This document shows, one piece after another, positions 1 to 33,759 of a stretch of DNA of 33,759 nucleotides. The notes below the pieces were generated by a model. It did no database searches, was not told the DNA's origin, and saw only the letters and a program-made list of their open reading frames with translations. This DNA is from a virus. The translations under genes were made by a program, and so were the position numbers. Position 1 is the first letter of the stretch, and the number at the start of each line of letters is the position of its first letter. The DNA lies in the IMG/VR virus record IMGVR_UViG_3300025282_000132, positions 1 to 33,759 of that record; one strand, written 5' to 3'.

Positions 1-515
1 ATTACAGCTTGTGTATAGAATACAAAGTCGAACCATTTACTGATATCATCTTTGCTACTACCATCTATGTATGGTATTACTTTATTACCATCGTCCATAG
101 TCTGTACTTTAGAGTGACAGTTACATATAACTACACCAGGAATCTTACTTATAAAGTCTAAAGCTCCGTCTAGCTTATTCTTAAGCTGACCCCAGCCTTG
201 CAACTTCATTTTGCCATCTTTATCAGACAGCTGTCTCATATACTTCTTTGATAGCTCTGAGAATGTATCCAAGATTAAAGCATCCACCTGAGTACCATTT
301 CGTAGTACTACTTCTGTACGCTTTTCATCTATTTCAAGATCGCCTAGTTTGATCTTCTCAGTTATAACTTTCTGTTGGTACAATTTACTGATAGTATCCT
401 GGAATTGATCCCAAGTACCAGGTTGTAACACTGGAAAGCCAAACTGTTTATGGATATGTTCTTTAGAGCCGAGAGTTTGAGACCCATGTTCTAGGTCGAA
501 CATTAGAGTTTTCAT
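1..515 (-). CDS. RecA-like/AAA_24-type phage ATPase, 3' part outside window, N-terminal P-loop not seen
   Basis: Reading leftward from ATG 515 (AAGGAG nine bases upstream; an in-frame ATG at 521 is too close to it) the frame is open for 171 codons to the window edge. The protein starts MKTLMFDLEHGSQ, has a Walker B-like strand ALILDTF (about residues 78-84), then a GWGQL helix, a VVICNCHSK sensor-like strand and KVIPYIDGS. This order matches the phage nucleotide-binding/Sak4-like RecA-fold ATPases (AAA_24 type), which act in recombination or replication on ssDNA. In that family the DlEhGs strand normally follows a Walker A loop; here it lies at the very N terminus, and the 127 bases upstream encode no GxxxxGK[TS]. 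It is either truncated, started elsewhere, or works without its own P-loop. The C terminus is cut by the window. Confidence 0.7.
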   Translation of the reverse strand, partial: MKTLMFDLEHGSQTLGSKEHIHKQFGFPVLQPGTWDQFQDTISKLYQQKVITEKIKLGDLEIDEKRTEVVLRNGTQVDALILDTFSELSKKYMRQLSDKDGKMKLQGWGQLKNKLDGALDFISKIPGVVICNCHSKVQTMDDGNKVIPYIDGSSKDDISKWFDFVFYTQAV

Positions 516-600
516 GCGCATTCTCTCCTTTATTGTTAAGATTAACAAGGGACTGAAATAGCCCCCTATTAATCGTTTATGGATTGACATCCTACGTGTA

Positions 601-629
601 AATATACACATAGTAGTGTCTAACCGCAA
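601..629 (-). promoter_or_regulatory. Putative sigma70-type promoter for the ATPase gene, with overlapping palindrome
   Basis: On the minus strand TTGCGG (629-624) and TATATT (606-601) are separated by exactly 17 bases, in the 127-base gap between the E1 gene and the ATPase gene. The -10 is overlapped by an imperfect inverted repeat (TACTATGTGTA, TATT, TACACGTAGGA; 615-590, 9 of 11 positions pair), which could be an operator or a hairpin. The -10 context GTATATTTACA is shared with the rightward promoter at 12539. This is inference from sequence only. Confidence 0.4.
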
Positions 630-648
630 AGCTTTTTCTGCCTTCCGG

Positions 649-1302
649 TTATATTTTCTGTATCATCATAGTTGGAAAGTGGAAGCTGAAGTCACCATTA
701 AAAGGTGAGTTTGTTATAAACTTGCGTACAGCATTAGCTATAAAACTACCACTCATATTTGCGCAGTAACTTGTAGCTTTAGCATTGCATGGTTCTTCAT
801 CTCCTTCTGCATCTGAGTACCACACCTTTTGATACTTCTTAAGCGTTGGTTTACTTATAAAGTATTGTTGATAGTGTTCAGCACCCATCCTTCCATCTAT
901 GATGCATTCTGGTTTTGTAGTAGGGTTAGAGCATATAGTTGTGACCGCCTCCAATCGCGATCCCATGGAATCAAACCCAATGATTACTATATCCTTCTGA
1001 TCTTGAAAGTAGAACTCATCAAATTCTCCTGTATGTTCATCTACTATACAGTTAGGTTCAATGCTAAGCAAGTGCCCCTTTAATGCTTGCGTTTTATATT
1101 TATCAATATCGCTTTGTGTATACTGTGATACACCAATATTGACATCTTCTACTTTGTCACGATCATACAGATGAAAGCTCATAGCCCCCATTCTAACCAG
1201 TTGTGTTGCTGCGGAACTCCCAATAGCTCCGCAGCCAAGTATATGGAATGTATATTGACCAGTCCCTTCAAAGAGACCTTCTGATCTAGCTGTAATACTC
1301 AT
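649..1302 (-). CDS. E1/ThiF/MoeB-type adenylyltransferase (ubiquitin-like activating enzyme)
   Basis: 217 residues, a compact single-domain E1-like protein. Visible: the nucleotide-binding loop GCGAIGSS (23-30) in a Rossmann beta-alpha-beta, YDRD (46-49) after the second strand, N55 and Q60 and K68/K70 in the region that contacts ATP, and GFDSMGSR (109-116), the family's D-x4-R-like motif. A C-terminal Cys-containing segment EEPCNAKATSYC (169-180) offers C172 or C180 as the thioester or acyl-acceptor cysteine. E1 proteins adenylate the C-terminal Gly of a beta-grasp protein. The start ATG overlaps the stop of the JAB gene (TAATG), so the two are translationally coupled. The Ubl partner is most likely the product of 7714-7968. 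The protein lacks the long E1 catalytic half-domain of eukaryotes, like other bacterial or phage ThiF proteins such as those of PRTRC systems. Confidence 0.85.
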   Translation of the reverse strand: MSITARSEGLFEGTGQYTFHILGCGAIGSSAATQLVRMGAMSFHLYDRDKVEDVNIGVSQYTQSDIDKYKTQALKGHLLSIEPNCIVDEHTGEFDEFYFQDQKDIVIIGFDSMGSRLEAVTTICSNPTTKPECIIDGRMGAEHYQQYFISKPTLKKYQKVWYSDAEGDEEPCNAKATSYCANMSGSFIANAVRKFITNSPFNGDFSFHFPTMMIQKI

Positions 1303-2234
1303 TAATACACCATTCCTTCGTACATATCATCATCCCACCAGTCATCAAGAGGATCATCATTATAACTTCCATATATATTCATACCAGAGGTTTTATACTC
1401 TACAAACTTATATGGAAATAAGTGTAATAACTTTTCCTTTTGATTTTCAGGAAGTAATCTTACCTGATATAAAGAATCTTCTTTCTTAAGTTCCTCATTC
1501 AGCTTTTCTATACCTTCCTTGTATAAAGGATAGCTAATAGTACCAGCTATAAGATCAGTATTAAGCTCATCTACATCCTCTATTACTTCATTGACATGTT
1601 TAGGCTTTTTTGTTAGCATAGCCTCACCTAAAGGAAGTCTTCTTTGATTATCATATTCTGGCCAACCATCAGCATAGGTAGTAGACTTTTTCATACTACC
1701 ATTGTACATATGTGTTGGTCTAGTATATGTAAAAGGTTTCTCTTTAGTACAAAGAGCTTCTACTTCTTTCTTTATAGCTTTGGTTACTTTAGTTTTGCCA
1801 TAAATAGTAAGCTCTTCATCTGAATGTACTTCAAATGGCTCCCATACAGAAACCCTAAATTTGTATTCTTCCTTCAGATTTACTACCAAAGCAAAAGAAA
1901 AGTCCCCTTCATTAAACTCATCTATAGCTTTTAGGTCAGTAGAAGACCAGAAAGCCTTCATAGTGTGATGACTATGCCACCAGCAAAATCTATACTCTTC
2001 ATCACCCATTATTTTAGCTGTCTTAGTATAATAGTTAGCTAATGCATCCTTATCTAATACTGTGTTACCTGTCGATATTTCCTGTTTTAGAATGACTGGT
2101 TTCTTTATCTCCCAATCACCATCTTTGTCTTTAACAACAACAGACATACCACCTATCTCGCTCTTTTCAGTTTCATAAGCGTGTTCAGAGTAGCCTATTA
2201 TCTTATTCCATGCATTATTTTGTATATAAAACAT
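1302..2234 (-). CDS. JAB/MPN (JAMM) metallopeptidase, deubiquitinase-like
   Basis: 310 residues; the start has AAAGGAG eight bases upstream. The N-terminal 150 residues carry a complete JAMM signature: E26 in SEIGGM, then H87-S-H89, seven residues, S97, two residues, D100. H87, H89 and D100 would bind zinc, and E26 activates water. The family hydrolyses isopeptide or peptide bonds after a ubiquitin-like Gly-Gly. The last about 150 residues match nothing I recognise and end in a strongly acidic, Trp/Asp-rich tail. It sits directly upstream of, and overlaps, the E1 gene, an arrangement known from bacterial and phage Ubl systems. The likely jobs are trimming the Ubl precursor to expose Gly-Gly and/or removing Ubl from targets. 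An alternative role, cysteine-donating JAB in sulfur transfer, cannot be excluded. Confidence 0.88.
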   Translation of the reverse strand: MFYIQNNAWNKIIGYSEHAYETEKSEIGGMSVVVKDKDGDWEIKKPVILKQEISTGNTVLDKDALANYYTKTAKIMGDEEYRFCWWHSHHTMKAFWSSTDLKAIDEFNEGDFSFALVVNLKEEYKFRVSVWEPFEVHSDEELTIYGKTKVTKAIKKEVEALCTKEKPFTYTRPTHMYNGSMKKSTTYADGWPEYDNQRRLPLGEAMLTKKPKHVNEVIEDVDELNTDLIAGTISYPLYKEGIEKLNEELKKEDSLYQVRLLPENQKEKLLHLFPYKFVEYKTSGMNIYGSYNDDPLDDWWDDDMYEGMVY

Positions 2235-2248
2235 TTCATCTCCTTTAG

Positions 2249-2968
2249 TTAATCGTTTTTTTGTTCTTTATTTTCCCTTACCATTTCATATAAAGCATTC
2301 TCTATAAATGCCTGTACAATCTTCTGTACTAAGTCATCTGGAATATGTAAAGATAAAGAACCATCACCTTCTTCTTCGCACTCTATTTTATGGCATGTTC
2401 TATAATGTTCATCACACCACCACATATTGTTTCTTCGGCTTGTGGCAATTTCTCTACAACCAATATTAACACAGTAAACCATTATATGTTCATCTTTAGC
2501 CCTATCTTGGGCTTCATCTTGGGCTTGTATCGTTTTGTTGGTGTCAACAATACGTTCATCTTCTACCATTTTGTCAACGTCAGCAATTGCGCCTAATAGC
2601 TTACGACCATCATGAAAGTGTTCCTCACACCACCATGCATTCTTAATTCGGGCAACAGCAAGTTGCCCACAATCCATTTTAGCACAGTAAGGTTTTACAA
2701 ATCTATCTTGGGCACCTTCTTCTTCGCACTTATGGTCTAATTGTGGGATACAATCAAGTGGCTTATCCCAAGCATTTGTCATATCCTTATAATCAGGATA
2801 ATTAAAATCTCTAACTGATGTTACAGTACCCCTTCTCTCGCAATAATCACACTTACCATTCCAGTATGTAACTGGAAATTCGTGTGGAGTACCAAGTTTT
2901 GTCCCACAATCTCCACATATATCACAAGTTTCTATTTGTGGCTCATTTGCTTTCTTTTTGTGGCTCAT
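2249..2968 (-). CDS. Cys-rich multi-zinc-finger protein with duplicated finger
   Basis: 239 residues. The N-terminal part has C15-x2-C18-x2-C21 and C40-x2-C43, a treble-clef or zinc-ribbon-like cluster. Two copies of a second finger follow: C95-x4-C100 ... WWC114-x2-H117 and C166-x4-C171 ... WWC185-x2-H188. They are joined by an acidic, Gln/Asp-rich linker (about 130-162) and followed by a C-terminal helix. The ATG overlaps the preceding stop (ATGA), with only a weak SD. It lies 14 bases ahead of the JAB gene and belongs to the same leftward operon. Function is unknown; zinc-binding E3-like adaptors are one possibility given the neighbours, and DNA or RNA binding is another. I do not recognise the family. 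Confidence 0.75.
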   Translation of the reverse strand: MSHKKKANEPQIETCDICGDCGTKLGTPHEFPVTYWNGKCDYCERRGTVTSVRDFNYPDYKDMTNAWDKPLDCIPQLDHKCEEEGAQDRFVKPYCAKMDCGQLAVARIKNAWWCEEHFHDGRKLLGAIADVDKMVEDERIVDTNKTIQAQDEAQDRAKDEHIMVYCVNIGCREIATSRRNNMWWCDEHYRTCHKIECEEEGDGSLSLHIPDDLVQKIVQAFIENALYEMVRENKEQKND

Positions 2969-3165
2969 TTCTTACTCACTTTCTTTAATGAGCAATATTC
3001 TGTATCGAAATCCTCTATTGCTACTACATACCCACATTCGTGGGTAAGTTCTGACACTATTGTCTCTAATCTGTCTATTCTACTTGACAGTTTCTTGACG
3101 TGTTCTTTGGTTGTTTTATTACTTCCTGCTTCCCATAAATGGTATCTTCTTCCAAACATTCTCAT
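2965..3165 (-). CDS. Small hypothetical protein with coiled-coil segment
   Basis: 66 residues, starting MRMFGRRYHLW. The start is supported by AAGGAG five bases upstream, and the ATG overlaps the stop of the preceding gene (ATGA). Residues about 20-42 form a heptad-like helix (EHVKKLSSRIDRLETIVSEL). Two cysteines are present but no finger. It is part of a chain of overlapping small leftward genes leading into the zinc-finger/JAB/E1 set. Function unknown. Confidence 0.65.
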   Translation of the reverse strand: MRMFGRRYHLWEAGSNKTTKEHVKKLSSRIDRLETIVSELTHECGYVVAIEDFDTEYCSLKKVSKK

Positions 3166-3353
3166 AGCATCTCCTTTTTATTAAATTCCCACATAAAATC
3201 TTCAGGTTCGTTTTCAGTGATGTTCTTTTTGATAAAGTCAAGACAAGCATCCGTGCTTTCAAATCTTAAAACCTCTCCATCGTCATCCAACAAATATTCA
3301 TTACCATTGAGGCTTACTCCCTCTATTGGTCTGCCTATACAATATTCTTTCAT
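3162..3353 (-). CDS. Small hypothetical protein
   Basis: 63 residues, acidic, with a beta-rich N-terminal half (EGVSLNGNEYLLDDDGEVLRF) followed by a helix. AAGGAG lies seven bases before the ATG, and the stop overlaps the next ATG. No recognisable family. Its place in the tightly coupled leftward operon and its clean SD are the evidence that it is real. Confidence 0.6.
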   Translation of the reverse strand: MKEYCIGRPIEGVSLNGNEYLLDDDGEVLRFESTDACLDFIKKNITENEPEDFMWEFNKKEML

Positions 3354-3384
3354 TTTATTTCTCCTTTATTTCTTGTTTTATCCA

Positions 3385-3639
3385 TCATTCATCTCCTTTC
3401 AACGCTAAAATCAGCATTTTTACAGAGCCAACTGTTTTGTACGAATATGTACTTGGCACAAATTCAATATCTACCTCTACTTCAGTTCCACCGACATAAG
3501 AATATAATTCAACTCCATTGATAGTTAATTCGTACCTATTAACTGTGTCAAAAGATTTCCTAAACCCAAACTCCTTCAATGTTTCATCTGTGAGGAGTCT
3601 ATCTTCATCGTCTATATCAACTCCAAATGTTGTACCCAT
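3385..3639 (-). CDS. Small hypothetical protein, beta-rich
   Basis: 84 residues from ATG 3639 (MGTTFGVD...). A longer reading would need a TTG at 3663 without SD, whereas the ATG is preceded by AAAAGAGAAAGA, a variant of the SD used throughout this cluster. The start lies inside the end of the upstream zinc-ribbon gene (28-base overlap). Predicted mostly beta strands (RYELTINGVELYSYVGG, VEVDIEFVPSTYSY). Function unknown. Confidence 0.6.
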   Translation of the reverse strand: MGTTFGVDIDDEDRLLTDETLKEFGFRKSFDTVNRYELTINGVELYSYVGGTEVEVDIEFVPSTYSYKTVGSVKMLILALKGDE

Positions 3640-3788
3640 TCTTTCTCTTTTATTGGTTTGCAATATGCTTTTTTTCCTGTTGTATCACAGCGACTTAAAT
3701 AACCTCTTTTAAACATAAGGATTTTACTTTCTTTTAGCCTCATATCTCTTACAAATATATTATTACAATGTGGGCAAAGGAATTTCAT
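3612..3788 (-). CDS. Small zinc-ribbon-like protein
   Basis: 58 residues, MKFLCPHCNN..., found by reading the strand because it is below usual length cut-offs. C5-x2-C8 and C34-x8-C43 form a possible zinc knuckle pair. The start has the cluster's standard AAAGGAGAAAGA directly upstream. The 3' end overlaps the next gene's start by 28 bases, and its own ATG overlaps the end of the gene before it. Function unknown. Confidence 0.6.
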   Translation of the reverse strand: MKFLCPHCNNIFVRDMRLKESKILMFKRGYLSRCDTTGKKAYCKPIKEKEWVQHLELI

Positions 3789-3922
3789 TCTTTCTCCTTT
3801 AACTCTATAATTGAAGTATTTAAACTATTAATAGCCTCTTTCAATGTATCTGATAAAAGCCCTTTTCCATTCCAGACTACAATAACTGTACCTGATTCAA
3901 GTTCTTCTATTTTCTTCACCAT
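3785..3922 (-). CDS. Small hypothetical protein (45 aa)
   Basis: 45 residues, MVKKIEELESGTVIVVWNGK..., ending LKEKE. It is preceded by GGAGAAAGA. The last codons (Lys-Glu-Lys-Glu-stop) are the SD of the next gene read in frame, so the two genes are physically interlocked. A beta strand (TVIVVWNGKG) precedes an amphipathic helix. No family recognised. Confidence 0.55.
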   Translation of the reverse strand: MVKKIEELESGTVIVVWNGKGLLSDTLKEAINSLNTSIIELKEKE

Positions 3923-4107
3923 TCTTTCTCCAATCTTAACTGTAAGGCAATAATATATGTACCCATAGCCCTTATCTGTATCTCCAAAAGATGCTTTTCT
4001 CTTGTTGGTAGAGTTGCATATTCTCCTGAATCAAGAAATGCTGAAAGTTTAGAATATTTTTCTTGCATATCTTCAAGTTCAATGTTTAGTTTTTCTATGT
4101 TTTTCAT
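3916..4107 (-). CDS. Small coiled-coil protein
   Basis: 63 residues, almost entirely helical: an N-terminal heptad run (IEKLNIELEDMQEKYSKLSA) and a second helix from about residue 34. It is preceded by AAAGGAGAAAGAATA before the ATG, the same ribosome binding signal as its neighbours. It lies directly downstream of the tRNA-Tyr gene and overlaps the next start. Function unknown. Confidence 0.6.
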   Translation of the reverse strand: MKNIEKLNIELEDMQEKYSKLSAFLDSGEYATLPTREKHLLEIQIRAMGTYIIALQLRLEKEW

Positions 4108-4129
4108 TATTCTTTCTCCTTTGTTATTG

Positions 4130-4213
4130 TGGGTAGAGATGGATTTGCACCAACGAACTCCTAAGAGGACAGTTTTACAGACTGTCTGCTTTAGCTAACT
4201 TGCATATCTACCC
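4130..4213 (-). tRNA. tRNA-Tyr (anticodon GTA)
   Basis: 84 nt with a seven-base-pair acceptor (GGGTAGA with TCTACCC), discriminator A, and an anticodon arm ACAGT-CTGTAAA-ACTGT giving anticodon GTA. The variable arm is long (CCTCTTAGGAG), as expected for bacterial tRNA-Tyr, and the T-loop is TGCAAAT with one mismatch in its stem. CCA is not encoded (the next bases are CAA), so it must be added by the host. The gene sits between two copies of the small-gene SD signal, where a protein gene would be expected. Confidence 0.93.
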
Positions 4214-4220
4214 ATAAATT

Positions 4221-4373
4221 TCATTCTTTCTCCTTTAATAATGCTTTGATTGGCTCAATATATTCATTCTGCTGATGGGAGTATTCCCAAGGTTCTAAGA
4301 TATTAATCATCCATAAACCAATCCATATTGCTAATCTTTGCCTTAATGTGAACATTTTAATTTCTACTTTCAT
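4221..4373 (-). CDS. Small hypothetical protein (50 aa), Trp-rich helix
   Basis: 50 residues, MKVEIKMFTLRQRLAIWIGL..., with a hydrophobic, Trp-rich stretch (about 14-29) that could be a short membrane segment or a buried helix, then a polar C terminus ending LLKEKE. It has AAAGGAGAAAGA upstream. Its final codons are again an SD, but the ATG after it opens only a nine-codon frame that runs into tRNA-Tyr. Function unknown. Confidence 0.55.
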   Translation of the reverse strand: MKVEIKMFTLRQRLAIWIGLWMINILEPWEYSHQQNEYIEPIKALLKEKE

Positions 4374-4383
4374 TCTTTCTCCT

Positions 4384-4533
4384 TTATTGTTTCTTTCTTT
4401 TTGGAAAAATCTCCCACAGATCTTGTAAAACTTGATTTATGGCATTTTCTGTTATTTCGTAACTGCTATAAATATCACAGTAATTTTTTATAACTGCTAT
4501 TTCAAACAGTTGGTTTTTAAGATTTCTTGTCAT
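4384..4533 (-). CDS. Small hypothetical protein (49 aa)
   Basis: 49 residues, MTRNLKNQLFEIAVIKNYCD..., predicted helical, ending in a basic PKRKKQ tail. The SD is AAGGAGAAAGAG just before the ATG, inside the end of the preceding gene (17-base overlap). No family recognised. Confidence 0.55.
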   Translation of the reverse strand: MTRNLKNQLFEIAVIKNYCDIYSSYEITENAINQVLQDLWEIFPKRKKQ

Positions 4534-4804
4534 TCTCTTTCTCCTTGAATTTTAGGGCAAATGAAGTTAATTCTCCTTCAAGTTTTGTACTGTCTGTCGT
4601 AACAAGACAATCACTCTGCCCCAATTCTTCTAACCAAAGTTTTACAAGTTTTGCTTTTGGAAAATGGTCATGTCCAGTATTCTTTTTAGATAGTTCATAA
4701 TAGTATCCATCTTCAATATATACTCTATATTCATTTCTATAATCTTTTATGTGTTTAATACTTGCAACATTTATATAACTGTTATGTGTTGTTTGAATAA
4801 TCAT
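4517..4804 (-). CDS. Hypothetical protein (95 aa), beta-rich N-terminal half
   Basis: 95 residues. The first half reads as antiparallel strands (YINVASIKHIKDY, EYRVYIEDGYYYEL), similar in feel to small LytTR-like or SH3-like folds but without a diagnostic motif. The second half is helical and ends KFKEKENDKKS. AAGGAGAAAGAAA precedes the ATG. It is the first gene after the structured RNA region, so its 5' leader may derive from that RNA. Confidence 0.6.
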   Translation of the reverse strand: MIIQTTHNSYINVASIKHIKDYRNEYRVYIEDGYYYELSKKNTGHDHFPKAKLVKLWLEELGQSDCLVTTDSTKLEGELTSFALKFKEKENDKKS

Positions 4805-4845
4805 TTTCTTTCTCCTTATAAACTGTCGTTAATTACTATTAGTTT

Positions 4846-5140
4846 TTAGCAAGGATGTGGTCTGTCACCCCCACATCTCTCGTTTATGTAACGAGGTTCT
4901 TTCATCAACTTACATTAGTAAGTGAGCATTTGTTATAGGCATGAAGCCATTTAAACAAGTGGACATTTGAAGTAATCCTTGCTATCACTTGCTATTGGTA
5001 CAAAGTACCGACCTGTGCAATTACAATTCCGTCTATAGCCACATCACCCACCTGTTAATGCCTTATACTCGTAAGCATAAGCACCCTAACATACGTCTTG
5101 GTGGACGCAGTGTTGTCACTGTATAGACGGAATTGTCAAC
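4846..5140 (-). ncRNA. Candidate structured non-coding RNA of about 300 nt
   Basis: No credible gene lies in 4805-5165, but the minus strand folds strongly. A perfect 15-bp stem ACAATTCCGTCTATA / its complement (5135-5121 with 5037-5023) encloses hairpin CAGTG-ACAA-CACTG and a nested irregular stem (CCACC/GGTGG, TGTTA/TAACA, CTTAT/ATAAG). A hairpin GGTAC-TTT-GTACC follows. A perfect 10-bp stem TAGCAAGGAT/ATCCTTGCTA then closes a second domain with hairpins GGC-TTCAT-GCC, ACTTAC-TAAT-GTAAGT, CTCGTT-ACATA-AACGAG and GATGTGG/CCACATC. I do not recognise tmRNA, RNase P RNA or 6S signatures. The strand is inferred from neighbouring leftward tRNA and genes. Confidence 0.6.
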
Positions 5141-5165
5141 TCTAGAAGGTTGATATTGGCATTTG

Positions 5166-5324
5166 TCAACCCTGATCAAATCCGCCAAATATATCTGTCA
5201 TTCCCTTTGGCAGTTCGGTTTTCTGATTATAACAATCAGTACAGGTGGCATAGAATGGTTTAATCCTGCCTTTGTTTAGTTCTAGTACCACTTTATCACA
5301 TTTAATACACTTTATTTTTCTCAT
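5166..5324 (-). CDS. Small zinc-ribbon protein (52 aa)
   Basis: 52 residues with C6-x2-C9 and C28-x2-C31, a textbook four-cysteine zinc ribbon spaced by 18 residues, then a short acidic tail. No good SD precedes the ATG (ACTATATTTAGA), unlike its neighbours, so translation may be weak or differently controlled. It lies between the tRNA-Met gene and the structured RNA. Similar small ribbons are common in phages; the role is unknown. Confidence 0.6.
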   Translation of the reverse strand: MRKIKCIKCDKVVLELNKGRIKPFYATCTDCYNQKTELPKGMTDIFGGFDQG

Positions 5325-5363
5325 TCTAAATATAGTAAGTTATCATTTTTGTTAATTTATTGT

Positions 5364-5436
5364 TGCGGGCACAGGAGTCGAACCTGCTATCTCCAGGATA
5401 TGAACCTGGCGGTGATTATCCGTTTCACTCGCCCGC
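5364..5436 (-). tRNA. tRNA-Met (anticodon CAT; Ile-CAU not excluded)
   Basis: 73 nt. Acceptor GCGGGC(G) pairs with (T)GCCCGC, D-stem is GTGA/TCAC, anticodon arm CCAGG-TTCATAT-CCTGG gives CAT, and T-arm is GCAGG-TTCGACT-CCTGT; discriminator A, no encoded CCA. It lacks the three G-C pairs of the initiator anticodon stem, so it is an elongator tRNA-Met or, if its C34 is modified to lysidine, a tRNA-Ile. Confidence 0.9.
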
Positions 5437-5481
5437 TAAACCTTCTTGTTCGCTCTTGGTACAAGAATAGACCATAGGAAG

Positions 5482-5544
5482 GGGGAGAGCTAACTAGGCC
5501 GTCCCATGCCAACTTAAGTAGCACCTAGCGTAAGCGCCCTCCCC
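5482..5544 (-). ncRNA. Small folded RNA element after the E2-like gene
   Basis: Five bases after the stop of the 677-aa gene the minus strand contains GGGGAG ... CTCCCC closing a 63-nt element. Inside are hairpin GCG-CTTA-CGC and a second stem CTAGG/CCTAG. No U-tract follows, so it is not a standard terminator. It may be an mRNA 3' end stabiliser, a processing element ahead of tRNA-Met, or an independent small RNA. Confidence 0.35.
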
Positions 5545-5548
5545 AATT

Positions 5549-7582
5549 CTAAAGATTCTGTGTACCACCTCCCATTTGTGTGGCCCACCTTAATACTCTT
5601 TGTTCATGAGTCAAATCATCATCATCTTCAACTTCATTACGAGGAAGGTTATCCCCAGATCCTACTGTATCTTGAAATCCTTCATCAAGTGTGAAACCTC
5701 GAAGAACATCTGCTGTAGTTCTTGTAGGAAATACATCATCTACAGAAGAAGGAGGATTGTCTGAAACTTCTTCTCCCCTTTCCTCTATGCGTGCTTCCTG
5801 TCTATTTTTAGCACCATTAAGTGAAACTCCGTCTAATGTATCAAGTATGAATTTCCTAGTAATGTTATACTTTTTGATATTCTCAAATATCCTTTTGTGT
5901 ACCAGTTCAAGGTTCATAGCATTGTGATATCTACCCATAGTATGAATGATAAACTGAGTAGTCTCCAAAACATCAAAGTCATCATTATCTCCATATTTTT
6001 CATACTCAGATGCAAATGCTAAGTCTGCCAATCTTTGCCATAAATAGAGATTATAAGTCTTATCTACTGTCCGGTAAAATTGAAACTGCTTCATATCTTC
6101 TATATAAACCTCTGGATATCTATTAACTTCAACTCCTTCTGCAGCCTGTCTTATATCACCAATTGTCTCAAACAAAGTAGAAAATTCAAGATTGTTACCA
6201 AGTATAGCTTCTGTTTCTGGTAACATCTCATCATCTCCATATATCTGTTTCATAACATCATAAGCATAGCAATCATCCTGAAATGTACATTCAACACAAG
6301 GAAAGTCTTCTATTTTAACATGATTAATATATTGTACTTGCCTTTCTTCTTGCACTGTACGTGGATAAGAGTTTCTACTTCTAGATGAAGTTTGACTATA
6401 GCCTGCTAATGCATTATGTAAATATTGTAGAAATTTACAATCACCAACACTATTTAAGTTACCACAAGTATAATAATTATCATTATCACTTGGTTGTATG
6501 TTACTAACATGTTCATTATTTCCCATACTTTTTAACATCCTAAAGTTGGCTAAAGGATTAGTTTGAGGTATATAATAAGTATATAACCATGTCTTAATGT
6601 GTGTAATATGAGCTGATAGCTGCATATTTAACAAAGTACTAGACAGTTCACCACTCATGTTACCTCTACATATATGTTGGAAATGAAAGTCATCTATACC
6701 ATCTAGTTCCATTTTATACTTATCATGAGTTTCACCTATATATGGATGTCTATTTAGAAGCATGTTATCAAAGAATAAACAACCAATAGCAAAGCTTAAT
6801 CCATTTCTATTAGCTATAACATCACCATCTCTTTTCCATAGATTGGCTAATAAAGTGAATAAATGAACACCTGTATATACCATAAGTACATTGTTTGTAG
6901 GTATAAGGTCTTCTTTCACTTTAGTACTTCCTTCATCATCAAAACATATCTGTTGTACAAACATTGTCTCATTGGTAAAAATTGTTTTAAAGATAAGCAT
7001 AAAGTTAACAGAGGTAGGACTATCTACATCTACTACATTAAGATAGCCTGAAGAACCATTACCATTATACCCTCTTGAGTTAGTAGTTCTAGTCATACCT
7101 GCAACGTATGGCTCTATAGTAACATCAGGATAAAGCTTATTAATAGTTGCAATTTCTTTATCTATGCGTTCTAACAGTTTACCATACTCCTCTTCTAGGT
7201 CTTCAGTATTATCTTGCCAACCTATACCAAGTGTTTTGATATTTCTTATCTGCATCTCTAGTTCAAGAGTTTGTTGTTTAAAGTGACGATATCTCCATTG
7301 AAACCTGCCTATCCTATCAAAAATAGAATGTAAACCCCTGGGTTTCATATCCCAACGTAAGACATTCCTACCATAAGCTTTCTTTATATCATTATAAGCA
7401 CCAGGTTTAAAGTTAAACTGTCTATTTAACTGTAAATTAGTACCATAAGTATTGTTATAACTTTCTAGTGATCGTAATAGATCTCCTTGTGGACCTATAT
7501 GGATATTGTCTACTAACTGTTTTAAGTCAACTACAAAATCTTTTAAGGGAACCATGTGTCCTTCTAAGTCTTTCATGTTCAT
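5549..7582 (-). CDS. Large protein with putative E2 (UBC/RWD-like) conjugating domain
   Basis: 677 residues from ATG 7582, which has GGAG eight bases upstream; a longer reading would need TTG 7621. The N-terminal 150 residues are helical (a coiled coil about 95-150). The middle has strands (VNFMLIFKTIF, about 192-202; TMFVQQICF, about 206-214), then NRHPYIGE (277-284), and about 20 residues later FQHICRGNMSG (301-311) followed by two helices. The order HP(H/Y)hx...hCxGN with a following helix resembles bacterial and phage E2-like proteins, making C305 the candidate thioester cysteine. A Cys cluster (C429, C432, C438) may bind metal. The C terminus is acidic and ends near GGG. It shares an operon with the Ubl gene just upstream and E1/JAB downstream. 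The E2 assignment is pattern-based; a purely structural or DNA-metabolism role remains possible. Confidence 0.5.
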   Translation of the reverse strand: MNMKDLEGHMVPLKDFVVDLKQLVDNIHIGPQGDLLRSLESYNNTYGTNLQLNRQFNFKPGAYNDIKKAYGRNVLRWDMKPRGLHSIFDRIGRFQWRYRHFKQQTLELEMQIRNIKTLGIGWQDNTEDLEEEYGKLLERIDKEIATINKLYPDVTIEPYVAGMTRTTNSRGYNGNGSSGYLNVVDVDSPTSVNFMLIFKTIFTNETMFVQQICFDDEGSTKVKEDLIPTNNVLMVYTGVHLFTLLANLWKRDGDVIANRNGLSFAIGCLFFDNMLLNRHPYIGETHDKYKMELDGIDDFHFQHICRGNMSGELSSTLLNMQLSAHITHIKTWLYTYYIPQTNPLANFRMLKSMGNNEHVSNIQPSDNDNYYTCGNLNSVGDCKFLQYLHNALAGYSQTSSRSRNSYPRTVQEERQVQYINHVKIEDFPCVECTFQDDCYAYDVMKQIYGDDEMLPETEAILGNNLEFSTLFETIGDIRQAAEGVEVNRYPEVYIEDMKQFQFYRTVDKTYNLYLWQRLADLAFASEYEKYGDNDDFDVLETTQFIIHTMGRYHNAMNLELVHKRIFENIKKYNITRKFILDTLDGVSLNGAKNRQEARIEERGEEVSDNPPSSVDDVFPTRTTADVLRGFTLDEGFQDTVGSGDNLPRNEVEDDDDLTHEQRVLRWATQMGGGTQNL

Positions 7583-7601
7583 AGTTTTATCTCCAATGAT
7601 A

Positions 7602-7678
7602 GACATAGGGGATGATGACAATTCTTTTAGCTTGCATTGCGAAGTTTCTCAAGAGCATTGACCACTCATCCCCATGTC
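7602..7678 (-). promoter_or_regulatory. Leader hairpin ahead of the E2-like gene
   Basis: In the 131-base gap between the Ubl stop and the E2-like start, the minus-strand arms GACAT-GGGGATGA (7678-7666) and TCATCCCC-T-ATGTC (7615-7602) pair over 13 base pairs with one bulge, enclosing about 50 bases. The hairpin ends about 20 bases before ATG 7582. It could tune translation of the E2-like gene relative to the Ubl gene or act in mRNA processing. Confidence 0.4.
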
Positions 7679-7713
7679 TGGTTATTTATGTACCCTAACT
7701 TTTAGGATATTAC

Positions 7714-7968
7714 CTACACTATTGGTTCAAGTGTAATGGTAAAGCGTACCTTAAAGTTAAGTGTTTCTAATCCACCTGTTTTGTTGCTGCTAACTGCTGC
7801 TACAATGTCACCATCTTGCAGTTCATAGTTATCAGTAACTCCACGTCCATTGACAGCTACGGTTGCATTTGCAGCTATATCTAGCTCTTCTCGCAATGCA
7901 CCTACATTAGCGCTGTTGACTTCTCGTTCGGGGAATCCACCCCCACTAAGTACTTTAATATTAGGCAT
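7714..7968 (-). CDS. ThiS/MoaD/ubiquitin-like beta-grasp protein with internal Gly-Gly
   Basis: 84 residues. The core reads as a ThiS-type beta-grasp: strand 1 (MPNIKVLSG), strand 2 (PEREVNS), the helix ANVGALREELDI, TVAVNGRGV, and the family-typical LQDGDIVAAVS (50-60). Gly65-Gly66 follow at the position where ThiS, MoaD and ubiquitin end. Here they are followed by 18 further residues (LETLNFKVRFTITLEPIV), so the Gly-Gly carboxylate would have to be exposed by a peptidase; the JAB protein at 1302-2234 is the obvious candidate. AAGGAGG precedes the ATG, which abuts the upstream stop. Family knowledge: Gly-Gly is adenylated by an E1 (649-1302). PRTRC-type small Ubls are the closest analogy I can name. 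Confidence 0.78.
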   Translation of the reverse strand: MPNIKVLSGGGFPEREVNSANVGALREELDIAANATVAVNGRGVTDNYELQDGDIVAAVSSNKTGGLETLNFKVRFTITLEPIV

Positions 7969-8151
7969 TTATGCCTCCTTTGTTATTGTTTCATTGTCAC
8001 GTAACTTTTTCCATTCAGCCTTTGGTACATACTCGGCTTCATGCTTTTCTACTACCTTCCTAGCATCTTCATCCCTTACCCGTAAAAGTGTACCTATGGG
8101 TACTTGTTTCCAATGCTGAGAATTCTTTGTTAATGTTTTGATAGTCTTCAT
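7969..8151 (-). CDS. Small basic hypothetical protein (60 aa)
   Basis: 60 residues, highly charged. The centre (KQVPIGTLLRVRDEDARKVVEKHEAEYVPKAEW) looks like a short strand followed by helices and resembles small phage proteins in which a residue-accumulation segment ends in Y-V-x-K-x-x-W. TGGAGG lies six bases before the ATG. Its stop is immediately followed by the Ubl start, so the two are co-translated. Function unknown. Confidence 0.6.
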   Translation of the reverse strand: MKTIKTLTKNSQHWKQVPIGTLLRVRDEDARKVVEKHEAEYVPKAEWKKLRDNETITKEA

Positions 8152-8164
8152 TGCTATCCTCCAG

Positions 8165-8425
8165 TTATTGTACTCTCCATACTCGTATTCTTCGAGGTTT
8201 ACTTGCAGGTCCAGCTTCTGTTCTTATAGAAATCTTAATATTGCGATCTTTAGCTTCTGCATATAAAGTTGAAGAACATCGAGGACTATAATCAGGCATG
8301 TTACCATTAATCACAAAACTATCGCCTATATCCAGAGTACTTAGAAATGCATACTTAAGACCTTTATCGTATCTTAAACGAGGTCGAGGTACATTCTTTT
8401 CTATTGTTATTACATTTGTTGACAT
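8165..8425 (-). CDS. Small phage protein of the 'IEKxVPxP...DIGDSFxI' type
   Basis: 86 residues: MSTNVITIEKNVPRPRLRYD..., a central LDIGDSFVINGNM and a basic C terminus with SKPRRIRVWRV. This pattern, an iekxvPxP opening and GDSF in the middle, recurs in short phage proteins of unknown function; I recall it as a DUF7303-like family but could not check. AAGGAG is eight bases upstream of the ATG. It precedes the 60-aa and Ubl genes in the leftward operon. The basic C terminus suggests nucleic-acid contact, which is inference. Confidence 0.6.
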   Translation of the reverse strand: MSTNVITIEKNVPRPRLRYDKGLKYAFLSTLDIGDSFVINGNMPDYSPRCSSTLYAEAKDRNIKISIRTEAGPASKPRRIRVWRVQ

Positions 8426-8472
8426 TGCTGTCTCCTTCTTCTTTGGTTATTGTTATTAGTATTAGTAAGATA

Positions 8473-8504
8473 GCCTGCCGTACTAATTTAATAATAAAGC
8501 AGGC
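8473..8504 (-). repeat. Hairpin (inverted repeat) in the gap after the lipoprotein gene
   Basis: GCCTGC and GCAGGC pair perfectly around a 20-base AT-rich loop in the 105-base gap 8426-8530. No U-tract follows, so it is at best an imperfect leftward terminator or a processing site. Confidence 0.35.
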
Positions 8505-8530
8505 ATCTCTCTTTTGTGAGAAGTGGTCAA

Positions 8531-9001
8531 CTACTCGCTATCCACACTCGGATAATTACAATCAAGGACCTTGTGGCTAGCATCTCCCAGACCATCACCA
8601 TCGACATCTCTGTACCAAGTGATCATGCCTTGTCCATCGCATTGTCCACAAATGTCCCATTCATTAGAGTAGCAGTTATCGTCTATGTCATCAGAGTTTC
8701 TGACCCATTGACTAGCTACTATGATACTCCCTTGTAGGTTGGTAGTATATTCACTACCCTTCCACCAGAATGTATGACCTTCACCATGAGCTCGGTATTG
8801 TATCTCAAAAGCATCTTCGAATGACATATCATCGAGATTGAGTTCAACATATGTCCATTCTGCATCTTTAGGGTACTTATAACCTTCTAAGGTATTAGGT
8901 GTTACAACAGTGTTGGTTATCTTCGGAGTAGTTTCTCCTCCCCCTTCAGCACTATCACACCCGATCACTAGTATCATTATTGCTATCACAATGATTCTCA
9001 T
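8531..9001 (-). CDS. Putative phage-encoded lipoprotein with thrombospondin-3-like Asp-rich segment
   Basis: 156 residues. MRIIVIAIMILVIGC is a short lipoprotein signal peptide; the lipobox VIGC places the lipidated cysteine at residue 15, followed by DSAEGGGETT, a flexible acidic linker. The C-terminal part has CYSNEWDICGQCDGQG and DVDGDGLGD (about 116-139). This matches the Asp-Gly-Cys calcium-binding style of thrombospondin type 3 repeats, common in exported bacterial proteins but unusual on a phage early arm. GGAGG lies upstream. A surface lipoprotein made early could exclude superinfecting phages or alter the host envelope; this is inference. Its 5' end overlaps the preceding gene by 47 bases. 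Confidence 0.7.
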   Translation of the reverse strand: MRIIVIAIMILVIGCDSAEGGGETTPKITNTVVTPNTLEGYKYPKDAEWTYVELNLDDMSFEDAFEIQYRAHGEGHTFWWKGSEYTTNLQGSIIVASQWVRNSDDIDDNCYSNEWDICGQCDGQGMITWYRDVDGDGLGDASHKVLDCNYPSVDSE

Positions 9002-9131
9002 CTTTTTTTCCCTCCAGTATTTGTTTTATTAGTTTAACTTGTTTCTTTAACCTAGCCATCTCTCTAAACATCTCTCTTTCAAGATGTGGTGGAGTAGACA
9101 GCTCTTCTATTAACCTATGTTTATTTCTCAT
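8955..9131 (-). CDS. Small coiled-coil protein overlapping the lipoprotein start
   Basis: 58 residues, MRNKHRLIEELSTPPHLERE..., mostly a basic amphipathic helix (FREMARLKKQVKLIKQILEG). The ATG overlaps the stop of the gene before it (ATGA). The last 15 codons overlap the lipoprotein signal peptide in another frame, an out-of-frame overlap reminiscent of Rz/Rz1 pairs though there is no transmembrane segment here. The SD of the lipoprotein gene is inside it. Function unknown. Confidence 0.55.
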   Translation of the reverse strand: MRNKHRLIEELSTPPHLEREMFREMARLKKQVKLIKQILEGKKDENHCDSNNDTSDRV

Positions 9132-9523
9132 ACATTTACTGCCTTCATATGAAATTTCTTCATAAATGCATCACCTTCAGTCTTAGGCATATCCTTTATA
9201 GTGGCTTCGATTTCAGTAAAGTTATCAATCAAGCCCTGTAAATATAATCTATGGTCTTCATGATGTTTCTTCTTTAAAGACTCTGCATCATTCTCATCTA
9301 GTGAAAATGATATAGCCTGTGTTATCATAGCAGGTTGAGAGGCTTCCTCTAATAGTGCAACTTGCATAGCTTCCATTAGTTTAGCAAGTACAGGATTAGT
9401 TTTTTCCATCTCTTCTATTAACTCTTTTATTATATTTAGATGCCTAACGAAAGCATTGTGAAACATTAGTAGTGTTGAGAACCACATTTCCCACGGTAAA
9501 GTCTTATGACTTATCTCATCCAT
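9128..9523 (-). CDS. Helical hypothetical protein (131 aa)
   Basis: 131 residues from ATG 9523 (MDEISHKTLPWEMWF...), chosen because AAAGGA lies seven bases upstream; the longer frame to 9640 overlaps the neighbouring gene and has Trp/Arg-rich sequence unlike a real N terminus. The protein is predicted helical with a hydrophobic first third (WFSTLLMFHNAFVRHLNIIKEL) and a polar C terminus. No family recognised. Confidence 0.65.
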   Translation of the reverse strand: MDEISHKTLPWEMWFSTLLMFHNAFVRHLNIIKELIEEMEKTNPVLAKLMEAMQVALLEEASQPAMITQAISFSLDENDAESLKKKHHEDHRLYLQGLIDNFTEIEATIKDMPKTEGDAFMKKFHMKAVNV

Positions 9524-9534
9524 GTTATTATCCT

Positions 9535-9723
9535 TTATATTATTTTGTAAAAGTTTGGAAAGCCTAAGTAGATTTCGAAACCATTGCCAGTTTTGTCGCC
9601 ATCTCCAAAGGCCCACCACATGTTTAGCCCAAAACACCAAATTCTAATCTGAGTACCTAGGTCTCGGTCTCTTATAAAACCGTCTATCCCCAGGATTACA
9701 CGTCTCTTGAAAATCAAATACAT
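9535..9723 (-). CDS. Small hypothetical protein (62 aa), Trp/Phe-rich
   Basis: 62 residues. An arrangement of strands with aromatic residues (RIWCFGLNMWWAFGDGDKTGNGFEIYLGF) suggests a small beta protein. The ATG overlaps the preceding stop (TAATG). The composition is unusual but the translational coupling supports it. Function unknown. Confidence 0.55.
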   Translation of the reverse strand: MYLIFKRRVILGIDGFIRDRDLGTQIRIWCFGLNMWWAFGDGDKTGNGFEIYLGFPNFYKII

Positions 9724-10088
9724 TATGCTTTATCCCTTTCATGTCTAAAAGCGCTATTACTTTTGCTTCTAGGTTTAACAGTTGTTGTAATGTGCTCATG
9801 ACCACTCTCCTTTAGTTTAGCTTGTCTATCTCTAAATTTTCTAACTCTAACAGCACTAGGGTTCTTTGATGGTTTTCTCTCCTTTACTAGACCCCAATCA
9901 GGGTGAAGAGCAGCTTTACCACCTAGCTGTATTATTCTTTTTCTTGTAGCACTTAGTAGTTTATCACCTACTACCACATTATTTTCAGTGATCTTACCAA
10001 TGCCAAGCTTTAAGAATTTTTTTAACTGACTTCTATACCAGGCAATTAGCATGCCTTTGGTAGATAGTACATAGTTATTATATTGCAT
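9723..10088 (-). CDS. Basic hypothetical protein (121 aa), possible nucleic-acid binder
   Basis: 121 residues from ATG 10088, which has GGAGG six bases upstream and overlaps the previous stop (TAATG); the ATG at 10106 lies inside the previous gene. Strongly basic: KFLKLGIGKITENN, then RKRIIQLGGKAALHPDWGL, and a Lys/Arg-rich C-terminal half (KERKPSKNPSAVRVRKFRDR). It looks like a nucleic-acid binding protein by charge only, with no motif I can name. Confidence 0.6.
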   Translation of the reverse strand: MQYNNYVLSTKGMLIAWYRSQLKKFLKLGIGKITENNVVVGDKLLSATRKRIIQLGGKAALHPDWGLVKERKPSKNPSAVRVRKFRDRQAKLKESGHEHITTTVKPRSKSNSAFRHERDKA

Positions 10089-10192
10089 TATAACCTCCAT
10101 AACCATTTATATGTTATTTCTACGATTTCTATTACCCAAAGGAGTAGGTATAATATCAAGGAGAACTTGAAACCATACCATACTGCTTTCAT
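10088..10192 (-). CDS. Single-span membrane peptide (34 aa)
   Basis: 34 residues, MKAVWYGFKFSLILYLLLWV..., a single hydrophobic helix with basic/aromatic ends. The SD is weak (AAGAAG), and an in-frame GTG eight codons upstream is possible. It is one of two adjacent tiny membrane proteins. Its stop overlaps the next ATG. Confidence 0.5.
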   Translation of the reverse strand: MKAVWYGFKFSLILYLLLWVIEIVEITYKWLWRL

Positions 10193-10206
10193 TGGGGTTA
10201 CTTCTT

Positions 10207-10353
10207 TTATATCCACATTATTGCTCTACTTACTGACAATATAAATAAGCATATAATAGAACTTACTATTATCATTAGGAAGAATAATGGGATAAAACCT
10301 ATTGGTGCTCTCTCTTCTTCAGAGAACAACCATTCATACAGTCTGTCTATCAT
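10207..10353 (-). CDS. Single-span membrane protein (48 aa)
   Basis: 48 residues: a polar N terminus (MIDRLYEWLFSEEERAP) and a long hydrophobic span (about 19-42, IGFIPLFFLMIIVSSIICLF). AAGGAGG lies six bases before the ATG. Function unknown; small early membrane proteins of phages often target host membrane proteins, which is only a generality here. Confidence 0.6.
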   Translation of the reverse strand: MIDRLYEWLFSEEERAPIGFIPLFFLMIIVSSIICLFILSVSRAIMWI

Positions 10354-10363
10354 TTAGACCTCC

Positions 10364-10513
10364 TTAAAGTTCTGAAGTATCATGTATGATTCTAAATTTA
10401 GTTTGATATTTCATTATTACTTTTTGTTGTTCTTCGATAGTATTTAATTGAGTATTTATCATTTTACTCAAAACTTTGACCTTATCTTTTAATTCTTTTA
10501 CTTCATTGGTCAT
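10364..10513 (-). CDS. Small coiled-coil protein (49 aa)
   Basis: 49 residues, MTNEVKELKDKVKVLSKMIN..., a continuous amphipathic helix with Leu/Val heptads. GAGG is upstream. It is the first protein gene after the long non-coding block and is spaced by 10 bases from the membrane protein gene downstream. Confidence 0.6.
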   Translation of the reverse strand: MTNEVKELKDKVKVLSKMINTQLNTIEEQQKVIMKYQTKFRIIHDTSEL

Positions 10514-10541
10514 TATAGCCTCTATTTTAGTGTGAATTTAG

Positions 10542-11485
10542 TGAGAGAGTCGTCAATATCTATTCCTATCGTCGCCACACTTTAGGTATTTCACGCAGTG
10601 ACTACTGTTTCAGACCTTGTTGCTTACGCTCATGCCAGTTGCCTTTCTCCTATGACTGAACCATTGTTAAATGGCATAGAATTACGCCTCATATATTAAC
10701 TAGTAATATAAGTGTTGGGCTCGTCTCCAACAACCGAGGGCTTTAATAGCTTGACCCTTCCTTTACTCTCTCAAATTATTGCTAGCTCCCCTGATCAGAG
10801 TTCCCCGGTACTACATACCTAGGGTATAACTATAGATATATAGTCATACATCGCTAGCAAATATAAATATGTATTGGCTCGATGTTATTATCCATCTCTG
10901 GGCTCCTGCATGGTGCCAATAGTTTAACCACGACTGACATATTATCGGGAATATGCAACCACAGGATTATAAGCAGTTTACCGCGCATATGTAGTTTCTC
11001 ACCTACAATCATTGCTAACGTGGGACGAACCCTTCCTCTAACTTACTTAGGAGGCGCGAAATACAAGCTTAGTTTTCTCCAGACAGAGCTACTGTCAACT
11101 AACAAAGGGTGCTTATTTAATTTAGTGGAGGGTGAGTAATGGGCTCAATCCCTCCTTGCTACATATCAGTTAGAATCCAGTGTGACTTATCTTACGATAG
11201 TTGACCACTTATGGATAGTAACTATTAACCATATTGTATGGTTATAAAATTTTGACAAGCTTTAACGTACTTGTCGTGTGCCATAGGAGGTCTTACACGG
11301 TCTCCACTACTTGTCGGTGGGAGACTAAACCCAAGCCTTGTAACTTCATCCTCTCTTACAAGAGTTTACATTACACAGGTATTTGGCAAAGTTATGACAG
11401 CTCACCACTATATCTAGTTACCTGTATAACCAGAAAGGGCTTCTTTGCATTTTTACATTTCAGTCCCATAATCGACTTTGATAAC
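10542..11485 (-). ncRNA. Candidate giant structured RNA (part of a 1.5-kb gene-free block)
   Basis: No frame here has an SD-led gene, yet complementary arms are abundant on the minus strand. Long-range TGAGAGAGT/ACTCTCTCA (about 10763-10771 with 10542-10550) encloses TGTTGG/CCAACA, GGCGTA-ATTC-TATGCC and CCATT-TAAC-AATGG. TTGCTAGC/GCTAGCAA encloses ACTATA-TATC-TATAGT. Further pairs are GGAGGG/CCCTCC, GACAG/CTGTC, CCATA-CAA-TATGG, GACAAG/CTTGTC, GTCTCC/GGAGAC, CTTGTAA/TTACAAG and ACAGGTA/TACCTGT. Size, phage origin and tRNA surroundings recall GOLLD and ROOL RNAs (established families of large phage RNAs), but I cannot confirm a match. The strand follows the neighbouring genes and T-arm-like elements. 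Confidence 0.6.
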
Positions 11486-11507
11486 CTATAGTTTAGTGTC
11501 TTTAGGA
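11486..11507 (-). repeat. 22-nt direct repeat, copy 1 (hairpin-bearing)
   Basis: Identical over 22 bases to 11962-11983. On the minus strand it begins with the loop and 3' arm of a hairpin TGTCT-CCTAA-AGACA and continues into CACTAAACTATAG. In copy 2 the loop gains one base but the TGTCT/AGACA stem is kept, which argues for a conserved structure rather than chance. Confidence 0.7.
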
Positions 11508-11545
11508 GACAGTTGGACCATAAGCAGCCCAATTCTTAACTCATG

Positions 11546-11638
11546 TGGTCATACTGAGAGTCGAACTCAGTCAATGTATAAGGATGCTCCAAGAAGGATG
11601 GGTTGTCCCTTATATCCGAGTGTAGTACCATAATGACC
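11546..11638 (-). other. tRNA-like element with canonical T-arm but no normal anticodon arm
   Basis: 93 nt on the minus strand. Six acceptor pairs (GGTCAT/ATGACC) with discriminator A, and a perfect T-arm CTGAG-TTCGACT-CTCAG. The 61 bases between them contain TATAAGG/CCTTATA and AGGGA-CAACCCA-TCCTT, but no seven-base loop with T33, so I do not call a functional tRNA. It may be a tRNA mimic inside a larger RNA, a decayed tRNA, or an odd tRNA with an insertion. Confidence 0.5.
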
Positions 11639-11796
11639 ATGTAGCAATGCTGGCACATTACTGTTGATATCAATTAATTCCATACCTAATGAGCCTAAAC
11701 TCAAAGAGGATGATGTCTTGTTCTACTTCATATCTGTATTTTAGACCACATATTTCAGTGTTAAGAAGTTATCCCGTGAACCACAGGGGTAAATAT

Positions 11797-11880
11797 TTAA
11801 TCAGGTCTGACTTGAACCAGACAGTAAGCTGCTACCATATTTTACTTAGGTAGTTACCTTTCGGGTCTAATAGCTGATTG
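11797..11880 (-). other. Second tRNA-like element, degenerate
   Basis: 84 nt with six acceptor pairs (AATCAG/CTGATT), a T-arm-like GTCTGG-TTCAAGT-CAGAC that would become canonical with one extra C, and a CTACC/GGTAG stem whose loop is 12 rather than 7 bases. It looks like a tRNA fold that has lost decoding ability. Confidence 0.4.
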
Positions 11881-11961
11881 TATTGCTTCCCTTAGTCAAC
11901 GTTCCTACTACAATAGGATTGTTTCACCGGTCTAAGATACTTGTAGGTAACTTAGCGCAAT

Positions 11962-11983
11962 CTATAGTTTAGTGTCTTTAGGA
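11962..11983 (-). repeat. 22-nt direct repeat, copy 2 (hairpin-bearing)
   Basis: Second copy of the repeat at 11486-11507, 476 bases away in the same orientation. Here the hairpin is TGTCT-TCCTAA-AGACA. The two copies divide the gene-free block into modules of roughly equal kind, suggesting a processing site, shared 5' element or duplicated unit. Confidence 0.7.
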
Positions 11984-11993
11984 AGACAAATCT

Positions 11994-12060
11994 TGAGCCT
12001 TTTTGCCTCCATGCTCAGGAGGACTGTCTGTGGTATGTCTTATATATATCTCACATACCA
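11994..12060 (-). ncRNA. Hairpin plus H-type pseudoknot at the start of the gene-free block
   Basis: Minus strand: TGGTATGT/ACATACCA forms an 8-bp hairpin (12060-12031). Next, CCTCC-TGAGCAT-GGAGG (12022-12006) has a loop whose TGAGC can pair with GCTCA at 11998-11994, an H-type pseudoknot. A 10-base A-rich linker separates the elements. This supports a structured RNA starting here. Confidence 0.45.
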
Positions 12061-12069
12061 GCAGAACAA
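12041..12069 (-). promoter_or_regulatory. Weak candidate promoter for the gene-free block
   Basis: TTGTTC (12069-12064), 17 bases, then TATATA (12046-12041) on the minus strand, just after the terminator hairpin of the 89-aa gene. It could start the structured RNA, but the -10 overlaps the loop of the 8-bp hairpin, so the two readings compete. Confidence 0.3.
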
Positions 12070-12082
12070 AGTGTAACAGTAA

Positions 12083-12102
12083 AAGGGTAAGAAACTACCC
12101 TT
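12083..12102 (-). terminator. Hairpin terminator of the 89-aa gene
   Basis: Leftward reading gives AAGGGTA-GTTTCT-TACCCTT followed by TT: a seven-pair stem whose 5' arm begins inside the stop codon of the 89-aa gene. The T-run is short, so termination may be partial and allow read-through into the RNA block. Confidence 0.5.
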
Positions 12103-12370
12103 AGAAGAATATGCCATCAAGGCCCTCCGCCTCATCTGCAGCATCCCTGATACGCTGGATATCAGAGGTGACTTTCTTCGTAATCAGCTTCCACTGTTTA
12201 CGTTGGCATTTCGCTACGATTCGGTTGAGGTTCTTCTTGGCGACTAACAACTTCTTACGCTTGAGAGAGAACTTAATCTCAGTCAGTGCATCTGTTGCAT
12301 AATCTAACACCTCTTCTAATACATCACTGGCTGCCCTTTCATCAATAAGGTCTTCAGAATATATTGTCAT
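12101..12370 (-). CDS. Basic helical protein (89 aa), first gene of the leftward arm
   Basis: 89 residues, helical throughout: an acidic N terminus (SEDLIDERAASDVLEEVLDY), a Lys-rich centre (KFSLKRKKLLVAKKNLNRIV), and an acidic end (DAADEAEGLDGIFF). GGAG lies eight bases before the ATG. Being the promoter-proximal leftward gene, it is probably expressed immediately after infection. Function unknown. Confidence 0.65.
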   Translation of the reverse strand: MTIYSEDLIDERAASDVLEEVLDYATDALTEIKFSLKRKKLLVAKKNLNRIVAKCQRKQWKLITKKVTSDIQRIRDAADEAEGLDGIFF

Positions 12371-12445
12371 GTTTCTATCTCCATTTAATTATAGGGAAAA
12401 CTAACTAGAAAAAATAAAACTAAAAATAACGTAAAAACGATAGTG

Positions 12446-12494
12446 AAAAACCCTTTATAAGGGTACCCTATAGTAGGAAACACCAAGCAAACAA
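12446..12494 (-). promoter_or_regulatory. Divergent control region, leftward signals (weak)
   Basis: Minus strand: TTGTTT (12494-12489), 16 bases, TATAGG (12472-12467) is a weak promoter candidate. Just downstream CCCTT-ATA-AAGGG followed by TTTTT (12463-12446) resembles a small terminator, and the perfect palindrome AGGGTACCCT overlaps both. A TATAAT at 12393-12388 without a good -35 is another possible start for the 89-aa gene. Confidence 0.3.
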
Positions 12495-12538
12495 ATGCTA
12501 TAATTTTGAAAGCTTTTGCCTTTTGTGACAGAAATCAC

Positions 12539-12567
12539 TTGACATATACGTATATAAGTCGTATATT
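12539..12567 (+). promoter_or_regulatory. Strong sigma70-type promoter for the rightward arm
   Basis: TTGACA (12539-12544), exactly 17 bases, TATATT (12562-12567), 21 bases before the ATG of the first rightward gene. This is a near-consensus host-type promoter in the divergent intergenic region. The spacer contains the palindrome TATACGTATA, and the -10 continues as TTTACA, as at 601. No extra sigma factor or phage polymerase is needed for this unit. Confidence 0.75.
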
Positions 12568-12588
12568 TACATACACTTAGGAGATACC

Positions 12589-12960
12589 ATGAATAGATTT
12601 ATGACAGCTATTGTATCAGGTATTGCTGGTATAACACTAGCAAGTCTCCTCCTATCTACCCCCCAGACTAACGATAAAGAGATAAACATTTGGAACAAAG
12701 TTTCCACCGATGAGGCTAATCCAGGAGCAGTTATCACACTGGATATGAGTAGGGGATATTCATATTGTCAGAATGGGTATATTTTTCTCGTTATAAAGGA
12801 GGTAGGTAAGGAGGATAACATTATATTGGCCTTTCCTGATGGAGGTTATTGGGAATCCCCAGTACAAGATCCCTTCTTAGAAGCTTTAGAGCTGGAGTTC
12901 AATAGCTTGGAAGAGTATCTAAGGAATAAACAAGGTCAAAGTATAGAGAAGGACTATTAA
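12589..12960 (+). CDS. Exported or membrane-anchored hypothetical protein (123 aa)
   Basis: 123 residues. N terminus MNRFMTAIVSGIAGITLASL is a signal peptide or membrane anchor; a Ser-Thr-Pro-Gln region follows and then a beta-rich domain (AVITLDMSRGYSYCQNGY, NIILAFPDGGYW) and an acidic C-terminal helix. TTAGGAG precedes the ATG. As the first gene behind the strong promoter it is likely made early and in quantity. Family not recognised. Confidence 0.65.
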   Translation: MNRFMTAIVSGIAGITLASLLLSTPQTNDKEINIWNKVSTDEANPGAVITLDMSRGYSYCQNGYIFLVIKEVGKEDNIILAFPDGGYWESPVQDPFLEALELEFNSLEEYLRNKQGQSIEKDY

Positions 12961-13085
12961 TGGACTATATAGCGCTATATTACAATAAGTGCCTGGAAAA
13001 TAAGCTACTTAAGGATGAAATAGATGTATTAGAGAAGATAGTACGAACGTCACTACCAATATTAGAAAGAGATGACCAAGAATGA
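12960..13085 (+). CDS. Small helical protein (41 aa)
   Basis: 41 residues, MDYIALYYNKCLENKLLKDE..., a short amphipathic helix protein. The ATG overlaps the preceding stop (TAATG) and AAGGA lies six bases upstream. Function unknown. Confidence 0.5.
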   Translation: MDYIALYYNKCLENKLLKDEIDVLEKIVRTSLPILERDDQE

Positions 13086-13088
13086 AAA

Positions 13089-13415
13089 ATGGTCTATGAT
13101 GAGATGGTTAAACCTCTTTGTTGGGTTATGGGGCTTATATTATTATATGGATGGGGGTTCGCTATTCCTTTTAGTGATATCTATCCTGAACATAGGAGTG
13201 TGGGCAATGACACGGGGAAAGTCGTTCTCTTCATTCTTTACGTAGTAATAAGCGAATATGGAAAAAAGCTTGATCGTAACTATAAATGTCCCGTATATTG
13301 CGATGTAGACCATAAGCATATATTTTGGGGAAAAGATGAAAAGAAAGATGAAAAAGAAACTTACATACAACCAGTTAGCAGACTATATCCAACAGTTAGA
13401 GCTGCAAGTAGATAA
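13089..13415 (+). CDS. Two-span membrane protein (108 aa)
   Basis: 108 residues with hydrophobic spans at about 11-27 (CWVMGLILLYGWGFAIPF) and 44-56 (KVVLFILYVVISEY), and a polar, Lys/Glu-rich C terminus. No clear SD; likely translated by coupling. A holin-like topology is conceivable, but a better holin candidate lies at 31199. The last 80 bases overlap the next gene in another frame. Confidence 0.5.
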   Translation: MVYDEMVKPLCWVMGLILLYGWGFAIPFSDIYPEHRSVGNDTGKVVLFILYVVISEYGKKLDRNYKCPVYCDVDHKHIFWGKDEKKDEKETYIQPVSRLYPTVRAASR

Positions 13416-13614
13416 CCAACAGAGGGCTATTTACGATGTATCTTCATTGCTGCAGGAGTATGTAACAATGCGTAAAGATGTAGGTAAATTGCAGAAACAC
13501 CTGCAAAAGCGTTTAGGATCTACTTCCCAGATTCCGACTCGCTGGTCGGTATTTCTTAAGTACTGTAAAACCAGCTACTTAGAACTGAAAAAAAAACTTG
13601 CATCATATCTATAA
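13336..13614 (+). CDS. Coiled-coil protein (92 aa)
   Basis: 92 residues: a Lys-rich start (MKRKMKKKLTYNQLADYIQQ), a long heptad region (about 10-65) and a basic end. It starts inside the preceding gene after GGGGAAAAG. Overlap of a two-span membrane protein gene with a basic coiled-coil gene hints at a functional pair. No family recognised. Confidence 0.55.
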   Translation: MKRKMKKKLTYNQLADYIQQLELQVDNQQRAIYDVSSLLQEYVTMRKDVGKLQKHLQKRLGSTSQIPTRWSVFLKYCKTSYLELKKKLASYL

Positions 13615-13663
13615 GACCTAGTAAACTACTACTAGTAACTATGCTTAATATAAAGGAGGTTGC

Positions 13664-13846
13664 ATGAAGGTTTATAACTTAACTATTGTTTTTGATGATA
13701 ACACAGACGAGGTAGAGTATATCGAAGAGAGTGTTGATGTGATTCAAAAGGAGGTTGATTACTTTCAAGCTATAGCAGATGACAAATATGAAGTATCAAC
13801 AACTTTAGATATATTAAGACAGGTTAAAGACAAGGCTAAAGCCTAA
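13664..13846 (+). CDS. Small acidic protein (60 aa)
   Basis: 60 residues, MKVYNLTIVFDDNTDEVEYI..., a beta hairpin followed by helices. AAAGGAGG lies four bases before the ATG, a strong signal. Phages often carry such small acidic proteins; role unknown. Confidence 0.65.
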   Translation: MKVYNLTIVFDDNTDEVEYIEESVDVIQKEVDYFQAIADDKYEVSTTLDILRQVKDKAKA

Positions 13847-13858
13847 AGAACTTTATTC

Positions 13859-13936
13859 GACTCGCCTATCGACGAGCCGAGTAATTAATTTTAATCACAG
13901 TTATTACCTCGACTGTTAAGCGACTCACGAAGTGAG
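13859..13936 (+). other. Hairpin-rich leader before the terminase genes
   Basis: The 118-base gap before TerS contains repeated GACTCG/CGAG arms (about 13859-13883, GACTCG ... CGAG) and hairpin CTCAC-GAA-GTGAG (13924-13936), followed by AAGGAGAGG. It may be a weak terminator of the early rightward genes or a leader of the late mRNA. No convincing sigma70 promoter is seen. Confidence 0.3.
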
Positions 13937-13964
13937 GAGTAAGGAGAGGTTATAACAAAGGGAT

Positions 13965-14696
13965 ATGAGAGAGTATAAAGTAAATGGACTTGCCCATCGT
14001 GTTTACGATGAGGATGACGAGCTACCTAGCGGCCTGGTAGTCCAAGAAAACTGGAGAAAGGCTGTAATTGGAGATTGGGTTAGAGCAGATGATAACTGCA
14101 TAATTCAGATACTTCGAAAGGGTGAAATGCTTACTCGGAATAAGGTCAGAGAGTACGTCGGAACTTGCACGGGAACATTCCCTGTCAGGAAGAGCGTAAC
14201 AATGGACACGAGTAGGCGAGATCACATCTACTCATTTGGCGGTAAGAATCCACAAGAGACTCTCTTGGATCGGACCACAAATAGTAAGCACGAAACCCTA
14301 TTTATTCAGTATATGGTAGCAGGCCTACCAATGACGGAGGCCTATATGAAAGCATTCCCAACAGGGCAATCTGGCTATGCTACAGAGCGAGCCACTCAGC
14401 TTATGAAATTAGAGAGAATAAGGAGTCAAGTGAAGGAAGAACTAAAGCCAGTATTAGAGAAATTAGGCATAGATGACGAGTCTGTATTAAAAGATATACA
14501 GTACACATCTAAGAATGCTGAAAAGGAAGATGTGCGCCTGAGGGCGCTTTTTAAACTTAGTGATATATTAGATCTGGAAGATAAAACTTCAACAAAGGTA
14601 ACCACTGTTACTGGGGCATTATTCCAAGGTTTTACTCCAGATAAATTAGAAGAGGCAGAAAGACCACAGCTAAAGGAAGGAGATAAAGATGCCTGA
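13965..14696 (+). CDS. Terminase small subunit (TerS)
   Basis: 243 residues. An N-terminal extension of about 100 residues (beta-rich, unfamiliar) is followed by the TerS helix-turn-helix region: KHETLFIQYMVAGLPMTEAY, MKAFP and the ATERATQLMKLERIRSQV helix (about 107-155), then LEKLGIDDESVLKDI, the oligomerisation region and an acidic end. TerS binds the packaging site on concatemeric phage DNA and hands it to TerL. It lies three genes upstream of TerL rather than next to it. The N-terminal extension is longer than usual for this type. Confidence 0.8.
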   Translation: MREYKVNGLAHRVYDEDDELPSGLVVQENWRKAVIGDWVRADDNCIIQILRKGEMLTRNKVREYVGTCTGTFPVRKSVTMDTSRRDHIYSFGGKNPQETLLDRTTNSKHETLFIQYMVAGLPMTEAYMKAFPTGQSGYATERATQLMKLERIRSQVKEELKPVLEKLGIDDESVLKDIQYTSKNAEKEDVRLRALFKLSDILDLEDKTSTKVTTVTGALFQGFTPDKLEEAERPQLKEGDKDA

Positions 14697-14967
14697 TAGT
14701 AAGGATAATATGACGCCCATGAAAGGGAAAAGTTTTACAGAGAGATTGACTCTAGACCACAATCTGCCTAGTGCTCTTGCATCCAATGTTGGAAGAGCTA
14801 TAAGAAATGGCACGGATCCTACTAATACCGCTAAAGGTATGCTTGAAGATCTTAGGGTTGCAGCCGGTTTCGATCTGGGTGATGGTTATGGTGTAGAACT
14901 TGAAGGTAAAAACTTTCACAAGTCTAAAGATGGTAACTATAATATTAAATTTACAAAAGATTTTTAA
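14689..14967 (+). CDS. Small hypothetical protein (92 aa)
   Basis: 92 residues, polar, with a helix (DHNLPSALASNVGRAIRNGT) and a C-terminal beta hairpin (GDGYGVELEGKNFHKSKDGN). The ATG lies within the end of TerS after AAGGAG. Function unknown; probably a virion or packaging accessory protein because of its location. Confidence 0.6.
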   Translation: MPDSKDNMTPMKGKSFTERLTLDHNLPSALASNVGRAIRNGTDPTNTAKGMLEDLRVAAGFDLGDGYGVELEGKNFHKSKDGNYNIKFTKDF

Positions 14968-14982
14968 ATAGGAGATAAAATA

Positions 14983-15366
14983 ATGCCGATAACAGTAAGC
15001 AAGACCGATGATAAAGCTTTTGATGCAATGATGAATAGCTCTCAAACAACAGGTAATCTATACACAGAGTCTTTTTACAATACTAAAGCCACCAGAGATG
15101 AGCAGGCCTCTATGGATAGAAAGGCACAAGCATATCTAAAAAGAATGTATCAAGATGATAAGAATGCTGGATTATTTGAAAAGCTTAATTATGACCAGTA
15201 TATAGGGTCTTTATCACAATCATTCTTCAGGGAGAGGCTGGACTACCCCAAAGACAATGATCCGAGTTATTTTGAGGAGTTTGGAGCTTTCTTTAATGAA
15301 AATTATGAAGGTGACTTTGATCAGTTTAGGGATAGTGCTATGAAGTATAGTGATCAAGAAAAGTAA
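14983..15366 (+). CDS. Hypothetical protein (127 aa) with DDKAFDAMM N-terminal motif
   Basis: 127 residues, helical and acidic. Its N terminus (KTDDKAFDAMMNSSQTTG) resembles that of the next protein (INDNAFAMMQHATADKT), which may be a shared sorting or virion-loading tag. TAGGAG precedes the ATG. The stop is directly followed by the next ATG. No family recognised. Confidence 0.6.
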   Translation: MPITVSKTDDKAFDAMMNSSQTTGNLYTESFYNTKATRDEQASMDRKAQAYLKRMYQDDKNAGLFEKLNYDQYIGSLSQSFFRERLDYPKDNDPSYFEEFGAFFNENYEGDFDQFRDSAMKYSDQEK

Positions 15367-16014
15367 ATGGCGAATATTAATGATAATGCTTTTGCTATGA
15401 TGCAGCATGCTACAGCTGATAAGACGGCTGTAGATCTATTGGGAGATAAAGCAGAAGTAACTAGAGAGGATGTTCATAATATGCTCATGGTGGCTGGCTT
15501 TACTCCTGCCATTGGTAATGTAGCTGATGCAGCAGATGCTCTATTGTATGCTGCTGAAGGGGAGTTTGGAGAAGCTGCATTATCCGGAGCTTCAGCTATC
15601 CCTATTATCGGACAGTTTGTTGCTGGTAAAAGAGCCTTAAAAGCTGCTAAAGAGGCTGGTGAAGAAATGGTTACAGTGTATAGAGGAGTGCCTACATGGT
15701 GGAAAGGTAAGATGGTAAAAGATGGTAAATTTATAGGTGGAGGAAAAAGTGGTAAACATAGTTTTTGGACAACTGATTCTAAGAAATATGCAGCATCTTA
15801 TGCTAATAGATTAAGTAAAGCTCCAGAATATAGCCATTTAAGGGATTATGTTTTAAAGGGAGAAAAATCTAGACCTAGTATATTAGAATTTGAAATGCCA
15901 TCTTCTTGGGCTAAAAATAACTTAAGAACTGCCCCTGTTAAACAAGGAGGAGGTTTGACATATATATTTGATGAAGGAATCCCTAAAGAATTTTTAACTA
16001 AGGTACACAAGTAG
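15367..16014 (+). CDS. Putative ADP-ribosyltransferase-like effector with toxin-type leader
   Basis: 215 residues in two parts. Residues about 38-95 (MLMVAGFTPAIGNVADAADA, then LSGASAIPIIGQFVAGKRA) are a Gly/Ala-rich hydrophobic helical segment like the pretoxin linkers that precede toxin domains of polymorphic toxins. Residues about 102-215 have TVYRGV (R106), HSFWTTDSKKYAASYA (131-146) and SILEFEMP (171-178, E174-x-E176). The order Arg, [S/T]-T-x, E-x-E fits the R-S-E class of ADP-ribosyltransferases. It lies between TerS and TerL, where late virion-associated genes sit, so it may be packaged and injected like T4 Alt. The fold call is motif-based only. Confidence 0.5.
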   Translation: MANINDNAFAMMQHATADKTAVDLLGDKAEVTREDVHNMLMVAGFTPAIGNVADAADALLYAAEGEFGEAALSGASAIPIIGQFVAGKRALKAAKEAGEEMVTVYRGVPTWWKGKMVKDGKFIGGGKSGKHSFWTTDSKKYAASYANRLSKAPEYSHLRDYVLKGEKSRPSILEFEMPSSWAKNNLRTAPVKQGGGLTYIFDEGIPKEFLTKVHK

Positions 16015-16084
16015 TGGAGGGTGAATGGAATAAGCATAAACCTAGAGCAAAAGGTTACTGAGGATATGTATATGGATTTAAAGT

Positions 16085-17641
16085 ATGGCAAACATTAATA
16101 CTAGAAATGTATCACAAGCAGAAGAAGAGCTCAAACTTGCAAAGGAAGACATTATTGCTTTTGGTAAGCTATTTCTTCCTGATGATTTTATGCGGTCAGA
16201 GACACCTTTTTTCCACTATCAAGTAGCCGATGTTGTTAATGATCTTAATATTAAGCAACTTGCCGTCATACTGCCTAGGGGCCATGGAAAAACCGTATTG
16301 ACTAAATGTAGTATTATGCATGATTTTTGCTTTGCTTCTGATCCATTATTTTATGGATGGGTAGCAGCGTCTAGCAAGATATCAGTTCCTAATTTAGACT
16401 ATATAAAATATCACTTGGAATATAATGATAAAGTGCGGTATTATTTCGGTGATCTAAAAGGGAGAAAATGGACAGAAGATGATATCGAACTTAAAAATGG
16501 GACTAAGCTTATCAGTAAATCTAACCTTTCAGGTATACGAGGTGGTGCGAAATTACATAAGAGGTACGACCTTATTGTATTGGATGATTTTGAAGACGAG
16601 AATAATACCGTTACACCGGAGTCTAGGGCTAAAATTAATAACCTTGTTACGGCTGTTGTATTCCCTGCCCTTGAACCTGGGACTGGCCGCCTTCGCATTA
16701 ATGGCACTCCCGTTCATTATGATAGCTTCATTAATAATATCTTGGTTAACTATAGTAGATCTAAAGCGGAAGGGAAAGACTTTAGCTGGAAAGTAGTAAC
16801 ACATAAGGCTATACAGGATGATGGTACTCCCCTGTGGCCAAGTTGGTTTGGTCACAAGGAAATGGAGAGAAAAAAGAAATTTTATGCTGATTCTGGAGCT
16901 CCTCAGAAGTTCTATCAAGAGTATATGATGGAAGTTCAAAGCGCAGAAGATGCAATATTTACTAGAAATCATATTAAGTATTGGGAGGGAAGTTTTGTAC
17001 ATGATAAAGAAACTGGGGTGTCTTTTCTGCATACCGCTGAGGGTGATGTTAAGCCTCTTAACGTTTTTACGGGTGTTGATCCCGCTACAGATTCTACTCG
17101 TAGGGATAGCGACTTCAGCGTTTTACTTACTGTTGGTGTTGATCCAGATAACAATGTGTATGTTTTGGACTATATTCGCAAGCGTAGCCTCGCTGTTCTC
17201 GGTATACCCGGAGATGGCAAGAAGGGAATCGTTGATTACATGTTCAAGCTTAATGACATCTTTCATCCTGGCTTGTTCACAGTCGAAGATACTACAATGT
17301 CTAAGCCAGTTTTTCAAGCGCTTATGGCAGAAATGCGTAGACGTAATGACTTTTCGGTTAAGTACATTGCTGAAAAACCAGGCAATAGAATGTCAAAACG
17401 CGACAGGATTCAAGAAATACTTGCGCAAAGGTTTTCAATCGGTTCGGTACACATTAAGAAAGATATGTATGATCTTCAACGAGAAATTATAACTTTCGGT
17501 CCTAGAATGGGTCATGATGATACTATAGATGCATTAGCATATGCATGTAAGTTTGCACATCCACCTAAGGGTGTTAAGCAAAATAAAAAGGGAGAGTACT
17601 ATAAACATAAACCAAAAGCTAAACATTGGGTAACAGCATGA
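16085..17641 (+). CDS. Terminase large subunit (TerL)
   Basis: 518 residues. ATPase: Walker A LPRGHGKT (63-70), Walker B LIVLDDFE (163-170), coupling motif INGTP (205-209). Nuclease (RNase H-like): D332 in TGVDPATDS, E401 in FTVEDTT, and D478/D479/D482 in GHDDTIDALAYA. It pumps DNA into the prohead and cuts the concatemer. The length is normal for this family. The SD is poor (GAGGATATGTATATGG region). The first five residues (MANIN) equal those of the upstream effector protein. Confidence 0.95.
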   Translation: MANINTRNVSQAEEELKLAKEDIIAFGKLFLPDDFMRSETPFFHYQVADVVNDLNIKQLAVILPRGHGKTVLTKCSIMHDFCFASDPLFYGWVAASSKISVPNLDYIKYHLEYNDKVRYYFGDLKGRKWTEDDIELKNGTKLISKSNLSGIRGGAKLHKRYDLIVLDDFEDENNTVTPESRAKINNLVTAVVFPALEPGTGRLRINGTPVHYDSFINNILVNYSRSKAEGKDFSWKVVTHKAIQDDGTPLWPSWFGHKEMERKKKFYADSGAPQKFYQEYMMEVQSAEDAIFTRNHIKYWEGSFVHDKETGVSFLHTAEGDVKPLNVFTGVDPATDSTRRDSDFSVLLTVGVDPDNNVYVLDYIRKRSLAVLGIPGDGKKGIVDYMFKLNDIFHPGLFTVEDTTMSKPVFQALMAEMRRRNDFSVKYIAEKPGNRMSKRDRIQEILAQRFSIGSVHIKKDMYDLQREIITFGPRMGHDDTIDALAYACKFAHPPKGVKQNKKGEYYKHKPKAKHWVTA

Positions 17642-17799
17642 TAAAACTTATTGTATTTGCCACTATGATTAATGGAGAACCACAGATCGTAGAAGGAGCA
17701 TTATTTAACGAGCATGACTGGGAGTATGTAATTGAGGCACGTAGACGCGGGGGAAAGGGTCAAAAGGGGAGACGACGTGGTGGGAACGGATTAAGATGA
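17638..17799 (+). CDS. Small protein with basic Gly/Arg tail (53 aa)
   Basis: 53 residues: a hydrophobic N-terminal half (MIKLIVFATMINGEPQIVEG) and a tail of ARRRGGKGQKGRRRGGNG that could contact DNA. It overlaps the TerL stop (ATGA) and the next start (ATGA), so it is translated between TerL and the transglycosylase-like protein. Function unknown. Confidence 0.6.
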   Translation: MIKLIVFATMINGEPQIVEGALFNEHDWEYVIEARRRGGKGQKGRRRGGNGLR

Positions 17800-18413
17800 G
17801 TAATAATAGAGCAACGAATTGGGAGGTTGACCAAACATTTGACCCTACTGAAATTTATAACGAGTTAAAGAGTTCATATGCAAATGTATATAGTAATTTA
17901 GATGAGTCTGAGATTGATGATTATTTAGATAGGATAGCTTTTCATGAAAGTAAAGGAGAAGCTGGGGCAGTTCAACAGGTTAATGATAAGTATGGTAAGG
18001 ACGGCAATGTTATAAGTTATAAGGATGGACCTGGTAGAGGGCTCTTTCAATTTGAAATAGGAGAAGATCAGGGGGCACAAATAGCTAAGCAAAGATTCTA
18101 CAATTACTATAAGAGCCAAGGGAATGATGCTATGATGAAACTTGCAAAAAGTCTACCAGATGACTTTTCAAAAATATCTCCAGATATGCAAAAAGCACTG
18201 TTTATGACAAACATGATGGCTATACCCAATAGAGGCGAGGGACATGTCGCAGCAAACCTATCTGAAGTAAAGAAACATGGAGACCAGGGGCTAGAAGACT
18301 TCTGGATTAATTATCATTGGGCTGGATGGAAAACAGATCCAGACTCTATAGTAGATAGGCGAAAGAGCTGGAAGAGAGATAATAAAATTTATAACCAGAG
18401 GGCATTAGATTAA
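17796..18413 (+). CDS. Lytic transglycosylase/lysozyme-like virion protein
   Basis: 205 residues. IAFHESKGEAGAVQQV carries the candidate catalytic Glu (E51), and GRGLFQFEIG (80-89) matches the G-L-F-Q motif that follows in SLT/goose-type lysozyme folds. No signal peptide is present, so it is more likely packed into the virion and used to pierce peptidoglycan during entry than used for host lysis. It is adjacent to the portal gene (stop/start overlap), consistent with an internal or ejected virion protein. Confidence 0.65.
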   Translation: MSNNRATNWEVDQTFDPTEIYNELKSSYANVYSNLDESEIDDYLDRIAFHESKGEAGAVQQVNDKYGKDGNVISYKDGPGRGLFQFEIGEDQGAQIAKQRFYNYYKSQGNDAMMKLAKSLPDDFSKISPDMQKALFMTNMMAIPNRGEGHVAANLSEVKKHGDQGLEDFWINYHWAGWKTDPDSIVDRRKSWKRDNKIYNQRALD

Positions 18414-20740
18414 TGGGACAAAAGAAAGATAAAACAGCAGAGAGGGTAAAGACGTTATTTCACAGATCCAATAGTGGAACCAGAATCGATTGGGAGACTG
18501 TAAATCAACAGGGATACGATTTTGCTAACGATAATCAGATGAGTGCTGCAGAAAAGTTAGCATTAGAAGAACAAGGTATGCCTACATTTACAATTAACAG
18601 AATAACGCCTGTAGTAGAGATGCTGAACTTCTACGGTACTGCTAACGATCCTAGATGGCAAGCAGTTGGCTCAGAAGGATCTGATGTAGATGTGGCAGCA
18701 GTATTTTCTGATATGGCTGATTATATATGGTACAATTCAGATGGTCCTGCTATATATGGCAATACTATAAATGATGCTATTACCAAAGGCTTAGGGTATA
18801 TGCTTATAACTGTGGATAAGGACGCAGATAATGGTATGGGTGAGGTTATAATAGAACAACCAGATCCATTTGACATATTTGTAGACCCAAAGTCTAGAGA
18901 TCTATTGTTTAGAGATGCTTCTTATGTTCTTATTAGAAAGGTGCTCCCAAAGAGCCATATTGCAGAGCTCTTTCCCGAATTCAAGAATAAGATAAAGAAA
19001 GCGTCATCTAGTGAGAGTCAAGACTTTTCCTATACTCAAAAAGCATTGGGTAAAGATCAGAAAGATTTCACGTATAAGGATATACCTGCATCAGAGGGAA
19101 TTGATCCAAAAACAGGAGAGCACGAAGAGTTTCTAGAGCTATTCGAATTATGGGAAAAGAAAAGTGTTTCCTATATCAATGTATTCTACCAGGATCAGCC
19201 TACTCCAGAGCAATTAAAGCAGATAAAGGAACAAGTCGCAGTACAAATGGAGGAGCTGAAGGCTGAAAAGGATGTTGCATTACAAGAACAGACAATACAA
19301 TTAGACCAGGCTGTACAATCTGGACAAATGATTCAAGCTAGATATGATCTAGAGATGGAAAAGATGCAGAAGGCTAATGAAGAAGAGTTAATGATGGCAG
19401 AACAGCAGATGACTTCCGAACTTGTTGGTCAGATACAGCAAGTTAGAAATCAGGTTGTTACAGAGAGTGAGTATGATATCTTGGTTAAGGATCCAAGTTT
19501 TGCTAAAATGGTTATAGAGGTTATTCCCTTTCACAAGCAAAGAATGACTCAGACATGTGTAGTAGGGGATAAGACATTATACGAAAAAGAACTCCCAGAT
19601 ACAATAACACAATATCCATTGGTACCTTTTCATTTTAAGTGGACAGGCACACCTTATCCTACATCAGCGGTGTCACCACTAGTTGGCAAACAAAGAGAAC
19701 TGAATAAAGCTCATCAAATAATGGTACATAATGCTTCTCTAGGATCCTCTCTTAGATTTATGCATGAAGAAGGTTCTATAGATACTGGTCATTGGGAAAA
19801 ATATTCAAGTTCGCCAGGAGCATTATTACCTGTGCGGCCAGGAGCAACTCCACCAACTCCAATTTTGCCAGCACCATTAGCTAATGCATTTTTTCAAATT
19901 GTAAATGAAGGCAAGGGAGATATGGAATACTTGGCTGGTATATACTCCTCTATGCAAGGTGATGTCTCTGGACAGCATGATACATACAGGGGTATGCTAG
20001 CACAAGATGAATATGGTACTCGTCGTGTAAAGCAATGGATGAAGAATGTAATAGAGCCAGCATTAAAGCAAGTAGGTCTAGTGGTAATGGAATATTCCCA
20101 GGCTGTATACACAGCCCATAAGGTATTTAGGATAATACAACCTAGTGCGCTACAAGAGCAGAGAGAAGTAGAGATAAATGTTCCTATGTATAATGACCTG
20201 GGAGAAGCTATTGGTAAGTATCATGATTATGCGGCAGCTAAATTTGACATAAGGATAGTCGCAGGATCTACATTACCTGTTAATAGATGGGCATATCTTG
20301 CTGAGCTAAAAGAGTTGCTGCAATTTGGGGTAGTTGATGATATAGCTGTATTAGCTGAAACAGATATAAGAAACAAAGAACAAATAGCTAAAAGGAAAAC
20401 ATTATATGCACAGTTATCGGGGCAAGTTGAACAGTTATCTGAGGCGATCAAGGATAAGGACGGCACGATTGAAACCCTTGAAAGACAACTTGTACAAGCT
20501 GGTATTAAAGGCAAAGTCATGGCAGCCGAAATGGAAATCAGTAAACAGAAGGCTGAAGTAAAGGCTGAGACAAAAGATATTTATAGAGATACTAAAGCAA
20601 AGCAAAAAGTTTTACAGGCTAACATGGCTGCAAAAGCAGATACAGAAAATACAAAATTGGGCTTAGGAGTCCAACAGGCGATAAAAAATGCTGAAATAAA
20701 TGCAAAAAAAGACTTGCAGGGTAATAATAATTCGTCGTAA
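18413..20740 (+). CDS. Portal protein, P22-like
   Basis: 775 residues, in the size range of P22-type portals. The N-terminal region (FTINRITPVVEMLNFYGTAN, then DPRWQAVGSE) and AITKGLGYMLITVDKDADNG, EQPDPFDIFVDPKSRD are typical of the P22 portal family. A long Gln/Glu-rich helical insertion lies at about 258-345, and the C terminus (about 655-775) is a coiled coil, the 'barrel' of such portals. The portal forms the dodecameric DNA channel and docks TerL. Its start overlaps the previous stop. Confidence 0.9.
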   Translation: MGQKKDKTAERVKTLFHRSNSGTRIDWETVNQQGYDFANDNQMSAAEKLALEEQGMPTFTINRITPVVEMLNFYGTANDPRWQAVGSEGSDVDVAAVFSDMADYIWYNSDGPAIYGNTINDAITKGLGYMLITVDKDADNGMGEVIIEQPDPFDIFVDPKSRDLLFRDASYVLIRKVLPKSHIAELFPEFKNKIKKASSSESQDFSYTQKALGKDQKDFTYKDIPASEGIDPKTGEHEEFLELFELWEKKSVSYINVFYQDQPTPEQLKQIKEQVAVQMEELKAEKDVALQEQTIQLDQAVQSGQMIQARYDLEMEKMQKANEEELMMAEQQMTSELVGQIQQVRNQVVTESEYDILVKDPSFAKMVIEVIPFHKQRMTQTCVVGDKTLYEKELPDTITQYPLVPFHFKWTGTPYPTSAVSPLVGKQRELNKAHQIMVHNASLGSSLRFMHEEGSIDTGHWEKYSSSPGALLPVRPGATPPTPILPAPLANAFFQIVNEGKGDMEYLAGIYSSMQGDVSGQHDTYRGMLAQDEYGTRRVKQWMKNVIEPALKQVGLVVMEYSQAVYTAHKVFRIIQPSALQEQREVEINVPMYNDLGEAIGKYHDYAAAKFDIRIVAGSTLPVNRWAYLAELKELLQFGVVDDIAVLAETDIRNKEQIAKRKTLYAQLSGQVEQLSEAIKDKDGTIETLERQLVQAGIKGKVMAAEMEISKQKAEVKAETKDIYRDTKAKQKVLQANMAAKADTENTKLGLGVQQAIKNAEINAKKDLQGNNNSS

Positions 20741-20767
20741 GTTACAAACTAACATAATAAGGAGAGT

Positions 20768-21590
20768 ATGATGGACAATGAAAATAACACAGGCAACCCT
20801 TCGAATGAAGGCTCCAGTGAGAATTTCTTTGCAGCGCTAGAAGAGGATGTAAACAGCGCTATACAAGAAGATACATTTGAAGAAACACCCACTGAGGTAA
20901 CCCCTCCAAAAAGTGACCCTGAACAGGCAACTCACGAAACGGAAGGCTCCAATACCGCTAAAAGCGATGTGGACTGGGAAAAGCGTTACAAAGATTCATC
21001 ACGGGAAGCTCAGAAAATGCATAATGAACTTTCTGGATTGAAACCCTTTGTACCCGTTTTAAACGCGATGAAAAACGATAGTGGACTTGTAGATCATGTA
21101 CGAGGATACTTAGAGAATGGAGGTGCTCCTCCTAAGTCTATTACTGAAAGTCTTGGACTTGACGAAGAGTTTGTTTTTGACCCTGATGATGCTGTAAAGA
21201 ATCCAGACTCGGATTCTGCTAAAGTATTTGAAAGGAGCGTAGACACTATAGTCAATGATAAGGTTAATAAGTTGCTACACCATCAGCAAGCTCAAAATAA
21301 TGAAGCTGCTGCTGAAAGGGCAAGACTGACTGAGGAAGCAGAGTTTAAAAAGGCTAATAATATGACAGATGATCAATTCTCATCTATGATGGAGAAGGCT
21401 GATAAGCATGTTATGACTTTGGATGACTTACATCTTCTAGTAAATAAGGATCAAGTTGAAAAATGTTCGCAACATTCCTACAAGTGCAAGTGGAGCCAAC
21501 AGCGCCAAAGGAAGCGACAAATCATTTGAAGATAGTGTATTTGACGCAATCAATGGTTCTGATGATAACATAGATAACCTGTTCGGGTAG
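20768..21590 (+). CDS. Scaffold protein, reading frame shifted near its C terminus
   Basis: Acidic, helical protein between portal and capsid: NENNTGNPSNEGSSENFFAA, low-complexity Glu/Thr region, then DWEKRYKDSSREAQKMHNEL and a C-terminal DPDD...KVFERSVDTIVNDKV region, as in scaffolds. The frame from 20768 ends at 21529 with an implausible Lys/Gln/Arg-rich tail. The +1 frame from the A5 run at 21459-21463 instead gives VRNIPTSASGANSAKGS and ends FDAINGSDDNIDNLFG at 21590, a very plausible scaffold C terminus. Dropping one A restores one frame. This is an assembly/sequencing indel, a mutation, or a +1 frameshift. AAGGAG precedes the ATG; ATG 20771 is an alternative start. Confidence 0.75.
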
Positions 21591-21642
21591 CACTCTTTAT
21601 ATAGAGCCCTCTATTCGAACTTCAATGAAAGGAGTTTAGCTT

Positions 21643-23115
21643 ATGGCTGACTTATTTAAACTGGGTGATTTTGAAGAAGCCACCGCCCCAAATAATCCTG
21701 GTGCGGGTTCTGGCAATTCAGCCACCCTTCTAACAGGCGCGTTACGTCGGAAATACAATTTCGGTGATCGTGTGTCTGAGCTCAATGTAGCACAGGACCC
21801 TTTTTTTCGGTTCCTGAGCAAGGTGAGCAAAAGACCGACTGACGACCCTGTATTCAAATATACCGAGCGCAGGCCTTCATGGCATAAGCGCTATGCATAT
21901 GTAGAGTTCTTAGGAGCTTCTACAGGACCAAGTTCATTACCTGCAACTATGGATAACTTCGAGAGCAAGGGTGATGTTTGGTATGCAAAGATGGGTTGTG
22001 ACTATAGTAACCAAGGTAACCTGCAAAATATTTTGGGTCAATCTGTGGCCCATGATTTAGGTGCAACCAATACTAAACCTAACTTTTTCTTAGTTGGGCA
22101 AGTAGTTAAGTTCCCTACGGCACCTGCCGCTGGTGGAATGGATTATGTTACCGCAAGAGTGGAAGCTATCGATGAGACTACTGTAGCAGAATATACAGAG
22201 TTGAAGCTAGTAACCATCAAAGGATGTCTTTCAGATGACGTTCCCAAAGGAGTTCCAACTTCTGTAGCTACAGGAGCAGGTACAACTACAGAGAGCGAAG
22301 AAGCATTGGCACCTTATAAGTGTTACGTAATTGGTTCAGCTTACGAAGAAGGCTCTGGGTATCCCGATACATGGAAAGACCAACCCTGGTCAACCCAGTA
22401 TGGACAAACTCAGATCTGGAAAACTGCAATGGCAATGACTAATACTGCTCGTGCAACCTCACTTAAGTATAACTCAAATGAGTGGGCACGTGTTTGGAAA
22501 GAGCATTTGATTAGTCATAAATGGGATATCGAACAGTCTTTATTGTTTGGATCTAAAGTGTCTAATAGTGATATCAATTACACTCAGGGCGCTGTAGATT
22601 ATTGCACAAACTATGGCAATATCTTTAGTCTAGACATTAATACTAAGACAGCTGATGATTTCCTAGATGATCTGTCTGGTTATATGGATCCTCGTTATGC
22701 ATCACAAAGTCCGACAGTTTACTTCTGTCCAACTAGTGTGTATAACTGGCTACATAAACTTGGTGGTTACTTTAAGAATAATCTAGAAGTTTCCTCCCAG
22801 TTCCGTGCAGACATTGCAATGACTGGTAAGAAGAAGGTTTTTGGTGTTGATATTAGCACATTTAGTACTCCCTATGGAGATATTAATGTCGCTCGTAACA
22901 TTCATCTTGATGGAACAGATATCAAGCTCTTAGGAATTGGTATGAAGAACTGTGCATGGAGACCTCTTAATGGTAATGGCGTTAACCGTGATACTTCAGT
23001 ATACGTTGGTGTTCAAACACTTGAAAACAGCGGTATTGATCGTCGGGTTGACTTAATCTTAACTGAAGGCGGAATGGAATGGTCTATGCCAGAATCCCAT
23101 GCCGTCTGGAAATAG
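21643..23115 (+). CDS. Major capsid protein
   Basis: 490 residues, starting MADLFKLGDFEEATAPNNPG. Position directly after portal and scaffold, a strong SD (AAAGGAG) and a length suited to a P22/HK97-type coat support this. The sequence is beta-rich with few cysteines and contains DPFFRFLSKVSKRPTDDPVF, DKWDIEQSLLFGSK-like and NLEVSSQFRADIAMTGKKKV segments of the kind seen in large coat proteins. Residues about 205-235 form a Thr/Gly/Ser-rich stretch that may be a surface loop. I infer the HK97 fold from family and context. Confidence 0.85.
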   Translation: MADLFKLGDFEEATAPNNPGAGSGNSATLLTGALRRKYNFGDRVSELNVAQDPFFRFLSKVSKRPTDDPVFKYTERRPSWHKRYAYVEFLGASTGPSSLPATMDNFESKGDVWYAKMGCDYSNQGNLQNILGQSVAHDLGATNTKPNFFLVGQVVKFPTAPAAGGMDYVTARVEAIDETTVAEYTELKLVTIKGCLSDDVPKGVPTSVATGAGTTTESEEALAPYKCYVIGSAYEEGSGYPDTWKDQPWSTQYGQTQIWKTAMAMTNTARATSLKYNSNEWARVWKEHLISHKWDIEQSLLFGSKVSNSDINYTQGAVDYCTNYGNIFSLDINTKTADDFLDDLSGYMDPRYASQSPTVYFCPTSVYNWLHKLGGYFKNNLEVSSQFRADIAMTGKKKVFGVDISTFSTPYGDINVARNIHLDGTDIKLLGIGMKNCAWRPLNGNGVNRDTSVYVGVQTLENSGIDRRVDLILTEGGMEWSMPESHAVWK

Positions 23116-23125
23116 GAGGTAGATT

Positions 23126-23314
23126 ATGAAACATCCAATGTATGGATCAGAAGGAAGTATATCTGCCGACATCGCTGATGTAGCAGCCGCAACAGCAGCA
23201 GCTAATGATTCAGACTTAACTGAAATCTTAGTTGATGTTGCTGACATTAGAACAAAGTTAAATGCAGTTATTGCAGCTTTGGCTAAATTCGGTGCTATTG
23301 ATGACGGAAGCTAG
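23126..23314 (+). CDS. Small Ala-rich helical protein (62 aa), capsid-associated
   Basis: 62 residues: an Ala-rich helix (ISADIADVAAATAAANDSDL) and a second heptad helix (ADIRTKLNAVIAALAKFGAI). AGGAGG before the ATG. It resembles short trimeric coiled-coil proteins found next to phage coat genes. The role is inferred from position. Confidence 0.6.
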   Translation: MKHPMYGSEGSISADIADVAAATAAANDSDLTEILVDVADIRTKLNAVIAALAKFGAIDDGS

Positions 23315-23324
23315 GAGGTAGATC

Positions 23325-23663
23325 ATGGCGATATCACAAAAGGTTAGCAAACCAGCGCTTTCGCCACAATGGCAAGCAGCTGTTACGAATCTAACAGGAG
23401 ATGGTGCTGCTGGAGCAGAGGGTATTACTCTCTGCAGCAAAGCTGGCGTACAGGCTGTATCAATACCAGATGGTTCTTATAATGGCCAGATGATAGCTAT
23501 TATTGCAAATGGTACTGGAACTAAGACTGTAACTCCTGATAGCATTCTCGGAACAGGTGCAACTTTTGAAGTTCTTGCTAAAGCATGCGGTTTATTCGTA
23601 TGGTATAGTGATGGAACTAACGAAGGATGGGCTTGTGTGATGGGCGCTGCTGCAGCTAGCTAA
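23325..23663 (+). CDS. Putative capsid decoration protein (112 aa)
   Basis: 112 residues, Gly/Ala/Ser-rich and beta-rich (GVQAVSIPDGSYNGQMIAII, GTGTKTVTPDSILGTGATFE, GLFVWYSDGTNEGWACVMGA), the kind of small beta-sandwich often found after phage coat genes as a head-decoration or outer capsid protein. It has the same AGGAGGTAGAT ribosome signal as the preceding gene. No family match was possible. Confidence 0.5.
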   Translation: MAISQKVSKPALSPQWQAAVTNLTGDGAAGAEGITLCSKAGVQAVSIPDGSYNGQMIAIIANGTGTKTVTPDSILGTGATFEVLAKACGLFVWYSDGTNEGWACVMGAAAAS

Positions 23664-23669
23664 CAATAA

Positions 23670-23722
23670 CCACCGAAACCCCTCTCTGGTGAGAATCTTT
23701 TCTCTCCCCAAGAGGGGGGTGG
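23670..23722 (+). other. Long hairpin between capsid and connector genes
   Basis: CCACC and CCCCTCT on the 5' side (separated by GAAA) pair with AGAGGGG and GGTGG on the 3' side, about 12 base pairs around a 25-base loop. No T-run follows, so it is not a standard terminator; it may stabilise the abundant capsid mRNA or attenuate downstream transcription. Confidence 0.45.
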
Positions 23723-23738
23723 AGGTAATAGGAGATAA

Positions 23739-26135
23739 ATGTCAAGTTTTGAAACTCAAATAGAAGCTATAACTGGACTAGATATAGACAGTGTATCAAA
23801 GCCTTCGCAGGATGACTTAACTATATTCCTTAATCATAGTATACTGGACATAGTTAATAAGTTAAAGCTAATAAATCCTGGTGGATACGCGCAAATGGCA
23901 ACAAAAACAGCCGTTGGCAGTGGATCCTCTGCTATAATTGATGGAGATATTATGGCAGTATATGGTACTGAAGTCCAATTAGGTGTAGGAGTGTCGAGTA
24001 TCACTTTGGACAGCGGGGGTTCAGGGTATGCAACAGCCCCAACTATTACTTTATCTGGGGGCGGGGGAAGTGGCGCTACAGCTACATGTACAATATCTGG
24101 TGGCGCAGTAGACGCTATTACAGTTACGGCAACAGGGTCAGGTTATACATCTATCCCAACGGTAACATTTTCCACAGGGAGTGCTAGCGCTACAGCAATT
24201 TTAGAAGCAGTAAAGAGCTATAGGAATCCAGCAACTGAAATAGACTTTGAATTAGGATCTATAGCCCTTAACCCAGACAGTATACATTATCAAAGTAAGT
24301 TTAACCCTGTATATTTTAGACAGGGTAGAAGTGTATTCATCATACCAGATGGAGGAGAGGTATTACATATAGACCTCCCGATTACTTCATATGATGCCGA
24401 AGAGGTTATATCATTGCCAAAGCAATTTCAAAGGAGTATAGTTCTTGGTGCGGCAATAAGATCTTTAGAGAGAAATATTATAGACTCTACAGAGTCAAGT
24501 AAGCCGTCTTATAGTTTTGACTCTATTTTCCTAACAGATACAGCAGAGTCATTTGTAGCAACTTTACCTGACATATTAGAATACCCAGAGTTTACATGGG
24601 TTGATACTCTATTAATAGAAAAGCATACTGGAGAAATACTGTCTAGAACAAATATAGATACTGAGTTCAATAAGATTATATTTACTCCACCAGTCCTTGA
24701 AATAGTTACAATGCCATCACTTCCTACTCTAGACTTAGGATCACCACCTGTTCCTCCTGATGATGTAGATATATCTATAAATTTTAACCAGTCTCCCCCA
24801 ACATATAAAATGCCAGTTCAGGTGGTAGAAGATTTTCCATCTATTACATCATTCTCGCTCAATGCAAGCACAGTTTTCCCTGCAGCAATGCATTCGCCTT
24901 CATTTATTTCCCCAACTGCTGAGTCAACAACTATAGGGTCTTTACCTGCTCCTCCGGTGTATAACCCTCCTAAATTACTGGGAGTGGTAGAACAATTAAT
25001 GGAGGATACAATAGAGGCAAGTCCTACAGCAGAACTGGGAGATGCTCAGAGTATAGGCCAGTTACTGGGAGCTGCTTGGGACTATATACAGAATGAAGAA
25101 GATCCAGAGCAATTTGGCTCTGTTAACCAGTTTATAGGCACTGTTGTCAACCTGTATGGATCTGCAATGCAAAGCTCTATGAATGAATTACAAACAAAGA
25201 GTGCAGAATATCAGCAAGAAGTTACCAAGGTGATGACACAGGCGCAAAACGATCAAGCCAAAGCTAATAAGCAGAATGATTTAGATTGGGGTAGAGAAGT
25301 AGCTCAATACCAGCAAGAACTTGCACATCATCAGTCTGAAATAGCTAGATTTAATGCTGATGTCCAACAGCAAATACAGGTATGGACTCTGAAGAATCTA
25401 ACGTATGAAGTTGAGAAATGGAATAAGCAACAGTTGGTTAACTTTACTCAGTTTACCAACGATATGACTAATGAACAGAATCGTTATAACTCTGCTGCAG
25501 CCGGATATACTGCTGACTATCAATTGGCCGTTAAAAAGGCAGAACTTGAGAATGTAGACCAATCTACCAAGTATGCAAAGTATGATAAAGATATGGCACT
25601 ATATGTACAAAGTGTTAATAACAGAATACAAGAGTATCAACAGAATACCATTGCTGCTACACTTGAAGTGTATAAGCATAATAGAGCACAAGCACTCTCA
25701 GAGTACACAGCTATTGGTGGGCAAAATATGAATGAATTTAACCAGGCTGTACAAAGAACAAATATTGAGATACAGATAGCACAAGCTGATGCAAGCGCTG
25801 CACAAACAGCACTACAGTCCATTATGTCCTCGTCTACTGAGCTTGCTAAAAACAATGAGGCTCAAAGATTGCAAGCCGATATAGCTACATTTACCAATCA
25901 ATTAAATAACTTTAGCGCTCATCTATCTAGATATGGTGCAGAGGTAGGTAACCAAAATACAGAGCTTACAGCCAATATAAATAAAGTAAATTTAAGGATG
26001 ACAGATGCTATGAACACATTTAATACTAAGCTGCAGACATATCAATTGGAGTTGCAGTATAAAGAAAAGATCCTAGCTGGATTGAGGATGGACTATGCTC
26101 AATCTCTAGGGTTACAACCAAAACAAGGAGAGTAA
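23739..26135 (+). CDS. Large head-tail/virion protein with inserted beta-repeat domain and long helical tail
   Basis: 798 residues. The N terminus ([15 protein letters not shown], a helix [20 protein letters not shown]) and residues about 160-290 ([40 protein letters not shown]) look like a phage head-tail connector. Two Gly/Ser/Thr-rich beta repeats containing GSGYxxxPTxT (about 86-154) interrupt it. A Pro/Ser-rich linker (about 320-400) leads to a long Gln/Asn-rich helical region (about 420-798) with no membrane span. It may serve as connector and tail-fibre or internal fibre. SD AGGAG precedes the ATG. Confidence 0.6.
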
Positions 26136-26137
26136 AA

Positions 26138-26365
26138 ATGGGTACAAAAACGCAAAAGATAGAAAACAAAACAGATGACCTATCAATAGAAAATGGAACT
26201 ATTGATAGTTCTAGTGATAAAAATGATGATGTAATAGAGGCTTTAAAGGTTCAGTATAGAGAATATACTAAACAGGCAGAGGATGCTAAAACAATGGCAT
26301 TGAAAGCCTTGGGGGCCCTGGAAGTATTAACGAGTATAAAAGAGCAAGGAGGCAAGGATGGCTAG
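26138..26365 (+). CDS. Small acidic helical protein (75 aa)
   Basis: 75 residues: Asn/Asp/Ser-rich N terminus, then a helix (VIEALKVQYREYTKQAEDAK) and an Ala/Leu-rich end. AAGGAG is upstream, and its end overlaps the next ATG. A likely virion chaperone or assembly factor by position only. Confidence 0.55.
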   Translation: MGTKTQKIENKTDDLSIENGTIDSSSDKNDDVIEALKVQYREYTKQAEDAKTMALKALGALEVLTSIKEQGGKDG

Positions 26366-26861
26366 TAACATAAAATATGCTGTATCGGCAACACCTATAT
26401 ATACAATGAGTGATGCTGAGGCAGCTTCAGATGTAGATGTGATAGCTGCAGATATAGCAAAAACAGTTGGTGGAAGTGGATCTTCTACGTGTGGATATGG
26501 AAATATAATAGGATTTGCAAATGATGCGACAGGCACACCCTCCTATACAGATATATCAAGCGCTACTGATTATGATGTGGGGTCAACAGCAGTATCTCTT
26601 GGAACATTTACAAGCTCAAAGTTTGTATATATTAAGCATAGCGGGTTCCTATTTGACACGAGTAGCACTTTAGGGCTAGCAACAACTGCAAAGCTCAAAA
26701 TATGTATGGCTGCCACCATTGCTGATGCTACAACCATTGCAGTGCTTAATGCTGGTGATGCTATAGTATTGCCATACAATGAGGCAGTTACTCCCTCTTT
26801 ATTTGCTGCAGGTGATGGAGTCGCAATAGCTGTAGAATTCTTTTCTGTACAGGCATCTTAG
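26358..26861 (+). CDS. Beta-rich virion protein (167 aa)
   Basis: 167 residues, Ala/Ser/Thr/Gly-rich with alternating strands (DYDVGSTAVSLGTFTSSKFV, KICMAATIADATTIAVLNAG), typical of a small phage structural jelly-roll or decoration-like protein. AAGGAGG-AAGGATG lies upstream. Family not recognised. Confidence 0.55.
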   Translation: MASNIKYAVSATPIYTMSDAEAASDVDVIAADIAKTVGGSGSSTCGYGNIIGFANDATGTPSYTDISSATDYDVGSTAVSLGTFTSSKFVYIKHSGFLFDTSSTLGLATTAKLKICMAATIADATTIAVLNAGDAIVLPYNEAVTPSLFAAGDGVAIAVEFFSVQAS

Positions 26862-27124
26862 TGAAAGTTAAGGAAGTTATGGAGTTAGCTGGCGTTACTA
26901 AAACCGGTTTAGCTTTAGCCCTTATAAAGGACGCTCTTACAGAGATCGAGTTACTGTCAAAAGAAAATGTTACACAATATACTACTGATCTTACTGCTGA
27001 GCAGGCTAATTATAACCTTCCAGCCAATCTTGTAGATGTAACTTCTGTAAAGGTGTTAGATAAAACTTCTAATTATTTCTGTCCTTTGACCAGGGTTATA
27101 ATAGAAAACTATAAGGAGAAATAA
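26861..27124 (+). CDS. Head-tail connector-like protein, N-terminal part (87 aa)
   Basis: 87 residues from a GTG overlapping the preceding stop (TAGTG). The helix GLALALIKDALTEIELLSKE followed by YTTDLTAEQANYNLPANLVDVTSVKVL is the usual start of phage head-tail joining proteins, with the LP..L motif before a strand. Such proteins normally continue; here the continuation appears to be the next gene. Confidence 0.55.
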   Translation: MKVKEVMELAGVTKTGLALALIKDALTEIELLSKENVTQYTTDLTAEQANYNLPANLVDVTSVKVLDKTSNYFCPLTRVIIENYKEK

Positions 27125-27561
27125 TGGGTAGCCATTCTGATAATAGGAGCGTATCTGAAAGATATCAGTATTTTATACGAGGTAGGCAACTTGTAATTAT
27201 AGAGCAGAGGGATAAAACTGGAACGGCTTTAAATGCGGGTGGATCTGTACCTATTAATGACCTTGCTACAACTGGTGATGATACTCCTCCATATCAAGCT
27301 CCATCCGAAACGATAACAAATGGTTTAATGCTTGAATATACATCTATACCAGATACTTCTAGTATGACTGATGAATCAGATGATGTACCATTAAATGATG
27401 TTTTAGCCCTTGCAGTGGTCGACTATATGAAAGCTGCAGTCACTGAGGATCCTGGGATTAGAGAATACTATATGAATAAGTTTAATAAAAGAGTCGTTCG
27501 ATATGTTGAAGGTAGGACTGGTGGATTAAGAAGGGTTCTTGGCAACGCTATGATGAGGTAA
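27124..27561 (+). CDS. Head-tail connector-like protein, C-terminal part (145 aa)
   Basis: 145 residues, overlapping the previous stop (TAATG) after AAGGAG. RYQYFIRGRQLVIIEQRDKT matches the 'Y-x-G-x-x-L-x-I' strand that follows the LP motif in connector proteins, and the C-terminal helices (VLALAVVDYMKAAVTEDPGI, EYYMNKFNKRVVRYVEGRTG) match their end. The pair could be a split version of one connector. Confidence 0.5.
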   Translation: MGSHSDNRSVSERYQYFIRGRQLVIIEQRDKTGTALNAGGSVPINDLATTGDDTPPYQAPSETITNGLMLEYTSIPDTSSMTDESDDVPLNDVLALAVVDYMKAAVTEDPGIREYYMNKFNKRVVRYVEGRTGGLRRVLGNAMMR

Positions 27562-27564
27562 TAT

Positions 27565-28032
27565 ATGAGTGTATGGACAGATAGAAATGGGTCATCAACG
27601 ACGCCATGGAGTGTTGACGATGATGGTAATGTAACGCAGGCGTGGAGTCTCGATGGGGCTGAATCCATAGGGGTTTCCTCTGCTGCTGGTAATACTATTG
27701 GCACGTATGATAGTGCTGCGGCTGCCGCAACAAGCCTACTAGGGTCTAGATATCATCTTTTTGACAATAATGAATTCTTTTTTGGTACAGATAAGGATGT
27801 TAGACTGTCCTTTGAAACAGATGGATCTGGAATGTTGATTAAAGTATTTCCCGCACAAAGTTCAAGTGCTACACTTATGACACTCAGGAATGGAGATGTG
27901 GATATGGTTAAATACAAGGGAGATAAGTCTGTACAGTTTATAGAGGCAAGCTCACTTCCAGCAAACCCTATTGAGGGCTCTATTATATATTCTGATAATG
28001 ATTTCTATATAGCTCAAGAATTATTTATATAG
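27565..28032 (+). CDS. Virion/tail-associated protein (155 aa)
   Basis: 155 residues, strand-rich with Ser/Ala/Gly (TPWSVDDDGNVTQAWSLDGA, KVFPAQSSSATLMTLRNGDV) and a SIIYSDNDFYIAQELFI end that resembles the 'y.dn..y.y' ending of phage fibre tip proteins. No SD is obvious, and it follows the previous stop by three bases. Function inferred from neighbours. Confidence 0.5.
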   Translation: MSVWTDRNGSSTTPWSVDDDGNVTQAWSLDGAESIGVSSAAGNTIGTYDSAAAAATSLLGSRYHLFDNNEFFFGTDKDVRLSFETDGSGMLIKVFPAQSSSATLMTLRNGDVDMVKYKGDKSVQFIEASSLPANPIEGSIIYSDNDFYIAQELFI

Positions 28033-28033
28033 C

Positions 28034-28546
28034 ATGGCAATAAGAGACACATTAACCGAAGCTAAGCTAAAGGTAGAAGAGCATAAAACAACTAGTGGTG
28101 GGTCAGGCCTTAATGGCTTTGAGACTCAAGCAGATGTAGACAGCTTCTTAAGTACTTATTCTCGTGCATCTATTGCCCAATGTAGAGCTGACTGTAATAC
28201 AGCTTATAGTGGGAGCCCTAGAATTCAGAGCTTCACACCTGGTAGTATGACTGATACCGAGAAAGCGGATACTGGAGCAGACCAAATAAATAGCGATCTA
28301 TTTACAGCATATAGCAATAATGCTTCATATGTGGTACATGAAGGTAAAAACGGCAATACTATTTTTGAGGAGGGCACATTATATTGGATGCCATGCACAG
28401 GGGCTAATACTTCTGATTTTCTTGACTTTAAGAAACTACTAGAAAGGCATATGGCATATTCATATATTGCGGTAGCAAGTAATTCAACATCTACAGAGAT
28501 ATCAGACTCCCTAGATGACTATGACACATTTAAAGGAACTTTATAA
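28034..28546 (+). CDS. Hypothetical virion protein (170 aa)
   Basis: 170 residues with a helical N terminus (AIRDTLTEAKLKVEEHKTTS), Cys-containing centre (ASIAQCRADCNTAY), and a mixed C-terminal part. One base from the previous stop. No recognised family; the location between fibre-like genes suggests a structural role. Confidence 0.5.
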   Translation: MAIRDTLTEAKLKVEEHKTTSGGSGLNGFETQADVDSFLSTYSRASIAQCRADCNTAYSGSPRIQSFTPGSMTDTEKADTGADQINSDLFTAYSNNASYVVHEGKNGNTIFEEGTLYWMPCTGANTSDFLDFKKLLERHMAYSYIAVASNSTSTEISDSLDDYDTFKGTL

Positions 28547-28558
28547 AAGGGGTATATT

Positions 28559-29401
28559 ATGGCAGCAGGATGGAGAAAAATACTAACTGAAAGTAATACA
28601 GCAACACTAACCAATAAGACAATAGATGCTGATGGTAGCGGAATGGATATATCTAATATAGATGTATCCAATATGAAAGGATCGGCTATCGTGCTTGAAA
28701 GCGAGACTATTGCAAGTAATGATAATGATACTACGCTGGCAACATCAGCAGCAATAATAGATTATGTTACTACTCAAACATCAACAGATATAGATGTAGC
28801 ATCAGATAGCGGGACTATTGATGTCATCCTAAATAGTGAGACTTTAAGTATAGTTGGTACAGCTAATCAGGTTGAGACCAGTGCTACTGGTACCACTGTT
28901 ACATTAGGTCTACCTAGTAATGTAACAATAGGAAATGATCTTACTGTTACTGGAAACCTTGATGTCAATGGAACTACCACTACAATAAATACCACTAACT
29001 TGGAAGTATCTGACACTGTTATGATCCTACATACTGGTGACACTGGTGCATATGCTGGATCTAAGGCAGATTGCGGAATTACATTTGCTGGTACCAATAC
29101 AGGAACGCCTACACAGTCTGAAGTAGGAAAGTTGGTTTGGGATTACACTGGGGGAAATATATACGGTGCTTCAGATACCGCAATTGGTACTTTCGTATTG
29201 GGTATGACAGCTGGTATTGCTACGTTTTCAGACATAAACAATACTAACATAGCTAGCCAAATGCCAGCACTGAGCTGTGGTGGTACTATACTAAGTGCTT
29301 CATCTGGTACGGCATACATAGCAACTGCCACACCGATAGCTGCACAGGATGGCCTGTTAGCATGGAATGGTACTGATCTTTATATTTATGATAGTGATTA
29401 A
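28559..29401 (+). CDS. Tail fibre-like protein (280 aa)
   Basis: 280 residues. It begins MAAGWRKILTES and contains TLTNKTIDADGSG, TIGNDLTVTGNLDVNG and TTTINTTNLEVSDTVMIL, the beta-helical fibre repeats common in phage tail fibres and spikes. It ends in a strand-rich tip (GLLAWNGTDLYIYDSD). AGGGG upstream. Fibres bind host receptors. The N-terminal GWRKIL motif recurs in the 29607 protein. Confidence 0.65.
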   Translation: MAAGWRKILTESNTATLTNKTIDADGSGMDISNIDVSNMKGSAIVLESETIASNDNDTTLATSAAIIDYVTTQTSTDIDVASDSGTIDVILNSETLSIVGTANQVETSATGTTVTLGLPSNVTIGNDLTVTGNLDVNGTTTTINTTNLEVSDTVMILHTGDTGAYAGSKADCGITFAGTNTGTPTQSEVGKLVWDYTGGNIYGASDTAIGTFVLGMTAGIATFSDINNTNIASQMPALSCGGTILSASSGTAYIATATPIAAQDGLLAWNGTDLYIYDSD

Positions 29402-29415
29402 AACAGGGGGAAAAA

Positions 29416-29607
29416 ATGAGTCAATATGTTGGAGCTCAAAACATAACTAGATTGGAGTCTGAATGGGGGATTAGAGATACAGAATTTCTACTCAGACTTA
29501 TAATGACATCAAAAATAGATGGATCTGACCTTGAGGTAGCATCAGATGTTGTTAAAAAGATAAAAGCATTACATGCAAAAATAGTTGGTCAAAAGGTGAC
29601 TATATAA
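29416..29607 (+). CDS. Small helical protein (63 aa)
   Basis: 63 residues, MSQYVGAQNITRLESEWGIR..., helix-rich with a Lys-rich end. AGGGGGAAAAA lies just before the ATG. The last codons overlap the next gene's start (TAATG). It may be a small chaperone or structural part between two fibre genes; not recognised. Confidence 0.5.
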   Translation: MSQYVGAQNITRLESEWGIRDTEFLLRLIMTSKIDGSDLEVASDVVKKIKALHAKIVGQKVTI

Positions 29608-30764
29608 TGGCTGGTTGGAAGAAAATATTATCACAACCTACCTCTGCTGATATAACGGTTCCAGATGATTCAGGTTCAGTAGCTCTTACAGGAACTGCAA
29701 CAACACAGGCATTTACATCTATAAGTACAACGGGCACTAGTTATTTTGGTAATGGTTTTAGTAGTGTAAACTATCTTGAGGGTACTAGTATAGTTAAGCT
29801 TCAGTATAATGGAGCCAGCAGTACAGTTGAATTTGCCTATAATGATGGAATGGATGCTACGAGTGATGGATTAATTAAGTTAGCAGGCCCTGTTGCAACA
29901 GGTGGTGAAACAGGTAACGAACTGATTAGGCTCCCTATTGCCAGTGGAACAGTAGCTCTAACTTCAGATATTACAGGCACAAATAGTGGTACTAATACGG
30001 GGGATGTATGTACAACTAATCATACAGCTGCAGGATATATAACCTCAGTAGCGGATGATACAAGCCCACAACTTGGAGGTACATTGAACCCAAATGGAAA
30101 TAGTATTGCAGGTACCTCATCATTTGAGATTGGCTTGTCTACAGAAAGTGCCAGCAATAAAACCCTTACTATACGATCGCAAAATACAGGGTCAGGCGCT
30201 GGTATATTATGGTTGAATGTGGATGAGATGGCGACATCTAGCGTATTTAAAGATGAGGATACCATGCTATCCAACAGTGATACTGCTATGGCTTCACAGC
30301 AATCTATTAAAGCCTATGTAGATGACAAGACAAAATATCATTACCATTTTATAAAAGTAGGCTTTAACTACAGCTATATAGGTGGGACAAGAGTATTCCT
30401 CCCAACCCCTGGAGCAGAGTCTACAAGAGAGCTTTCTTCAGCTTCTGGTGGCCCAGAAACTTTTACATGGATATGCCCTTACGATGGCACATTAGAAAGG
30501 GTACAAGCAAGGTCAGAAGAAGTATGTGGTAGTAGCATTATTGGTTTTTGGCATACAGCTAATCAAGTAGAAATTGCTGGACCACTGCCGACAAGCGAGG
30601 TTACTGTAAATATGTCGGCTATTGACACCACTTATGAGTTTGACTTTACAGGGGAGACTAATACATTCTCTAAGGGCGATATTATTATGTTTTCTTTTGA
30701 CCCAGCTAATGATGCAAATGATGTTCACTTTATGATAACGCTTAAACTGGATGTTACTACATGA
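29607..30764 (+). CDS. Tail fibre-like protein (385 aa)
   Basis: 385 residues beginning MAGWKKILSQPTSADI. Contains the fibre repeats AFTSISTTGTSYFGNG, ADDTSPQLGGTLNPNGNSIA, TIRSQNTGSGAGILWL, and DTMLSNSDTAMASQQSIKAY, which are hallmarks of phage fibre/collar proteins, followed by a C-terminal beta domain (about 240-385) that would be the receptor-binding tip. Overlaps the next gene by ATGA. Confidence 0.65.
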   Translation: MAGWKKILSQPTSADITVPDDSGSVALTGTATTQAFTSISTTGTSYFGNGFSSVNYLEGTSIVKLQYNGASSTVEFAYNDGMDATSDGLIKLAGPVATGGETGNELIRLPIASGTVALTSDITGTNSGTNTGDVCTTNHTAAGYITSVADDTSPQLGGTLNPNGNSIAGTSSFEIGLSTESASNKTLTIRSQNTGSGAGILWLNVDEMATSSVFKDEDTMLSNSDTAMASQQSIKAYVDDKTKYHYHFIKVGFNYSYIGGTRVFLPTPGAESTRELSSASGGPETFTWICPYDGTLERVQARSEEVCGSSIIGFWHTANQVEIAGPLPTSEVTVNMSAIDTTYEFDFTGETNTFSKGDIIMFSFDPANDANDVHFMITLKLDVTT

Positions 30765-30997
30765 TACAAAGTATAGAAGAGATAGCAACTTGGACATCTG
30801 CGCCATCTTACAGTAGTAACAATGCAACCTTAAGAGCTACAACTACAGTAACAGCTAGTAAGGCTTATACAACAACAGAACAAACCATGTCTGTCAGCCT
30901 GAATAAAGGTGATTTAATCATACCAGGCTTTCAATATATGCTAGGTACTTCTGCTAAGTGGTATGGAACATTAACAATAGTAATTAAAGAAGCATAA
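30761..30997 (+). CDS. Small beta-rich protein (78 aa), possible fibre tip accessory
   Basis: 78 residues, Thr/Ser/Ala-rich strands (NATLRATTTVTASKAYTTTE, SVSLNKGDLIIPGFQYMLGT). The ATG overlaps the fibre stop, so it is coupled to the fibre gene. It resembles the C-terminal beta domain of the fibre and may cap or decorate it; inference only. Confidence 0.5.
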   Translation: MIQSIEEIATWTSAPSYSSNNATLRATTTVTASKAYTTTEQTMSVSLNKGDLIIPGFQYMLGTSAKWYGTLTIVIKEA

Positions 30998-31016
30998 TGA
31001 TAAAAGGAGTTATGAA

Positions 31017-31196
31017 ATGACAGTGACAGTAATTAGACACAGAAATCCAAATGAGGATGCCGATAGCGTCTCTAATTCTTACGCTAAAGCTGTGAAAGAT
31101 GCTATAGCCAGTGCGACAACTGGCAATATACAAATCTCTTCAGCATGGGATGCAGCTAGTGGGTCAATCATTACCACTATATTAGATTTTACGTAG
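31017..31196 (+). CDS. Small hypothetical protein (59 aa)
   Basis: 59 residues, MTVTVIRHRNPNEDADSVSN..., with a helix and a final strand. AAAGGAG lies nine bases upstream. Followed after two bases by the holin-like gene. Function unknown. Confidence 0.55.
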   Translation: MTVTVIRHRNPNEDADSVSNSYAKAVKDAIASATTGNIQISSAWDAASGSIITTILDFT

Positions 31197-31198
31197 TG

Positions 31199-31351
31199 AT
31201 GGTCGATACACTGAGGACATCAGCGGCAGGAATAGGAGGCTTTTGGCTTTCTATGTGGGGGTGGCTACCAGAGACAGTAAGTTTATCTGTAGGTATAGCT
31301 ACTTTCATTTATCTTATTATAAAGATAAGCAAGGAACTGAAAACAACGTAG
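31199..31351 (+). CDS. Putative holin (50 aa)
   Basis: 50 residues, MVDTLRTSAAGIGGFWLSMW..., with a central hydrophobic region (about 10-20) and a second one (about 28-41, SLSVGIATFIYLII), ending in a basic KISKELKTT tail. This size and layout fit small class II-type phage holins (T7 gp17.5-like). Holins permeabilise the inner membrane to trigger lysis. The endolysin itself is not identified within this window; the transglycosylase-like protein at 17796 has no export signal. Confidence 0.55.
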   Translation: MVDTLRTSAAGIGGFWLSMWGWLPETVSLSVGIATFIYLIIKISKELKTT

Positions 31352-31360
31352 GGAGAAACT

Positions 31361-32137
31361 ATGGCTAAGAACAAGGTGAGAAGAGCTATCATAACACCTG
31401 ATAAGCACTTCCCTTATGAAGATAAGCCAGCAATACAAGCTTTAATAAAAGCTATAAAGCTTGTAAAACCAGACATTTATGTAGATCTGGGTGATGTTGG
31501 GGAATGGGAATCAGTATCAATGTGGAAGTGGAAAAGAAGGAAACAGCCACCGCTAGAAGTAATGATACCTGATATAGAAAAGGATATCGAAGACGTTAAC
31601 AGAGGAATGGATCTAATAGATCGTGCCTTAGATAAGGTTAATTGTAAAGAGAGACACTTTACAGAAGGTAACCATGATAATTGGCTTAACAGGTTTGTAG
31701 AACGATATCCTTATTTGCCACAATTTAGAGCTAGAAAGGCTCTAAGATTAGATGAAAGAGGCTATAAATACCATCCTTTTGGTAAGTTTTTAAAGATAGG
31801 TAAATTGTTTTTTTACCACGGACATCAATATGGAGGTCAATATCATGCAGCAAATCACCTGCGAAAACTTGGGTGTAACGTTATGTATGGTCACTGGCAC
31901 GATTTACAACAAATGTCTGCTACCCATATGGATGGACCTAAGTCAGCTTGGAGTATAGGATGCCTAAAGGATATGAGTATGGAATCAAATCTTTGGCTAG
32001 ATGGTAGGCGTATTAATTGGGCTCATGCCTTTGCTATTGTAGACTTTTATGGTAAAGGGTTGTTTACAGTTAATGTAGTACAAATAATAGATGGTAAATG
32101 CTCCATCAGGGGGCAACTTATAGATGGGAATAAATAA
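31361..32137 (+). CDS. Calcineurin-like metallophosphoesterase
   Basis: 258 residues. Motifs of the family in order: TPDKHF (D14, H16), LGDV (D45), EGNHDN (GNHD 103-106), FFYHGHQYG (H153, H155) and YGHWHD (177-181), all metal-binding ligands. It would hydrolyse phosphomonoesters or diesters; the substrate is unknown. It has no signal peptide. It lies between the holin-like gene and another membrane protein gene, so a role in nucleotide or DNA metabolism at late times, or in lysis-time regulation, is open. GGGAGA precedes the ATG. Confidence 0.85.
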   Translation: MAKNKVRRAIITPDKHFPYEDKPAIQALIKAIKLVKPDIYVDLGDVGEWESVSMWKWKRRKQPPLEVMIPDIEKDIEDVNRGMDLIDRALDKVNCKERHFTEGNHDNWLNRFVERYPYLPQFRARKALRLDERGYKYHPFGKFLKIGKLFFYHGHQYGGQYHAANHLRKLGCNVMYGHWHDLQQMSATHMDGPKSAWSIGCLKDMSMESNLWLDGRRINWAHAFAIVDFYGKGLFTVNVVQIIDGKCSIRGQLIDGNK

Positions 32138-32388
32138 TGGATGTACTTGGTATAGTAGAAACATTGGGAGTACCGATAGCAGTCTCTATAGGACTGGGAT
32201 ACGCTCTGATGTATCTAATAAAGTTTATAACCAAGGATGTTACATCTGATATAAAAGGTCTATATGAGATCATAGTGAAGTTAATAGATAGCAATAGACA
32301 GGCAAAAGACGAAGTAAAGAAAACGATGACTGCAGTACAGGTCATCAAGGACATAGTTATTAAACTGTTTAAAGGGGAAAGAAAGTGA
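32137..32388 (+). CDS. Single-span membrane protein with cytoplasmic helix (83 aa)
   Basis: 83 residues: N-terminal span (VETLGVPIAVSIGLGYALMY, about 8-28), then a charged helix (about 40-75). The architecture resembles BhlA/UviB-type holin-associated peptides. The ATG overlaps the phosphoesterase stop (TAATG). Part of the probable lysis region. Confidence 0.55.
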   Translation: MDVLGIVETLGVPIAVSIGLGYALMYLIKFITKDVTSDIKGLYEIIVKLIDSNRQAKDEVKKTMTAVQVIKDIVIKLFKGERK

Positions 32389-32645
32389 ATATATACGATA
32401 ATATCAAAAGACTAGAGCAGAAAGTATCTGAGCTAGAAACACTAATAAAGGAGAAACATAATGCCAGCGATAATAGCATTCATAACAAAGACATTTCTAA
32501 CGGAAGTAATGTTAAAGAGGTTAGTGATAGTACTAGGGGATTATCTGGTAGCAAGCTCGACAAACAAGTTGGACGACAAGCTATGGAATCAAGTAAAAAA
32601 GACTCTAGACAAGTAAGTGGCAAAGCAAAACTTACAACTAAATAA
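32385..32645 (+). CDS. Coiled-coil protein with disordered tail (86 aa)
   Basis: 86 residues from a GTG overlapping the previous stop (GTGA). The first 25 residues (NIYDNIKRLEQKVSELETLI) form a clear coiled coil; the rest is Ser/Asn/Lys-rich and low in complexity, and lies over another gene (32461-32616) in a different frame. The tail composition may be dictated by the overlapping gene. Confidence 0.5.
   Translation: MNIYDNIKRLEQKVSELETLIKEKHNASDNSIHNKDISNGSNVKEVSDSTRGLSGSKLDKQVGRQAMESSKKDSRQVSGKAKLTTK
32461..32616 (+). CDS. Small conserved-looking phage protein nested in the 32385 gene (51 aa)
   Basis: 51 residues, MPAIIAFITKTFLTEVMLKR..., ending NKLDDKLWNQVKKTLDK. AAGGAGAAACATA before the ATG is a strong signal. 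The pattern 'hL...hhLGdYLV.ss.NKLDDkhW..vKk.Ld' occurs in short phage proteins near lysis or tail genes. It is read in a frame different from the surrounding 86-aa gene, and its stop is directly followed by the in-frame start of the next gene. Confidence 0.65.
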   Translation: MPAIIAFITKTFLTEVMLKRLVIVLGDYLVASSTNKLDDKLWNQVKKTLDK

Positions 32646-33759
32646 GTTTAGCGGAGGAATAAATACTGTAGACTCTAATAGGGCGCTTGCAGATGATCAA
32701 ACACCCTTTGCTAAAAACTGTGATGTTTCAAAAGAAGGAAGGATAGGAGTCCTTGGAAATGCATTAACTTCTTATGGTAATGTTAATGACTCTACTGCTG
32801 TAGGAGATCCTGGATATGGACTATTTGTTTTTAGTCATGATTATGATATGCTGGAAAATGGTGATAGTAATTCCGGTGCACTAAAGACGCCAGCAAATGT
32901 AAGCACAACATATATATGTAAGGCAACTAGTACAGGTATTTCTGTATATGATAAGGTCAATGGTTTCTGGTATAATGACCTTATAACCTTTGATGATACT
33001 GCAAATGCAAATGATCCATTGCCTATATTTTACATGGCTGATGGTGCGCTAAGGGTATGTGATGCTAACAGTCCTGATGATGCAGTAAAATGGCTAGGAC
33101 ATATAAAGAGATCTCTATTTGAAACCGGTTTACAGTATAATGGATGGTTTACACAGGATGCGCAACTTAACTCCGATACAATAGCCAACACAAATTCAGT
33201 TGGAGATGGATTCCCACTACATGTCACTATCAGGCATAGCGCTACTGATAATACCTTTACTTCTGGAGATAGTGCAAATGTTAATGTTTTTACTACATGG
33301 GTAGAGGATACTTCAACTACACCTATAGCTACATGGAGTGCTGGTGGTGACTATCAGCTATGGGCCAGTGGGCTATATGATACGTCAAGACAAGAGGGTC
33401 CATTAGTAGACATAGGATCAATGGGGGCCCCACCTGGATCATCTGGTGCCTCTTCTCTTAAGCTTGGTATAGATATTGATATAACGGCTACGCCATCAGA
33501 TGTCTTAAATCCTAGGATGATTGGCCTTCGGATATACTATTCTAATAATAGAGACGCAGTAGAAACAGCATACCAACTGGTTGAGGTTGATTTTGTTAAA
33601 GGAGTAAAGAAGACAGGTGGTACTGGGTATACAGCTTTTGGTGCTACTGGGGATGTATATTCAGTGCCAAGTACCATGACTGCAACCGCCAGCAATGTTA
33701 TTGAATTTATAGACCCACCATTTGCTGCAACGTATGATGCTAAGAATGGACATTATTCT
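32617..33759 (+). CDS. Large virion (tail/neck) protein, truncated by window end
   Basis: 381 codons, open at the right edge, from GTG 32617 immediately after the previous TAA; no good SD is seen, so translation may be by re-initiation. The N terminus (NKFSGGINTVDSNRALADDQ, TPFAKNCDVSKEGRIGVLGN) is the F-GG-hN...L...Q...hxNh......R..h pattern of phage tail tubular/stopper proteins (T7 gp12 or P22 gp10-like). The remainder is beta-rich. The C-terminal domain is outside the window. Confidence 0.7.
   Translation, partial: MAKQNLQLNKFSGGINTVDSNRALADDQTPFAKNCDVSKEGRIGVLGNALTSYGNVNDSTAVGDPGYGLFVFSHDYDMLENGDSNSGALKTPANVSTTYICKATSTGISVYDKVNGFWYNDLITFDDTANANDPLPIFYMADGALRVCDANSPDDAVKWLGHIKRSLFETGLQYNGWFTQDAQLNSDTIANTNSVGDGFPLHVTIRHSATDNTFTSGDSANVNVFTTWVEDTSTTPIATWSAGGDYQLWASGLYDTSRQEGPLVDIGSMGAPPGSSGASSLKLGIDIDITATPSDVLNPRMIGLRIYYSNNRDAVETAYQLVEVDFVKGVKKTGGTGYTAFGATGDVYSVPSTMTATASNVIEFIDPPFAATYDAKNGHYS

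Follow-up and report, generated by a model that had tools for sequence, protein, structure and literature searches.

Does a phage carry its own ubiquitin-like tagging pathway and, if so, to what might the tag be attached? Among the bacterial ubiquitin-like systems characterised to date, host defences and plasmid cassettes predominate. The window analysed here, a 33,759-nt stretch of DNA, is a phage contig from a marine virus of bacteria encoding terminase, P22-type portal and SU10-type capsid genes, and it contains what looks like a complete ubiquitin-type kit, that is a tag, an activating enzyme, a transfer enzyme and a tag remover. A sequence-only reading of this locus had picked out five ORFs, namely a ubiquitin-like protein (Ubl), an E1, a JAB, a 677-aa protein taken to be an E2 and a zinc-finger protein, and all five are present as described and lie on the minus strand (Table 1).

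Table 1. Features of the tagging module in the window and the evidence for each.
Feature	Position	Strand	Evidence
E1 of 217 aa with one ThiF-type adenylation domain; Cys172 (codon 787-789) as candidate catalytic residue	649..1302	-	ThiF match, 3.6e-17
JAB/JAMM metalloprotease, 310 aa, with E26, H87-S-H89, S97, D100 and a C-terminal extension	1302..2234	-	Prok-JAB and Rpn11 profile matches
Lineage-specific insertion between E2 and JAB: zinc-finger protein (2249-2968), small ORFs, tRNA-Tyr, tRNA-Met	2235..5548	-	Short E2-JAB gap in 39 relatives
E2-like protein, 677 aa (690 aa from TTG at 7621)	5549..7582	-	Invariant P293 and C318, AF2 topology
Ubl, 84-aa ThiS/ubiquitin-fold modifier	7714..7968	-	ThiS match, beta-grasp model, fold matches

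The Ubl combines the beta-grasp fold and C-terminal GG of the ubiquitin/ThiS group. Residues 1-66 terminate in K-T-G-G (GG codons 7771-7776) and are followed by an 18-aa tail (7717-7770) that shows no conservation. G65-G66 is invariant in the alignment of relatives, and among 40 relatives, whose C-termini are of the N-K-x-G-G type, 11 stop exactly at GG whilst 19 carry 1-3 further residues. Against Pfam the protein matched ThiS at 1.9e-4 (22.4 bits, cut-off 22.5), and its AF2 model is a beta-grasp whose leading Foldseek matches were ThiS-, MoaD-, ubiquitin- and SUMO-like (best E 1.2e-3, probability 1.0). The fold claim rests on this Foldseek search, since a profile search against PDB sequences was uninformative, its top rows being repeat artefacts of WD-40 designs with MoaD appearing only at 0.5-0.8. 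Moreover, a dN/dS of ~0.13 against L024 shows that the Ubl is under purifying selection.

The E1 scores 62.7 bits against the Pfam ThiF model (cut-off 28.1) and has the features of the E1/ThiF superfamily in its sequence, a GxGxxG nucleotide-binding domain (here GCGAIG) and a candidate catalytic Cys. Cys172 and the adenylation residues are invariant among relatives, and in both ThiF and MoeB from E. coli the conserved Cys lines up with Cys172. Searched against the PDB, the E1 profile matched eukaryotic UBA5 and UBA6 as well as the bacterial conjugation E1s Cap2 (1e-8 to 3e-8) and BubCD (7e-6); among PADLOC models, E1-E2 was matched at 4.4e-13. This is a minimal E1, too small to hold a ubiquitin-fold domain for E2 recruitment, a point against a conjugation role. 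Its start is overlapped by one base by the stop of the JAB, which alone matches Prok-JAB at 2.3e-4 (21.4 bits, under the 25-bit cut-off). However, 20 of the 22 JAB family members match Prok-JAB and the family profile matches Rpn11 structures at 6.6e-6, the deubiquitinase Rpn11 being closest. The E...HxHx7SxxD metal site of deubiquitinase-type JAMM proteins is intact, none of its five residues varying across 22 relatives. The earlier claims of a ThiS/ubiquitin-like protein with Gly65-Gly66, an E1 with GCGAIG and a JAB with E26, HSH, S97 and D100 are thus borne out.

Only motif, position and coarse topology point to the 677-aa protein as an E2. It carries an HPYI...C-x-G motif (HPY at ~6740-6748, followed by ICRG) with C318, in 690-aa numbering, as the candidate catalytic Cys (codon 6668-6670). 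All of 40 divergent relatives keep P293 and C318, and most keep the H. A Cys downstream of HP[N] is an E2 hallmark, but here Y replaces N and the HP-to-Cys spacing of at least 14 residues is longer than in classical E2s. Two Cys are kept in 40/40 proteins, C445 and the one after HP, the latter in the C-x-[GDS] setting that is usual for E2s; Cys395, 442, 445 and 451 form a conserved, zinc-like cluster. This is also the fastest-diverging gene, with relatives 15-30% identical to the window copy. The full-length AF2 model is of moderate confidence (mean pLDDT 67) and its coarse topology is compatible with UBC, whereas a Foldseek search with that model gave no UBC structure from the PDB, its results being limited to PDB matches at chance level and to viral homologues that are themselves uncharacterised. 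No Pfam or enzyme family was matched, and a profile search against the PDB gave no E2 among its matches. The sequence-only reading had named the lack of a UBC-like fold here as evidence against the pathway, and the Foldseek result goes part of the way towards it. We also considered a GG near the C-terminus as a second modifier site and rejected it because the conserved tail is of the EERxxxWAxxxG type and most relatives lack the GG. For comparison with bacterial E2 families, PF14460 was found in none of 393 genomes and PF14461 at two loci, an insufficient number for a profile comparison.

Across relatives in IMG/VR the four genes lie together as a single compact operon, ordered Ubl-E2-JAB-E1. 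Wherever the contig extends far enough upstream the genes are present (JAB 72/72, E2 55/55, Ubl 36/36), and at 30 of 30 loci these four families, and only these, occur in the searched neighbourhood in that order on one strand, as judged with profiles built in part from the same loci. Independent occurrence of the genes, which had been put forward as a sign that they are not one pathway, was seen in no contig with enough sequence. E2 and JAB lie 3.3 kb apart in the window, but in 39 relatives the gap between them is -26 to +151 nt. Therefore, the view that the genes are spread out rather than forming a compact cassette is right for the window genome and wrong for its relatives; the layout is a local insertion outside the core module. 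The zinc-finger-like protein has no relative outside near-identical contigs. We therefore rejected it as an E3 or other system component, and the sequence-only reading's inclusion of it in the pathway is not upheld.

The position of the module is also constant. Conserved nearby are ERF (Pfam 5.9e-20), an AAA_24 ATPase and a DnaB-type helicase, and the module adjoins a recombinase (ERF or Sak4-type), an SSB-like protein and a helicase-primase. The neighbouring recombinase gene alternates between ERF and AAA_24/Sak4-like forms, whereas the four-gene block is more constant. The same gene order is found in crAss001 (gp79-gp76), other Steigviridae and Flavobacterium phage FpV4 (gp53-gp50), and in all three lineages (marine relatives, crAss001/Steigviridae and Flavobacterium phages) the module lies in the replication-recombination region. 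By sequence, E1 (~30% identical) and JAB (1.1e-9) are clearly homologous between the window family and these phages. The correspondence of Ubl and E2, drawn from position and motif, is less certain: at the equivalent place in the operon, the crAss and Flavobacterium phages encode a protein whose H...C-x-G arrangement is analogous. We rejected a profile link between the marine and crAss E2-like proteins; the best core alignment placed Cys on Cys at p 0.07 (reversed control 0.24) and the full-length comparison was not significant. Among bacterial chromosomal relatives the sole match was a crAss-like fragment in a Spirochaetia MAG. Searches of the open-licence literature gave no description of a phage that encodes the complete Ubl/E1/E2/JAB set, an absence that is weak evidence; the crAss001 paper mentions neither ThiF nor ubiquitin, and neither term appears in the main text of a crAss survey (PMC7886860).

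How does the module compare with known systems? PRTRC cassettes (Ubl PRTRC_C, E2-like PRTRC_B, JAB PRTRC_A and ThiF), reportedly classed as operon type 6d by Iyer et al. 2006, likewise have small separate Ubl, E2-like, JAB and E1 genes on mobile DNA, and the phage E1 and JAB show weak sub-threshold similarity to PRTRC models. However, no NCBIfam PRTRC model was matched above its cut-off (ThiF 20.5 bits versus 144.75; PRTRC_A 14.3 versus 101.8; B and C no match) and we rejected membership on this ground; the phage set also differs in its missing PRTRC accessory genes, an E2 core that is not recognised, an invariant-GG Ubl and its replication-module location. The ISG15-like anti-phage system BilABCD also encodes Ubl, E1, E2 and JAB together, but here the set is owned by the phage and not by the host. 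BilD is a two-domain pseudodimer (PMC11354881), whereas the phage E1 is one 217-aa domain; moreover, the 25 best PADLOC matches for the E1 in the window did not include the BilD model, which for crAss001 reached only 1.1e-5, so that Bil membership was rejected. The E1 adenylation domain is related to those of type II CBASS (Cap2, with the JAB Cap3) and of Bub/BubCD. However, Cap2 is an E1-E2 fusion whilst the phage E1 and E2 are separate, and the four core families come without a nucleotidyl transferase or effector, which led us to reject CBASS membership. Tail assembly in phages lambda and T1 likewise pairs a Ubl (TAPI) with a JAB-NlpC protein (TAPK) in a tailed phage (Iyer et al. 2006, PMC1779556), but these are tail genes without E1 or E2, in contrast to the complete set in a replication region described here.

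The module is probably a phage-encoded, reversible ubiquitin-like protein conjugation system. In the chemistry that we infer, the E1 would, like others of the ThiF/E1 family, use ATP to adenylate the C-terminal Gly66 of the Ubl and then load the Ubl on Cys172; the charged Ubl would pass to Cys318 of the large E2-like protein and from there to a lysine or other nucleophile on targets. The JAB, with its intact Rpn11-type JAMM site, may strip Ubl from targets and, in those Ubls that have a tail after GG, trim that tail. Deconjugation and recycling would be the more general role, since no tail is present in 11 of 40 Ubls. A full, reversible tagging pathway appears here to belong to viruses as one of their core gene blocks, and its shared order in the relatives, crAss001 and Flavobacterium phages suggests that they may use protein tagging for DNA copying or against the host. 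We tentatively suggest the phage's own replication and recombination machinery as a possible target, because of the constant place beside recombinase, SSB-like protein and helicase-primase and because some E2s bear SSB-like tips: acidic-PF C-termini resembling those of the neighbouring SSB-like proteins occur in 6/40 E2s and 0/66 JABs, a pattern noticed post hoc in E2s that are not phylogenetically independent. That distant tailed-phage lineages including crAss001 keep the core to tag recombinase, SSB and helicase-primase reversibly through a new zinc-cluster E2 family is a more speculative and rather unlikely extension; if true, it would be a prokaryotic viral counterpart to SUMO/ubiquitin control of replication forks.

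By sequence, Ubl and E1 are nearest to ThiS and ThiF, whose role is in sulfur transfer, and the module might instead be a sulfur-carrier pathway, which we judge improbable. The E1 would then make an acyl-adenylate or thiocarboxylate of a ThiS/MoaD/CysO-type Ubl, the JAB would release the product, as the JAB Mec+ does from CysO, and the 677-aa protein would accept sulfur through its invariant Cys, yielding a modified metabolite, tRNA or nucleotide. ThiS is the sole Pfam family of the Ubl, ThiS and other sulfur carriers lead its fold matches, the E1 matches ThiF PRK08644 best in NCBIfam, and tRNA genes lie close by in the window genome. ThiS-ThiF and MoaD-MoeB share with the phage module the Ubl fold and the E1 domain, with Cys172 aligned to the conserved Cys of both, but the phage E1 has no C-terminal CxxC zinc site and its partners are E2-like and DUB-like. 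Moreover, sulfur genes such as those for rhodanese or cysteine desulfurase are absent from the conserved neighbourhood, the JAB is closest to Rpn11, and the large protein pairs an E2-like HP...C-x-G motif with the lack of any enzyme family match.

There is a small chance that conjugation proceeds without a true E2, the E1 acting directly or via the adenylate and the 677-aa protein being a substrate, scaffold or target selector in which the invariant Cys and the zinc-like Cys cluster are structural. The invariant Cys after HP in its C-x-[GDS] context and the analogous protein of the crAss and Flavobacterium phages argue against this, even though the model matches no UBC fold, the additional conserved Cys suggest metal binding and the gene diverges fast, as a target adaptor might. 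Very improbable is a counter-defence role, in which Ubl, E1 and JAB would strip conjugates of host CBASS Cap2/Cap3, Bil or Bub or decoy-conjugate immune proteins: hosts do deploy Ubl conjugation against phages (PMC10097602, PMC11153139) and the E1s of CBASS and Bub are relatives of the phage E1, but a lone JAB or decoy would be enough, yet every relative keeps the complete set, in a constant replication-module position and not among variable accessory genes. The role of the block is directly testable, since it is carried by the cultured phages crAss001, DAC15 and FpV4, where it is partly annotated as thiamine biosynthesis.

We read the module, on predicted grounds, as best explained by conjugation of a phage-encoded Ubl. 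The five ORFs of the pathway proposed by the sequence-only reading lie where it placed them (see table). Pfam also identifies small terminase, P22-type portal and SU10-type capsid genes in the 33.8 kb IMG/VR virus record, whose large terminase shares 25% identity with those of podoviruses. The virus is a genuine tailed phage, far from cultured phages. Twelve long relative contigs (50-58 kb) each carry one E1, without stops. E1 relatives were picked up by a pattern scan in 416 viral contigs, and the 80 best of these were fetched. Among fetched contigs with sufficient upstream sequence, JAB was present in 72/72, E2 in 55/55 and Ubl in 36/36, and across the 30 loci compared these and E1 were the sole families found in all 30, on one strand throughout. 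The genes had been described as spread out, which is true of the window lineage, where an insertion splits the operon, but not of 39 relatives, whose E2-JAB spacing is -26 to +151 nt. The zinc-finger protein, with two tandem CxxxxC...WWCxxH repeats, has no relatives among the fetched loci. The window also encodes a lipoprotein-like protein of 156 aa, which bears a DVDGDGLGD motif and whose signal sequence ends in GC; its relatives lie upstream of Ubl in loci L007-L009 and L105.

Positions of features in the window and in two cultured phages
Feature	Coordinates	Remark
E1	649-1302	minus strand
JAB	1302-2234	minus strand
Operon-splitting insertion	2235-5548	3.3 kb, window lineage; holds zinc-finger protein, small ORFs, two tRNAs
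Zinc-finger protein	2249-2968	minus strand
tRNA-Tyr	4129-4213	within insertion
tRNA-Met	5364-5436	within insertion
E2 candidate	5549-7582	minus strand
E2 C-terminus	5552-5600	
Ubl	7714-7968	minus strand
Lipoprotein-like protein	8531-9001	
crAss001 gp79-gp76 block	L013:5241-9651	
crAss001 Ubl-like protein	L013:5241-5918	
FpV4 gp53-gp50 block	L015:4610-8621	

The 84-aa Ubl scores slightly below the Pfam ThiS cut-off. An AF2 model built from 26 relatives (pLDDT 74.6) has the topology beta-beta-alpha-beta-beta, and the PDB structures ranking highest against it are ThiS, MoaD, archaeal ubiquitin, SUMO and NEDD8 (best E 1.2e-3, probability 1.0). Starting from the window Ubl only, an iterative search recovered the protein in 40 loci, in all of which it ends in an N-K-x-G-G type motif; 11/40 terminate precisely at GG, 19/40 carry 1-3 extra residues and the remainder have longer, unrelated tails. 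Between the window and relative L024, 60/66 body residues are identical (dN/dS ~0.13) and the tails differ. As end motif and body are kept while tails vary, the pattern, judged by sequence, is that of a modifier with GG as its working end. The E1 is a single-domain ThiF-family protein of 217 aa, sharing G23, G25, D47, D49, N55, K70, D111, R116 and Cys172 with E. coli ThiF and MoeB, whose conserved Cys aligns with Cys172; PDB profile search matched UBA6, UBA5, MccB, Cap2, BubCD and ThiF. Sulfur carriage is a less likely alternative to conjugation. JAMM residues are unchanged across 22 JAB relatives (Prok-JAB match in 20/22), and among solved structures Rpn11, from archaea and eukaryotes, is the nearest.

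The E2 candidate matched nothing in any family library searched. Its 40 sequences, mostly 15-30% identical to the window copy, share the consensus [HFY]P[YF][IV]...C-x-[GDS]...W...P, with P293, C318, W345 and P356 among the fully conserved columns. The eukaryotic E2 motif is HPNI...GSICLD, which the corresponding stretch of L082, a short member, closely resembles: HPYIAVRGYDYGSVCLDKY. The pattern matched only this gene among 809 ORFs of >=100 aa in module loci, and shuffled sequences at a rate of 0.00025, a test of specificity only since the pattern was written from the family itself. The AF2 model runs from a long helix through a 5-6-strand meander, HPY and Cys to two helices, a predicted topology compatible with a divergent UBC fold, though a Foldseek search with the model of the 677-aa protein returned no UBC match. 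The protein is a good candidate for the E2, and probably acts as one; Ubl conjugation without an E2 is a less likely alternative.

The block also probably occurs in the cultured phages crAss001 and FpV4, where genes labelled hypothetical, metalloprotease or thiamine biosynthesis follow one another as Ubl-like, E2-like, JAB and E1 near primase (gp79-gp78-gp77-gp76 and gp53-gp52-gp51-gp50). The JAB of crAss/Flavobacterium phages is homologous to the marine JAB (1.1e-9); profile comparison of their E2-like and Ubl-like proteins with the marine families gave no significance. The E2-like proteins share YMHSH...C-x-G and the Ubl-like proteins KxxKSG followed by a long extension. In the crAss type, this extension is at least 100 aa, ends in a conserved EIDxMF stretch and would need cleavage unless the domain functions uncleaved. 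E1 relatives occur in 77/50,697 phage records, mostly crAss-like (Steigviridae) and Flavobacterium phages. With the patterns used, the subfamily appears viral, because the scan of genome contigs gave a single relative, and this lies on a crAss-like fragment binned in a MAG. That contig (L108), a crAss001-like phage fragment, is probably mis-binned in its Spirochaetia MAG.

The module is similar in kind to known bacterial Ubl systems, but did not pass the tests for PRTRC or BilD (PMC11354881). Counter-defence is an unlikely alternative reading. For Ubl conjugation we favour replication or recombination machinery as targets, because of the gene neighbours and the acidic-PF tips on E2s, which fall short of proof. 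The genes downstream of E1 encode, in turn, a protein of ERF or AAA_24/Sak4 type, one that is SSB-like and a DnaB-type helicase-primase, the SSB and primase roles being inferred. The FpV4 block is surrounded by Sak4, primase, uracil-DNA glycosylase and exonuclease, and that of crAss001 by replicative helicase, primase, uracil-DNA glycosylase, resolvase and exonuclease. An SSB-like acidic-PF tip, as on the adjoining SSB-like proteins, was spotted post hoc in 6/40 E2s (controls: 0/66 JABs, 1/321 minus-strand ORFs). E2 C-termini, in the window and in relatives such as L030, L037 and L058, bear either a conserved EERxxxWAxxxG-like motif or this tip, possibly docking sites. The recombination gene beside E1 alternates between ERF and two AAA_24/Sak4-like types (L037, L060, L083), the Ubl module being unchanged.
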